Positions 1 through 51,025 of a stretch of DNA of 51,025 bases are shown one piece after another (within the stretch, counting starts at the first letter, position 1; every line of letters begins with the position of its first letter). The notes below the pieces were generated by a model. That model was not told the DNA's origin and did not search any database. It was given only the letters and a program-made list of their open reading frames with translations. The DNA is from Candidatus Magasanikiibacteriota bacterium (lineage in GTDB: Bacteria; Patescibacteriota; Patescibacteriia; Magasanikbacterales; UBA922), in assembly GCA_018651085.1 (NCBI GenBank), contig JABIEQ010000011.1:131598-182622 (forward strand), written 5' to 3'. Position numbers and translations under genes: made by a program.

Positions 1-837
1 TCGCAACTGATCAAAGGCCTCTTTTGCGAGTTCTTTATCCCCCACCATTATACTTATTTCTACGAGCATGTCAAGATATTTTGGATTTTGAGGCTCAAGA
101 TCTACTGCTTGCTCTACGGCTTCAAGGGCTGTATCGTTATGTCCAGCTTGTTTTAAAAGCTCAGCGACCTTAAAGAAACGCTTTGCTTTATGCGGACTTT
201 CCACTACTGCTTGTTGATAATATTCAACCGCTTTTTCTATATCTCCTTCTTCCTCGTGAAGTTCTCCTAAACGAACCATCACTTCATCATTTGTTTGATC
301 AATTTGAAGAAGAAATTTATATGTTTGTTTTGCTTCTTCGAACTGGTGCTGTTCATAATACACGTCACCTAATCCACGATACGCCTCTCCATTTTTTTGA
401 TCAATTCTAATAGCACTAATATACTTTTGTTCAGCAACCTCTAAATTCCCATCACTAAAGGCTTGGTCTGCTTGCTTTAATATAACGCGAAGATCATCAA
501 CTTGCTTTTGTTTTTTCTCAGGAGATACTTCTTTTTGTTTTTTTTGTGACTCATCAAATGCAGCTTGTTCTATTTTCCAAGCATAATCTCTAAATGATTG
601 CTGAAATTTTTTTAACTTTTCCATTACCGGTTGTAACTTTTCTCCACGTTTTTCTTGTCCTTCTTTTGATTTTTTCTCTACTCTTTTTTTGAAAATCTCT
701 TGTTTTTTGTTCTTTTCTTTCATTTCAGGAAGATTATCAATATCAAGAAGCGTCAGTTGTGGAAACTTCCGAATAATAATCACAATAATTACTGCAAAAG
801 AGAGTATAAGAAGGATAAATGGAAGTATGGTAAACAT
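1..837 (-). CDS. TPR-repeat membrane protein (C-terminus cut by window edge)
   Basis: The frame is open from an ATG at 835-837 to the window edge, giving 279 codons without a stop, so the 3' end is missing. The N-terminus (FTILPFILLILSFAVIIVII) is a single membrane anchor. A Lys/Glu-rich probable coiled coil covers about residues 35-115. After that come tetratricopeptide units, recognisable from the spacing of small and aromatic residues (AYRGLGDVYYEQHQFEEAK, then VMVRLGELHEEEGDIEKAVE and similar). TPR units are protein-protein scaffolds, and the orientation suggests a cytoplasmic scaffold tethered to the membrane. Only 10 nt separate it from tpiA upstream, so it is probably the last visible gene of the glyS operon. 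The partner is unknown. Confidence 0.8.
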   Translation of the reverse strand, partial: MFTILPFILLILSFAVIIVIIIRKFPQLTLLDIDNLPEMKEKNKKQEIFKKRVEKKSKEGQEKRGEKLQPVMEKLKKFQQSFRDYAWKIEQAAFDESQKKQKEVSPEKKQKQVDDLRVILKQADQAFSDGNLEVAEQKYISAIRIDQKNGEAYRGLGDVYYEQHQFEEAKQTYKFLLQIDQTNDEVMVRLGELHEEEGDIEKAVEYYQQAVVESPHKAKRFFKVAELLKQAGHNDTALEAVEQAVDLEPQNPKYLDMLVEISIMVGDKELAKEAFDQLR

Positions 838-847
838 AATAATGAAT

Positions 848-1585
848 TTACGAGGCAACAGCTTCAATGATACGAGAAAACTCTTCAATCTTTACTGACG
901 CGGACCCTACTAGCATCCCATCTATATGTGAAGAGCTCGCATATCCTGTCACGTTATCGGCATTTACACTCCCCCCATATAATATAGGGACTTGTACATC
1001 AGTAAACTCTGCAATTTGTTCTTTAATATAGATATGCATCTTTTCTGCTTCATCTGGGTCGCACGGTATCCCAGTTCCTACAGCCCACACTGGTTCATAG
1101 GCAACAAAGATCTTACTGTCCCCAATATTAAGCCCATCAAAGACACGCATGATTTGTTTTTTTATACGATACTCCTCTTTCCCATTATCCCTATCTTTTT
1201 GTGATTCACCAATACAAATGACTGGGATAATATTTTGTTCAAGACAAGCTTCGGTCTTTTTTCTTACATCAATATTTCTTTCTCCAAATATATACCGTCT
1301 TTCTGAATGTCCCACAAGAGCATACGTACAACCAATATTTTTATAGAGCATTGCAGAAGAAGCTCCAGTGTACGCACCTCTTGGCACCCAAGCAACATTT
1401 TGTGCACCTACAGAAACAGGTGTCCCTTCACATATTTCTGTTACATCTACCGCTGCTAATGGTGTTGGAAAGACAACACAATTGATATTGTCATGTGTCT
1501 TCCATGTATCTACTAATGTTTCTCCTAATACGCGAGATTCAACAACATCAAGATACATTTTCCAATTTGCGAATATATGTGTCAT
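848..1585 (-). CDS. tpiA: triosephosphate isomerase
   Basis: Interconverts dihydroxyacetone phosphate and glyceraldehyde 3-phosphate in glycolysis. At 245 residues it has the usual family length. Visible motifs are the N-terminal NWK with Lys8-9, catalytic His93 in VGHSERR, catalytic Glu164 in YEPVWAVGTG, and the phosphate loop YGGSV near residue 205. One departure: the normally conserved TGE(I/V)S loop reads TGASS (residues 73-77), so the Glu of that motif is replaced; the catalytic residues are intact. The gene lies 33 nt behind the M16 protease gene and 10 nt ahead of the TPR gene, within the T-box-controlled glyS transcription unit. Confidence 0.96.
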   Translation of the reverse strand: MTHIFANWKMYLDVVESRVLGETLVDTWKTHDNINCVVFPTPLAAVDVTEICEGTPVSVGAQNVAWVPRGAYTGASSAMLYKNIGCTYALVGHSERRYIFGERNIDVRKKTEACLEQNIIPVICIGESQKDRDNGKEEYRIKKQIMRVFDGLNIGDSKIFVAYEPVWAVGTGIPCDPDEAEKMHIYIKEQIAEFTDVQVPILYGGSVNADNVTGYASSSHIDGMLVGSASVKIEEFSRIIEAVAS

Positions 1586-1618
1586 ACACTATATAGTCTT
1601 CTTTTATGAAGGGTGATC

Positions 1619-2878
1619 TTATATAATAATAGCCTCTTTGTCAATGTCTCCAATCACTGCTACTCGCATTTGTGAAGACTTAAACATACGCTTTGCAAGT
1701 GCTTTTATTTGATCATTTGTAACAACATCAATTTCTTTTAGGGCTTCTTCTGGTGCTACTATTTTATCAATAAACAATGATTCATAGGTATACCATCTCG
1801 CTTGAGAGCTTGAGTCTTCTAAAGACAAGGTGAGACTTCCATTAATGTGTGTCTTTGCATCTTCCAGTTCTCTTTTTGTCACTCCTTTTTCAATAATTTT
1901 TTGAATTTCTTTTTGCACGATCTTAATTGTTTTATTGATATTTTTTGCATCAAGTCCTGCTTGTACGTAAATTGATCCAGTATCTCTAAAATTCTGATAT
2001 CCTGCTCGTACACTGTAGGCTAATCCTTTCTTTTCTCTTATTTGTGTAAACAATCTTGAACTCATTGATCCTCCAAGAATAGTAGTAAGTACCCACAACA
2101 CAGCATTCTTTTTTGAATTGTTATACGCAAATCCAGGCCAACCGAGCATTAATTGTGCTTGATCGGTTTTTTTATGTTCAACTTTAACTCTGTCACCTTT
2201 TTTTGCTGAACAATATATTGCCGGTGCATATGTTTTTGACACCTTATTGGTATTTTTTTGCTTTCCGAAATATTTTTCTACCAATTCTTTTGTTTCTTCC
2301 GTTACAGCTCCAGCAAGTACAATGGTCATGTTCTCTGGTTGATAGAATTTGTTTCTATACGAAATCACGTCTTTAGGAAGATAACTTAATACTCGCTTTT
2401 CGTCTCCTGCTATATCAGTTCCTAATGCTCCTTCAAACATAACATTATCAAGCACTGATCCAATGTTCATGATTGGATTATCATTATACATGCGAATTTC
2501 TTCAACAATCACGGTCTTTTCTTTTTCCATGTCTTTTTCTCGAAATACTGAACCAAAAAGCATGTCTGAGAGAATGTCTAATGCCGTTTCTGTGTATTTT
2601 GCATCTGTTTTAATGTAATACCCAGTAGCTTCTTTTCCAGTAAAGGCATTATATTCTGCACCTAACCGATCAATTTCTCTTGTCAGTGTTAGGCTGTCTT
2701 TTCGTTTCTTGGTTCCTTTGAACATCATGTGCTCAATGAAATGAGATACTCCAGCCATCTTTTTTGATTCATAACGTGATCCCACTGGATACATAATCAT
2801 GGTTGTGATTGATTTTGTATCGTGCTGTGGTACCAAAATAATATTTGCGCGGTTTCCTAGTGAGTATTTTTCAAACAT
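1619..2878 (-). CDS. M16-family zinc peptidase
   Basis: A pitrilysin/processing-peptidase type metallopeptidase of 419 residues, the length of the single-unit bacterial M16 proteins. The inverted zinc motif HFIEH is at residues 46-50, and the third ligand is supplied by the EE pair in VIVEEIRMY near residues 126-127, about 76 residues later as the family requires. The C-terminal half has the substrate-binding M16_C features (GWPGFAYNN, then SSRLFTQIREKKGLAYSV). No signal peptide is visible, so it probably acts on peptides in the cytoplasm. It starts 3 nt after the glyS stop and is translationally close to it. The biological substrate cannot be told from sequence. Confidence 0.93.
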   Translation of the reverse strand: MFEKYSLGNRANIILVPQHDTKSITTMIMYPVGSRYESKKMAGVSHFIEHMMFKGTKKRKDSLTLTREIDRLGAEYNAFTGKEATGYYIKTDAKYTETALDILSDMLFGSVFREKDMEKEKTVIVEEIRMYNDNPIMNIGSVLDNVMFEGALGTDIAGDEKRVLSYLPKDVISYRNKFYQPENMTIVLAGAVTEETKELVEKYFGKQKNTNKVSKTYAPAIYCSAKKGDRVKVEHKKTDQAQLMLGWPGFAYNNSKKNAVLWVLTTILGGSMSSRLFTQIREKKGLAYSVRAGYQNFRDTGSIYVQAGLDAKNINKTIKIVQKEIQKIIEKGVTKRELEDAKTHINGSLTLSLEDSSSQARWYTYESLFIDKIVAPEEALKEIDVVTNDQIKALAKRMFKSSQMRVAVIGDIDKEAIII

Positions 2879-2881
2879 AGA

Positions 2882-4249
2882 TTATACAGAAAATGCATCA
2901 GTAAAAAATGAAGGGAGGTCTGTTATTGCGATTCGTTCTTGTTCCATAGTATCTCTATCTCGCACTGTTACTCGATGGTCTTCTAGACTCTCAAAGTCTA
3001 CAGTGACACAATATGGCGTACCTATTTGATCTTGGCGACGATATCGTTTTCCAATTGACCCTGTTTCGTCATATTGAGTCATATAATTATACCACAGTTT
3101 TTGTTGTATTTCTTTAGCTAACTTTTGAAGTGGTTCTTTTTTTGATAGTGGAAAAATAGCCATTTTTATTGGTGCAAGTGATTTATGAAATCGAAGGACG
3201 ACTTCCTTATCATGCTTTGACTGATCTGATCCATCTCGTTCATCATACGCGTCAGCAAGGAAGGCGAGAGTTGCTCGATCTGCTCCATCGGCTGTTTCAA
3301 TAATGTGTGGCGTAATTTTTTCTCCTGTTTCTTGATAAAAATACGTCAGATCTTGCCCACTAAACTCTTGGTGACGAGAAAGATCCCAATCTCCTCTATC
3401 ATGAATCCCAGCAAGCTCTTTAAATCCAAGCCCTGGGTAGTTATATTCAATGTCAGTTGCATTCTTTGCGTAGTGTGCTAACTCATCTGGTCTGTGATCA
3501 CGAAAACGAAGGTTCTCTTCTTTTATTCCAAGATCTTTATACCATTGCATCCGTAACTCTTTCCACATTTCAAATATATCTCCTTTTCCTTCTGGATGCA
3601 CAAAATATTGTTGTTCCATCTGTTCAAACTCACGTGTTCTAAACGTAAAGTTTCCTGGAGTAATTTCATTTCTAAATGATTTTCCAATTTGCGCGATTCC
3701 AAACGGTAGTTTTCTTCGCATACTTTGTTGTACATGCACAAAGTTGGTATAAATTCCTTGGCATGTCTCTGGTCGAAGGTAAATTTCATTTGCACTGTCT
3801 TCAAGTGGCCCCATGAATGTTTTAAACATGAGGTTAAAATTTCTTACTCCAGTTAACTCTCCTTCACAACTTGGGCACACCATATTATGTTTTTCCCAAG
3901 TTCCCGGTCTAAAATCTGGCTCAATTCCTTTGTCTTCAAGAAGATGATCAGCTCGCCATCTTTTTTTACATTTTTTACAATCAACAAGAGGATCGCTAAA
4001 TCCTTCAAGGTGACCACTTGCTTCCCAAACACGAGGGTGCATTAAAATTGCGGCATCAAGCCCTACTACATCACCTCTCATTTGTACCATAGCTTTCCAC
4101 CACGCTTTTTTTACATTATTTTTAAGTTCAACCCCAAGTGGACCATAATCATAACTACTTGAAAGTCCCCCATAAATTTCTGAAGATGGATAGATGAATC
4201 CTCGTTGTTTTGAGAGCGACACGATGTGCTCTAATGATGTTTTTTCCAT
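2882..4249 (-). CDS. glyS: glycyl-tRNA synthetase, class II homodimer type
   Basis: Charges tRNA-Gly with glycine. The 455-residue protein is the alpha2 (eukaryote/archaea/Gram-positive) type rather than the alpha/beta heterotetramer. It opens with the family signature RGFIYPSSEIYGG and DYGPLG. Cys pairs CKKC (near residue 90) and CPSC (near 130) form a likely zinc site. Class II motif 2 reads FRNEITPGNFTFRTREFEQ, motif 3 reads GADRATLAFL, and the C-terminal anticodon-binding domain follows (LAPIKMAIFPLSKKE). It is the first gene of a unit with M16 peptidase, tpiA and a TPR gene. Its leader carries a T-box-like element, described separately, which fits glycine-dependent attenuation. Confidence 0.97.
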   Translation of the reverse strand: MEKTSLEHIVSLSKQRGFIYPSSEIYGGLSSSYDYGPLGVELKNNVKKAWWKAMVQMRGDVVGLDAAILMHPRVWEASGHLEGFSDPLVDCKKCKKRWRADHLLEDKGIEPDFRPGTWEKHNMVCPSCEGELTGVRNFNLMFKTFMGPLEDSANEIYLRPETCQGIYTNFVHVQQSMRRKLPFGIAQIGKSFRNEITPGNFTFRTREFEQMEQQYFVHPEGKGDIFEMWKELRMQWYKDLGIKEENLRFRDHRPDELAHYAKNATDIEYNYPGLGFKELAGIHDRGDWDLSRHQEFSGQDLTYFYQETGEKITPHIIETADGADRATLAFLADAYDERDGSDQSKHDKEVVLRFHKSLAPIKMAIFPLSKKEPLQKLAKEIQQKLWYNYMTQYDETGSIGKRYRRQDQIGTPYCVTVDFESLEDHRVTVRDRDTMEQERIAITDLPSFFTDAFSV

Positions 4250-4416
4250 ATGATATTGATGTTAAAATATCTATTTTTTTCTATTAAAAAAAGACAGCCT
4301 GTACTGTCTTGGGACCCCGAAGGGCGGTTCCACCCAAGTTCTTTTCCTTGAAAAGCACCTTGATGTGTTGTCTATCTCACTCCACAGACGCCACTCTGCT
4401 TCATAGTGAAGATAAG
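4250..4416 (-). promoter_or_regulatory. glycine T-box riboswitch candidate, ultra-short Stem I
   Basis: The leader between the promoter and glyS, read on the minus strand, has every part of a T-box. Stem I is 9 bp: 4405-4414 pairs with 4373-4381 with one bulged T. Inside it a 5-bp hairpin (4395-4399 with 4384-4388) has a 6-nt loop at 4389-4394 reading GTGGCG, which contains the Gly codon GGC. A second hairpin, CTTTTC-AAG-GAAAAG, resembles Stem III. The T-box core GGGTGGAACCGCC covers 4325-4335 and includes the UGGN bulge that would pair with the tRNA acceptor end. CTTGGG (4333-4338) pairs with CCCAAG (4308-4313) to form the antiterminator, which overlaps the terminator arm. The specifier in a terminal loop recalls the ultra-short class described for actinobacterial ileS. 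Confidence 0.85.
4286..4310 (-). terminator. T-box terminator hairpin upstream of glyS
   Basis: On the minus strand AAGACAG (4304-4310) pairs with CTGTCTT (4291-4297), followed by a run of seven T (4286-4292). Bases 4308-4310 are shared with the antiterminator arm CCCAAG, so the two helices exclude each other, as in attenuating T-boxes. Confidence 0.85.
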
Positions 4417-4419
4417 TCT

Positions 4420-4447
4420 ATTATACGCCTTTTTATATTAGTGTCAA
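4420..4447 (-). promoter_or_regulatory. sigma-70-type promoter of the glyS unit
   Basis: The -35 TTGACA is at 4442-4447 and the -10 TATAAT at 4420-4425 on the minus strand, with a 16-bp spacer. Both hexamers are perfect consensus. It begins just past the dtd stop, and the predicted RNA would start at about 4413-4415, at the first base of T-box Stem I. Confidence 0.85.
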
Positions 4448-4454
4448 TAGAGCC

Positions 4455-4904
4455 TTATTCTTGTGTTTCTTTTTCTAAAAGTAGAGTCACTGGCCCATCA
4501 TTTACTAAAGACACTTGCATATAGGCACCAAATACACCAGTTTCTACTTTTACATCAGCTTTTTTTAATCGTTCGACCATATATTCATAAAGTGGACGCG
4601 CGATATCTCCTTTTGCGGCATTTGTAAAACTTGGTCTGGTTCCTTTTTTTGCATTACCATAAAGAGTAAATTGTGATACCACTAAAATCTCCCCGTTGAT
4701 GTCTTTTATACTCTCATTTAATTTGCCTTCTTTATATGTAAATATTCTCAGCTTCAATATTTTTTCTACTAACCAATCTACATCATTTTTACTATCACTA
4801 TGCGTTATACCAAGAAATACTAAAACACCGTGAGAAATACTTCCCACAGTGTTATTATCTACTGTTACCTTAGCCTTTTGTACGCGTTGAATAAGTGCGC
4901 GCAT
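4455..4904 (-). CDS. dtd: D-aminoacyl-tRNA deacylase
   Basis: Hydrolyses D-amino acids (and mischarged glycine) from tRNA, a cytoplasmic translation quality-control enzyme. At 149 residues it has the normal length. It shows the family start MRALIQRVQKAKVTVD, the catalytic-site motif VVSQFTLYGN near residue 77, and the cross-subunit motif NDGPVTLLLE near the C-terminus (family form xxGPVT). It starts 8 nt after the frr stop and is the last gene of the long leftward operon. It sits next to glyS but in a separate transcription unit, because the glyS promoter begins immediately beyond its stop. Confidence 0.95.
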   Translation of the reverse strand: MRALIQRVQKAKVTVDNNTVGSISHGVLVFLGITHSDSKNDVDWLVEKILKLRIFTYKEGKLNESIKDINGEILVVSQFTLYGNAKKGTRPSFTNAAKGDIARPLYEYMVERLKKADVKVETGVFGAYMQVSLVNDGPVTLLLEKETQE

Positions 4905-4912
4905 AATTTTAT

Positions 4913-5464
4913 TTAGATGGTCGTAATTTCTTTTTCTTTTTCTTCTCCAATCTTTTTGATTTGTTCGTTATATTCTTTTGTTAGGGTGTCTAGTTCATCT
5001 TGGAAACCATATCGCTCATCTCCATTTATATCTTTCTCTTTTGCGGCTCGATCAATTTCTCCACGAATGTCTTCGCGAATTTTTCGTATGGTAATGCGAG
5101 TATTTTCTAACTTTTTATGAAGCACTTTTATAAGTTCCTGTCTTCGGTCAGCAGTAAGATCAGGAAGCGGTAAACGAATAACTTTTCCATCATTTACTGG
5201 ACTAATCCCTATGTCTGAATTTCTAATAGCATTTTCTATTACTTGCATGAGTGATTTGTCCCATGGGTCAACCGCTAATGTTTTGGCATCAGACACGGTA
5301 ATTGAAGCAACACTTTTAAGTGATTGCTTTGTGCCGTATGATTCCACTTTGATATCTTCAACAAGCGCTGGTGTTGCACGACCAGTTCTAAGACTCGTAA
5401 TATCTGTCTTTAAAAAGTCTATAGCTTTTATAAACTCTCCTTTTCTTTCATCAATAATGGTCAT
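4913..5464 (-). CDS. frr: ribosome recycling factor
   Basis: Splits the post-termination ribosome together with EF-G. The 183-residue length fits the family. Characteristic segments are LRTGRATPALVEDIKVESYG near residues 25-45, SDIGISPVNDGKVIRLPLP near 88-105, and the C-terminal helical hairpin with RKIREDIR and the DELDTLTKEYNEQIKKI end. It is tightly packed between the propeller lipoprotein and dtd. No unusual residue was noticed. Confidence 0.97.
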   Translation of the reverse strand: MTIIDERKGEFIKAIDFLKTDITSLRTGRATPALVEDIKVESYGTKQSLKSVASITVSDAKTLAVDPWDKSLMQVIENAIRNSDIGISPVNDGKVIRLPLPDLTADRRQELIKVLHKKLENTRITIRKIREDIRGEIDRAAKEKDINGDERYGFQDELDTLTKEYNEQIKKIGEEKEKEITTI

Positions 5465-5470
5465 ATCTTT

Positions 5471-6556
5471 TTATTTATTTTCTGGTGGAACCGTCATACC
5501 AAGATATACGAACCCATCTTCTGGGTGAATCCGTAGTGCTGTTGGTACTTGCCCACTTGGTAATTTTTCTGTTTCCCAACTTTTAGCTCCATTTGTGGTT
5601 GCATAAAATGTGGAACGCGTTCCAATTGTGGCTGTAAAGTAAATTTCTTGATCATTTTTTGGATTAATAGCAAATCCATAGATCTTTGCACTTCCAGCAG
5701 GAGGATTAATAGAAAGCTCTTCCCATCGGTCTCCCCCGTCTTCGGTCACGAGAATACCATACTCTGACACCCAATACAAGACATTTTGCTTATATGGATG
5801 ATATACCATTCGACGATATTGTTTTGCCTGAGGGAATGATTTTATGTTATCTAATAGAGCGTCCCAGGTAACACCACCATCTCTTGATCGGAATAAGCCT
5901 TTCTTTTTTGATGCAATGTAGACCGTTTTTTCTACAAATGGATCAAAAATTACATTGTGTAGATTTGTCTTTTTAAATCGTACAAGCGTATCCCAACTTA
6001 CTCCCTCGTCAATACTTTGGTGGACCCCTCCATCACTGTCAACAAGCATGATTTGATATGGAGGAAATGGACTAAATGCGATTGATTGAACTCTTACCGT
6101 ACTTCGTGATTCACGATATACATTTTTCCATGAACGGGCACAATCAGATGATTTAAATACTGTACTTCCAACTGAAGCGTACATTGTACATTTATCCTTT
6201 GGATGAACCGCCATGGCATAGATGAAACCTGTATTTAATGGCGCTCCTACCCCTCGCCAGGTTTTTCCATTGTCATAGGTAAAAAATAATCCTTGTCCTC
6301 GTGTTGCCCAATACATAGTATCTGGATCTTGTGGATCACCTTCTAATCTATACACACTTGAGTTTGAAAGATCTTTATTTCCGTCAACGGTTGGTTCTGT
6401 GGCAATTTTTTTCCATTCTTCTCCTTGGCTTGTTGAGACAAACATTCCTGCACTTCCACTTGTGCCGCCTTCGTTAAATGATACACACCCTGCACCTAAA
6501 AAGATAAGGGCAGCTCCAATGAGGACACTTGTTTTAATATAGGTAGACGATGTCAT
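5471..6556 (-). CDS. Asp-box (BNR/sortilin-like) beta-propeller lipoprotein
   Basis: Starting at the ATG at 6556 the protein has 361 residues and begins with a lipoprotein signal: a short n-region, the hydrophobic run VLIGAALIFL and the lipobox LGAGC with Cys at about residue 24. A start 11 codons upstream would bury this signal and overlap holB. The mature part carries at least six Asp-box-like repeats: DNGKTW, SDCARSW, DEGVSW, DGGVTW, DGGDRW and TNGAKSW, spaced 40-60 residues apart. Such repeats form the blades of sialidase, sortilin and Ycf48 type propellers. The binding partner is unknown; the protein is predicted to be anchored on the outer face of the membrane. Confidence 0.85.
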   Translation of the reverse strand: MTSSTYIKTSVLIGAALIFLGAGCVSFNEGGTSGSAGMFVSTSQGEEWKKIATEPTVDGNKDLSNSSVYRLEGDPQDPDTMYWATRGQGLFFTYDNGKTWRGVGAPLNTGFIYAMAVHPKDKCTMYASVGSTVFKSSDCARSWKNVYRESRSTVRVQSIAFSPFPPYQIMLVDSDGGVHQSIDEGVSWDTLVRFKKTNLHNVIFDPFVEKTVYIASKKKGLFRSRDGGVTWDALLDNIKSFPQAKQYRRMVYHPYKQNVLYWVSEYGILVTEDGGDRWEELSINPPAGSAKIYGFAINPKNDQEIYFTATIGTRSTFYATTNGAKSWETEKLPSGQVPTALRIHPEDGFVYLGMTVPPENK

Positions 6557-6575
6557 AGTGTAAACATTATATAAC

Positions 6576-7523
6576 TTATGGAAATGCAATAAGAATTTCT
6601 TCTACTAATAATTTTGGGTGTACATTTTGTCGTAATCCTTCTTTTGCTTCAGTAATTCTTTTCGTCACGTTTAAAATATCCTTTATCGGTATTGATACTT
6701 GCGTATGTTTATGCACAGTATGCTCATGAAGTCCTGAATGTGTAAACAATGCATCTCGAAGTACCATTTCCCAAATAGATAGTGCTTCTACCAGTTTCCC
6801 TCTTGTTGAAATATGATCTGTTTTATCTCCAAATAATTCGTCTACAATACTCATTTTTTTATACAAGGGCTTTCCAATTAATGATACGCATCGATCTACT
6901 TCTTTTTTATATCCATTAAAGATCTCACTATCCTTTGCCCAAGATAATGCTAATCCAGGAAGTCCTCTTGCCATTTTGGCATAGATTCTTGAAAGATCAG
7001 TTTCAATATTTCTTTTTTCTAATGCTTGTTGTATTTTTGTTTCCTCCACTTCGTGAAGATATATTGATTGCACTCTTGAACGGATTGTTTGTGGAAGGGC
7101 CTCAACATCATGGGTTAGTAAAAATAGTATTGTATGTGCCGCTGGTTCTTCTAACGTTTTTAGTAATCCGTTTGCAGCATTTGCATTCATTTTTTCTGCG
7201 CCATCAATAATTGCTACTTTATACTTTCCAAGGTACGGGCGCTTATGCACATATGATCGTAATGTTCTTATCTGCTCAATATCTATATGTTTTTTAAGCT
7301 TCTCTGTCTTTTTGTTCACTTCTTGCGTAACAGTGACAATATCCGGATGTGTGTGTAGTTTTTGAATTGAACATTGAAGTATTTCCGCGACAATATGTTT
7401 GATGAGGGGGTGTTTTCCTACATGTTTAGGCCCTACAATTGCATATGCATGACTTAAAGACTCTTTTTCACTGAGTGCTTTAAAAAATGCTTGTGCCTTT
7501 TCGTGCCCAATAATCTCATCCAT
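6576..7523 (-). CDS. holB: DNA polymerase III delta'-like clamp-loader subunit
   Basis: A 315-residue AAA+ protein with the delta'/gamma layout. The N-terminal start MDEIIGHEKAQAFFKALS matches the family. The P-loop position reads GPKHVGKH, so the final Ser/Thr of the Walker A is His. The Walker B region VAIIDGAEKMNANAANGLLK and the sensor segment LEEPAAHTILFLLTH follow, with the SRC-like motif RSRVQ near residue 150. The zinc-binding Cys set of typical delta' is mostly missing (one Cys, in ILQCSIQ). delta' subunits often do not bind ATP, so the degenerate P-loop fits. Another clamp-loader-like ATPase cannot be excluded. Confidence 0.85.
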   Translation of the reverse strand: MDEIIGHEKAQAFFKALSEKESLSHAYAIVGPKHVGKHPLIKHIVAEILQCSIQKLHTHPDIVTVTQEVNKKTEKLKKHIDIEQIRTLRSYVHKRPYLGKYKVAIIDGAEKMNANAANGLLKTLEEPAAHTILFLLTHDVEALPQTIRSRVQSIYLHEVEETKIQQALEKRNIETDLSRIYAKMARGLPGLALSWAKDSEIFNGYKKEVDRCVSLIGKPLYKKMSIVDELFGDKTDHISTRGKLVEALSIWEMVLRDALFTHSGLHEHTVHKHTQVSIPIKDILNVTKRITEAKEGLRQNVHPKLLVEEILIAFP

Positions 7524-7528
7524 ATGCT

Positions 7529-8659
7529 TTAGGATACCATGTTTTTTCCCTCACTTAAAGCAATGAAGGTTTCTTTTGCACAGGTAGCCCATGAAAATTG
7601 TTGTACATTTAAAAATCCTTTTTGCAGACATTCTTCTCGTTTTTCTTTATTATGTAGTGCCATTTCTATCCCTTTTGCAATATCTTCTTCACTTTTCACA
7701 TCTATATAAATAGCACCATCTTTGCCAACTTCTTCTAGACTTGATCCTTTTCCAGCAACCACAATCGTTCCACTTGCTTGCGCTTCAAGTATAGGGATAC
7801 CAAACCCTTCATATAGACTTGGGAACAAAAATACCGCTGCTTTTTTCATAAATAACATAAGATCATTGTCTTTTACCCAACCTAATTCATAGATATCTTT
7901 TTTGTACGGACTTTTTTCTATAGCTTCTTGTACTTTTTTGTAGCCATAGCCTGGTTTCCCAATAAGGACAAACTTTATGTCGTCATGTTGGTGAGCATCT
8001 TTATATATGGTAAACGCCTTAATCATTCTTGCGGTGTTTTTCTTTTGCTCGAGTCTTCCAACAGATAATATATATTTTGCACCTGTTCCATATATTTTTT
8101 GTACGTCCTTTTCACTTTTTTTGTCTTTTTTATTATAGACCTCGTTATAGCCATGATGAATGACATTAATATGGTCTGTTTTCTTTGGAGAAAATTTTTC
8201 TATTAATTCTTCTTTTGTAAATTGTGACGGTACAATAATCTTCCACAACTTTTTTAATGCTTTTTTAGGAATGTATGTTGAATACCACGCTTCAAAAAAA
8301 TTATAACTTTCTTTAAATGTACAAGCAGCAATGTCATGCACAGTCATCACTGTTTTTTTCGGATGAATCAACGGAAACACGTGTGCTGGTATCCATAATA
8401 CATCTGGTGCGTGTATTACCATTTCAATACTAAGACGCACTTGGGTCCAGAGTCTTTTGGGTGGCCAACGAAGCACTTTTTCTTCCCAATGCTTTGGTAA
8501 CACGGCGAGATCCCCTTGTAGAGGAGTATTTGTATATAAAACAACCCGAACAGTGTCGGGGATAATATGTTTCAAGTGCTCTATGGTGTGCCACGCATAC
8601 CACTCAACGCCGGTTTTTTGGGTATGGTTTGCACGTGATGCGTCAATCCCTATAACCAT
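7529..8659 (-). CDS. GT4-family glycosyltransferase
   Basis: Retaining GT-B fold transferase, 376 residues from the ATG at 8657-8659, which follows the mreB stop TAA by one base. The start 13 codons further upstream would overlap mreB and adds no family sequence. Residues 1-20 read MVIGIDASRANHTQKTGVEW, the usual GT4 opening. The donor-site segments are ILSVGRLEQKKN near residue 200 and the EX7E motif EGFGIPILE near 295. It probably transfers a nucleotide-sugar residue onto a lipid or surface glycan. Its place between mreB and holB gives no acceptor. Confidence 0.9.
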   Translation of the reverse strand: MVIGIDASRANHTQKTGVEWYAWHTIEHLKHIIPDTVRVVLYTNTPLQGDLAVLPKHWEEKVLRWPPKRLWTQVRLSIEMVIHAPDVLWIPAHVFPLIHPKKTVMTVHDIAACTFKESYNFFEAWYSTYIPKKALKKLWKIIVPSQFTKEELIEKFSPKKTDHINVIHHGYNEVYNKKDKKSEKDVQKIYGTGAKYILSVGRLEQKKNTARMIKAFTIYKDAHQHDDIKFVLIGKPGYGYKKVQEAIEKSPYKKDIYELGWVKDNDLMLFMKKAAVFLFPSLYEGFGIPILEAQASGTIVVAGKGSSLEEVGKDGAIYIDVKSEEDIAKGIEMALHNKEKREECLQKGFLNVQQFSWATCAKETFIALSEGKNMVS

Positions 8660-8660
8660 A

Positions 8661-9668
8661 TTATTTTGTTGCAAGAACGCTTCGTTTATAACTATCAAGA
8701 TTTTCTAAGGCAATGCCTGTTCCTTTCGCCACACAAAGCAATGGATCGTCAGCGAGGTAACATGCCACACCGGTTGCTTCTGTTATAAGTGTTTGAAGAT
8801 TTCTTAATTGGCTTGATCCTCCTGACATGATAATTCCTTTTTCCATGACGTCAGCTGAAAGTTCTGGAGGTGTTTCATGAAGGACATCTTTAATTGCTTG
8901 CACTAACCCTTCAAGATCGTGTTGCAATGCTTCTGTTGTATCGTCTGATGTTACAATAATTGTTTTTGGCAATCCTGAAATCATGTCTCGTCCTTTGACT
9001 TCCATTTCTAATGGATCGTCCATAAACATGGCTGACCCTACTTGAATTTTTACTTGTTCTGCTGATTGATCACCAATAGCTAATCCATATTTTCTTCTAA
9101 TATGCTCGGCGATTGATTGATCAAATCGTGTGCCTCCAATTCTTACTGATCCGCATGACACAATTCCTCCAAGAGAGATGACAGCAATTTCTGATGTTCC
9201 CCCTCCGATATCAATAATCATATGCCCTGAAGCACTTCCAATTGGAATATCCGCTCCAATGGCAGCAACGATGGGTTCTTTTATAATGTATGCGGCTCTT
9301 GCTCCTGCTGCCATCGCGGCATCAATCACCGCACGTCTTTCTGTTGATGTGATACCAGCAGGTACAGCAATCATCACTTCTGGACGAAATAACCGTACGC
9401 CACCAAGGGCTTTATTAATAAAGTATCGAAGCATGGCTTCTGTTGTTCTATAGTTTGCAATTACCCCATCTTTTAAAGGACGCTCAGCTCGAATTGAGTC
9501 AGGAGTTCTTCCAATCATTTCTTTTGCTTCAACCCCAACAGCCATGACTTTTTTATCTTCAGTAGAAATGGCAACAACGGAGGGTTCATTAATAACAATC
9601 CCTCGTTTTGGTAGATGGACAAGAACATTAGTTGTTCCAAGATCAATCGCTACTTTTTTTATCCACAT
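8661..9668 (-). CDS. mreB: rod-shape-determining actin homologue MreB
   Basis: Bacterial actin that organises wall synthesis beneath the membrane. 335 residues, normal length. Phosphate-1 motif AIDLGTTNVLV (residues 7-17), the INEPSVVAI segment, connect-1 AVPAGITSTERRAVIDAA near 107, phosphate-2 IIDIGGGTSEIAVISLGG near 155, and the adenosine motif IIMSGGSSQLRN near 285 are all present. It lies between a DUF4012 gene and a glycosyltransferase gene, a neighbourhood of envelope functions. mreC, mreD and penicillin-binding proteins are not in this window. Confidence 0.97.
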   Translation of the reverse strand: MWIKKVAIDLGTTNVLVHLPKRGIVINEPSVVAISTEDKKVMAVGVEAKEMIGRTPDSIRAERPLKDGVIANYRTTEAMLRYFINKALGGVRLFRPEVMIAVPAGITSTERRAVIDAAMAAGARAAYIIKEPIVAAIGADIPIGSASGHMIIDIGGGTSEIAVISLGGIVSCGSVRIGGTRFDQSIAEHIRRKYGLAIGDQSAEQVKIQVGSAMFMDDPLEMEVKGRDMISGLPKTIIVTSDDTTEALQHDLEGLVQAIKDVLHETPPELSADVMEKGIIMSGGSSQLRNLQTLITEATGVACYLADDPLLCVAKGTGIALENLDSYKRSVLATK

Positions 9669-9675
9669 ATCTTAC

Positions 9676-11169
9676 TTATTTACTTAACTCAATCGTAAAT
9701 TCTTGGTCTACTCGAAGATCCCTTTCTACTTCATAACTTGTGTCATGCCACTTATCTGGAGATTCTGGTGGTGTTGCAGCTTTTAATGTTGTACCAAAAT
9801 CAAGATGCGTGGTCAAACCAGCGAACGGTAGCCCTGACTGTTTTTGAACAAATAACGTATACACGCCGTTTTCTATTTCTGCTGTTATTTTTTTAGGAAG
9901 TTTATAGGTGAATGATAGTTCTCCTGTTTCACCAGGTTCAATTGATGTGAATGCTCCAAACCACTGCTTCCCGGCTTCTTGCCCTTCATCTATTTTCCCA
10001 ACTTCTTCTGTCCTGTCCCAAGCTAATGATCCCTTTGTTTCAATAAGCTCAGACCCTGTCGGTACAAATACTCGGGCATATGTTCTATACCGTGTTGTCC
10101 GCCAATCAAACGTACCATTATGAATATAGGTCATCTTTGCTGTTGCATATATTTCCCCGTCAGCTCTTTTTTCTAATGCATAGTCTAATGTTCTTTCTAT
10201 GGCATGATCTGTTTTTAATGCAGCAAGATTTGCATCGGTCCATAATAAATAATCTCCTTTTACATATTGTACTTTCCCTGACCAATCTTGTGCATCTAAT
10301 AATTGCTGTAAAGCATCATTATCTTTTGCATATACGAGAATATGTTTTTCTTCAAGAAGACTCAATATTGTTGGTACATACGTAGGAATCTGAGAAAAAA
10401 TATCACTTCCCAATTTATCCCCCAAGCGTTGCATAAATGGGCCAATAATCTGTTTTCTATTTTCAAAGCTTATGCCTCGTTTTTCATATCCATATTCTAC
10501 TTCGTACTCTAACGTTTCAGTAACGTTTGATTCGTCAAAGGTAATTCCATCAATGGTGATTGGCCCAGTTAGTCCAATGAATCGCTCAAGTACTGTTGGG
10601 GTAAAAGCTACTACCATATCTATTTCATCAGCTAACTTCCCATTTTCTCCTTTATAAAACGCTAAGGCTCTTTTACTGTTGTCAACAAAATCAGGTGACC
10701 AGTTACTGTCTCTAAAAAACCATCGATCAACATTTAGATGATCAAGGATTGGTTGTGGTGGCACAGGTTTCCACGCGGCTGGAGTTAATTTATCTAATAC
10801 TTCTGTTCCTTCTGTTTTTATAATTTCTATTTTTCCATTATGCATTCGAACAAGTGCATAGGTTCCAATGAATCCTCCACCTGGTCTCATTTCTGTATTA
10901 TTTTGAAATAAAAACAAATAGGTTACTGGTTTAGAAATTCCTGTGACATCTGCTAAAAACGGAACAAATGCACTGTACTCATCTGTCCCTGTTTGTTCTT
11001 CAATCGTATCTGCTATTTGATCTTGAATAAAGCTACTATTTAATACGTCTTCTACTGAAAATCGTGAAATAATGTTATACGCAATAACAATACATGTTAC
11101 AAACAACACAAAAAACATGATCATAATGTAGAGCCATAGCCTCGATTTTTTTCTTTTGTGTATCTGCAT
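9676..11169 (-). CDS. DUF4012 membrane-anchored extracytoplasmic protein
   Basis: 497 residues with a basic N-terminus followed by one transmembrane segment (about residues 12-33, LWLYIMIMFFVLFVTCIVIA). The signature of the DUF4012 family is the block LFQNNTEMRPGGGFIG near residue 90, followed by a second block around WSPDFVDNSKRALAFY. The C-terminal region is rich in beta strands and ends in an Ig-like stretch (GETGELSFTYKLPKKI). The function of DUF4012 is unknown; it is common in Patescibacteria and Gram-positives next to glycan genes, which matches its place between a GT2 gene and mreB. Confidence 0.85.
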   Translation of the reverse strand: MQIHKRKKSRLWLYIMIMFFVLFVTCIVIAYNIISRFSVEDVLNSSFIQDQIADTIEEQTGTDEYSAFVPFLADVTGISKPVTYLFLFQNNTEMRPGGGFIGTYALVRMHNGKIEIIKTEGTEVLDKLTPAAWKPVPPQPILDHLNVDRWFFRDSNWSPDFVDNSKRALAFYKGENGKLADEIDMVVAFTPTVLERFIGLTGPITIDGITFDESNVTETLEYEVEYGYEKRGISFENRKQIIGPFMQRLGDKLGSDIFSQIPTYVPTILSLLEEKHILVYAKDNDALQQLLDAQDWSGKVQYVKGDYLLWTDANLAALKTDHAIERTLDYALEKRADGEIYATAKMTYIHNGTFDWRTTRYRTYARVFVPTGSELIETKGSLAWDRTEEVGKIDEGQEAGKQWFGAFTSIEPGETGELSFTYKLPKKITAEIENGVYTLFVQKQSGLPFAGLTTHLDFGTTLKAATPPESPDKWHDTSYEVERDLRVDQEFTIELSK

Positions 11170-11174
11170 ATATG

Positions 11175-12665
11175 TTATGTTTTTCTATTTTTTTGTGCTA
11201 CTTCATACCCAAGGTATTTTCCAAACATCAATCTTGTTACGGCATCAATGGCTGGGATGGCACTTACTATAATAAGAGAGATTGGCATTAATATCCATTG
11301 CAAAAGCATAATAATGTATCTATGTCTTGGATGTGATTCTGGTCGCTTCGGGAGTAATGGAAAACTTAATGCAGCTGACAATAAAAGGGCAAGCATGGCA
11401 AGTCCCATGAGGCGTTGTAATAATTGTGGTGTATTGAAAAATAATGCACTTTGTCTTACGGCATCCCCTGCTACCCAAAATGGGAGTTGGCCAAGGACAG
11501 TAATAATAATGGCAGCGACACACCAGGTCCACTTCCCTTCCCATTCAACAAATAACCATTTTACTTTTTTCCATAAAGGAATAGTTTTTCCTTTTTTTCT
11601 AAATTCCCATAATAAATATGGAATCTGTTCCATTCCCCATGCCCACCGTCTTTGTTGCTTGTATAGATTTTTTATGCTTTTCCATGTTGAGTCATCTCTT
11701 ACGGTGTCCATCGATACAGGAACATACAACGGAGTGACCTCATAGTTTCCATCATACCTTAGAAAGCATTGATAAAACAGCCGCGCGTCTTCACTAATGA
11801 TCCGAGGATCATGAAACCCAATATCAACAAGTGCATTATAACTTAATGAATACGAAGAAAATGTCATCAGTGCATCTTGACGTGCAAGCATCATCATTGT
11901 CCAAAAACTGGTACCAAACGCCATGATTCGTAAAATTGCGGGTGAATCCCAGATGTTATTGTTATACAGTGGTACAGGCTGAAATGAGCTTCTGGTTGGG
12001 TTTGGATGATCAAGGTACGTACACGTGAGATATGCAAAATATGACAAGTGACACATAGCATCGATATCAAAGACAGTCACAACGATTTTTGCATAGTTCC
12101 ACCCCTTCTTATCAATGTAGGCCTTCATCTCTTTTTCTGCGTGATGAAGATTTGAGGCTTTTCCTGGAATCTCTCCTTTTAACCCATGTGGATGACAGGT
12201 TCCTACAATGTCATGCACTTTGTGCCCGTATGTTTCTCGAGCCTTTTTTAAAATACTCTCGAAATTTTCTTTTGCTCGTGCTTCTCCTGCAATAACCACC
12301 ACCATGCTTTCTTTATCGTATGCGGCATTACACACTCGCTCAATTGTTGGTCCAGCAATTGACCAATCTTCATTATATATAGTCAAAAATACTACGTGAT
12401 GGATATCTTTCCAATTTGGTTGTGTATGAAATAAGGTGTCTTTCCAATCTACCTTTCGTACCTTTGAAAAACGAAACCATGATACCCCAAGGTAAAATAT
12501 ATAGCTTGAAGCTTTTAGCACCCAATACACATCAAAAAGAATGATGAAATATAACACCCACACTGGTCTTATAAATGACAAAGTGATACTTCCAATAAGC
12601 GTTCCCCATACTAAAAGTCCTGGCAACATCTCGTACATTCTATATCGTTGAAAATCTGTTAGCAT
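11175..12665 (-). CDS. membrane GT2-family glycosyltransferase
   Basis: 496 residues with hydrophobic helices at both ends (two near residues 13-60; about four after residue 365) around a cytoplasmic GT-A domain. The catalytic landmarks are KASNLHHAEKE near 150, the DXD-like FDIDAMCH near 180, EDARLFYQ near 290, and (Q/R)xxRW as QQRRWAWG near 340. This set is typical of processive inverting transferases that extrude polysaccharide, but monomer-adding enzymes share it. Its end is 5 nt from the DUF4012 start and its start overlaps the TsaB-like gene by 7 nt, so translation is probably coupled. Confidence 0.88.
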   Translation of the reverse strand: MLTDFQRYRMYEMLPGLLVWGTLIGSITLSFIRPVWVLYFIILFDVYWVLKASSYIFYLGVSWFRFSKVRKVDWKDTLFHTQPNWKDIHHVVFLTIYNEDWSIAGPTIERVCNAAYDKESMVVVIAGEARAKENFESILKKARETYGHKVHDIVGTCHPHGLKGEIPGKASNLHHAEKEMKAYIDKKGWNYAKIVVTVFDIDAMCHLSYFAYLTCTYLDHPNPTRSSFQPVPLYNNNIWDSPAILRIMAFGTSFWTMMMLARQDALMTFSSYSLSYNALVDIGFHDPRIISEDARLFYQCFLRYDGNYEVTPLYVPVSMDTVRDDSTWKSIKNLYKQQRRWAWGMEQIPYLLWEFRKKGKTIPLWKKVKWLFVEWEGKWTWCVAAIIITVLGQLPFWVAGDAVRQSALFFNTPQLLQRLMGLAMLALLLSAALSFPLLPKRPESHPRHRYIIMLLQWILMPISLIIVSAIPAIDAVTRLMFGKYLGYEVAQKNRKT

Positions 12666-13066
12666 ATATTTTTTTTCGGTGTCGTAATATTTGGTTCTCC
12701 ACTATACGTTGCTGATACGTATTGTCCTTTTGGCACATTGTCTAATGCGTTGATAAATCTATCTTCATCATACCCCTCTTCAAGCGTAGTTGTTACAACG
12801 GCAGTATGTTTTGCATAACTAAACCCGTTTGCAACCGTCGTTGCTATTCTTGTACTTGTAAATCCTCCAGTCCCTACGACAACGACAATACCTTGAATAC
12901 TATTTTTATCCAAGCCTTCTTGTATTAAAAACGTATTAATAACGAGAAGAAGCATCTTGTTTCTTCCTGTCTTCAGGCACTCTTTTTTTTCTTTTTCCTT
13001 ATTAAATAAGACCAAATGAATCTGGTCTTTTTGTGACATGTTAATGTAGAGATATGGATTATTCAT
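12659..13066 (-). CDS. tsaB: short TsaB-like protein
   Basis: 135 residues resembling the N-terminal ASKHA lobe of TsaB, the partner of TsaD in making t6A of ANN-decoding tRNAs. The start YLYINMSQKDQIHLVLF matches the xLxIDTS opening, and IVVVVGTGGFTSTRIATTVA matches the family block with GPGSFTGLRIG. Full-length TsaB has about 220 residues, so the second lobe is missing, and the GPGS block is altered to GTGG. The partner candidate tsaD is also in this window (26943-27950). It overlaps both neighbours by 7-8 nt. It may be a minimal TsaB or a derivative; a truncated glycosyltransferase accessory is less likely. Confidence 0.7.
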   Translation of the reverse strand: MNNPYLYINMSQKDQIHLVLFNKEKEKKECLKTGRNKMLLLVINTFLIQEGLDKNSIQGIVVVVGTGGFTSTRIATTVANGFSYAKHTAVVTTTLEEGYDEDRFINALDNVPKGQYVSATYSGEPNITTPKKNIC

Positions 13067-13658
13067 CTTTCATGTTATTTACCACTAATACATGATCCCC
13101 ATCAAATAATGAATATATAAATTTATCCATCACATTTCTTCTATCTTTAAACTCTTGGTTAGTCATGATGGTGTATCTAATATCAAAACCAAATTCTTTT
13201 TCGTAGGTACTTATGATTTTTGTCATGACTCTTTCTTTTATCTTTCCTACTAACAAGAGATCACTTTGCACATCTGTATCTCCTGTGAATCTTCCTGTTA
13301 CTAAAAAGAGCGTCACGTCCCCTGCTTTTTTCTTTACTTCTTCGACGAACATATTTTGTTCCATCAACTTTCCCTTTGTTAAAAGGGCCTGTATTTCTGG
13401 GTACAAAATAGACTCAGTATTTAATATATAATATTTTCTGAGCTTTGCTCCGGCGTCACTTTCTTTTATATCTACCGGTGGCGTGGTAACCTGGAGAAGG
13501 GACGACTTAAGTAATAAATCTATTTCTCTACGTACACCATTAATCTGTACCTCTGCTTCTCGCGCAAGCTCTCGTACATACCAAGCTCTACTTGGATCCC
13601 TAAAAAAGATGCCGAGGAGCTTTAATCGTGTTTTTGAACCAAAAAGATGTTCAAGCAT
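13059..13658 (-). CDS. winged-helix transcriptional regulator with nucleotidyltransferase-like domain
   Basis: 199 residues. The N-terminal 65 residues are a winged helix (SKTRLKLLGIFFRDP, then YVRELAREAEVQINGVRREI as the recognition segment). The C-terminal part (DVTLFLVTGRFTGDTDVQSD onward) resembles the nucleotidyltransferase-fold domains often joined to such HTH domains, including the SDLLLVG stretch, but the catalytic GS/DxD pattern is not clear. It is the first gene of the long leftward operon behind a good promoter, so it may regulate the operon or itself. No operator was identified. Confidence 0.75.
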   Translation of the reverse strand: MLEHLFGSKTRLKLLGIFFRDPSRAWYVRELAREAEVQINGVRREIDLLLKSSLLQVTTPPVDIKESDAGAKLRKYYILNTESILYPEIQALLTKGKLMEQNMFVEEVKKKAGDVTLFLVTGRFTGDTDVQSDLLLVGKIKERVMTKIISTYEKEFGFDIRYTIMTNQEFKDRRNVMDKFIYSLFDGDHVLVVNNMKDE

Positions 13659-13700
13659 AATATTCGTATTGATATAATTCTTATTCCCCTCCCTAGACGA

Positions 13701-13730
13701 TTGTATCTTTAGAGCTATTTATAGTATACT
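13701..13730 (+). promoter_or_regulatory. possible promoter of the PP2C/propeller gene
   Basis: TTGTAT (13701-13706) and TATACT (13725-13730) are separated by 18 bp and sit 51 bp before the ATG at 13782. A second TATAAT at 13735-13740 lacks a matching -35. The element overlaps the divergent leftward promoter, so the two could interfere. Confidence 0.4.
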
Positions 13731-13732
13731 AC

Positions 13733-13761
13733 AGTATAATTTCTTACCGTAAAAAAGTCAA
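13733..13761 (-). promoter_or_regulatory. promoter of the long leftward mreB/frr operon
   Basis: Minus-strand -35 TTGACT at 13756-13761 and -10 TATACT at 13733-13738 with a 17-bp spacer. Transcription would start near 13726, leaving about 68 nt of leader before the wHTH gene. The following genes are packed with overlaps or gaps under 30 nt down to dtd. Confidence 0.7.
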
Positions 13762-13781
13762 AATTGCCTTGATACACTGCT

Positions 13782-15881
13782 ATGACTACCCGCCTCGACT
13801 TGCAAGAATTTTTTGTTGAAGGACATAACCAGAAACGGTCTCATGTACTCCTTCATATTACAGAACCCTCTACCCCTCAAGAGCGTAAAAAGGGGCATTT
13901 TTTTGCTATAGTAGAAATTGAGCATGCGAACCGAGAATATATAGAACAAATTCAACATATTATAGAAGAAGTTGAGGCAAGCTATTATAACTCCCCTACT
14001 CAGGTAAAAAGTACTGAAGCGTTTGAGCGTATTATTGAAGACATTAACCGACGAGGACATCATCTGTTACGAAACCCTCGAATGAGCATGCATTGCGTAC
14101 TAGGAATCATACAAGATACGAGTGTTGCATTTGTATATCATGGATCTCCTCAAGCACTTCTATTTTATCATGCAAAGGGTTCTCTTCATACCCTTGATAT
14201 TTTGTCTGATGAGCCAACATCTTCTTCAACCCAGCTATTTTCTGCTCTGATGGAAGGTGCTATGAATGAAGATGATTTTTTCTATGTGAGTACGCCCTAC
14301 GTACGAGAAACTATTCCTAAAAAGAAACTAGAAACTGTTGTGTCTTCTCGTAATGTCCAAGGGGCAACAGAATATATTGAACATATTTTACAAAATCTCC
14401 GATCTGATCGATCTCATGGAGGAATTCTTTTTCAACTCATTGGTGATGAAGAACCTGTGTCTTCTTCACCAGTACACAAAAATAAAAAAGAACAAAAGAA
14501 AGAACAAGCTAAAGATACTTCTGAATCTAATTATCGTCCACGAAAAAAAGACACCTCTTCTGACTCCTTTTTGAGTACGACACTTATTATGATTGGACGA
14601 ACACTCTTTTCTTTTCTCGGCTTTCTTATTCGTCTTGTTCGTACACTCCTTATTATCTTAGGAAAAATATTCATTCGTTTTTTTATCATTGTTACGAACA
14701 AAGGAAATAATAGAAAAGCGGTTATTAATGAGACAAAACGCGATATTATTTCTCAAAAGGAAAAGATTGTGGCAATGCCACTTATGACAAAGATCTTGTT
14801 TGTATTTGTTCTTATCTTTATTGTTGTCTTTTTATCTAGTATCTTTACCCTTCGAGCAAAAGAAGAGCGGGCCACTGCTGAAGCTCAATATAATCAACAA
14901 CTTGAACGAATAAGCGCGTACCAAGATGAAGCAGAAGCGAGTCTTATTTATGGAGATGAAGAAAAAGCGCTTGTTATGCTTCAAGAAGCAAAAAAGGCAC
15001 TGACAGAACTTCCTAACGAATCAAAGGAAGAAGCGTCTCGGTATAAGACTTTAGAAGACAGTACAAATGTATTACTACAAAAGCTTCAAAAACTTGTTAC
15101 TATTACTCCATCTATTGTAGTCAATATTACTGAGACTCATGAATCATCTAACGTAACTGAACTTGCTCGCATTGGAGATTCTTTTATTGCTTACGGTAAA
15201 AGTGATGAACTTATTTATACCTTTGATCCTGATGTACAAGAGGTGTCAACGAAAACCCATGCAAATGCTCAGGAACTTATTGCTGCAACGACACCGAAGG
15301 AAGAAGATGAAATTATTTTTCTTACTACCAATAATGCTATAGCTTCTTACGATAATGACGCCGGGGTATTTTCTGCACGAGACATATCATTTCTAGAAGA
15401 AAATACTGATACAAATGCCCTTTTTGTATATAACCAACGCCTCTATAGCCTTGATCCAACTCACAATCAAGTGTATAAACACAATCGGACTCAAACTGGA
15501 TATGATAGAGGTACGGCTTGGATTAGTAGCGAGGTTGATTTATCAAAAGCAGTTTCCTTTGCCATTGACGGCAACATCTTTGTCCTTACAAGTACTGGAG
15601 ATCTACACAAATTTACTGCCGGGGAAAAAGAATCGTTTACAATCAAAGGACTTGAACCAACGCTTAGTGCTCCAACCCGTATATGGACCCACAATACAAC
15701 TGAATACATCTATATCCTTGAGCCAGCAGAAAAACGTCTTATTACATTAGATAAAGAAGGAAAACTTATTCAACAATATACGGCAACTGAGTGGCAAGCC
15801 CCAAGTTCATTTATCATTGATGAAGAAAAGGGCATAGCGTACATTCTTGATAGTGGTATAGTCTATCGAATTTCTCTTTAA
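13782..15881 (+). CDS. PP2C-like domain / transmembrane / beta-propeller-like protein
   Basis: 699 residues in three parts. Residues 1 to about 230 look like a diverged PP2C/SpoIIE phosphatase fold (GHFFAIVEIEHANREY, MHCVLGIIQDTSVAFVYHG, DDFFYVSTPYV), but the metal-binding Asp residues of true phosphatases are not evident. A charged linker leads to two hydrophobic regions (about 268-305 and 338-360). A helical, probably coiled segment (about 362-430) follows, then repeated beta-rich units to the end (for example SFIAYGKSDELIYTFDPD, RIWTHNTTEYIYILEP, IIDEEKGIAYILDSG) that suggest a propeller on the other side of the membrane. It could relay an external signal inward. It is a lone gene between divergent promoters and a bidirectional terminator. 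Confidence 0.7.
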   Translation: MTTRLDLQEFFVEGHNQKRSHVLLHITEPSTPQERKKGHFFAIVEIEHANREYIEQIQHIIEEVEASYYNSPTQVKSTEAFERIIEDINRRGHHLLRNPRMSMHCVLGIIQDTSVAFVYHGSPQALLFYHAKGSLHTLDILSDEPTSSSTQLFSALMEGAMNEDDFFYVSTPYVRETIPKKKLETVVSSRNVQGATEYIEHILQNLRSDRSHGGILFQLIGDEEPVSSSPVHKNKKEQKKEQAKDTSESNYRPRKKDTSSDSFLSTTLIMIGRTLFSFLGFLIRLVRTLLIILGKIFIRFFIIVTNKGNNRKAVINETKRDIISQKEKIVAMPLMTKILFVFVLIFIVVFLSSIFTLRAKEERATAEAQYNQQLERISAYQDEAEASLIYGDEEKALVMLQEAKKALTELPNESKEEASRYKTLEDSTNVLLQKLQKLVTITPSIVVNITETHESSNVTELARIGDSFIAYGKSDELIYTFDPDVQEVSTKTHANAQELIAATTPKEEDEIIFLTTNNAIASYDNDAGVFSARDISFLEENTDTNALFVYNQRLYSLDPTHNQVYKHNRTQTGYDRGTAWISSEVDLSKAVSFAIDGNIFVLTSTGDLHKFTAGEKESFTIKGLEPTLSAPTRIWTHNTTEYIYILEPAEKRLITLDKEGKLIQQYTATEWQAPSSFIIDEEKGIAYILDSGIVYRISL

Positions 15882-15884
15882 ATA

Positions 15885-15934
15885 TTTCACAATAAAAAAG
15901 AACCCCATTAACGGGGTTCTTTTTTATTGTGAAA
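15885..15934. terminator. bidirectional terminator
   Basis: A perfect 22-bp inverted repeat (15885-15906 with 15913-15934) with the core GAACCCC/GGGGTTC and flanking A and T tracts. It serves the rightward PP2C gene and the leftward rplL gene. Confidence 0.93.
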
Positions 15935-15938
15935 GAAT

Positions 15939-16385
15939 TTACTTTAATGTAACTTTTCCACCAGCTTCTTCAAGTGTCTTTTTGAGTTCTTCAGCTTCAG
16001 CTTTTGGTACACCTTCTTTAATCATAGCAGGTGCTCCATCAACCATACCTTTAGCATCAGCAAGTCCAAGACCTGTGATTGCTTTTACTGCTTTAATGAC
16101 ACCAATCTTGTTGTCACCAATTTCAGTAAGTTCTACATCAAACTCACTCTTTTCTTCAGCTCCACCAGCGTCTCCAGCTCCACCTGCTCCAGGAGCAGCC
16201 ATCATCATTGCAGGAGCAGCAGCGCTTACGCCGAACTTATCTTCAAGAATGCTTACAAGTTCTGCAAGGTCTAGTACTGACATCTTTTCGATTTCTTCTA
16301 CTAGTCCTTTAAATTTTGCAGGAACTTCTACGTCTTTTTTTTCGTCAACTGCTTCTTCAGCTGCGTTTACTTTTTCTTCAGACAT
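15939..16385 (-). CDS. rplL: ribosomal protein bL12 (L7/L12)
   Basis: Stalk protein that recruits translation GTPases to the ribosome. 148 residues, about 20 more than usual because of an acidic N-terminal extension ([20 protein letters not shown]). The dimerisation segment [20 protein letters not shown] is followed by the Ala/Gly/Met-rich hinge and the C-terminal domain with [20 protein letters not shown] and the end GGKVTLK. It is 15 nt behind rplJ in the usual rplJ-rplL pair and ends against the bidirectional terminator. Confidence 0.97.
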
Positions 16386-16400
16386 ATATAGTCAATTAAT

Positions 16401-16922
16401 TTATGCTTTTTGTTCTTTAATAGCACTCAACACAGTTACGAGTCCACGCAGGTTTCCTGCGAGTACATTTACGAAACCAGAGATAGGTGCGTTTAGGGTT
16501 CCAACCAATTGTCCCAAAAGTTGCTGTTTGCTTGGAAGCTTTGAAAGCTCCGTTACTTTTGCTTCACTGATGAATTGCCCTTCAAGTATCCCTCCAAAAA
16601 TTGTCATCATTTTATGATCTTTTGCAAAGTTTGCAACAATTTGCGCTGGCGCAACTTCGTCTTCTAGACCAATGAATACTGCTGGAGCTCCGTCAAATTG
16701 CTTCGTGTCAATATCCATTCCTACGTCAGCAAGTGCCTTTTTTACAAAAGTTTTTTTACTTGCAACACAGGTAATGTTGTTTTCACGACATTTTGCACGA
16801 AGTTCTTCCATCTCACTTACCTTCAACCCTTGAAAGTTTGCGATAACTACAGCTTTTGCTGATTTCATTCCTTCGGTGATACTTGTGATTGATTGTTCTT
16901 TTTGTTGTTTGGTTTTTGCCAT
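16401..16922 (-). CDS. rplJ: ribosomal protein uL10
   Basis: Base of the ribosomal stalk; anchors bL12 dimers to 23S rRNA. From the ATG at 16920-16922 it has 173 residues and begins MAKTKQQKEQS as expected. A longer frame to 16952 would run through the attenuator hairpin and its T tract, so that start is rejected. Family blocks: KSAKAVVIANFQGLKVSEME near 20-40, SKKTFVKKAL near 57, and LNAPISGFVNVLAGNLRGLV near 140. In many bacteria L10(L12)4 binds its own leader, and the leader here looks like that element. Confidence 0.97.
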   Translation of the reverse strand: MAKTKQQKEQSITSITEGMKSAKAVVIANFQGLKVSEMEELRAKCRENNITCVASKKTFVKKALADVGMDIDTKQFDGAPAVFIGLEDEVAPAQIVANFAKDHKMMTIFGGILEGQFISEAKVTELSKLPSKQQLLGQLVGTLNAPISGFVNVLAGNLRGLVTVLSAIKEQKA

Positions 16923-17057
16923 AAAATAAAAAAAATGCGGCAGAAACCACATGACAATAAGGATAATCGACCTTAGATCGGTATTATACCTACAGTTTAT
17001 CCCTCGGCAGCGTATTTAATCTAAGCGATTCTTAGAAGCTACTGTCAGCGGTTTTAT
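16923..17057 (-). promoter_or_regulatory. ribosomal L10 leader with attenuator hairpin
   Basis: The 135-nt leader carries the recognisable L10-leader pieces GACAGTAG (around 17040) and CTGCCGAGG (around 17008-17016), arranged as in the autoregulatory rplJ leaders of Gram-positive bacteria. Directly before rplJ, ATGTGG (16947-16952) pairs with CCGCAT (16935-16940) and is followed by a T-rich run (about 16926-16935), a plausible intrinsic terminator. Binding of L10(L12)4 could therefore decide between termination and readthrough. The pattern was recognised by eye, not with a covariance model. Confidence 0.75.
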
Positions 17058-17063
17058 GGGCCA

Positions 17064-17092
17064 ATTGTAGCAAAAAGAAGGTTAGCTGTCAA
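17064..17092 (-). promoter_or_regulatory. rplJ-rplL promoter
   Basis: Minus-strand -35 TTGACA (17087-17092) and -10 TACAAT (17064-17069) with a 17-bp spacer; RNA start expected near 17057. Confidence 0.85.
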
Positions 17093-17129
17093 GATATACT
17101 CCTATTATGTGGAAAAGTACCTTTTATTA

Positions 17130-17158
17130 TTGACGATATATGGAAAATGAGATATACT
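17130..17158 (+). promoter_or_regulatory. tRNA-Glu promoter
   Basis: -35 TTGACG (17130-17135) and -10 TATACT (17153-17158), 17-bp spacer. RNA would start about 12 nt before the mature tRNA 5' end. Confidence 0.8.
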
Positions 17159-17176
17159 CATCTTGTTCTAATTTAT

Positions 17177-17248
17177 GGCCCCATCGTCTAATGGTTAGGA
17201 TACTTGGTTTTCATCCAAGAGATAGGGGTTCGATTCCCCTTGGGGCTA
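17177..17248 (+). tRNA. tRNA-Glu (anticodon TTC)
   Basis: A 72-nt cloverleaf. Acceptor GGCCCCA pairs with TGGGGCT (first pair G-U), the D arm contains TCTAATGGTTAGGA, the anticodon stem CTTGG/CCAAG encloses a loop with TTC, and the T arm is AGGGG-TTCGATT-CCCCT. The discriminator is A and CCA is not encoded. It has its own promoter and a strong terminator, so it is a single-gene unit. Confidence 0.95.
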
Positions 17249-17280
17249 CACTAAACGTCGTTCTGAACGACGCAAATCTA

Positions 17281-17316
17281 AAACAAAAGCCGCTCTGTTG
17301 AGCGGCTTTTGTTTTT
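17281..17316 (+). terminator. terminator after tRNA-Glu
   Basis: A 15-bp stem (17281-17295 with 17300-17314, core GCCGCTC/GAGCGGC), loop TGTT, then a T tract. A smaller hairpin CGTCGTT-CTG-AACGACG at 17256-17272 lies between it and the tRNA. Confidence 0.9.
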
Positions 17317-17393
17317 CAACAGACCCATGCGTCGGGGTTGTACGCCTAATGTCCCTGTTATGCGACGAATCTTTTGTTTTTGACTGAGTGTAG

Positions 17394-17444
17394 ATCAAAA
17401 GTGAGGTGTTCCATTTTTTCTAGCTAATCCGAGGATTTGTCTAC
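17394..17444. repeat. direct repeat copy A (left edge of island)
   Basis: About 50 bp closely matching 20124-20171 in the same orientation. The shared core is ATCAAAAGTGA(G/A)GTGTTCCA followed by a T run and AGCT, ending in TTGTCTAC. In both copies it covers the 3' end of a small leftward ORF ending in Val-Asp-Lys plus a few residues, and the sequence just after it. Confidence 0.75.
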
Positions 17445-17552
17445 ACCGTCGTCTTCTTTTTTCTTCTGACTTACTTCATGCATCCAGATTTCGATGAGGA
17501 GGCTGATGAGTTGGTTGGCCCGGCGTTCCAGGTCTTCTTGTTCGCTTTCCAT
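17424..17552 (-). CDS. small charged protein, 42 residues (hypothetical)
   Basis: ATG at 17550-17552 to TAG at 17424-17426. The peptide begins MESEQEDLERRANQLISLLI and ends in a Lys/Asp-rich tail closing with VDKSSD, a composition like a short amphipathic helix. Its last codons and stop fall in direct repeat copy A; the equivalent place in copy B is the end of another small acidic ORF finishing VDKAA. No Shine-Dalgarno is seen. An overlapping 64-codon frame (17476-17670) looks less protein-like. No function is recognised; it may be a gene remnant. Confidence 0.35.
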   Translation of the reverse strand: MESEQEDLERRANQLISLLIEIWMHEVSQKKKEDDGVDKSSD

Positions 17553-17691
17553 AGATGTTCTTGGCTAATGCAAGAACGATAGCTCTGCAGGGAGCAAGAA
17601 GCAAATTACGGAGAGTGGATAAGTTGGTGGGGAGGTGGAGATGTTTAGTTTTTGGGGTTTTTCTAAACATCTTGAGAGGGGATGTTTAGGT

Positions 17692-18552
17692 CTAGATATT
17701 TATATCAACCCCGTTCTGTGGAACATCTATCCGCGTAACTAGTTCTTCCATTGTATAGTGGACAAACTGTTTACCTAGTTCAGTTAAAACATATCTTTTT
17801 GAGTTTTCAAAAGCTGATGTCATTGTCCGAGATCCTTTAGTGCTTGTTTTTCTTTGTTTTTTTAGGAAGTTCCCAGACCCATCGGTTTGTCTTTCTTGTC
17901 TGATTACTCTACCTTGGCTTAAGTCATCTACTAATAATCTAAACAAATCTGCTTCAGCAGAGTTTTCTCTAGGCTTTGCACCGTATATATTTTCCCATAT
18001 TTCACCACGGGTTATCCTTGGATTCTGATAGACTTCTTTAATTACCTTAAAATGGGATTCATGATACTTGTGTATCCAATCAATAAACAGTCTTACAAGT
18101 TCATCAGGACACAGTTTTGTTGCTCCTGCACTGGTAAGGAGTTTTCTAATTAGTTCTCTTTTTTCTTCTGTGTCAGCTTGATCCCAAGTTCGGAACCCTT
18201 TTCTTACAAGATTCAAGTATTGAGGAGATTCTAGTCTAGATTGTATCTCTTCACCGAATGTTTCCAGTCGGGAGAGTATTTGGAAAAAGGTAAATGCAAG
18301 TTTATGTACTTTTTCTTCATGCTCTTGAAGCCAAAGCTGTTGAAGTTCATTTATTTCTCCTTGTTCCTTTTCAGCATCCTTCGCAGATAATGCTCCAAGA
18401 AATCCTCCAACCCAAGGTATACTGCCTAAGGCAGCGGCAATAAATCTTACGTGGCTCCTTCGTTTTCCCTTGTCAGTTATTTTTGATAACTGATCCTTAA
18501 TCGATTCAGGTAAATTATCACGAGAGATAATTGATGGAATTTTATTAATCAT
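17692..18552 (-). CDS. hypothetical helical protein with a hydrophobic hairpin
   Basis: 286 residues from the ATG at 18550-18552 (a TTG three codons upstream is the alternative). Residues 36-56 form a Gly-rich hydrophobic segment (RFIAAALGSIPWVGGFLGAL), the rest is mostly charged helix (about 60-190), and the C-terminal end (SKRYVLTELGKQFVHYTMEE) resembles the last helix and wing of a winged-helix domain. I do not recognise the family. Helical proteins of this layout occur among phage-defence and accessory genes, but that is only a resemblance. It sits alone in the island between tRNA-Glu and recQ. Confidence 0.65.
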   Translation of the reverse strand: MINKIPSIISRDNLPESIKDQLSKITDKGKRRSHVRFIAAALGSIPWVGGFLGALSAKDAEKEQGEINELQQLWLQEHEEKVHKLAFTFFQILSRLETFGEEIQSRLESPQYLNLVRKGFRTWDQADTEEKRELIRKLLTSAGATKLCPDELVRLFIDWIHKYHESHFKVIKEVYQNPRITRGEIWENIYGAKPRENSAEADLFRLLVDDLSQGRVIRQERQTDGSGNFLKKQRKTSTKGSRTMTSAFENSKRYVLTELGKQFVHYTMEELVTRIDVPQNGVDINI

Positions 18553-18632
18553 ACGCAACAAAAGTCATATTTTTAAGATAAATCATAAATTCTAAGATAC
18601 CTTAAAAGTGATGTTATCGTCTAGGTGCGACA

Positions 18633-18743
18633 TCAAGGTCGCACTCCACCAACATCCTCAAACCCAAACGAAGCAAACACACCCTCCCACTTCCTTATCA
18701 TCTTGACGGTGGTGTTCCATCTTGGGCACAAATGGCCTACCAA
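18633..18743 (-). pseudogene. possible small ORF or 3' gene relic
   Basis: On the minus strand a frame reads from a TTG at 18741-18743 to a TGA at 18633-18635. It has a protein-like tail (IRKWEGVFASFGFEDVGGVR). It lies between the terminator at 18751-18791 and the 286-residue gene, has no ATG or Shine-Dalgarno, and its stop sits inside a small hairpin, GTGCGAC-ATCAAG-GTCGCAC (18625-18644). It may be the end of a decayed gene. The opposite-strand frame 18625-18816 runs through the terminator and is not supported. Confidence 0.25.
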
Positions 18744-18750
18744 TGTAAAG

Positions 18751-18791
18751 AGAAACGAAAAACCACCATATACTGGTGGTTTTTCGTTTCT
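18751..18791. terminator. strong bidirectional-type terminator
   Basis: A perfect 18-bp stem (18751-18768 with 18774-18791, core AAAAACCACCA/TGGTGGTTTTT) with loop TATAC. It lies just after the stop of the leftward 67-residue gene. Confidence 0.9.
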
Positions 18792-18843
18792 GCCCCCCGT
18801 TACCATCGAGAGGTGAAACGGGAGGTGGGGATCTCCTTAGAAG

Positions 18844-19047
18844 TCAGGACTTGGTCAGCTCCGACGGGTCGTACCAGCCGAGGCTGCCATCGTCGTGCTT
18901 GACCTGATAGCACAGGCCATGAGAGTCCGACTCATTGAACACCACTCCCGAGACACCCCAACGGCGATCCTCTGGCTTCCGCCAGCCCGTCACTGTGGGA
19001 TTCTCCTCGGTGGTGGTGACTTTGTCTCCGATCATGATCTGGCTCAT
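18844..19047 (-). CDS. small hypothetical SH3-like protein, GC-rich cassette
   Basis: 67 residues. The opening IMIGDKVTTTEENP, the segment RRWGVSGVVFNESDSH and the end DDGSLGWYDPSELTKS suggest a small beta barrel of the SH3/KOW kind; this is a guess from the Gly and aromatic pattern. It has a clear Shine-Dalgarno AAGGAG 8 nt before the ATG, a consensus promoter and its own terminator. Base composition is clearly GC-richer than the flanking genes, with C- or G-ending codons, so it was probably acquired. No operon partner. Confidence 0.7.
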   Translation of the reverse strand: MSQIMIGDKVTTTEENPTVTGWRKPEDRRWGVSGVVFNESDSHGLCYQVKHDDGSLGWYDPSELTKS

Positions 19048-19077
19048 GATGTCCGCTCCTTGGTTGATGGAAGAAAT

Positions 19078-19106
19078 ACTATATCAGCTAGATACTCCCC
19101 TGTCAA
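19078..19106 (-). promoter_or_regulatory. promoter of the 67-residue gene
   Basis: Minus-strand TTGACA (19101-19106) and TATAGT (19078-19083), 17-bp spacer. It starts 4 bp past the preceding terminator hairpin. Confidence 0.85.
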
Positions 19107-19110
19107 TTTT

Positions 19111-19138
19111 AAAGACCCCGCATTTCTGCGAGGTCTTT
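19111..19138 (-). terminator. terminator between the two GC-rich island genes
   Basis: AAAGACCTCGC pairs with GCGGGGTCTTT on the minus strand around an AGAAAT loop, with one G-T pair. It would end transcription of the 199-residue gene before the next promoter. Confidence 0.75.
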
Positions 19139-19284
19139 GATGAAACAATCTATCCACTTTTTGTTTGTTCCGAGCACTATACTCCATAATTATATGAAGT
19201 GCATTGCAGGGTTGGCGTGTCGCATGAGCGAACGCCATTCCCACCTTATCACGCTTCTCCTGAGCGTGTCCCTTGTAGATTGTA

Positions 19285-19884
19285 TCAACCGCTAGGTTCT
19301 TCTTCCACGTCGCTGGAAGGCTCTTTGGGTGATGACGTCGCCCCCCTCATTCCTCGATGCCGCTTGATCGACTTGCAGGCTTTACTACGAGTCTGATCAA
19401 AAAGCGCCATTCTCACCCGATGCGGCTGATTCTTATCATCTATCTGGCCCTCCATGCTGACTCCATCTATGAGGAGTACTTCCGCTGTCAGGCTCTTGGC
19501 CTGACTTTCCATGATGAGGTGGCTCTCCAGACTGCCCTGAAGGAACTCCTTGAAGGCCTCCACGGAGTAGAACTCCCTGCAGTGCAGTCCAAGGAAGGTC
19601 TCGAGGCTGAAATGCCCCAAACATTCACAGACCGAAATCGATGGCTCGAGCTGTCCGTCTGGCAACTTCGAGTCGACGATACAGCCGTATAGCCAGAGAA
19701 AACGCTCATGCGTCATGTGACCCTTCTTCAGGATCTTCCAGATGCACAGAAGCGCTTCCGCCTTGCTCTCGAAGGACTTTTCCTCAGTAATCCTGAGGTG
19801 CTTTCCTCCTTCCTCCCAGTCGATCCATGTACAGTCGAGCTGCACCGGAGAATCCTCACTCTTCGTTCCCATGACTCCTATCAC
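19285..19884 (-). CDS. hypothetical protein, GC-rich cassette
   Basis: 199 residues starting at GTG (19882-19884), or 195 from the ATG at 19870-19872; an AGGAG lies only 2 nt before that ATG, so the start is undecided. The sequence has a mixed alpha/beta look (CTWIDWEEGGKHLRITEEKS, then HFSLETFLGLHCREFYSVEA), seven Cys, and a basic and Ser/Pro-rich tail (KSIKRHRGMRGATSSPKEPS). I recognise no family. It is GC-richer than the host genes. Between its stop and the downstream terminator (19139-19284) I see nothing gene-like. Confidence 0.6.
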   Translation of the reverse strand: MIGVMGTKSEDSPVQLDCTWIDWEEGGKHLRITEEKSFESKAEALLCIWKILKKGHMTHERFLWLYGCIVDSKLPDGQLEPSISVCECLGHFSLETFLGLHCREFYSVEAFKEFLQGSLESHLIMESQAKSLTAEVLLIDGVSMEGQIDDKNQPHRVRMALFDQTRSKACKSIKRHRGMRGATSSPKEPSSDVEEEPSG

Positions 19885-19946
19885 ACTGGTTTCCGGTTAG
19901 TTTTTTGTTCGGCCCCCTTGCCGTAAACCAACCCGGGAAATTTCAG

Positions 19947-20041
19947 GGGGATAAAAATATGATGTTCATACTCTTATCCCCTTGAGTGTGAAAAGAAAGA
20001 AGGATGGTCTATATTAATATATATATACCATCTTTTGTCAA
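19947..20041 (-). promoter_or_regulatory. leader and probable promoter of the 199-residue gene
   Basis: Minus strand: -35 TTGACA (20036-20041) followed 16 bp later by TATTAA, inside an AT-rich inverted repeat with arms GATGGT/ACCATC (20003-20032). Downstream is a hairpin with arms GGGGATAA/TTATCCCC (19947-19981). The promoter call is moderate. The hairpins could be regulatory or protein-binding sites. No other gene is seen between 19885 and 20091. Confidence 0.45.
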
Positions 20042-20091
20042 CTATTTATGTCATTGTACTTATACGGTTTTAGCTTACCACCTTCGGTATT

Positions 20092-20122
20092 ACAAAAACG
20101 TCGTTTAAAACGACGTTTTTGT
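20092..20122 (-). terminator. terminator of the small acidic gene
   Basis: A 15-bp inverted repeat with arms ACAAAAACGTCGTTT and its complement around a single central A; T-rich in both directions. Its core CGTCGTT/AACGACG is the same as that of the small hairpin after tRNA-Glu at 17256-17272. Confidence 0.8.
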
Positions 20123-20123
20123 A

Positions 20124-20171
20124 ATCAAAAGTGAAGTGTTCCATTTTTTTGAGCTAGGCTGCTTTGTCTAC
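20124..20171. repeat. direct repeat copy B (right edge of island)
   Basis: Matches copy A at 17394-17444 (see there). On the minus strand both copies also contain ATG followed by codons for EH(F/L)TFD, open for 24 codons here and 18 in copy A, so they could be 5' relics of a gene instead of 3' untranslated sequence. Confidence 0.75.
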
Positions 20172-20357
20172 GGCTCTTCTTGCTTCATCAATCTTTGCCT
20201 GATCTTCTTTATCGCGCTCAAGAATACTTTCTTCTACTACCTTTTGTTCTTCCGCCTCTTGTTCTTGAATGCCCTTAACATGATCTTTAATTTCTTGAGT
20301 TGTTTCACTACTAGTATATCGTTCTGAGCCAGGAAGAGCTTCAAAATCAAGCAACAA
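20154..20357 (-). CDS. small acidic helical protein (hypothetical, possibly 5'-truncated)
   Basis: 67 residues if it starts at the TTG at 20355-20357; the frame continues only a few codons upstream (FDIDR) to a stop and has no ATG. The sequence is strongly charged and helical (TTQEIKDHVKGIQEQEAEEQ and onward) and ends EARRAVDKAA. The composition is host-like (AT-rich), unlike the two cassettes to its left. It is followed by direct repeat copy B and a terminator. It may be a relic of a longer gene. No family recognised. Confidence 0.5.
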   Translation of the reverse strand: MLLDFEALPGSERYTSSETTQEIKDHVKGIQEQEAEEQKVVEESILERDKEDQAKIDEARRAVDKAA

Positions 20358-20442
20358 CCGATCTATATCAAACTATTTATTTTTATCAAATCTTCTTATT
20401 TTCTTAAAAAAGTTCCAAAGGATGCTATGTTAGACCGTATCT

Positions 20443-20450
20443 GGTATACT
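20443..20450 (+). promoter_or_regulatory. extended -10 promoter of recQ, near-leaderless
   Basis: TGG followed directly by TATACT (20445-20450) makes an extended -10. RNA would start near 20457, only about 3 nt before the recQ ATG at 20460. Confidence 0.5.
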
Positions 20451-20459
20451 TTTCCTCAT

Positions 20460-22610
20460 ATGACTATATCTACAGCAAAAGAATCTTTGAAACAATATTT
20501 TGGATACGATACCTTCCGTCCCTTGCAAGAAGAGATTATTTCTCACGCAATGTCAGGAAAAGATGCACTGGTACTCATGCCCACAGGAGGTGGAAAATCT
20601 ATGTGCTATCAGATACCTGGAATTATTATGCCTGGTGTCACTATTGTGGTATCCCCTCTTATCGCTCTTATGCGCGATCAAGTAGAAGGACTTGTGGCAA
20701 ATGGTGTGTCAGCGGCATTTATTAATAGTAGTATTTCTCACGAAGAGCAAGCAGGTGTTGAACGCGATGTACAAGACGGGAAGATAAAACTCTTATATGT
20801 TTCCCCGGAGAAACTCATGTCTTCGTATTTCTTATCTTTTCTTTTTACCCTTGATGTTTCTTTATTTGCTATTGATGAAGCACATTGTATTTCTAGTTGG
20901 GGGCACAGTTTTAGACCAGAATATACGCGATTACGTATTCTTAAAGAAAAATTTCCAACAGTCCCTATCATTGCGCTTACGGCAACGGCTGATAAAATTA
21001 CGAGACGTGATATTTTAGGGCAACTTAATATTTTCAAAGCAAAAACATTTTTGTCTTCATTTGATCGACCAAATATTTCTTTGAAAGTATCTCCTGGACG
21101 AAAGAAATTTGATCGTATTTTACATTTTTTAAAAGATAGAAAAGATCAATCTGGTATTATTTATTGTTTAAGTAGAAAGTCTACTGAAAAAGTTGCAGAA
21201 AAACTTCAAAGCGCTGGATATAATGCCAAAGCATATCATGCAGGTCTTGATTCACATGAACGAACAAATAGACAAGATGATTTTATTTATGGTCGAACAA
21301 ACATCATGTGTGCGACCATTGCGTTTGGTATGGGTATCGATAAATCAAATGTTCGTTGGGTTATCCACTATAACCTTCCTAAAAGTTTAGAAGGATATTA
21401 CCAAGAGATTGGACGAGCTGGTCGAGATGGTCTTCCTAGTGATACGCTCCTTTTTTATAGTTTGTCTGACGTTATCATGCTTCGAAAGTTTGCTGAAGAC
21501 TCTGGTCAACGTGAAATTGAACTTGCAAAACTTACTCGCATGCAACAATATGCTGATGCATTAATTTGTCGACGTAAGATCTTGCTTAACTATTTTAGTG
21601 AACATCTTGAAGAACATTGTAATAATTGTGACGTATGCCATAACCCTCCAGAGCACATTAATGGAACAGAAATTGCTCAAAAAGCACTCTCTGCTGCTGC
21701 TCGGATGGATCAAAAAGTGGGTATCAACATGCTTATTGATGTACTTCGTGGATCTCAACGTCATGACATTGTCGCCCGAGGCTATGACACCATAAAAACG
21801 TATGGTGCAGGAAAAGAGCTGTCCGTTGACGAATGGCAACACTATTTATTACAAATGCTAAACCTTGGTCACATTTCTATTGCTTATGATCAGGGAAATG
21901 TTATTCACGTTACTCCCCTTGGGGTCTCTATCTTAAAAGGAAACAAACATGTTAATTTTGTTTCTCTTTTAACTGCTGAAAAGAAAGCTCAAGAACAAGA
22001 TGAACCTGTTAAAACACGGACGAAAAAACAACATAGAGAAGAACGTTTATTTCAAAAACTCCGAGAGCTCCGTAAATCTCTTGCCCAACAAAAACAAGTT
22101 CCTGCATACATTATTTTTAATGATGCAACACTTGAAGATATGGTTGAGCGTATGCCAACAAATAAAGACGAAATACGCCAAGTCTCAGGTGTTGGTGAGA
22201 AAAAATTCTCAAAGTACGGACAACTATTTATTAATGAAATCACTTCTTTTATCCATGAAGAACAACAAAGTGGTAAGGTCATTAAAGGTGGCACGCATAT
22301 GGTTACCTTCACCATGTATAAAAGTGGTATGACCGTGTATGGGATTGCCGAAGAAAGGAATCTTAAGATACAAACAGTGTATGCTCACCTCGCAACACTT
22401 ATTGAAAATGGCCACGAAATTGATTTACGAAAATTTCTTTCAAAGGATGACGAAAAGAAAATAAAAGCGGCTATCCTTGAAATAGGTGTCATTAAAAGTT
22501 TAAAAGGTTTGTTTGAAAAACTTAATGAAGATATCCCTTACGAAAAATTAAAACTTGTCTTGGCCTCTGATCACTATGAAAAACGGAAACGAGGTATCAT
22601 TCAAGTCTAG
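20460..22610 (+). CDS. recQ: ATP-dependent DNA helicase RecQ
   Basis: 3'-5' helicase for recombination and fork repair. From the ATG at 20460 it has 716 residues; the longer frame (from 20427) would contain its own promoter. Domains in order: Q-motif GYDTFRPLQEEII, Walker A MPTGGGKSMCYQIP near 50, DEAH box and aromatic-rich loop IDEAHCISSWGHSFRPEY near 145, motif VI QEIGRAGRDG near 320, RecQ zinc site with CRRKILLNYF and CNNCDVC near 380-400, winged helix, HRDC near 520-600, and a C-terminal helix-turn-helix (YKSGMTVYGIAEERNLKIQT) of the type found in long bacterial RecQ proteins. It belongs to a run of DNA-maintenance genes with MutS and dnaE nearby. Confidence 0.97.
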   Translation: MTISTAKESLKQYFGYDTFRPLQEEIISHAMSGKDALVLMPTGGGKSMCYQIPGIIMPGVTIVVSPLIALMRDQVEGLVANGVSAAFINSSISHEEQAGVERDVQDGKIKLLYVSPEKLMSSYFLSFLFTLDVSLFAIDEAHCISSWGHSFRPEYTRLRILKEKFPTVPIIALTATADKITRRDILGQLNIFKAKTFLSSFDRPNISLKVSPGRKKFDRILHFLKDRKDQSGIIYCLSRKSTEKVAEKLQSAGYNAKAYHAGLDSHERTNRQDDFIYGRTNIMCATIAFGMGIDKSNVRWVIHYNLPKSLEGYYQEIGRAGRDGLPSDTLLFYSLSDVIMLRKFAEDSGQREIELAKLTRMQQYADALICRRKILLNYFSEHLEEHCNNCDVCHNPPEHINGTEIAQKALSAAARMDQKVGINMLIDVLRGSQRHDIVARGYDTIKTYGAGKELSVDEWQHYLLQMLNLGHISIAYDQGNVIHVTPLGVSILKGNKHVNFVSLLTAEKKAQEQDEPVKTRTKKQHREERLFQKLRELRKSLAQQKQVPAYIIFNDATLEDMVERMPTNKDEIRQVSGVGEKKFSKYGQLFINEITSFIHEEQQSGKVIKGGTHMVTFTMYKSGMTVYGIAEERNLKIQTVYAHLATLIENGHEIDLRKFLSKDDEKKIKAAILEIGVIKSLKGLFEKLNEDIPYEKLKLVLASDHYEKRKRGIIQV

Positions 22611-22658
22611 ACTTTTCCTGTTTTTCATGGTACATAGGTAAATATATAACCATTTTTT

Positions 22659-23822
22659 ATGAAAAAATTTCTTAAACCCATCTCATACCTTACAATTACT
22701 CTTGTTATTGTGGCATCAATCTTTTTATATGTGATGCGAGAAGATATACAAGAATTGTCTTACACGGGTGATATCCGCAGTCATTACCCTGTAGCTACCT
22801 TTGCTGGTGGATGTTTTTGGTGTTCTGAAAGTGATTTTGAAAAAACAACAGGAGTAATAGAGGCTGTTAGTGGATATGCTGGTGGTGATACAGAGGCCCC
22901 AACATATCAAGCTGTTGCAAGTGGAAGTACAAATTACAGAGAAGCTGTTCAAGTCTATTATAATCCTGATGTTGTTACTTTTGACCAACTTCTCGATGTA
23001 TATTGGCGCCATATTAATCCAACTGACGACAGTGGTCAATTTTCTGACCGAGGGTATCAATATACGACAGCTATCTATTATACAAATAATGAAGAACGAT
23101 CGATTATTCTTGATTCTAAACGCCTTCTTGAAACTACCTATGAGTTAGGTTCCCCCGTTGTGACAGAGATTCTTCCTCTTACAACATTTTACTCAGCAGA
23201 AGACTATCATCAAGACTACGCTAAAAATAATACGAATCATTATAATAGATACCGTACAGGATCAGGTCGTAACCAATACATTACAAATACTTGGGGAGAA
23301 GGATTAATACATGCGCAACACCTCGCACTTGATCCCCCCGCAGAACTTACACCACAAGAACCATCTTGTACGGGATATCGATGTTATGTCCCTCTTACCT
23401 TTCAAGAGATTACAGAAAAATTATCCCCTATTGCATATGACGTAACGCAAAAAGATGGGACAGAAAGACCATTTGATAATCCATATTGGGATAATAAAGA
23501 AGACGGTATTTATGTTGATATTGTTTCTGGGGAGCCACTATTTTCTTCAGTAGACAAGTACGTTTCTGGTACTGGATGGCCAAGTTTTGTTAAACCAATA
23601 ACTGAAGAATTTATTGATCTACAAGTGGATCATAAGCTAGGGTACCCTCGTGTCGAGGTTCGATCAAAACTTGCGAATTCTCACGTTGGTCATATCTTTC
23701 CTGATGGACCAGCGGAATATGGTGGGCAACGTTGGTGTATGAATTCTGCAGCGATGGAATTTATTCCAAAGGACCAACTAGAAGCGAAAGGCTATGGAGA
23801 GTATCTTTCTTCATTTAACTAG
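22659..23822 (+). CDS. msrAB: membrane-anchored MsrA-MsrB methionine sulfoxide reductase fusion
   Basis: Repairs oxidised methionine, with MsrA handling the S and MsrB the R sulfoxide. 387 residues: an N-terminal anchor (SYLTITLVIVASIFLYVM), MsrA with catalytic Cys52 in GGCFWC, a linker near 220-250, then MsrB (EKLSPIAYDVTQKDGTERPF onward) with catalytic Cys360 in RWCMNSAAM. The CxxC zinc pairs found in many MsrB are absent. The anchor places both domains outside the membrane, so they protect envelope proteins. TATATA 10 nt before the ATG suggests a near-leaderless mRNA. A terminator follows at 23837-23877. Confidence 0.95.
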   Translation: MKKFLKPISYLTITLVIVASIFLYVMREDIQELSYTGDIRSHYPVATFAGGCFWCSESDFEKTTGVIEAVSGYAGGDTEAPTYQAVASGSTNYREAVQVYYNPDVVTFDQLLDVYWRHINPTDDSGQFSDRGYQYTTAIYYTNNEERSIILDSKRLLETTYELGSPVVTEILPLTTFYSAEDYHQDYAKNNTNHYNRYRTGSGRNQYITNTWGEGLIHAQHLALDPPAELTPQEPSCTGYRCYVPLTFQEITEKLSPIAYDVTQKDGTERPFDNPYWDNKEDGIYVDIVSGEPLFSSVDKYVSGTGWPSFVKPITEEFIDLQVDHKLGYPRVEVRSKLANSHVGHIFPDGPAEYGGQRWCMNSAAMEFIPKDQLEAKGYGEYLSSFN

Positions 23823-23836
23823 TTCCCCTTTCTTTT

Positions 23837-23877
23837 AAAGATAAAAAACAGCCATATTATGGCTGTTTTTTATCTTT
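23837..23877 (+). terminator. terminator after msrAB
   Basis: A long near-perfect inverted repeat (arms AAAGATAAAAAACAGCCAT and complement) with T6 in the right arm. Confidence 0.9.
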
Positions 23878-23920
23878 AGGTAATATGCTACTATATGGAC
23901 ACGATATAGATATTGTATAT

Positions 23921-26899
23921 ATGAATACTGAAGACATTCAGGCACTCTTAAATGATAAGAAAAGATCCCTCCTTGAGGCATATTTAGAGCTTCACACGCA
24001 CTTTGAGACGGTTTATGGCCCAAACACCCTTCTTCTTATGGAAGTGGGTTCTTTTTTTGAGATATATGGGGTAGATAATGATAAAGAAACCATTGGAAAG
24101 CCTCGTGAGATCGCTGATATTCTTAATATCCAGCTCACAAGAAAAGATAAACGTGTCAAAGAAAATAATGCAAAAAATCCCCTTATGGCGGGATTTCCCA
24201 CAGCGACGTTTGATCGATATATTACAAGACTTATTCAGGAGAAGAAATATACGATTGTTATTATCCGCCAAAAAGGAACACCTCCTAATATAATTCGTTA
24301 TGTTGATAACATTTTATCACCTGGGGTAAATATTGATTATTGTATTGATCATCAAGATAACTTTATTGCATCAATTATTGTAGAAAAACATCATGATATT
24401 TATTCTATTGGATACGCAGCGATTGATGTGAGTACTGGAAAAACATATCTTTTTGAAACTCATAGTACAAAAGAAGATAAGACGGCTGCATTAGACGAGT
24501 TGTTTCGTTTACTTCAATCACACAATACAGCTGAATTAATTCTCTCTACAAATGGAGAATCTATTGATCAACAAAAAATCCTTGATTATCTTGAGTTTGG
24601 AGAATTTGAACAGGTTCATTTACGACATACCCGAGTACCAATCAGCTATCAAAATGAGTTGTTTAAAAAAGCCTATACGATTGAATCCTTTTTGTCTCCT
24701 GTCGAGTTTCTTGATATTGAAAAAAATCCACTTACATCAGAAGCACTTGCTCATTTAATTGAGTTTATCGTAGATCATGATGCTCGTATTATTGAACAAT
24801 TAAAAAAACCTATTATCCTTGATACATCTCGTTATTTGTATCTTGGAAATAATCCACTTGAGCAGCTCAACATTATCTCGTATGATCCACGTGAAGCGAC
24901 AGTACTTAGCCTTTTTGATAAAACAGTTACAAGCATTGGAAAACGTTTATTTAAAGATCGACTTGAAAACCCCATAACAAACAAGAATGACATCGAAGCA
25001 CAGTATAACCTTTCTGATTGGCTTATACCACTTTCTTCTGAAATTGACACACATCTTAAGAAAGTATATGATCTTGAACGATTATCACGGCGCATTGCGC
25101 TTACCCGTCTTCATCCGTTTGAAATAAATTTTTTGTATGATTCTCTTCTTGCAACGGCTCATATTATAGAAATCATTAAAGAAGAAGAAAATGCGGCTAT
25201 TGAAGAAACATTTCAGACAAAAGCTGGTACTCTTCAAGATTTCATTGCACACATTGAATCAATTTTTAACCTTGATCAAACAAATAAAGTTACAAGACAC
25301 ACCATCACTCGTTCTCTTTTTCAAACAGGGTTCCATCGTGACATTGATGCTCTTATTACTCGTAGAAAAGAACAAGAAGAAAAACTTGAGCAAATTAAAA
25401 CAACTATTGCGACACTTCTTGAAGACAAAAATGGAAAAGATCATACAGACTATATCGGTATTAAACAACTTGATAAAGAAGGGCATTATATCCATATGAC
25501 AAAAAGTCGGTATGCTCTTATTGAAGAAGAAATTAAAAAAAGTTTTGTTTCTCTTAATGGTACGGTATATGCCCTTTCTGATTTTACCTATAAAGTACAA
25601 ACAACGAATGTTAAAATTACGGCACCAATCATTGATCGGATTTCTGAAGAAATCACTCTTATTCAAACACGAATTACCGCTCTTACAAGAGAGCTTTTTG
25701 ATGAACAACTCCGCTACATTCAAACCACTTTTTCTCATCAATTAGATATATTTACTGACTCTCTTGCTAAGATTGATGTTGCTCTTAGTAATATAAAATC
25801 ATCCTTGCAACATCGCCTTGCCCGTCCTACTATTATTGATACAACAAAAGATTCTTCTTATCTATCTTTAGATGACCTTCGACATCCTCTTGTTGAGACA
25901 AAAGAAGAACAAGGCATTTATATTCCAAACTCTCTGGTCCTTGGTTCAAAAGAACACTATACTGATCAAGATAAACTGTCTGTGATTACCACTCAATCTT
26001 CTGAAAGTATCTCTGGACTACTCCTTTATGGGATTAATGCTAGTGGAAAATCATCTCTTATGAAGAGTCTTGGTATTTCTATTATCCTTGCTCAGAGTGG
26101 TCTTTATGTTCCTGCATCATCAATGACCTTTTCTATTTGTACAGAAATTTTTACTCGTATCGTTGCGAAAGATAATTTTGAAAAAGGTCTTTCTTCTTTT
26201 GCTGTTGAAATGGTTGAATTAAAAAACATCTTTAATCGCTGCACATCAAAAAGTCTTATATTAGGAGACGAAATAAGTCATGGGACAGAAACGCTCTCAG
26301 CTATTTCTATTGTTGCTGCTACAATTAAACGCCTTACTGAAACTGGTTCACTCTTTTTGTTTACGACGCATCTTCACCAACTACATTCTCTCGGTATGCT
26401 TAAAGACAACCCTCATGTAGCAAGTACACATATGAGTGTTCACTATGATACAGCAGCTGATCGGCTTATTTTTGATAGACTCCTTCAGTCTGGAAATGGG
26501 AATAGTGTTTATGGCCTTGAATTTGCTCACTCTCTTCATATGGATCCGGCCTTTTTGAAATATGCTATGGGTATTAGAAAATCACTTGCAAAAGAGTATA
26601 CTGATTTAGAATTGCTCACCAAACAACAAAAAAGTAAATACAACTCAAATCTTATTTTAACAACCTGTGCAATTTGTAAAAATAATGTTGAAGATGTTCA
26701 TCATATTGCTCCACAAAAATCAGCGGATGATCATGGAAACATTACTCATTTCCATAAAAACCACAAATATAATCTTCTCCCCATTTGTAAAAGTTGTCAT
26801 ACTAAGGTCCATGACAAGATTATTCATATTAAAGGGTTTATGATGACAGATAAAGGCTTAGAACTTACATACGAACAAACTGATTCATCTTCTTCGTAG
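23921..26899 (+). CDS. mutS7: MutS-family protein with C-terminal HNH nuclease (MutS7-like)
   Basis: 992 residues from the ATG at 23921, preferred over an ATG 12 codons upstream that adds a poor N-terminus. Domain I keeps the mismatch-reading Phe-x-Glu in GSFFEIYG (residues 43-50). The core and clamp region follow (about 270-640). The ATPase has Walker A GINASGKSSLMKSLG near 705 and Walker B LILGDEISHGTET near 780. A C-terminal HNH domain covers about 916-965, with CAIC, VHHI, NLLPICKSC and H-x3-H in CHTKVHD. This order (full MutS core plus HNH) is that of the MutS7 subfamily known from octocoral mitochondria, giant viruses and Epsilonproteobacteria. It could recognise and cut without MutL or MutH. 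Its position between msrAB and tsaD suggests no fixed partner. Confidence 0.9.
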   Translation: MNTEDIQALLNDKKRSLLEAYLELHTHFETVYGPNTLLLMEVGSFFEIYGVDNDKETIGKPREIADILNIQLTRKDKRVKENNAKNPLMAGFPTATFDRYITRLIQEKKYTIVIIRQKGTPPNIIRYVDNILSPGVNIDYCIDHQDNFIASIIVEKHHDIYSIGYAAIDVSTGKTYLFETHSTKEDKTAALDELFRLLQSHNTAELILSTNGESIDQQKILDYLEFGEFEQVHLRHTRVPISYQNELFKKAYTIESFLSPVEFLDIEKNPLTSEALAHLIEFIVDHDARIIEQLKKPIILDTSRYLYLGNNPLEQLNIISYDPREATVLSLFDKTVTSIGKRLFKDRLENPITNKNDIEAQYNLSDWLIPLSSEIDTHLKKVYDLERLSRRIALTRLHPFEINFLYDSLLATAHIIEIIKEEENAAIEETFQTKAGTLQDFIAHIESIFNLDQTNKVTRHTITRSLFQTGFHRDIDALITRRKEQEEKLEQIKTTIATLLEDKNGKDHTDYIGIKQLDKEGHYIHMTKSRYALIEEEIKKSFVSLNGTVYALSDFTYKVQTTNVKITAPIIDRISEEITLIQTRITALTRELFDEQLRYIQTTFSHQLDIFTDSLAKIDVALSNIKSSLQHRLARPTIIDTTKDSSYLSLDDLRHPLVETKEEQGIYIPNSLVLGSKEHYTDQDKLSVITTQSSESISGLLLYGINASGKSSLMKSLGISIILAQSGLYVPASSMTFSICTEIFTRIVAKDNFEKGLSSFAVEMVELKNIFNRCTSKSLILGDEISHGTETLSAISIVAATIKRLTETGSLFLFTTHLHQLHSLGMLKDNPHVASTHMSVHYDTAADRLIFDRLLQSGNGNSVYGLEFAHSLHMDPAFLKYAMGIRKSLAKEYTDLELLTKQQKSKYNSNLILTTCAICKNNVEDVHHIAPQKSADDHGNITHFHKNHKYNLLPICKSCHTKVHDKIIHIKGFMMTDKGLELTYEQTDSSSS

Positions 26900-26903
26900 A
26901 TTG

Positions 26904-26932
26904 TTGCTTTTTCCCTTTTTTTCCGCTATGCT
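26904..26932 (+). promoter_or_regulatory. tsaD promoter, near-leaderless
   Basis: TTGCTT (26904-26909) and TATGCT (26927-26932), 17-bp spacer, with the ATG only 10 nt after the -10, so the 5' leader would be about 3 nt. Confidence 0.6.
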
Positions 26933-26942
26933 AAGCCTAACT

Positions 26943-27950
26943 ATGAATATATTAGGTATTGAATCGTCTTGTGACGACACATCAGCTGCCCTGGTGTCCA
27001 TTACTGATGGACATTTTTCTGTTTTGTCTGAAAAGACGGCAAGCCAAATTGAAGTACACAAAAAATATGGTGGTGTGGTTCCTGAAATTGCAGGAAGAAA
27101 ACATGCTGAGCATATTTTTCCAGTTATTGAGGAAGTTCTTCAACATCAAATAAGACCTGACGCTATTGCGGTGACGACAGGGCCAGGACTTATTACCGGA
27201 CTTCTTGTAGGTGTTGAAGCTGCAAAATCTCTTTCATACCTTCTTGATATTCCTGTGGTGTCAACAAATCATATTGAAGGACACATTTATTCTACTCTTT
27301 TAAAAATGGATCAAAAAGAAATACTTTTTCCTGCGCTTTGTCTTATTGTTAGCGGTGGTCACACTGAACTGATTCTCATGAAAGCTCATGGGGTATATGA
27401 ACGTATTGGAGGTACCCGAGATGATGCAGCTGGGGAATGTTTTGATAAAATTGCAAAAATGCTTGATCGCCCTTACCCAGGTGGACCTGAAATCTCTCGT
27501 CTTGCTACAAATGGAAATCCATCAACAATTTCTTTTCCAAGACCAATGATCAATTCAGATAATTATGACTTTAGTTTTTCTGGACTAAAGACTGCAGCTC
27601 TTTATTGGTTACGAGATAATACTCTCCTTAATGATGCGGATACTTCTAATTTTTGTGCAAGTGTAGAGCAAGCAATTGTTGATGTTTTACTTGCAAAGAC
27701 AAAAAAAGCCATTGAGCATTTTTCTCCCCAATCTCTTATTCTTGCTGGAGGTGTTAGTGCAAACCAAAAACTTCGAGAAACCCTTCAACACAATATTACG
27801 GACATTCCTCTTTTTCTTCCTCCTAAAAAATATGCAATGGATAATGCAACAATGATTGCGGTTGCTGGGTATTTTCATGCCAAAGAAAAACATTTTACCA
27901 ATTGGAAAGATCTTGAAGCTAATCCAAATTGGAAACTATACTCTTCCTAA
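26943..27950 (+). CDS. tsaD: tRNA N6-adenosine threonylcarbamoyltransferase
   Basis: Transfers the threonylcarbamoyl group to A37 of ANN-decoding tRNAs (t6A). From the ATG at 26943 it has 335 residues and starts MNILGIESSCDDTSAALVS as the family does; the longer frame to 26901 runs across the promoter. The metal site is HIEGH (His110, His114). The ASKHA nucleotide blocks are LIVSGGHTELIL near 135, GGTRDDAAGECFDK near 155 and LAGGVSANQKLRE near 270. The shortened TsaB-like partner gene is at 12659-13066; TsaC and TsaE are not in the window. Confidence 0.97.
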   Translation: MNILGIESSCDDTSAALVSITDGHFSVLSEKTASQIEVHKKYGGVVPEIAGRKHAEHIFPVIEEVLQHQIRPDAIAVTTGPGLITGLLVGVEAAKSLSYLLDIPVVSTNHIEGHIYSTLLKMDQKEILFPALCLIVSGGHTELILMKAHGVYERIGGTRDDAAGECFDKIAKMLDRPYPGGPEISRLATNGNPSTISFPRPMINSDNYDFSFSGLKTAALYWLRDNTLLNDADTSNFCASVEQAIVDVLLAKTKKAIEHFSPQSLILAGGVSANQKLRETLQHNITDIPLFLPPKKYAMDNATMIAVAGYFHAKEKHFTNWKDLEANPNWKLYSS

Positions 27951-27952
27951 AT

Positions 27953-27979
27953 ATAAAATCCCCATAATGGGGATTTTAT
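27953..27979. terminator. bidirectional terminator between tsaD and dnaE
   Basis: Arms ATAAAATCCCC (27953-27963) and complement (27969-27979) around ATAAT. The right arm contains the dnaE stop codon, so the two convergent genes share it. Confidence 0.9.
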
Positions 27980-30900
27980 TCTCCTATAAGTATTTTCCCT
28001 TTCCCGATGACTTCTTCTACTTTTTCTTGAAATGCTTCTGAGTTATCTACTCGAGCTTGTGTTTTTATCATGTTTGATCCAACACGGACGTACACTTCTA
28101 TATCCCCTACAAATTTCTCAAATACCTCTTTAAGGGGATTAGCAAACTCTTTTACTTCTTCTTGAGACAAAAGTAGTGTCACTACTTTCTTTTTTCTTTC
28201 TTTTTTCTTTTTCCTATCCTTTCCTCCTTGTGTTGCCTTCCCTAATTGAACTTGTCTTGCAATTTGTTCAGCATTTTCTTTTGTAAGCGTATACACATTC
28301 TCTACAAATACTTTATTATCTCCAGAGTCTCTTGGTGTTTTTCCGACCACACAAACCACTTTTCTTTCTTCCCAAACAAACTTTGTTTCTTCATATTTTT
28401 TAGGAAAAACAAGTAGTTCAACAGATCCTGATCTATCTTGAAGGGTTACAAACATCATGATAGATCCTTTTTTGGTAATCTTTTTTGTAAGTTTATCAAT
28501 AACTCCTCCAAGAACAATCCATTCATCTCGTGGATGATCTTCTGATTCAATAATTGGGGATACAGCTCCCTCGAGAGCTGTTTCAAATGGTGTAAGAGGA
28601 TGAGAAGATACATAAATACCCAGTAAATCCTTTTCCCAGTTCAATTTTTCTATCATCGTGGCGTCAGGTGAAGACTTCAACGTTACTTTTGAACCAATAT
28701 CAATAGCAGTACCACTAAATAGTGAGCCCTGATTTGTTATGGCATTTTCTTTTAAGTGTCTTAAGAAGTTTAAAATATTTTCTGTATTGTTTAGTAAAAC
28801 TCCTCTATCATATCCAAAAGCATCAAAGGCCCCTACTTTCACAAGACTCTCAACCGATTTTTTATTCATGTCTTTATGCTGTACTCTTTCTAGGATATTT
28901 TCTAAACTCGTGTACTTTCCATGTTCTTTTCTTTCTCTAAAAATCACCTCTGAAATATTTGCTCCCACATTTTTCACGGCATTTAACCCAAAACGGATAC
29001 GTCCGTCTTCTCCTTGTTTACTTACCATGGCAAAGTTTTTAAAACTTTCATTAACATCTGGAGGTAATACTTTAATACCCATACGATTGCACTCGTTTAC
29101 AATGGCAGATACTTTTTCTGAATCACCAAATTCTGATTTTAATACAGACGTCATAAACTGCACAGGGTAATGTGCTTTCATGAATGCTGTTTGATATGCC
29201 ACAATTCCGTAACTCGCTGCATGTGCTTTATTAAATCCGTAGGCAGCAAAGGGTTCAATAGCTCGCCAAAGTTCATTAATAATATCTTGGGGTACTTTTC
29301 CGATTTCTTTACACCCTTTGAAAAACTTTTCTTTTTGTTTTGCCATTTCTTCTGGAATCTTTTTTCCCATGGCTTTTCTAAATTTATCAGCTTCCATCCA
29401 GTTGTATCCAGCAAGCTTCATGGCAGTTAACATGACGTCGTCTTGGTATACCAATAGTCCATATGATGCACTAAGAATCTCTTCTAACCGAGGATCTAGA
29501 TACTTCACGGCTTCTGGATTATATTTTCTATGAATATACTCAGGAATGGCTTCCATAGGCCCTGGTCGATAGAGTGCCACCATAGCCATGATGTCTTCAA
29601 TACGATTGGGTTTAAGCTCTTTTAACCATCTCGTCATCCCTGATCCAGATAATTGGAATACCCCCATGGTTTCTCCTCTTGCAAGCATTTCAAAAACTAA
29701 AGCGTCATCAAGTGGAAGATTATAAATATCTACATCATCTCCTGTTGTTGCTTTTACAATTTCAACCGCGTTTCCTAAAATAGCAAGATTTCTAATACCT
29801 AAAAAATCATTTTTTAATACTCCTGCTGCCTCCACGGTTTTCATCTCAAATTGTGTCACGATCTTATCTCCCCCACTTTCTCGTTGAATTGGCGTAAAAT
29901 CTGTAAGTGGTGTTGGAGAGATCACAACTCCTGCAGCATGAATTGAGGTGTGCCTCGCGCATCCTTCTACGGTTTGAGCAAAATTAAGTAATTTTTTTAC
30001 ATCATCATTGGTCTCATATAATTTTCCCAGATCAGGTTCTTCATCAATTGCTCGTTTTACTGTCATTGGAAAACCCTGCGCTCCTTGAGGAATAAGTTTT
30101 GCAACTTGATCACAAAAACTATACGAAAACCCAAGGGCTCGCCCAACATCTCGGACACTTGCTCGTGCTGCCATTGTTCCAAAAGTAATAATCTGAGCAA
30201 CCCTATCTGCCCCATATTTCTTTGTAACATACTCAATCATTTCTTCACGTCTATCGTCAGCAAAATCCGTATCAATATCGGGAGGACTTGGTCGAAATGG
30301 ATTTAAGAATCGTTCAAACGGCAGTTTAAATCTGAGTGGATCAACGGTAGTAATACCAAGAACAAAAGAAACTAATGATCCAGCCGCAGATCCCCTGGTA
30401 GATTCTACGATTCCGTTTGCTTTTGCATATTCTACGTAGTCTGCAACACAGATAAAATATGGTGAATACCCCTTTGTTTTAATAATATCTAATTCGTAAT
30501 CAATACGTTCACTTACCTCACTTCCCATGTCTGGGTAAAATGAAGGCGCTAATCTATATGATTCATCTCGAAGGTGATCATCAGCGGTTTTTCCTTCAGG
30601 AAGATCAACAGGCGCAAAATGCCAGTTATTTAATTCAATTTCTATATTAATCCTGTCTGCAATTTTTCCTGTATTTTCTATGGCTTCTTTGACATGACGA
30701 AACCTTGAAGCAATATCATCCCCAGTATTAAGGGATCTATCTACATGACGATAATCTTCTCTATTGGTGTACCCCACTTTCCATCCTTTTCCAATACAAA
30801 GCAATATGTCTTGCGCTTCTGCGTGTTCTGGATCAAGGTAATGAACATCTCTTGTTACAACAAGCGGAATTCCTGTATCTTTTGATAATTCAATCAGTTT

Positions 30901-31470
30901 TGTATTTACACTTAGTTGTCCTTCAATCGCTGGATGATCTTGGAGTTCTAAATAAAAATTATCTTGCCCAAATATTTCATTATATTCAAGTGCTACTCTT
31001 TTTGCTTCCTCTATTTTATTTTTTAAAAGCAATTGCTGTATTTCTCCTTCAATTGGACCAGATAAAGCAATAATATTTTTACTATATGTCTTAAGAAGTT
31101 CTTTATCTACCCTTGGTTTTTCATTAAAAAAACCATGAAGATGCCCTTCTGAAGTTATTTTCATCAAATTTCTATATCCATCGTAATTTTCTGCAAGCAA
31201 AATAATATTATAGACGTCCTTATCCTTTTCTGGATCTTTATCATGCATGGATCTTGGAGCCACAAAGGCTTCAAATCCAATAATTGGCTTAATGTCTTGT
31301 TTGAGACACTCCTCATAAAACTTAATAGCTCCGTACATTGACCCATAATCTGTAAGTGTTGCAGCTTTAAATCCACGCTTTTTAAACGCTTTTACGAGGG
31401 GTTTTATCTTTGTTAACCCATTTAAAAGAGAAAAATGAGAATGGACGTGAAGATGGACAAAATCAGACAT
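27976..31470 (-). CDS. dnaE: DNA polymerase III alpha subunit
   Basis: Replicative polymerase, 1164 residues, the usual DnaE length. The N-terminal PHP domain begins FVHLHVHSHFSLLNG with its metal-site histidines largely kept. The polymerase catalytic aspartates are in PPDIDTDFADDRREE near residue 390 and in LKNDFLGIRNL near 550. A helix-hairpin-helix region follows, then a C-terminal OB fold (WIVLGGVIDKLTKKITKKGS near 985). A Lys/Arg-rich run (GGKDRKKKKERKKK) lies near residue 1090 before a DnaE-type tail domain. No separate epsilon exonuclease gene is seen here; a PHP proofreading role is possible but not shown. Confidence 0.97.
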   Translation of the reverse strand: MSDFVHLHVHSHFSLLNGLTKIKPLVKAFKKRGFKAATLTDYGSMYGAIKFYEECLKQDIKPIIGFEAFVAPRSMHDKDPEKDKDVYNIILLAENYDGYRNLMKITSEGHLHGFFNEKPRVDKELLKTYSKNIIALSGPIEGEIQQLLLKNKIEEAKRVALEYNEIFGQDNFYLELQDHPAIEGQLSVNTKLIELSKDTGIPLVVTRDVHYLDPEHAEAQDILLCIGKGWKVGYTNREDYRHVDRSLNTGDDIASRFRHVKEAIENTGKIADRINIEIELNNWHFAPVDLPEGKTADDHLRDESYRLAPSFYPDMGSEVSERIDYELDIIKTKGYSPYFICVADYVEYAKANGIVESTRGSAAGSLVSFVLGITTVDPLRFKLPFERFLNPFRPSPPDIDTDFADDRREEMIEYVTKKYGADRVAQIITFGTMAARASVRDVGRALGFSYSFCDQVAKLIPQGAQGFPMTVKRAIDEEPDLGKLYETNDDVKKLLNFAQTVEGCARHTSIHAAGVVISPTPLTDFTPIQRESGGDKIVTQFEMKTVEAAGVLKNDFLGIRNLAILGNAVEIVKATTGDDVDIYNLPLDDALVFEMLARGETMGVFQLSGSGMTRWLKELKPNRIEDIMAMVALYRPGPMEAIPEYIHRKYNPEAVKYLDPRLEEILSASYGLLVYQDDVMLTAMKLAGYNWMEADKFRKAMGKKIPEEMAKQKEKFFKGCKEIGKVPQDIINELWRAIEPFAAYGFNKAHAASYGIVAYQTAFMKAHYPVQFMTSVLKSEFGDSEKVSAIVNECNRMGIKVLPPDVNESFKNFAMVSKQGEDGRIRFGLNAVKNVGANISEVIFRERKEHGKYTSLENILERVQHKDMNKKSVESLVKVGAFDAFGYDRGVLLNNTENILNFLRHLKENAITNQGSLFSGTAIDIGSKVTLKSSPDATMIEKLNWEKDLLGIYVSSHPLTPFETALEGAVSPIIESEDHPRDEWIVLGGVIDKLTKKITKKGSIMMFVTLQDRSGSVELLVFPKKYEETKFVWEERKVVCVVGKTPRDSGDNKVFVENVYTLTKENAEQIARQVQLGKATQGGKDRKKKKERKKKVVTLLLSQEEVKEFANPLKEVFEKFVGDIEVYVRVGSNMIKTQARVDNSEAFQEKVEEVIGKGKILIGE

Positions 31471-31540
31471 GTTTAGTGTTTATCTATCTAAGTACCTGAA
31501 GTGTATATGATGCTTGGTTTTGCTGCAACCTTACTATATC

Positions 31541-31570
31541 TTGACTTTTTTCTCTTTTTGTGGGTATTAT
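31541..31570 (+). promoter_or_regulatory. promoter of the 127-residue orphan gene
   Basis: TTGACT (31541-31546) and TATTAT (31565-31570), 18-bp spacer, with about 42 nt of leader containing a Shine-Dalgarno AGGAG 8 nt before the ATG. Confidence 0.65.
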
Positions 31571-31618
31571 GAGATTGGAAGTTGTTCCGTAGGACCCCTA
31601 AAAGAAGGAGAATGGGTC

Positions 31619-32002
31619 ATGAAGAAATTGTTAGGAGTTCTCGCTGTTTTATTTGCCGCCGCCCTCATCATTGGAAGCGCTGTGACAGCCGGCGTGGTGG
31701 CAGGTCAGGTCAAATGCTACTACCACGACGTGGTAGAGCAGAAGACCATCATTAAGGAAGGCCTCTCCCCGAAGATGTGCATCGCGAAGCACCTCTTCTA
31801 CGAAGAGAAGATCGGTGAGTTTCTCAACAAGAAGGACGCCGTCATCAAGGCCCAGAAGGACCTCATTGCTTCACAGCAAGAGATGATTGGTCTTCAAGAG
31901 GGCAAGAACGACTTTGCGAATCGTCTTCGGGATGAAAACCAAAGGCTCATCAAGGCTCAACAAGAGCTTCTTGACCAAAGGACCTTCGGAGATACACCGT
32001 AA
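31619..32002 (+). CDS. membrane-anchored coiled-coil protein, GC-rich cassette
   Basis: 127 residues from the ATG at 31619, chosen because of the Shine-Dalgarno; the frame extends upstream to 31514 but through the promoter. The N-terminus (MKKLLGVLAVLFAAALIIGS) is a signal or anchor helix. Two Cys follow (CYYHD and SPKMCIAKH), then a charged helix likely to form a coiled coil (KAQKDLIASQQEMIGLQEGK and onward). It uses C- and G-ending codons and is clearly GC-richer than dnaE and the PEP synthase gene on either side. No family recognised. It stands alone with its own promoter and terminator. Confidence 0.75.
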   Translation: MKKLLGVLAVLFAAALIIGSAVTAGVVAGQVKCYYHDVVEQKTIIKEGLSPKMCIAKHLFYEEKIGEFLNKKDAVIKAQKDLIASQQEMIGLQEGKNDFANRLRDENQRLIKAQQELLDQRTFGDTP

Positions 32003-32094
32003 ATGCCCCTAACCGGGCCTGCCGGACATGTGTGTCTTTTCAACCAATCTCCATTGTCAGTGGTCCGGCCTGACACATGAGAATTATATTAAAT

Positions 32095-32124
32095 AAAACA
32101 GCCCCGTTATGGGGCTGTTTTTTT
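32095..32124. terminator. bidirectional terminator
   Basis: AAAACAGCCCC (32095-32105) pairs with its complement (32111-32121) around GTTAT and ends in T7. Between the preceding gene and this site (32015-32080) there are further inverted segments, GTCCGG/CCGGAC and CATGTGT/ACACATG, of unknown role. Confidence 0.93.
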
Positions 32125-32132
32125 AAGGGATA

Positions 32133-35069
32133 TCATCTAATACCAACGTCTTTAAATTCTATTGAAGCAATTATCTCTTCAAATTCTGATGGAATCGTTT
32201 GTATTTCTAATATATTATCATCTATCTGTATTTCTATCCCTTCATAGGTTATACCTTCTTTTTCTACTCTAAATAACACAGCATTATACTCTCCTATAAT
32301 AAGAGTTGTGCCTTCTTTTCCTCGTAATGTTTCTTTTATAAACACATCAACCCCCTCAAATATTTCTTTTTGAGGATTTTTTATTATTACGTTACCTTTT
32401 TTATGTTCTACCTGGGTCCACGACTGTGGGTAAGAAAATGTTATTCCAAAAAATTCTTCACTACTATATATATTCTTTTTTTCTTGTACTTCCTCTTCCA
32501 AGGCTGTGATTCTTTCTTCAAGAGACCCAACAAGTTGTTGGCGTATTTGTGCAGGGCTTACTTCTTCAATAGGTGTTGGAACTACATACGAAGATCCACA
32601 TCCAGCTCCCACTCCAATAAGACTTGCAGCCATTAGGGCAAATCCAGCGACAATACTTAAATATCGCTTATTTGTCTCCCCTTTTTTAACATTTCTTTTT
32701 TCCACTGATGCAATTCTTTTTTTCGTTGCAATAAGTGCACTGGGATTAAGAGAAACACTGTCAATTCCGGATTGTACTAAAAAATTTGTAAACTCAGGGT
32801 ACTCACTTGAAGCCTCTCCACAAATGCTTACTTTTCTCTTATGCTTATGTGCTACATCTATAATATCTTTTACTAATCCTCTTACAATCTTATTTTTTGT
32901 ATTATAAAACTCTGCAAGGCTCTTTTTACTACGTGCCTCACCCACTATTTCTCTCATTTTAGTGTCTATTCCAATACTAAAACCATCAAACAGCTTTGCA
33001 AAATCTCCTGCCAAAACGGCATTTGAAGGTATTTCACACATGACCGTAACTTTCAGTCCATGATCACCTCTTTTTACCCCATACTTTTCCATCTGTTTAA
33101 GGACTTTTTTTCCTTCTTCTGGTGTTCTACAAAATGGTACCATCAACATGACATTATGTAATCCCCACTGTTCTCGAACTTTTTTAATGGCATCACACTC
33201 TAATTTAAATGCAGGTGTATATTTTTTATTATAATACCTACTTACACCACAAAAAGAAGCCCCTGTTTCTTTCTTTTTATCTTCAAATAATTCTCCACCA
33301 AGGAGTTTTTTATATTCGCTTGCACTCTGATCACTTAGTTGTATAGTTACTTCTTTTGGGTATGTTGCCGCAGCAACCTTTGCAATACCTTCAGCAAGCT
33401 TATCTACTCCGTACTGATTTTTCTTACTATACCCTTTTGTGATTTCTTGTATTTGTTTTTTAATCTTTTTATTCTTAAGTGTGAGATAGTTACTTAACGC
33501 AAGTGGATGCACCTTTACTTCACTTGCTAATATTGATTCCATTTTGATTAGTCCTACTCCATCATGAGGGAGGTCTGAAAGATTAAAAGTATCGGTTGGA
33601 TCTCCAACATTTATCATTATTTTTGTTTGTGTCTTTGGAATATCTTGTATTAAGGTCTTTTTTACCTCGTACGGAAGAAACCCTTCAAAAACACCACTTT
33701 TTTCTCCTAAGCCACCACTCACGGTTATCTTTTTATACTTTTTCAATGTCTTTCTGGCATTCTTTACTCCTACTATTGTAGGAATTCCAAGTCTTCTTCC
33801 TACAAGGGCAGCATGACTTGTTTTTCCTTCCTCTTCCACGATAATTGCTGAGGCTATACGCATCAAAGGCTCCCACTCACGTGTCGTTGTTTTTGTTACT
33901 AGAACATCTTTTGCTTTAAATTTCTTTAGATCTTCCAAGCTGTCGAGTACACATACTTTTCCTGCCCCGATTTTCTGCCCAATCGTTGTCCCATCAAGAA
34001 TTTTCTTTCCAGTCTTTTTTAGAAGATATGTTTCTAAATTGCTTCTTTTTTCTTTTATATCTACTGTTTTTGAACTTGATTGCACAATATATAATGTACC
34101 GGTCTTTCCATCCTTTACCCATGCTATATGTTGTGGTATTTTACATATTTCTTCAATTCTCATTCCCCATTTTGCAAGCGTTATGATATCTCCATTATTG
34201 ATCGAAGATTTTTCTTGTTTTGTTTTTGGTACTACAGCTTTTTTTGTCCCTACATTTTTTCCACAAATACGTTTTGTGTCTTTTTTTGTAATGTTTTTTC
34301 TTATAATGGCTTCTTTTCCTTTTTTTACTCCTTCTTTAAATATATGAAATTGATCAGAGACCATGTTCCCTGTTACTCCATATTCACCAAGTCCGTACGT
34401 TGCATTAATTAACATTACTCCATTCATTCCTAATTCTGTATCTAAAGTAGATATCATGCCATTTGCTCCATTACTCGCATCAATCATTTGTTGTATTCCT
34501 ACAGACAATCCTACTGTCATGTGGTCATACCCCTTTTTTTCTCGATATACTAATGCTCGGTCACTAAATAACGAAGCTATACATCTTTTAACAGCATGAA
34601 GAAGTGCCTTTTCTGTTGTAATATTTAAAAAACTATCTTGCTGACCCGCAAAACTTTCTTTTGGCGTATTCTTTGATGCCACACTTGGACGTATCATTAC
34701 GGCACCGTATCGCTTATGTAATTTTTTGTAGGACTTTATCAATGCTTTTTGTACATTATTTGGAAGATCTTTTTCTAAGATGAGGTTTCTAATATTTTTT
34801 CCAATTTTTTTCAGTTCTACTACATTTCTTATATCAACCTCTTTTAGCATTCCTTTTATCTTTTTGTCTATATTATGTGTTTTCAAAAATTCCCAATATG
34901 CCGTGGTTGTCAGGGCAAATCCGTCTAAGAGGTTCATTTCTTTTTTAGAGACACTTTTATGTAATCTCCCGAAATCAGCATGTTGTTTTCCAACTAAAAA
35001 ATCATCATTTTTCTTGATGTCTTTAAACCAGGCAATATACTGCCCATTTTTTTGTTGTCTTTTTGCCAT
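32133..35069 (-). CDS. ppsA: PEP synthase-like protein fused to a lipoprotein-like domain
   Basis: 978 residues. Residues 1 to about 785 follow phosphoenolpyruvate synthase: ATP-grasp part with MIRPSVASK and ESFAGQQDSFLNI (125-150), the phosphohistidine site KTSHAALVGRRLGIP with His419, and the PEP-binding barrel with TKIMINVGDPTD, DGVGLIKMES and the Cys lid SICGEASSEYPEF (Cys750). Several normally fixed residues differ: RSSATAED is RPSVASKN, the Arg of GLxRxE is Lys, and IGSND is IGIDT, so full activity is uncertain. After the PpsA-like end comes what looks like a complete lipoprotein: basic stretch, FALMAASLIGVGAGC with a lipobox Cys824, coiled linker and a FSYPQSW domain. A GTG at 32703-32705 could start that part separately. 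It has its own extended -10 promoter and follows pyk. Confidence 0.85.
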   Translation of the reverse strand: MAKRQQKNGQYIAWFKDIKKNDDFLVGKQHADFGRLHKSVSKKEMNLLDGFALTTTAYWEFLKTHNIDKKIKGMLKEVDIRNVVELKKIGKNIRNLILEKDLPNNVQKALIKSYKKLHKRYGAVMIRPSVASKNTPKESFAGQQDSFLNITTEKALLHAVKRCIASLFSDRALVYREKKGYDHMTVGLSVGIQQMIDASNGANGMISTLDTELGMNGVMLINATYGLGEYGVTGNMVSDQFHIFKEGVKKGKEAIIRKNITKKDTKRICGKNVGTKKAVVPKTKQEKSSINNGDIITLAKWGMRIEEICKIPQHIAWVKDGKTGTLYIVQSSSKTVDIKEKRSNLETYLLKKTGKKILDGTTIGQKIGAGKVCVLDSLEDLKKFKAKDVLVTKTTTREWEPLMRIASAIIVEEEGKTSHAALVGRRLGIPTIVGVKNARKTLKKYKKITVSGGLGEKSGVFEGFLPYEVKKTLIQDIPKTQTKIMINVGDPTDTFNLSDLPHDGVGLIKMESILASEVKVHPLALSNYLTLKNKKIKKQIQEITKGYSKKNQYGVDKLAEGIAKVAAATYPKEVTIQLSDQSASEYKKLLGGELFEDKKKETGASFCGVSRYYNKKYTPAFKLECDAIKKVREQWGLHNVMLMVPFCRTPEEGKKVLKQMEKYGVKRGDHGLKVTVMCEIPSNAVLAGDFAKLFDGFSIGIDTKMREIVGEARSKKSLAEFYNTKNKIVRGLVKDIIDVAHKHKRKVSICGEASSEYPEFTNFLVQSGIDSVSLNPSALIATKKRIASVEKRNVKKGETNKRYLSIVAGFALMAASLIGVGAGCGSSYVVPTPIEEVSPAQIRQQLVGSLEERITALEEEVQEKKNIYSSEEFFGITFSYPQSWTQVEHKKGNVIIKNPQKEIFEGVDVFIKETLRGKEGTTLIIGEYNAVLFRVEKEGITYEGIEIQIDDNILEIQTIPSEFEEIIASIEFKDVGIR

Positions 35070-35115
35070 AATGCCTTAACAAAGCATACCCCACCCTATT
35101 GAAAGGAGTGTATTA

Positions 35116-35124
35116 AGTATAGCA
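35116..35124 (-). promoter_or_regulatory. extended -10 promoter of the PEP synthase-like gene
   Basis: Minus-strand TGC followed by TATACT (35116-35121), just past the pyk stop. An AAGG lies 4 nt before the ATG. No -35 is evident. Confidence 0.5.
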
Positions 35125-35127
35125 CAT

Positions 35128-36573
35128 TTACTCTACTTCTCGCACTTCAAGTGTATTTATGTGATTAGATTCTCCGACAGGTTCACCAGCGATAACGACT
35201 ATGGTATCCTTTTTTTTCACAAGACCATTCTTTTTTAGATATATTATTGATTGATCAATAAGTTCTCCTAAAGAATCACAAGGAAGTGCAACAAATGGCA
35301 CTATCCCCCAAGATAAATTTAATTGCTGAGATACTTCTTTACTCCCTGTTGCAACAACAATAGGTAATTCTGGTCTATATCTACTTATACGTCTTCCTGT
35401 TTTTCCAGAAAGAGATGCGGTCAGTATAACCTTAGCTTTCATTTCTTCAGCTGAAATACGAGATAATTTGGTCATGATACTTTCTATATTATCAAGATCT
35501 TCATCTTTTGTTGTTTTGTACAGTGAAAGATTATCGTATTCAGAGTCTTCAGTTTCTTTAATTATGTCTGCCATTGTTTTTACCACCTCTATTGGATACT
35601 TCCCAGTTGCAGTTTCATTTGAAAGCATTAAGGCATCGGCATGATCGATCACAGCGTTTGCAACGTCTGATACTTCTGCCCTTGTTGGTCGTTGATGTTC
35701 TTGCATTGAGTCGAGCATTTGTGTTGCGACAATAACAGGCTTTGCTTTTAGCAATGCAGCGCTAATTAATCTCTTTTGTATAACCGGTACATCTTCTACG
35801 GGCACTTCAACACCAAGATCTCCTCTTGCAACCATGATACCGTCAGCTACATCTAATATATTATCAATATCCTCTACAGCTTCTTTTCTTTCTATTTTTG
35901 CAATGATTTGTATTGGACATTCCCGCGTGATACCAAGTTCTTTTTCTGATTTTGTAATATATACACGTAAATCTTCAATATCTTGTGGTGTAGTTACAAA
36001 AGATAATGCCATCATGTCCACCCCCTCTTGTATTCCAAAATAAGCATCTTTTTTGTCTTTTTCTGTCAATGCTCTTGCTTGTACATTTGAATCCGGTATA
36101 TTTATTCCTTTATGAGCGTGTATTTCTCCTCCAAATACTACTTTTGTTTCTATTTTTGTTCCCGTCACACCTGTAATGACTAATTCTATTGCCCCATCAG
36201 CAATAAATACCCTTTCTCCGCTTTTAACTATGGTATGAAAGTCCTCATAATCTATAGGAATGTCATTATTTTCTTTTTGGTCTATATTGGTATTTAATAT
36301 CACGACATCATCTTTTTGTACCAATACACCATCCTTAGACAGCTCTCCTACTCGTATTTTTGGTCCCTGAAGATCTTGCAATATTGTTATTGGATGCCCT
36401 GTTTTTTTTCTTATATTTTTTACCCGAGCAATTAACTCTCTATGATTTTCGTGTGTCCCATGTGAAAAATTTAACCTTGCAACATTCATTCCTGAATCTA
36501 CCATGGTTTCTATTGTTTCCATTGTTTCTGATGCTGGTCCTAATGTACAAACAATTTTAGTTCTCTTTTCCAT
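35128..36573 (-). CDS. pyk: pyruvate kinase
   Basis: Converts PEP and ADP to pyruvate and ATP. 481 residues. Start RTKIVCTLGPASETMETI, substrate loop NVARLNFSHGTHENH near 30-45, B-domain about 70-165, metal/active site IIAKIERKEAVEDIDNIL near 220, MVARGDLGVEVP near 245, PVIVATQMLDSM near 285, and a C-terminal allosteric domain ending GEPVGESNHINTLEV. There is no extra PEP-utiliser domain. It lies immediately upstream of the PEP synthase-like gene, which in normal form catalyses the opposite direction; a separate promoter between them would allow opposite control. Confidence 0.97.
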   Translation of the reverse strand: MEKRTKIVCTLGPASETMETIETMVDSGMNVARLNFSHGTHENHRELIARVKNIRKKTGHPITILQDLQGPKIRVGELSKDGVLVQKDDVVILNTNIDQKENNDIPIDYEDFHTIVKSGERVFIADGAIELVITGVTGTKIETKVVFGGEIHAHKGINIPDSNVQARALTEKDKKDAYFGIQEGVDMMALSFVTTPQDIEDLRVYITKSEKELGITRECPIQIIAKIERKEAVEDIDNILDVADGIMVARGDLGVEVPVEDVPVIQKRLISAALLKAKPVIVATQMLDSMQEHQRPTRAEVSDVANAVIDHADALMLSNETATGKYPIEVVKTMADIIKETEDSEYDNLSLYKTTKDEDLDNIESIMTKLSRISAEEMKAKVILTASLSGKTGRRISRYRPELPIVVATGSKEVSQQLNLSWGIVPFVALPCDSLGELIDQSIIYLKKNGLVKKKDTIVVIAGEPVGESNHINTLEVREVE

Positions 36574-36582
36574 ATTCTTTGA

Positions 36583-36876
36583 TTACGGTGTGTACTGATA
36601 CACTGACAGATCTATGCTATCTTTTTTAATATAAATACCTTCGTCACGCAATTTCTTTTTTTTCTTTTCAGAGCCAAATGCAAACCCACCGACAATACCA
36701 CTACTTCTTACGACACGATGACATGGAGTCTTTTTTGTATCAGGATTTTTATTTAATGCATTTCCAACGGCTCTTGCGGCATTTGGTTTCCCCATTATAT
36801 TTGCAACCTGTCCGTATGTGGCCACTTTTCCTTTTGGAATTTTTTGCACAACACGATAGACGTCATCTTGAAACAT
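36583..36876 (-). CDS. Ogt/MGMT-type DNA-repair methyltransferase domain protein
   Basis: 97 residues consisting only of the C-terminal DNA-binding/methyl-acceptor domain of the O6-alkylguanine-DNA alkyltransferase family. It shows VYRVVQKIPKGKVATYGQVA, the Arg finger and helix NAARAVGNALNKNP, and the acceptor motif PCHRVV with Cys near residue 52. Because the Cys is present it may be an active minimal methyltransferase; Atl proteins of the same size have Trp or Ala there. It is 9 nt from pyk and 5 nt from the membrane protein gene, in one unit with nrdR. Confidence 0.92.
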   Translation of the reverse strand: MFQDDVYRVVQKIPKGKVATYGQVANIMGKPNAARAVGNALNKNPDTKKTPCHRVVRSSGIVGGFAFGSEKKKKKLRDEGIYIKKDSIDLSVYQYTP

Positions 36877-36881
36877 ATTTC

Positions 36882-37244
36882 TTAACGCTCTAGTATTTTT
36901 TGTAGTTGCTCACCTTGTTCTGGTGTTAACTTATCAAGTATTCCTTTTACTTGATCAATTTGAATTGGTGAACTTGTTGGCACAATTCCATCGAGATGAA
37001 ATATCTCAGCAGCCTTATCAGTAAGGTATGATGGTAAATATATCACTCCAATTATAAGTGGCACTAATACAACAAGCCAACGCAGATACCCACCTAAAGT
37101 AAGTAGTGTTATCCGTCTTGATATTCGTTTGGTTTGTTTTTGTAATGCTTTGGTTAGTTTAATATTCTCCTTAAGTAACGCTTCAATTTTTTTTTGCCTT
37201 ATATCCATATCATTATTTTTTGTGTTTTGTTCTTCTTGCTCCAT
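36882..37244 (-). CDS. small single-pass membrane protein (hypothetical)
   Basis: 120 residues. A charged helical N-terminus likely to coil (RQKKIEALLKENIKLTKALQ and onward) leads to one transmembrane helix (LRWLVVLVPLIIGVIYL, about 54-72), followed by a short outer part ending in a helix (LDKLTPEQGEQLQKILER). It is packed between nrdR (6 nt) and the Ogt-type gene. No family recognised. Confidence 0.75.
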   Translation of the reverse strand: MEQEEQNTKNNDMDIRQKKIEALLKENIKLTKALQKQTKRISRRITLLTLGGYLRWLVVLVPLIIGVIYLPSYLTDKAAEIFHLDGIVPTSSPIQIDQVKGILDKLTPEQGEQLQKILER

Positions 37245-37250
37245 AATAGT

Positions 37251-37745
37251 TTATATTTTTTTCTTTTTTTGATCTTTCTTTTTAGTTGTATTCTTTTTTC
37301 GTTTTAATGATTGTACCTCTTGTTTAAATCCATCCACATCAGTAAATGCCCTATAAATTGAAGCAAATCTGATGTAAGCAATTTTATCAAATCGACGAAT
37401 ATGTTTCATAACAATATCCCCTAAATCTTTACTTCTCACCTCTCTTTTTTTCCTCTTTTGTATATCTCTTTCTATAGAGCAAATGAGTCTATCAAATTTT
37501 TCTTGTGTATGTGGTCTTTTTACCAAAGATTGTTTAATTCCTCTTTCTAATTTTTCTCTGTTATAGGATTCTCTTACCCCATCATTTTTTACAACCACAA
37601 TATCAAGGAGTTCGGTCTCCTCTTTTGTAGAGAATCGATAATGACATGATTCACACTCTCTTCTCCTTCGTACAGCCATTCCATCTTGCTGCAATCTAGA
37701 ATCTACCACTCGTGTTATCGTTGATCGACAAACTGGACAATGCAT
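37251..37745 (-). CDS. nrdR: transcriptional repressor NrdR
   Basis: Zinc-ribbon/ATP-cone repressor of ribonucleotide reductase genes. 164 residues. Zinc ligands Cys3, Cys6, Cys31 and Cys34; ATP-cone from about residue 46 (VVVKNDGVRESYNREKLERG). The C-terminal tail is unusually basic (RKKNTTKKKDQKKKKI). No nrd gene or paired NrdR box was found in this window, so its targets lie elsewhere. It is probably the first gene of the unit with the membrane protein, Ogt-type and pyk genes. Confidence 0.95.
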   Translation of the reverse strand: MHCPVCRSTITRVVDSRLQQDGMAVRRRRECESCHYRFSTKEETELLDIVVVKNDGVRESYNREKLERGIKQSLVKRPHTQEKFDRLICSIERDIQKRKKREVRSKDLGDIVMKHIRRFDKIAYIRFASIYRAFTDVDGFKQEVQSLKRKKNTTKKKDQKKKKI

Positions 37746-37805
37746 ATCTTTACAATAGGTTGATCATGTTGTATGTAATAGTATAGCACTACTATATTTA
37801 AACAC

Positions 37806-37827
37806 AAAACCCGCTTTCGCGGGCTTT
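37806..37827 (-). terminator. terminator after ftsZ
   Basis: Minus strand CCCGC-GAAA-GCGGG with T4, a GNRA-type loop, 10 nt past the ftsZ stop. Confidence 0.85.
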
Positions 37828-37836
37828 GATATTCTC

Positions 37837-39090
37837 TTATGATCCCATTTTTTTTCTAATAAATGCTGGGATTTCTAAATCTTGATCATCATTATCTTGT
37901 TCTAATGGCTTGAATCCAGTTGTTGGTGGATGCATTGGTTTTTGAGGCATTGTTTTTCTCATTGGTCTTGCCATGAATTCTGCTTTATCTGATTTTTCTT
38001 CCTCCTCTTCTTCAAACTCTTCTCTCTTTTCTTTTCTTTTAGAAAAAATACCAGCACCATAGCGCGATGGCTTTGAACCAAAGGGGTGTTCTTGTTTGTC
38101 TTCTTTGTCTCTATGCCGTTCTACTGTTTTTCTTGGCCTATCCCCAAAACCTGTTGCAATAACTGTTACTCTAATGTCTTCTCCCATTGATTCGTCAATA
38201 ACAGTTCCAAAAATAACTTTTGCATCTTCGTCAATCGAATTTGTTATTAATTCTGCAGCTTCTGCTACTTCTTGCATTCCAAGATCATTTCCTCCAGTTA
38301 CAGTCATTAACACTCCTCTTGCGCCATCAATTGATACTTCAAGTAACGGACTTGAAATGGCAGCCTTCGCCGCTTCAATAGCCCTATTTTCTCCTGAACC
38401 AGTTCCAATTCCCATCAAAGCTGATCCGGTATCTTTCATGATGGTTTTTACATCAGCGAAATCAACATTAATTGTTCCGTGAACAGTAATTAATTCTGAA
38501 ATCCCTTGCACTCCCTGACGAAGGACATCGTCTACTATTTGAAATGCTTCGAGGAGAGATGTTTTCTTATCAATAATTTGTAATACTCTATCGTTAGGAA
38601 TAGTAATAATAGTATCAACATGTCTTGCTAATTCTCTATATGCTTCCTCTGCAATTTTTTTTCGTTGTGGTCCTTCAAAATTAAAAGGCTTTGTTACAAC
38701 AGCAACAGTTAGAGCTCCCATATCTCTTGCAATTTCTGCAATAACAGGACTTGCTCCTGACCCTGTTCCACCACCAAGACCACAGGTGATAAATACCATG
38801 TCAGTATCTTTAAGTACTTGTCTTACTTCATTTTGTCCTTCTTCTGCACTTTTCTTTCCCATTTCAGGATCCATTCCAGCACCGAGACCTCTTGTAATTG
38901 TTTTTCCAATATGTAATTTTTTTGGTGCACTGTTATTATGAAGAGCCTGTACATCAGTATTCATAACGACAAACTCAACCCCTCGGATTCCATTTTGAAT
39001 CATTCGATTTACAGCTGAACCACCTGACCCACCAATCCCAACTACTTTAATTTTTGCAAACGTTTCAATGTCTGGTTTCACTTGCGGCAT
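37837..39090 (-). CDS. ftsZ: cell-division tubulin FtsZ
   Basis: GTPase that forms the division ring. 417 residues from the ATG at 39088-39090; a GTG two codons upstream is the alternative. N-terminal IKVVGIGGSGGSAVNRM, the tubulin signature GGLGGGTGSGASP near 105, the T7 loop DFADVKTIMKD near 210, a long acidic/basic linker (about 320-395), and the conserved C-terminal peptide LEIPAFIRKKMGS that contacts FtsA. ftsA is directly upstream but separated by a terminator and the ftsZ promoter. Confidence 0.97.
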   Translation of the reverse strand: MPQVKPDIETFAKIKVVGIGGSGGSAVNRMIQNGIRGVEFVVMNTDVQALHNNSAPKKLHIGKTITRGLGAGMDPEMGKKSAEEGQNEVRQVLKDTDMVFITCGLGGGTGSGASPVIAEIARDMGALTVAVVTKPFNFEGPQRKKIAEEAYRELARHVDTIITIPNDRVLQIIDKKTSLLEAFQIVDDVLRQGVQGISELITVHGTINVDFADVKTIMKDTGSALMGIGTGSGENRAIEAAKAAISSPLLEVSIDGARGVLMTVTGGNDLGMQEVAEAAELITNSIDEDAKVIFGTVIDESMGEDIRVTVIATGFGDRPRKTVERHRDKEDKQEHPFGSKPSRYGAGIFSKRKEKREEFEEEEEEKSDKAEFMARPMRKTMPQKPMHPPTTGFKPLEQDNDDQDLEIPAFIRKKMGS

Positions 39091-39122
39091 ATACACGTAT
39101 AATTATTCCTGATATATATTGA

Positions 39123-39143
39123 TTGAACACTAAAATTGTTCAA
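39123..39143 (-). other. hairpin in the ftsZ leader
   Basis: TTGAACA pairs with TGTTCAA around a 7-nt loop, 33 nt before the ftsZ start. It has no T tract, so it may be a regulatory or RNA-stability element. Confidence 0.4.
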
Positions 39144-39187
39144 TTTTGGCTTTACCTGGTCAAAAAATAAATCTTTCGGATACGTAT

Positions 39188-39216
39188 AGTGTACAAATAC
39201 TAACTACTTGTGTCAA
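39188..39216 (-). promoter_or_regulatory. ftsZ promoter
   Basis: Minus-strand TTGACA (39211-39216) and TACACT (39188-39193), 17-bp spacer, giving a leader of about 90 nt. Confidence 0.8.
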
Positions 39217-39241
39217 GGTTTTTAAAACCATCATTTTATAC

Positions 39242-39263
39242 AAAAACCCCTCTTCTGAGGGGT
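39242..39263 (-). terminator. terminator after ftsA
   Basis: ACCCCTC-AGAA-GAGGGGT followed by T5 on the minus strand, ahead of the ftsZ promoter. Confidence 0.9.
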
Positions 39264-39289
39264 AGTCTACAATTTTGATTGTTTTTCTA

Positions 39290-40549
39290 TTATGGAATCA
39301 ATGATTTAAACAATTTTTGGAATTGTTCAATAACTTTTCCTGTGTTCATTTTCATTATTCTTCTCTTTTTTGTCCCTTGCTGTACCCCTGCTCCCCACCG
39401 AACTAAGCCTATTGCAGGCGCAAAAGCAATATTGTGACAATCTTCTGTTATTCCTTGAATATTAATTGGTGTGCCAATAGATGCTGGTAAGCGTAAGACT
39501 TCTTTTGTTAACTCAATAAGCCTTTCTATTTTAGATCCACCACCAACAAACATAACTCCAGCTGGAAGAAGACCACTTCTTCCAATTAATTGAAGCTCTT
39601 GATCTACTCTTTCAAGAATTTCCGTCATCCTTGCTTCTATTATTTCTGCTACATACTGCAATGAAAATTCTTCTTCTTTTCCATCATCAGTACTTACACG
39701 AATTTTATCTTTTTTTGATATACCTTTTGCTATACAATTTCCATAATGAATTTTCACTCTTTCTGCCATATCAATTGACGTCCGTAACCCAATAGCAAGA
39801 TCATTTGTCACATGTGCTGATCCAATAGGAACAACGCCTGTATGAATGATATCTCCACTTTCATAGACAATAACACTAGTTGTTGAACTTCCGATGTCTA
39901 TCACTGCTGTTCCAAGTTCTTTTTGTCTTGATGTAGCCACTACGTCTCCAGTGGCAAGTGTTGAAAGAACTAAATCATCAATGTCTACTCCTGTACGATA
40001 TACCGCTTTCATAACATTTTTTATGTGTGCGGTAGCTCCATGAATCATCTGTGTTACGACTTCAAGACGTATCCCTGTCATTCCCACAGGATCCTTAATA
40101 TCTGTTTGTCCATCAACGGAAAAACTTCTTGGGATAACGTGGAGTACTTCGTAATTTAAGGGCGCAGCGACCGTTCTAGCGGCTTCTATGGCTCTTTCAG
40201 CATCATCTTCACCTATTTCTCCATGTGGGGTAGCAATAGCGACAACACCACGACTTTCTTGCGATATAATATGCATACCACTCATTCCAATCCAGACGTG
40301 CTCTACTGGTATTCCTGTTAGTCTTTCAATGTGCTCTAATGCATTAGAAATGGATGATACGGTTTCTTCTATACTTGAGATAACTCCCTTACTAATTCCT
40401 TCTGAGGGTACTTCTATAGTTGCAATTATCTGAAGCTGTGGCTTTCCACTCATATCGCTAGACTCTTGCCCTACGGCAATACGAATAGCTGACGATCCTA
40501 TATCGATGCCAGTAATAATACCTGTATTGTTTTTTTTCTTACGAATCAT
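39290..40549 (-). CDS. ftsA: cell-division actin homologue FtsA
   Basis: Tethers FtsZ to the membrane. 419 residues from the ATG at 40547-40549 (the upstream TTG adds nothing family-like). Phosphate-1 GIDIGSSAIRIAVG near 14-27, the 1C subdomain (VPSEGISKGVISSIEETVSS, HVIPRSFSVDG), phosphate-2 AVIDIGSSTTSVIVYE near 205, adenosine site GVMFVGGGSKIERL near 330, and a C-terminal amphipathic helix (KVIEQFQKLFKSLIP) that would bind the membrane. Confidence 0.96.
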   Translation of the reverse strand: MIRKKKNNTGIITGIDIGSSAIRIAVGQESSDMSGKPQLQIIATIEVPSEGISKGVISSIEETVSSISNALEHIERLTGIPVEHVWIGMSGMHIISQESRGVVAIATPHGEIGEDDAERAIEAARTVAAPLNYEVLHVIPRSFSVDGQTDIKDPVGMTGIRLEVVTQMIHGATAHIKNVMKAVYRTGVDIDDLVLSTLATGDVVATSRQKELGTAVIDIGSSTTSVIVYESGDIIHTGVVPIGSAHVTNDLAIGLRTSIDMAERVKIHYGNCIAKGISKKDKIRVSTDDGKEEEFSLQYVAEIIEARMTEILERVDQELQLIGRSGLLPAGVMFVGGGSKIERLIELTKEVLRLPASIGTPINIQGITEDCHNIAFAPAIGLVRWGAGVQQGTKKRRIMKMNTGKVIEQFQKLFKSLIP

Positions 40550-40611
40550 ACCTTTAAACTCAAACCTGTAACACAAATATACGCCGTATGTATAGGGTCT
40601 AATTAAGGGTT

Positions 40612-40640
40612 ATTGTACCATCATTTTATGAAGAACTCAA
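40612..40640 (-). promoter_or_regulatory. ftsA promoter
   Basis: Minus-strand TTGAGT (40635-40640) and TACAAT (40612-40617), 17-bp spacer; the -35 lies within the end of dgkA. Confidence 0.65.
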
Positions 40641-40989
40641 AAATGTATGGCACAAATACCAATGCACCGACAACAACAGCTCCAATGGATGCAATAAGTA
40701 CCATTGCAGCCATCATATCCTTAATTATCTTTACCTGATGATGCAGGCGAGGTTTTAATACATCAATAAGTCTTTCTAAAACACTATTGATTATTTCTAA
40801 TACTAAAATAGAAATAATTACTATAATAACTAAAAGGGCTTCTTGTTTTGGTGGCTGAAATATAATAAGCGCGGCAATGACACAAAGGGCCGCCACACAA
40901 TGAATTCTGAAATTTTGTTCATACCTAAAGACCAGCCATATCCCATGGATAGCATGTTTTACACTTCTAAACAGATTCTTTATCATCAT
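40621..40989 (-). CDS. dgkA: diacylglycerol/undecaprenol kinase (DgkA family)
   Basis: Small integral membrane kinase, 122 residues, three to four hydrophobic helices. It shows the family order: FRYEQNFRIHCVAAL near 22-36 with the conserved Glu, then VLEIINSVLERLIDVLKP near 63-80 (standard form E-x-x-N-T-A-I-E), then KIIKDMMAAMVLIAS near 90. In Gram-positive-type organisms such proteins phosphorylate undecaprenol for lipid-carrier recycling. It overlaps ybeY by 4 nt, an arrangement (ybeY-dgkA) common in many bacteria. Confidence 0.92.
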   Translation of the reverse strand: MMIKNLFRSVKHAIHGIWLVFRYEQNFRIHCVAALCVIAALIIFQPPKQEALLVIIVIISILVLEIINSVLERLIDVLKPRLHHQVKIIKDMMAAMVLIASIGAVVVGALVFVPYIFEFFIK

Positions 40990-41414
40990 ATCCAGTGTTT
41001 TAGTATCTTTTCTTGAAGCGGAAACATGATATCTGCATCCTTTTTCTTTATATGATCATACCCCACAAGATGCAATATTCCATGAATAAGCATCCGAGAA
41101 AATTCTTCTTCAAAAGAGACTCCTTCTCTTTTTGCTTGTCTTTTAATGTATGGTATTGCTAAAAATACATCTCCAAGATCATCACTTTCCATAATGGATG
41201 TTCCTTCTTGCATCCGAAACGAAAGTACATCTGTGGGTCTATCTATATGTCTATATTCTCTATTTAAACTATGTATTCTTTTATCTCCTATACAATGTAC
41301 ACTTAATACCCTCTTTTTTTCCTTTACTCTTTTAAGAGTATACGCTGCTATCGCTTGTATTTTTTTTTTGGAAAAACCAATTTTTTTTACTGTTTGGTAT
41401 ATATTGCATTCCAT
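40986..41414 (-). CDS. ybeY: endoribonuclease YbeY
   Basis: Zinc-dependent RNase for rRNA maturation. 142 residues with the metal motif H-x3-H-x5-H in HGILHLVGYDH near residue 115, and the block REYRHIDRPTDVLSFRMQEG near 53-72. The stop is TGA inside the dgkA start region, showing that TGA terminates here. It is 5 nt behind the TSP3 protein gene. Confidence 0.96.
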   Translation of the reverse strand: MECNIYQTVKKIGFSKKKIQAIAAYTLKRVKEKKRVLSVHCIGDKRIHSLNREYRHIDRPTDVLSFRMQEGTSIMESDDLGDVFLAIPYIKRQAKREGVSFEEEFSRMLIHGILHLVGYDHIKKKDADIMFPLQEKILKHWI

Positions 41415-41419
41415 ATTTT

Positions 41420-42604
41420 TTATTCCAAAAGTGTTGATGTGGAAATATCAATTTCTCCTATTTCTTCTAAGGTTGAAGTATTTACTCCTGGTAATGTTGT
41501 TTGTTCTGGGAGTACGTCTATACTATTTTCTAAACGAAAACTTTGTACCATCATTTCTATGACATGTCTAAACGGAATCTGTTGCTGTTGTCTTGGATTG
41601 TAAATAAGTACAAATACTTGTACGTCATCTTCAATATATGCTACCAACCGATCTTTTCGTACAATGACTTCTTGTTTAAAACTATTTTGTGTTGTAAGTA
41701 AATCTGAAAACTTTTGCCCCTTAGCTACTCTTCCAAACCAATTTCTAAAGGATTCCCCAAATTCTTTTTTTACAATATGCACCGACACATATTCCCCACT
41801 AATATCACTAAATAGTACATCTGTTGCTTTTCCATTTATATCTCCCACCTCCCAGGCGCTTGGATAATACATCCTATACGCTCTTTTAGGGTGAATATAA
41901 TCAAAAACTCTTCCGGTATCAATAATTTTTGACGGAGAAATCTTTTCTGGACTATACAAATTGACGACTTCTAAACCATCATAATACCCATCACCATCAG
42001 TATCCCAGATACCTGGATTTGATCTAAATATATCTTCTTCTTGATCTGTAAGAGAATCTTTATCAACATCACTCGTATCAACAAGAATCATTCTTGGAAA
42101 AGGTAATGATATATCTTCATCAATTGAAGGTGTCGATGTTGGTGTTGGTACCCTTTGTGTACTTGTTGGTGATATTACTTTTATTTCTGTAATCTTTGTT
42201 GAAGAAGGTGTCTTTAATGGTTCTTCTATATCTTCTTGAAGAGGAGTATTTTGAACTTCGTTACCTACTTGCTTTGTCGCTTGGGTAATATAATACCAAC
42301 TTACGAGAGCCATAACGACGACAAATAAGACAATAATAAGTATTATTAGCCATTTTTTCTTATCATTTTTTTTAGAAGGAATAGTTGTTTTTTTTGTTGT
42401 AGGAGGCGTTGTCCTTGGTTGCTTGCCTGATATCTTTTCTTGTGCGTGTTTATCGCCTTGTTTTGTTATTGATACCTCATTTTTATATATGACTGGATCT
42501 TGTCCACCATAAAAAACATCTGGAATTGTGTGAATCTCCACAGATGTGTTTTTATGCTCTTTATTTTTATTCTCTTGCTCTTTTTTCTTCTTTTTGAAGA
42601 GCAT
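41420..42604 (-). CDS. single-pass TSP3-repeat surface protein with a C-terminal YPSAW-type domain
   Basis: 394 residues. A Lys-rich cytoplasmic start, one transmembrane helix (about 85-106), a Thr/Pro/Ser linker, and thrombospondin type-3 Ca-binding loops near 178-214 (DVDKDSLTDQEED, DTDGDGYYDGLE). The C-terminal domain (YRMYYPSAWEVGD onward) resembles the FSYPQSW domain at the end of the PEP synthase-like fusion at 32133-35069. Topology is N-in, C-out. Function unknown; it is the last of three TSP3 genes downstream of the giant cysteine-rich protein. Confidence 0.82.
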   Translation of the reverse strand: MLFKKKKKEQENKNKEHKNTSVEIHTIPDVFYGGQDPVIYKNEVSITKQGDKHAQEKISGKQPRTTPPTTKKTTIPSKKNDKKKWLIILIIVLFVVVMALVSWYYITQATKQVGNEVQNTPLQEDIEEPLKTPSSTKITEIKVISPTSTQRVPTPTSTPSIDEDISLPFPRMILVDTSDVDKDSLTDQEEDIFRSNPGIWDTDGDGYYDGLEVVNLYSPEKISPSKIIDTGRVFDYIHPKRAYRMYYPSAWEVGDINGKATDVLFSDISGEYVSVHIVKKEFGESFRNWFGRVAKGQKFSDLLTTQNSFKQEVIVRKDRLVAYIEDDVQVFVLIYNPRQQQQIPFRHVIEMMVQSFRLENSIDVLPEQTTLPGVNTSTLEEIGEIDISTSTLLE

Positions 42605-42609
42605 AGGTG

Positions 42610-43788
42610 TTATGATGTTTCCTCACTTTGACAAATAAGTGATAAATTTCTCTTTATTTCTTCAGCTAATAATGGAAGAAGCACAGGATCTTGTAATATA
42701 TCCCCATTAATTGTGTGCCCTTGTGCACTTAAAGAAGCAATTGCGGCAGAGTATGCAGCGGCATATTGTTCTTCTGTACAAGGTTCATCTTTAGATACAT
42801 CACTTGAAAAGGGTTCTTCTTCAAATACTGGTTTTGTACTTGTTGCGTTCCCTTCTTCATTATTCAATTCCCCTGGGATAAATATTTTTCCAGGACCAGT
42901 TGGACTATACCCTGAACGAACTTCTACGCCGTCTAAATAACTATCTCCATCAGTATCTTTATTTAGTGGATCAGTATTCCAAGAAAGAATTTCAGCTCCG
43001 TCACTTAATTCATCATTATCAGTATCCCAATTATTTGGATCTGTTCCTAATTCTCTTTCTTCTGTGTCTTCTAATCCATCTTCATCAGAATCTATCGGTT
43101 GCCCAAATAAAATGATATCATCAATTATTTGATTTTGAGCATCTACTGACCCTAACGGCTGATTACTTGTGTCATCTTGGTCTTCAACTTGCTGATCTCT
43201 ATTTGTAGTATCTTCAATATCTACTTGAAAGGTATCATCACTACTTTGTTGTTGTGTTGCCGGTGCACCATTTGAAGACACAAAGGTTCCGTATGCCCAC
43301 CATGCAGCTCCTACAATACCTGCTAATACAAATATGAGAATTACAATAACAATAATTGCTTTTCCAATCCCAGGCTTTTTAATTGTATAGCTTTCACCCG
43401 GATAATTTCCAGGTGGAGGTGGTGTTCCTATTCCTAAAGGAGAAAATGGTTGCGCATTTACGTCTTGAGCTGAAGACAATGCTTGTGGCGCTTGTTCTGT
43501 ATGATCTATCGCCGCAAAAACATCTTGCACAGGTGGGTTTTGTATTTTTATCTCTGTTTTTTCTTTTGCTTGAAGCTTCCCCGAAGAAATAGCTGATGAT
43601 ACTTCTGGTGGAGATTGAGGAACTTCTCTAACCGGTGGTGCTTGTACTTTTGCTTGTGGTTGGTTTTCTACCACCTCTTCAGCAGCATCCACGGGTTCTA
43701 TAGTATCCTTAAAAATATCTTCTGGTTCACCAATAGGAAGATTTGGAGGTGGAGTGCTTCCCCCTGCTTGTGCGTGATCATCAAACAT
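42610..43788 (-). CDS. single-pass TSP3-repeat surface protein, Pro-rich N-terminus
   Basis: 392 residues. The long N-terminal part (1-140) is Pro/Gln/Glu-rich and would be cytoplasmic. A transmembrane helix (about 143-168) follows, then an acidic linker and several TSP3 Ca-binding loops at about 233-293 (DSDEDGLEDTEE, DTDNDELSDGAE, DTDGDSYLDGVE). The end is Cys-containing (DEPCTEEQYAAAYSAAIASL). TSP3 loops bind calcium and rigidify surface proteins. It is 5 nt from the next gene, in one operon. Confidence 0.82.
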   Translation of the reverse strand: MFDDHAQAGGSTPPPNLPIGEPEDIFKDTIEPVDAAEEVVENQPQAKVQAPPVREVPQSPPEVSSAISSGKLQAKEKTEIKIQNPPVQDVFAAIDHTEQAPQALSSAQDVNAQPFSPLGIGTPPPPGNYPGESYTIKKPGIGKAIIVIVILIFVLAGIVGAAWWAYGTFVSSNGAPATQQQSSDDTFQVDIEDTTNRDQQVEDQDDTSNQPLGSVDAQNQIIDDIILFGQPIDSDEDGLEDTEERELGTDPNNWDTDNDELSDGAEILSWNTDPLNKDTDGDSYLDGVEVRSGYSPTGPGKIFIPGELNNEEGNATSTKPVFEEEPFSSDVSKDEPCTEEQYAAAYSAAIASLSAQGHTINGDILQDPVLLPLLAEEIKRNLSLICQSEETS

Positions 43789-43816
43789 ATATATTACCTA
43801 ACGTTACAAGTATTTT

Positions 43817-44266
43817 TTATTTACTTAATGGATCGAACCCTTTTCGCACTTCTCTTCCATCCCCAAAGCCATCACCATCAGTATCAGGGTTCAAAGGATC
43901 AGTTTTGGTTACAGACACTTCTTCTCCATCTTTTAGCCCATCTCCATCGGTATCAAATTCAAAATCACTCGTTCCAAGCTCGGCTTCTTGTGTTGCACTA
44001 AGGCCATCTCTATCCTTATCTTCTGGAAATGGATCAACAGTAAGTGTTGCAGAGGGATCCTGATTTTTATCACTAATGATGTTTTTTGTCTCTTCTTTAT
44101 CTTGAGAAACTACCAAGACAACACCCGTAACAATTAATGCAATGCATACAATAATTACTATAAGAATCCACCATCTCTTTTTTTGAGGAGGTTTTTGATA
44201 ATACGCTGCATGATTTACAGACTGTTGTCCTTCTTCTATAGGTGATTGTACTTGATTTATTTCCAT
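43817..44266 (-). CDS. short single-pass TSP3-repeat surface protein
   Basis: 149 residues from the ATG at 44264-44266; the upstream TTG start would overlap the promoter. Transmembrane helix about 31-53 (RWWILIVIIVCIALIVTGVV), then three TSP3 loops at 83-149 (DKDRDGLSATQE, DTDGDGLKDGEE, DTDGDGFGDGRE). It shares the plan of the two larger neighbours. An extended -10 (TGTTATACT, 44282-44290) lies about 16 nt upstream, so the three TSP3 genes may start transcription here. Confidence 0.82.
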   Translation of the reverse strand: MEINQVQSPIEEGQQSVNHAAYYQKPPQKKRWWILIVIIVCIALIVTGVVLVVSQDKEETKNIISDKNQDPSATLTVDPFPEDKDRDGLSATQEAELGTSDFEFDTDGDGLKDGEEVSVTKTDPLNPDTDGDGFGDGREVRKGFDPLSK

Positions 44267-44281
44267 ACCAATCTGTCTTTT

Positions 44282-44290
44282 AGTATAACA
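44282..44290 (-). promoter_or_regulatory. extended -10 promoter of the TSP3 operon
   Basis: Minus-strand TGT-TATACT; TATACT at 44282-44287. The RNA would start near 44275, about 9 nt before the ATG. No -35 is visible. Confidence 0.5.
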
Positions 44291-44307
44291 CAATTTTTTC
44301 TTCTTTT

Positions 44308-47300
44308 TTATCCTTCTTGATTTTGTTCATTTTCATTTTCTGAATCATTACAAAATTCAGTTGAAATATTACATTTCACATCTTGGAATCCACTTTCAAT
44401 TGTTCCATCTTCATATTCTCTATTTCCTTCTTTTACTACTTCTACTTCATACCCTCCATTTTTCTTTACCAAGTTAAATGCATGCCAATATCTTGCAACT
44501 TCGTTACTACTTGTACCAGCAGCACCACGAATTTCAAATGTATGCGCTGGCTTATATATAGAATATCTTGGGTTTTGTCTTTCATTATACTCGTAGACCT
44601 CAACCTGAAGATTTGAATGAATGTGCCCAAATATTGGTACTCCATCAGTTCCTACAAATATTGCATATGTTGCATTTTCTACAGATCCTTCTCCTTGAGG
44701 CTTATCTGTTTCAATAGTAAATGATTGAATAAATGTATTATCAAGACTTTGTTCTCTGTGCGCGTATACATGTTCATACCATTGATGCATGTTGTCAGTT
44801 GGCCACCAATAATTACTGTAATTTGGATTTTCTGAAAGTCCTAATGACCCAGATATTTCTGAAACAAATGGGTTACTTGTGTCTATTGGGTATCCAAGTA
44901 CTTTCGGAAACCCTCCGAATACTCTATCGTTAAATTCTTGATTGTATACATTTAACAAAAATGGGGCATTCTCTCCACCTTCGTCATTCGTCCAACGAAG
45001 CACCACTCTGAATGTTCCTTCTGGAACAGCAGGAGATGCAATGAACTCATTTGTTATCGCTTCTGCTTGTCCTCTCACAGGGTATAAAAATTCATTATAT
45101 TCCCCTAAACTCACCCTACTTCTATTAAACTCTACTTCGTATTCTCCTGAACAACGAACATTTGTTTCAATACGAGCTTCTTCACTACCAAGTAAGGTTA
45201 CTTCATAATCTGATCCTATAGTGATATGAGACCCTTGCCATATTCTTTGATTTAATGGGTTGAAAAAGCCTCCTTGTTCTCTAAACAAGCGCACTGTTGC
45301 TCTTCCACTCCAATTGTCTTCTTCATCAAATTCTTGATGCCCAAATAATGGGTTTATAAACTTTGCCCTTGGGACAGTTCCTCCTGGAGGAGAAACCAGG
45401 TTACATGAAAGACAATCATTTGTTACATTTGTACAACTATTGTTACAACTATATTCTCCAACATCAGCACACCCTTCTGTAAATACTTCTTCTGAAAGTT
45501 CTACCCCACAAAAAAGTTCTTCTTGTGTACACTCTTGATCAGTATTACAGCCTGCTGCCCATACTCTATCTCCAAGCACACAAATTCCACCTAAAGCAAA
45601 ACATGTTCCATGACATTCACTATTTTGTGTACAGAGGGTATCAAGCACCTCGTCTTCAAACTGACAATATTGTTTTCGATATGTCACGGTATTATCTATA
45701 AACTCACACACTTCTATGTCTTCAATATCATTGTTCCCACAAAATAATGGAGAATCCACTTGCAATACTTCCCGACAATCGTCAGAACAATATGTGCAGG
45801 ACTCATCATACCCGGGAACACAGGCAATTCCATTTTCTACACCAAGATCACATACTTCTCCTCGTTCTGCCTGCACAATACCATCGTCACACCTTACTTC
45901 TTGTTGATTATTGTTTTGATTATTATTTTCACCTTCTTCTATTTGACATATGGCACTACACCCATCACCATCAACATTATTTCCATCGTCACATGATTCA
46001 ACAGATTCGATAATACCATCTCCACAATAACCTCCCGCACGCTGACAATCTTCGGAACAAGACACACCTTCAAAATGATGGTATGAACTTCCATATCTAT
46101 TTGTTCCTGCTTCCACACAATCTCCATAAGAGACTAGTTCATCAACAGGTAATACTTTTTCTCTTACATCATTTCTTGTAATCTCATTATCAAGTAGATC
46201 AATGACATTATCTGGCGAAGGAGCGGTACAATCAGCATTTCCTCTTTCTATGTCACAACGTAATTGTGGATCTCCTGAACAATAGTGTGTTTGATATGAC
46301 TCTTCATCTTTTATGTCTTCAATATTCTGAAATAAACTTCCAAATTCTATAAATGCTCGTTCACACAAAATTATACCTTCGTTATTACACATCCGAATGA
46401 TGATATCACTACCACTACTCTCTTCTAAAAGTTGTGGATATATTACACGAATCTTATTTGCCCCAGAATTTAAGGTAACGTGTGTATCTTCTATAATTTC
46501 ACAATGTTCAAGTGGTTGGTTTGTATCTTGGTCAATGTTAATTTGTCCATCTCCACATCGTGCAACACCAGAAAACCCAGTACATTGACTATTACATTGG
46601 CCATATTCTCCGTTTACACTTCCGTCGTCACAGGCTTCATCTCCTTCGACTACCCCATTTCCACATTCAAATATTTCGCGACAACTTCCATATACATACT
46701 GACACTCATTATTACAGATTCCTACCCCAACGTCTCCTTCACGACAAAGCCCAACTTCTCCTTCTTGAGCTCCTACACATTGAGTGGTTTCAAGGTTTAA
46801 CCCAAGATATGATTCTGAATCTTTAATTGCTCCACACGTAAACCGTGTTCTTTGGAATGGATTTTCTAAAAGAGTGGCATCAATTGTTTCTTGTCTAATT
46901 GGGTTTGATAATACACTCACCGCTGTTGGTAACCCTTCTTCTGAATAGGTTCTTATGTCCCGACAAGCATCAGTTGAATTACACTGAAATACTCCATCAA
47001 TTTCATTCTCATTTCTTTCGGTAAATATAATTTCATTATCAACTAAACATACCTCTGTTTCTGGCACATCTGCAAAATTCACTCCCTCTTCCAATAGAGA
47101 TATTGGACAATCAGCATCGGTTGAACAAGAAGTTTGAGTATTATCATAATTACACAATCCTTCCTCAGTTGGATAATATCCCTGGCTACTTAAAATTCTA
47201 CTTCCCGGTGGGTCACACTGTTCACTTACTTGGTTTACAATTCCGTCTCCACAGGCTTCACCAAATGGTGAGATTATTTGTCCTGGTTGACACCATCTTT

Positions 47301-50300
47301 CTGTGGTAAATGATTCTTGATCTGGCACAAACTCTTCAACAACAGTATTTTGGTTTCCAAAATATTCAAGCGGTACATGAAGACTATAATTCTCTTCATC
47401 AATTGCTTCGTACTCATAGACACTTGCTGCTAGTGGACACATATACTGACTACTTGCTACATCCCAACATGTTCGTGCATCTTTTAATTCACAAGCATTT
47501 CCTGACCCAGGACAATCTGCGTTTGATACACAAAACGTTGCCTGATCATTTACTCTGTCAGAACACACCCCACAAGCACTCCATTCATTAATTTGATCAC
47601 TTGGTGCCCCTCCGATGCTTTGTCCCAAAAGTCCCCATGATGGCCAACGTGAATTTGTATATCTTGGTATAAAGGTTCCACTTTCTAACTGTGGATATGT
47701 TCCTTCATTTCGTTTAAATTGTTCAAATGCATTTTGTACTGGGGCGACATCTTGTAGACGTTCCCAATCTCTAAGGAACTTTGTTCGAGCATTTGAACAA
47801 ACACCTATAGTTTGAGGTAATGGACTCCCTCCTGCATCTCGGCAATCAAAATCAGTTACACACGTATCTGTTGTAATGTTAGCAAGACTATTTTCTGAAA
47901 TAAATTCGAGTGCGCTGTCTATTATCTCTGTTCCTTCTGCCAAACAAAAACCATAATCACTTACATTGATATTAAACTGCAATGAATCAATTAATTTCTC
48001 TACAACTTCTCGTGTATCTTCTCGTGCATTTTCGTTTACACTGATGTGTAATATATAGTTTTCTACTACTCCTTGGTTTACTTTATTTAAGGCATTTATG
48101 TAGAAATTGTCTCCGTCTGTAATTGCATCAAATCCGTCTACTGCAATAACGACAAAATCACTAATGTTTTGAAATGTGATGTCCCGTATTCCTTGATCTT
48201 GGTACCATCTTGCTGCAGAGAGTCTTCCTGGATTATCAAATATTTGCACTCCGACAACATCATTATTCACCTCATTAAACATGAGCCATCTTTTTTGTAC
48301 TTCATTTGGTAATGAACGTACTGATTGACACGCATTCAATGTATTTTCTCCGGCACCACACTGCCCATATGACTGAAAATCAATACATTCAATATCTTCT
48401 GTACAAAATATATCTGCTAATTCACAAAAATTTTGATCTACAAGACATGGCCCGAAATCTTCAGTTACGGCACAACTACTATCATCAGTACAAGAAAGGG
48501 CATCATTTTCACTACATACACGGTTAAAACAATCACCGTCGGCTGAACAGGCTTCTCCGACATTATCACCATGAGCACATTGTTTTACGGTATCTGAAAA
48601 TTCTGGTGTAAAGACAAATGGTCTTAAGTATGGTAAATCATCGTCAGATACACCTTGACGACCAGCATCTGCACAATAATTTAGTGAAAAATTGTAAAAC
48701 TTTCCAAATACTGATGGTGCTTCTCCACCACGAAATCCTTCGTCAGGGAGAATATCAAATTCATTTGGTGCATATTCATCATCATTCAGCTCTCTTCCTG
48801 GAGGATTTCCATCTTCATATGGAAATACATTATGTACAGGCCAAGGTCTTTCACAAAAAAGTGATGTTAATTGTGTTACCCCGGTAAACACTCGCCCTTC
48901 GTGTGAATCTGGTGTTCTATCTTGTATTACTGTTGCACTGGCCACACCAATTCCTTGTCCTTCGACAGTTCGTGATCCTATTAATGTAAATGCTTCTGTT
49001 GTTGTTGCTGGAGCAAATGGAATTTCGAAAATATTGTGGTTTTTTGGACCCCAGTCCCATGTCCAGTTATATACATCTTCAATGGGAACAATCCGTTGTC
49101 CATTACTACTTCTTGATTCTACAACAAATTCTTGCCCTGTTTCAGGAACACTAAACAAGTGTTGCGGTGGATCAACATCTAAATCAGCTAATTTACATAC
49201 TTCTTCTGTTGTACGGAAAATAACACTGTCGTGAAGTAAGTTTGTATTATCTGGGTTTCCAATCCCGACATCGTTTACATCTGTTATTCCTTCTAATCCT
49301 CCTCTTAAAATAATCGCATATGTTGTATCAGCTTCTAAGAGATCTTCTAGATATAACTCTACAGTTGTTGTAACGCTGTCCCCTTCTTGATCATATATTA
49401 CATGTGGTTGTGGTGCTATTTCTCCACTACACCATGTTTCAATATTTAGGGCATTATTATTTATCTGTGATGCTTGTGCTTTTCTTCCAACAATTGTGTA
49501 AAATGCTTTTTTAGCATGCCACCATACTTTTGCAAATAATGTTTCAGGTGGGGTGTCTTCAAGAAGTACTCCTACTAATGTTTCTTGGAGTTCTCCTGTG
49601 ACATCTACTTCTCTTCCATCTGAAATGTCCCGACAATTTACTGCGTCTTCGTATCCTTTTGCAATCCAGACATTACCATTTAATGTTTCTTCATCAATAA
49701 CTTCATCAAATGAAACTGATATGAATGTGTTTCTACATACTCCTTCTTCATTTCCTATTCCAGCGAGATCTCTTGGGTATGATGCACTTCTTCTTGGTCG
49801 TGGGTAACAACATGAATTACTTGCAACACCATCTTCAGCATTTGGACAATTATTAAACTGTCCATTTACTTGTTCATCAAACTCTTCATATCCACATTGC
49901 AAGAAATAATCTCCGGTTCCCTCTACTGGTGGCGTAATGTCGTCAACGGTAATAAGTGGACGATCTTCTGTTGGAGGACGCTCAATACTATTTGCTTCAA
50001 CTGAAATTTCTGTAAATTGAATTGTTGGGAATTCTTCTGGATTTCCTTGCCCTATAGCCGTTACAATTTGGATAGGGTGTTCTTCGAGTCTATTATTTCC
50101 TTGTTGATTTGGATCTTCACAACCGACATATTCCCCAACGCCCTGAATACCATCTCCACATACTGATGGATTTTCATATCCTATTGAAGACCCAGCATAC
50201 GTACAATCATCATTACACCCTGGTTCTCCAGCAGTACACCTTAAGCTTGAAGGAATAGATGGACCTTCACAAATATTTTCAAGCAAACATCCGTCGTTAC

Positions 50301-51025
50301 ATTCTGATCCTCTTGTCACTGATATTCCTTGTTCTCCATTTGGGAATGCCATGAGAAATAATCCTGGTTGCACTTCTCGAATAATCTCACATTGTTCTCC
50401 AGATTCCACTACCTGGTTTCCACAGACACTTACGGCGTTGTTACATACTTCAAGATCTTGTCCAAATTCATCACACCAACTTACCGCAAGTGGCGTTCCT
50501 GTGTGTAGACAAATTGGTGAACATCCAATTCTTCCATCTGCAATATCACAATCTTCTCCAGCCGTTACGAACCCACTTCCACACCAAGATTGCCCAACAT
50601 CACCTTCTGGTTCTCTTGATGATGTTCCGATGTTTAAACAACGAATTGGATCACAGAATCTTCCCTCACTTGGATCATTTGGATCTTCTGGATCACATTC
50701 TTCTCCTTGTTCTGGTTCAATAATACCGTTTCCACAAAATGGAGCAGCAGAACCAGGACGAAGACAATTTAGTGAACAACTTTCTCCTACGACTTCACCA
50801 ACGGGTGTATCATTAATTAATCGTGGATTTCCATCTTTAAATCGTACAATGTCTTGAATATCACAATCTTCACCAAGATCTACTACACCGTTTCCACAAA
50901 TACGAGGATTTTCTGTTGATCTTGGAATATTTGATCCAATAGACGTACATCCTGCGGTACAATATTCTGATAGATTTCCTACTGTTTCAAAATGGGTAAT
51001 ATCTGCTACTTCAGCATTTTGAGTA
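44308..51025 (-). CDS. giant cysteine-rich exported protein (N-terminus beyond window)
   Basis: Open on the minus strand from the window edge to a stop at 44308, so at least 2239 codons; the apparent GTG start at 50409 is only an internal Val. It carries about ten DUF4215/Myxococcus-type cysteine-rich repeats of the form CG(D/N)G-x-(I/V)-x(n)-GE-x-CD, for example CGDGIIESVESCDDGNNVDG, CGNGVVEGDEACDDGSVNGE and CGNGIIEPEQGEECDPE. Short CxxDxDC motifs are also repeated (CSTDADC, CVSNADC, CTEDIEC). Near 49300-49800 is a Big_5-like Ig segment (SVSFDEVIDEETLNGN, TYAIILRGGLEGITD). The C-terminal 400 residues are Cys-poor and beta-rich. Dozens of Cys imply a disulfide-stabilised surface or secreted protein, perhaps an adhesin. 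A large beta-rich part without Cys (about 44350-45350) may carry binding activity. The signal peptide is not visible. Confidence 0.88.
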   Translation of the reverse strand, partial: TQNAEVADITHFETVGNLSEYCTAGCTSIGSNIPRSTENPRICGNGVVDLGEDCDIQDIVRFKDGNPRLINDTPVGEVVGESCSLNCLRPGSAAPFCGNGIIEPEQGEECDPEDPNDPSEGRFCDPIRCLNIGTSSREPEGDVGQSWCGSGFVTAGEDCDIADGRIGCSPICLHTGTPLAVSWCDEFGQDLEVCNNAVSVCGNQVVESGEQCEIIREVQPGLFLMAFPNGEQGISVTRGSECNDGCLLENICEGPSIPSSLRCTAGEPGCNDDCTYAGSSIGYENPSVCGDGIQGVGEYVGCEDPNQQGNNRLEEHPIQIVTAIGQGNPEEFPTIQFTEISVEANSIERPPTEDRPLITVDDITPPVEGTGDYFLQCGYEEFDEQVNGQFNNCPNAEDGVASNSCCYPRPRRSASYPRDLAGIGNEEGVCRNTFISVSFDEVIDEETLNGNVWIAKGYEDAVNCRDISDGREVDVTGELQETLVGVLLEDTPPETLFAKVWWHAKKAFYTIVGRKAQASQINNNALNIETWCSGEIAPQPHVIYDQEGDSVTTTVELYLEDLLEADTTYAIILRGGLEGITDVNDVGIGNPDNTNLLHDSVIFRTTEEVCKLADLDVDPPQHLFSVPETGQEFVVESRSSNGQRIVPIEDVYNWTWDWGPKNHNIFEIPFAPATTTEAFTLIGSRTVEGQGIGVASATVIQDRTPDSHEGRVFTGVTQLTSLFCERPWPVHNVFPYEDGNPPGRELNDDEYAPNEFDILPDEGFRGGEAPSVFGKFYNFSLNYCADAGRQGVSDDDLPYLRPFVFTPEFSDTVKQCAHGDNVGEACSADGDCFNRVCSENDALSCTDDSSCAVTEDFGPCLVDQNFCELADIFCTEDIECIDFQSYGQCGAGENTLNACQSVRSLPNEVQKRWLMFNEVNNDVVGVQIFDNPGRLSAARWYQDQGIRDITFQNISDFVVIAVDGFDAITDGDNFYINALNKVNQGVVENYILHISVNENAREDTREVVEKLIDSLQFNINVSDYGFCLAEGTEIIDSALEFISENSLANITTDTCVTDFDCRDAGGSPLPQTIGVCSNARTKFLRDWERLQDVAPVQNAFEQFKRNEGTYPQLESGTFIPRYTNSRWPSWGLLGQSIGGAPSDQINEWSACGVCSDRVNDQATFCVSNADCPGSGNACELKDARTCWDVASSQYMCPLAASVYEYEAIDEENYSLHVPLEYFGNQNTVVEEFVPDQESFTTERWCQPGQIISPFGEACGDGIVNQVSEQCDPPGSRILSSQGYYPTEEGLCNYDNTQTSCSTDADCPISLLEEGVNFADVPETEVCLVDNEIIFTERNENEIDGVFQCNSTDACRDIRTYSEEGLPTAVSVLSNPIRQETIDATLLENPFQRTRFTCGAIKDSESYLGLNLETTQCVGAQEGEVGLCREGDVGVGICNNECQYVYGSCREIFECGNGVVEGDEACDDGSVNGEYGQCNSQCTGFSGVARCGDGQINIDQDTNQPLEHCEIIEDTHVTLNSGANKIRVIYPQLLEESSGSDIIIRMCNNEGIILCERAFIEFGSLFQNIEDIKDEESYQTHYCSGDPQLRCDIERGNADCTAPSPDNVIDLLDNEITRNDVREKVLPVDELVSYGDCVEAGTNRYGSSYHHFEGVSCSEDCQRAGGYCGDGIIESVESCDDGNNVDGDGCSAICQIEEGENNNQNNNQQEVRCDDGIVQAERGEVCDLGVENGIACVPGYDESCTYCSDDCREVLQVDSPLFCGNNDIEDIEVCEFIDNTVTYRKQYCQFEDEVLDTLCTQNSECHGTCFALGGICVLGDRVWAAGCNTDQECTQEELFCGVELSEEVFTEGCADVGEYSCNNSCTNVTNDCLSCNLVSPPGGTVPRAKFINPLFGHQEFDEEDNWSGRATVRLFREQGGFFNPLNQRIWQGSHITIGSDYEVTLLGSEEARIETNVRCSGEYEVEFNRSRVSLGEYNEFLYPVRGQAEAITNEFIASPAVPEGTFRVVLRWTNDEGGENAPFLLNVYNQEFNDRVFGGFPKVLGYPIDTSNPFVSEISGSLGLSENPNYSNYWWPTDNMHQWYEHVYAHREQSLDNTFIQSFTIETDKPQGEGSVENATYAIFVGTDGVPIFGHIHSNLQVEVYEYNERQNPRYSIYKPAHTFEIRGAAGTSSNEVARYWHAFNLVKKNGGYEVEVVKEGNREYEDGTIESGFQDVKCNISTEFCNDSENENEQNQEG

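Follow-up and report, generated by a model that had tools for sequence, protein, structure and literature searches.

A putative glycine T-box leader with an ultrashort, kinked Stem I and no Stem II, predicted to attenuate transcription of glyS in a Patescibacterium

Four classes of T-box riboswitch have been described (PMC10482949). In Class III, Stem I is short and displays the specifier in an apical loop of 5-6 nt, Stem II is needed and control is mostly translational (PMC10482949). A kink-turn (K-turn) in Stem I has been described for the ileS T-box (PMC10651847), and YbxF is able to stabilise the K-turns of T-boxes (PMC10482949). A long Stem I with an IDTM is generally required where T-boxes act on transcription (PMC7583486), and the published classes all reinforce the codon-anticodon contact, either via an elbow-binding IDTM or via the S-turn of Stem II (PMC10482949). 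The regulation of aminoacyl-tRNA synthetase genes in Patescibacteria is hardly known, and we found no link of T-boxes with Patescibacteria or CPR in the open-access literature searched (subscription papers and the TBDB tables were outside the scope of the search).

We analysed a window of 51,025 nt (i.e. the whole stretch of DNA under study) from a Candidatus Magasanikiibacteriota bacterium. On the minus strand of this window, dtd (4904-4455) and glyS (4249-2882) flank a T-box leader. The host genome comprises 0.95 Mb in 17 contigs and is 99% complete. The closest named relatives of its GlyS are encoded by Candidatus Magasanikbacteria MAGs (72-77% identity), and the host is therefore a Patescibacterium, as a preliminary description made from the sequence alone had thought probable. 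We consider it very likely that the leader is a transcription-attenuating T-box riboswitch for tRNA-Gly(GCC); this function is inferred, and there are no binding or termination data.

Anatomy of the leader and its operon

The whole leader, of ∼128 nt, is located between the promoter (4447-4420) and glyS. Its parts and the genes that follow it are listed below; all are on the minus strand.

4442-4447, minus strand: -35 hexamer TTGACA, a consensus match
4420-4425, minus strand: -10 hexamer TATAAT, a consensus match
4373-4414, minus strand: Stem I, 42 nt, from RNA folding and covariation
4390-4392, minus strand: specifier GGC (Gly), complementary to anticodon GCC, supported by the Gly codons kept in the leaders of the family
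4356-4372, minus strand: 17-nt linker replacing Stem II, with the RRRNG motif AGGUG (4360-4356) at its 3' end
4341-4355, minus strand: Stem III, CUUUUC-AAG-GAAAAG, followed by AA (4340-4339); helix 3 of the covariation analysis
4326-4332, minus strand: T-box bulge UGGAACC, in which UGGA is the complement of the UCCA that ends tRNA-Gly (U73)
4308-4338, minus strand: antiterminator, A1 (CUUGGG/CCCAAG) and A2 (GCCC-UUCG-GGGU); covariation helices 4 and 5
4286-4310, minus strand: intrinsic terminator, AAGACAG-loop-CUGUCUU then UUUUU, whose first three bases AAG also close A1
2882-4249, minus strand: glyS, glycyl-tRNA synthetase, 455 aa (Pfam PF00587 and PF03129)
1619-2878, minus strand: M16 peptidase gene, the probable second gene of the operon, starting 3 nt past glyS
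848-1585, minus strand: tpiA, triosephosphate isomerase, 33 nt after the M16 gene; co-transcription inferred from spacing
1-888, minus strand: gene which we take to be TPR-like (an assignment from the preliminary description only), overlapping tpiA and running off the window; co-transcription inferred

The promoter (TTGACA-16-TATAAT) matches the consensus at 12 of 12 positions, and its position puts the expected start of transcription near 4413, at the base of Stem I. The preliminary description had drawn Stem I as a 9-bp stem with GGC in its terminal loop. The GGC loop held, but the single plain stem did not: Stem I consists of a base helix with one bulged U (UAUC-(U)-UCAC/GUGA-GAUA), a K-turn made of a 3-nt bulge UAU (4405-4403) and of GA (4402-4401) opposite GA (4382-4381), and an upper helix of 4-5 bp (CAGA/UCUG) capped by the apical hexaloop GUGGCG (4394-4389). 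There is no Stem II in the leader: Stem I and Stem III are just 17 nt apart, and a linker of this length led us to reject a cryptic Stem II. Two other leaders of the family (L004 and L024) have long linkers, which are likely to be lineage insertions.

The RRRNG motif of T-boxes has been described previously (PMC7778990), and here the arrangement RRRNG-Stem III-AA is present as AGGUG-[CUUUUC AAG GAAAAG]-AA and is kept in most leaders of the family. The T-box core GGGTGGAACCGCC occupies positions 4335-4323 of the minus strand; the A1 strands are CUUGGG (4338-4333) and CCCAAG (4313-4308). The terminator hairpin with its U-run ends 36 nt before the glyS start codon. RNAfold also returned a competing helix, in which UCAAG of the linker pairs with CUUGG of the 5' strand of A1. 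The perfect promoter, the Stem III-like hairpin, the T-box core followed by glyS, and the antiterminator CTTGGG/CCCAAG sharing three bases (AAG) with a T-tailed terminator had all been noted in the preliminary description and all held; the K-turn, the absence of Stem II and the spread of the element across the phylum to thrS and serS had been overlooked. Promoter and terminator matches in a single sequence are weak evidence, with terminator-like sites occurring at 0.5 per kb in shuffled sequence.

It had also been claimed that the leader controls the M16 protease gene, tpiA and the TPR gene. This claim proved weaker than stated, resting as it does on gene spacing or overlap and on the order glyS-M16, which is conserved in at least 17 loci of the family. 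On these grounds we infer that the M16 gene is likely to be co-regulated with glyS, while co-regulation of tpiA and the TPR-like gene is no more than plausible. The sole tRNA gene in the window encodes tRNA-Glu(UUC) (17177-17249, plus strand).

Conservation, covariation and distribution

A close GlyS homologue was present in 43 of the 46 genomes of the family. Reading of the upstream DNA showed the element before glyS in ∼31 of the 42 assessable genomes, i.e. 30 leaders with the element plus one (L013) broken off beyond Stem I by an assembly gap; the element was missing before glyS in 11 (about a quarter), and one further glyS, at a contig end, fell outside the 42. The covariation alignment (alignment A2, as distinct from helix A2) contained 30 leaders, 28 from the family set together with L144 and, from a sister family, L157. 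In these leaders 96.7% of base-pair cells were paired, compared with a mean of 74.0% in shuffles and 34-54% in slid controls, and compensatory change on both sides was seen in 18 of the 22 base pairs. Doubly changed cells numbered 172, against 52 expected from the shuffles, and none of 500 shuffles reached any of the covariation measures. Both sides had changed in all nine pairs of Stem I (helices 1 and 2), every cell of Stem III (helix 3) was paired, and in the antiterminator 98.9% of A1 cells and 95.8% of A2 cells were paired, with changes on both sides in 6 of its 10 pairs. Both the alignment and the covariance model R1 (see below) were fitted to the structure, so the paired count leans towards it, and one leader (L146) was misaligned by an insertion of its own. 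Even so, given how large the effect is and how the slid controls behave, there is little reason to doubt that the covariation is real.

The K-turn is retained in nearly all leaders, and ACAA of the linker (after Stem I) and RRRNG are kept in most. All 29 family leaders examined have a promoter-like pair (at least 8 of 12 positions matching) before Stem I, usually 2-5 nt from it. All 29 also have a U-tailed hairpin 3' of the antiterminator, and most of these hairpins begin with the very RAG by which A1 is closed. In a few leaders, including that of the window, the automatic terminator finder picked other hairpins, and these leaders were read by eye. In the leaders of G002, G024 and G025, by contrast, the terminator is long and overlaps the whole of A1.

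Some leaders depart further from this layout. Four glyS leaders (L009 in G043, L044 in G002, L038 in G024 and L040 in G025) have no clear Stem III, e.g. AGUGAAAUUUCGGGUGG, and represent an even smaller form of the element. Before glyS of G029 (L006) all that is left is a stretch resembling a promoter, together with the 3' terminator half (GAUCCCAAGACC...GGUCUUUUU), as if the tRNA-reading part had been deleted.

The preliminary description had proposed searching with the Rfam T-box model (RF00230) and with an ultrashort model, and looking for covariation in the glyS leaders of relatives. The last of these is answered above, as both Stem I and the antiterminator covary. RF00230 gave only a sub-threshold match to the leader, 22.1 bits against a gathering cut-off of 93 (E = 0.004 in 301 nt), limited to the 3' half, i.e. 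the Stem III region, the core and the antiterminator; at the gathering cut-off, and when run over the leader's own genome, it missed the glyS leader. The custom model R1, built from 14 glyS leaders of the family, does find the element. At E ≤ 0.1 it matched in 82 of 380 Patescibacteria genomes, the downstream genes being mainly thrS, ileS/valS and glyS, with one serS. It also matched in 32 of 151 Chloroflexota genomes. At E ≤ 0.1 there was no match in 61 Bacteroidota genomes, nor in the Bacteroidota genomes reached through loci (best E-value 0.26). RF00230 itself matched in 82 of 240 Patescibacteria genomes at E ≤ 0.1 but exceeded its own cut-off in just 8 of the 240, so that T-boxes are common in Patescibacteria and mostly missed by standard annotation; used at its cut-off, the Rfam model misses most such elements.

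The host genome contains a second T-box, before thrS (L001/L046, contig C3, 23831-24078, minus strand). Its Stem I is long, with GGUACCAC close to the 3' end, and its core is UGGAACC. Neither Stem II nor Stem III is visible, and the overlap of the terminator with A1 is complete. Such a leader would be a Class II-like T-box specific for threonine, Class II being described as glycine-specific. A further RF00230 match in the same genome (L002, contig C13, 85887-86002, minus strand) is very weak (10 bits, E = 4).

The specifier in the glyS leaders of the family is mostly GGC, and GGA in three (G019, G024 and G025); both are Gly codons, and the host genome encodes both tRNA-Gly(GCC) and tRNA-Gly(UCC), each with U73. 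Across Patescibacteria the ultrashort Stem I displays GGC or GGA before glyS, ACC, ACU or ACG before thrS, and AGC before serS. When thrS leaders were scanned with a hairpin detector given no information beyond helices, K-turn and loop length, it returned 12 ultrashort hairpins. The loop contained ACN in 11 of them, compared with 18 matches among 1160 shuffles. Since R1 derives from glyS leaders alone, the specifier is here tested independently. Among the 11, L231 (with ACA at the edge of the loop) is probably spurious; ACC is also carried by one thrS leader beyond the 12 (L214). The counts are lower bounds, since the detector misses base helices with bulges (it chose the wrong hairpin in L144). 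The single serS leader (L240, in G308) has an ultrashort K-turn Stem I with AGC and the bulge UGGCACC.

The fourth base of the bulge is A in all glyS and thrS leaders, U in 9 of 10 ileS and 4 of 4 valS leaders, and C before serS; the discriminators of the host's own tRNAs are U73 (Gly, Thr), A73 (Ile, Val) and G73 (Ser). The fourth bulge base thus tracks the tRNA discriminator across genes of the phylum, as shown by sequence comparison. Wide tRNA-dependent attenuation of aminoacyl-tRNA synthetase genes in Patescibacteria is thereby indicated, as an inference from sequence.

Related features were also seen before other genes. An ultrashort K-turn hairpin with ACU in its loop (L158, in G060) precedes a gene for a 196-aa protein without Pfam or NCBIfam match, and at three loci (L160 in G413, L188 in G017 and L199 in G018) the nearest long ORF downstream of a T-box-like core UGGAACC encodes a GNAT acetyltransferase, not a synthetase.

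Proposed switching and alternative explanations

Nearest-neighbour energies were computed for the leader in the absence of tRNA. The terminator form, in which Stem I and a Stem III extended by linker/A1 pairing (UCAAG/CUUGG, CAC/GUG) are combined with A2 and the terminator, has an energy of -40.4 kcal/mol. The antiterminator form has -30.5 kcal/mol without the terminator and -34.6 kcal/mol with a terminator shortened by three pairs; before the terminator has been transcribed the antiterminator form is the minimum, at -31.3 kcal/mol. The lower energy of the terminator form implies that the default state would be OFF and that an extra gain from tRNA would be needed to hold A1 closed. Antiterminator and terminator share only three bases and may therefore partly coexist (-34.6 vs -40.4 kcal/mol). 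When linker and A1 were compared over the family, CUC of A1 occurred with GAG in the linker in 8 of 8 cases, and CUU with AAG in 12 and with GAG in 3 (Fisher p = 3e-4, phylogeny not corrected). This pattern agrees with what an exchange helix would require but is suggestive only; common descent, or contact through the minor groove once tRNA is bound, could also account for it.

The anatomy, the covariation, the matches of specifier and discriminator and the presence of the terminator are shown by sequence and comparison. The mechanism that we propose, i.e. tRNA binding, charging-dependent switching, exchange of AAG and operon-wide control, is inferred from them. The leader would present three tRNA-facing parts: the kinked Stem I showing GGC, the single-stranded linker with Stem III, and the discriminator formed by the bulge and A1/A2. 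Stem I would fold on leaving RNA polymerase, and GGC would pair with the anticodon. If the tRNA is uncharged, its 3' end UCCA would pair with UGGA of the bulge and lock A1/A2, including the CUU/AAG pairs; the locked A1 would withhold AAG from the terminator, so that glyS and probably the M16 gene would be transcribed. If tRNA-Gly is charged, glycine would block the 3' end and A1 would open; UCAAG of the linker could then pair with CUUGG, AAG would join the terminator and transcription would stop. The most surprising step is the binding of tRNA without an IDTM or Stem II, which this reading requires, and a leader lacking both must decide before RNA polymerase reaches the terminator. As a natural RNA of only ∼128 nt, it makes the minimal requirements of a T-box directly testable.

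Several alternatives were weighed against this reading. The leader could control translation like actinobacterial Class III T-boxes, with the 3' hairpin acting as a sequestrator; its Stem I is laid out as in Class III, with a K-turn and an apical specifier loop of 5-6 nt, and Class III is mostly translational. However, the hairpin and its U-run end 36 nt before the start codon and so leave the ribosome site uncovered, and the U-tailed hairpin recurs in 29 of 29 family leaders. Translational control was therefore rejected, as the hairpin does not overlap the ribosome site, and we regard it as very unlikely. The leader could also be a degenerate T-box whose terminator or promoter is now constitutive. 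In favour of this, some genomes of the family have lost the element, G029 seemingly keeping only the terminator half and the promoter, and some leaders lack Stem III. Against it, all variable helices show compensatory changes and the specifier and bulge are kept, which indicates selection, and degeneration is likewise very improbable. Chance hairpins, or another kind of attenuator such as a leader peptide or a protein-binding RNA, would be compatible with the weakness of single-sequence consensus matches and the background frequency of terminator-like sites given above, but are all but ruled out by the family-wide conservation and covariation and by the codon and discriminator matches across genes.

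The alternative that is hardest to dismiss is that a K-turn-binding protein, or a hidden fold of the linker involving the conserved ACAA, replaces the IDTM and Stem II. The K-turn is present in nearly all leaders, the linker keeps ACAA and RRRNG in most, and stabilisation of T-box K-turns by YbxF is known (PMC10482949); however, apart from the linker/A1 exchange, neither covariation nor folding revealed a compensatory helix in the linker. We lean against such a helper. It is in any case compatible with the transcription-attenuating T-box that we prefer, and would alter the binding step only. The preliminary proposal of a glycine T-box with an ultrashort Stem I and attenuation is thus supported by the covariation, by the match to tRNA-Gly(GCC) with U73 and by the terminator, its function remaining an inference.

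Comparison with known T-box classes

The leader meets all of the defining features of a T-box that can be tested on sequence: a specifier, a UGGN bulge matched to the discriminator, A1/A2, RRRNG-Stem III-AA and an alternative terminator (switching itself being inferred). We therefore call it a T-box riboswitch; it stays below the RF00230 gathering cut-off. Like the Class III ileS T-boxes of Nocardia farcinica and Mycobacterium tuberculosis (PMC10482949, PMC10651847), it has a short Stem I with a K-turn and without IDTM, a specifier in an apical loop of 5-6 nt, the same UGGN core and A1/A2. It differs from them in having neither Stem II nor a IIA/B pseudoknot and a 17-nt linker instead, in being specific for Gly (Thr and Ser in relatives) whereas Class III is specific for Ile, and in using a terminator where Class III sequesters the ribosome site. 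The Class III criteria are thus met for Stem I, the K-turn and the apical loop, and not met for Stem II and translational control. That an ultrashort Stem I combined with attenuation is unusual, as the preliminary description had suggested, is supported, Class III being mostly translational and in need of Stem II.

With the Class II glyQS T-box of Bacillus subtilis the leader shares glycine, a single-stranded linker in place of Stem II and transcription attenuation. However, glyQS has a long Stem I with the specifier in an internal loop and a distal IDTM on the tRNA elbow, criteria that the leader fails, having no parts beyond the specifier; its layout also serves Thr and Ser in relatives. The glyS T-boxes of Chloroflexota (L278, L282, L288 and others) resemble it in the UGGAACC core, the GGC specifier and the gene that follows, but their Stem I is longer, and the GGC, within AAUGGCGA, seems when read by eye to sit in an internal loop, on its 3' side.

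The leader therefore combines the Stem I of Class III with the linker and platform of Class II and has the tRNA-holding device of neither, and its architecture falls outside Classes I-IV. On balance, and with only a narrow margin of confidence, we favour the bolder reading that this is a fifth T-box architecture, widespread in Patescibacteria and used in transcriptional T-boxes for Gly, Thr and Ser, which, contrary to the published classes, would rely on the codon-anticodon and bulge-acceptor contacts only, without IDTM or Stem II.
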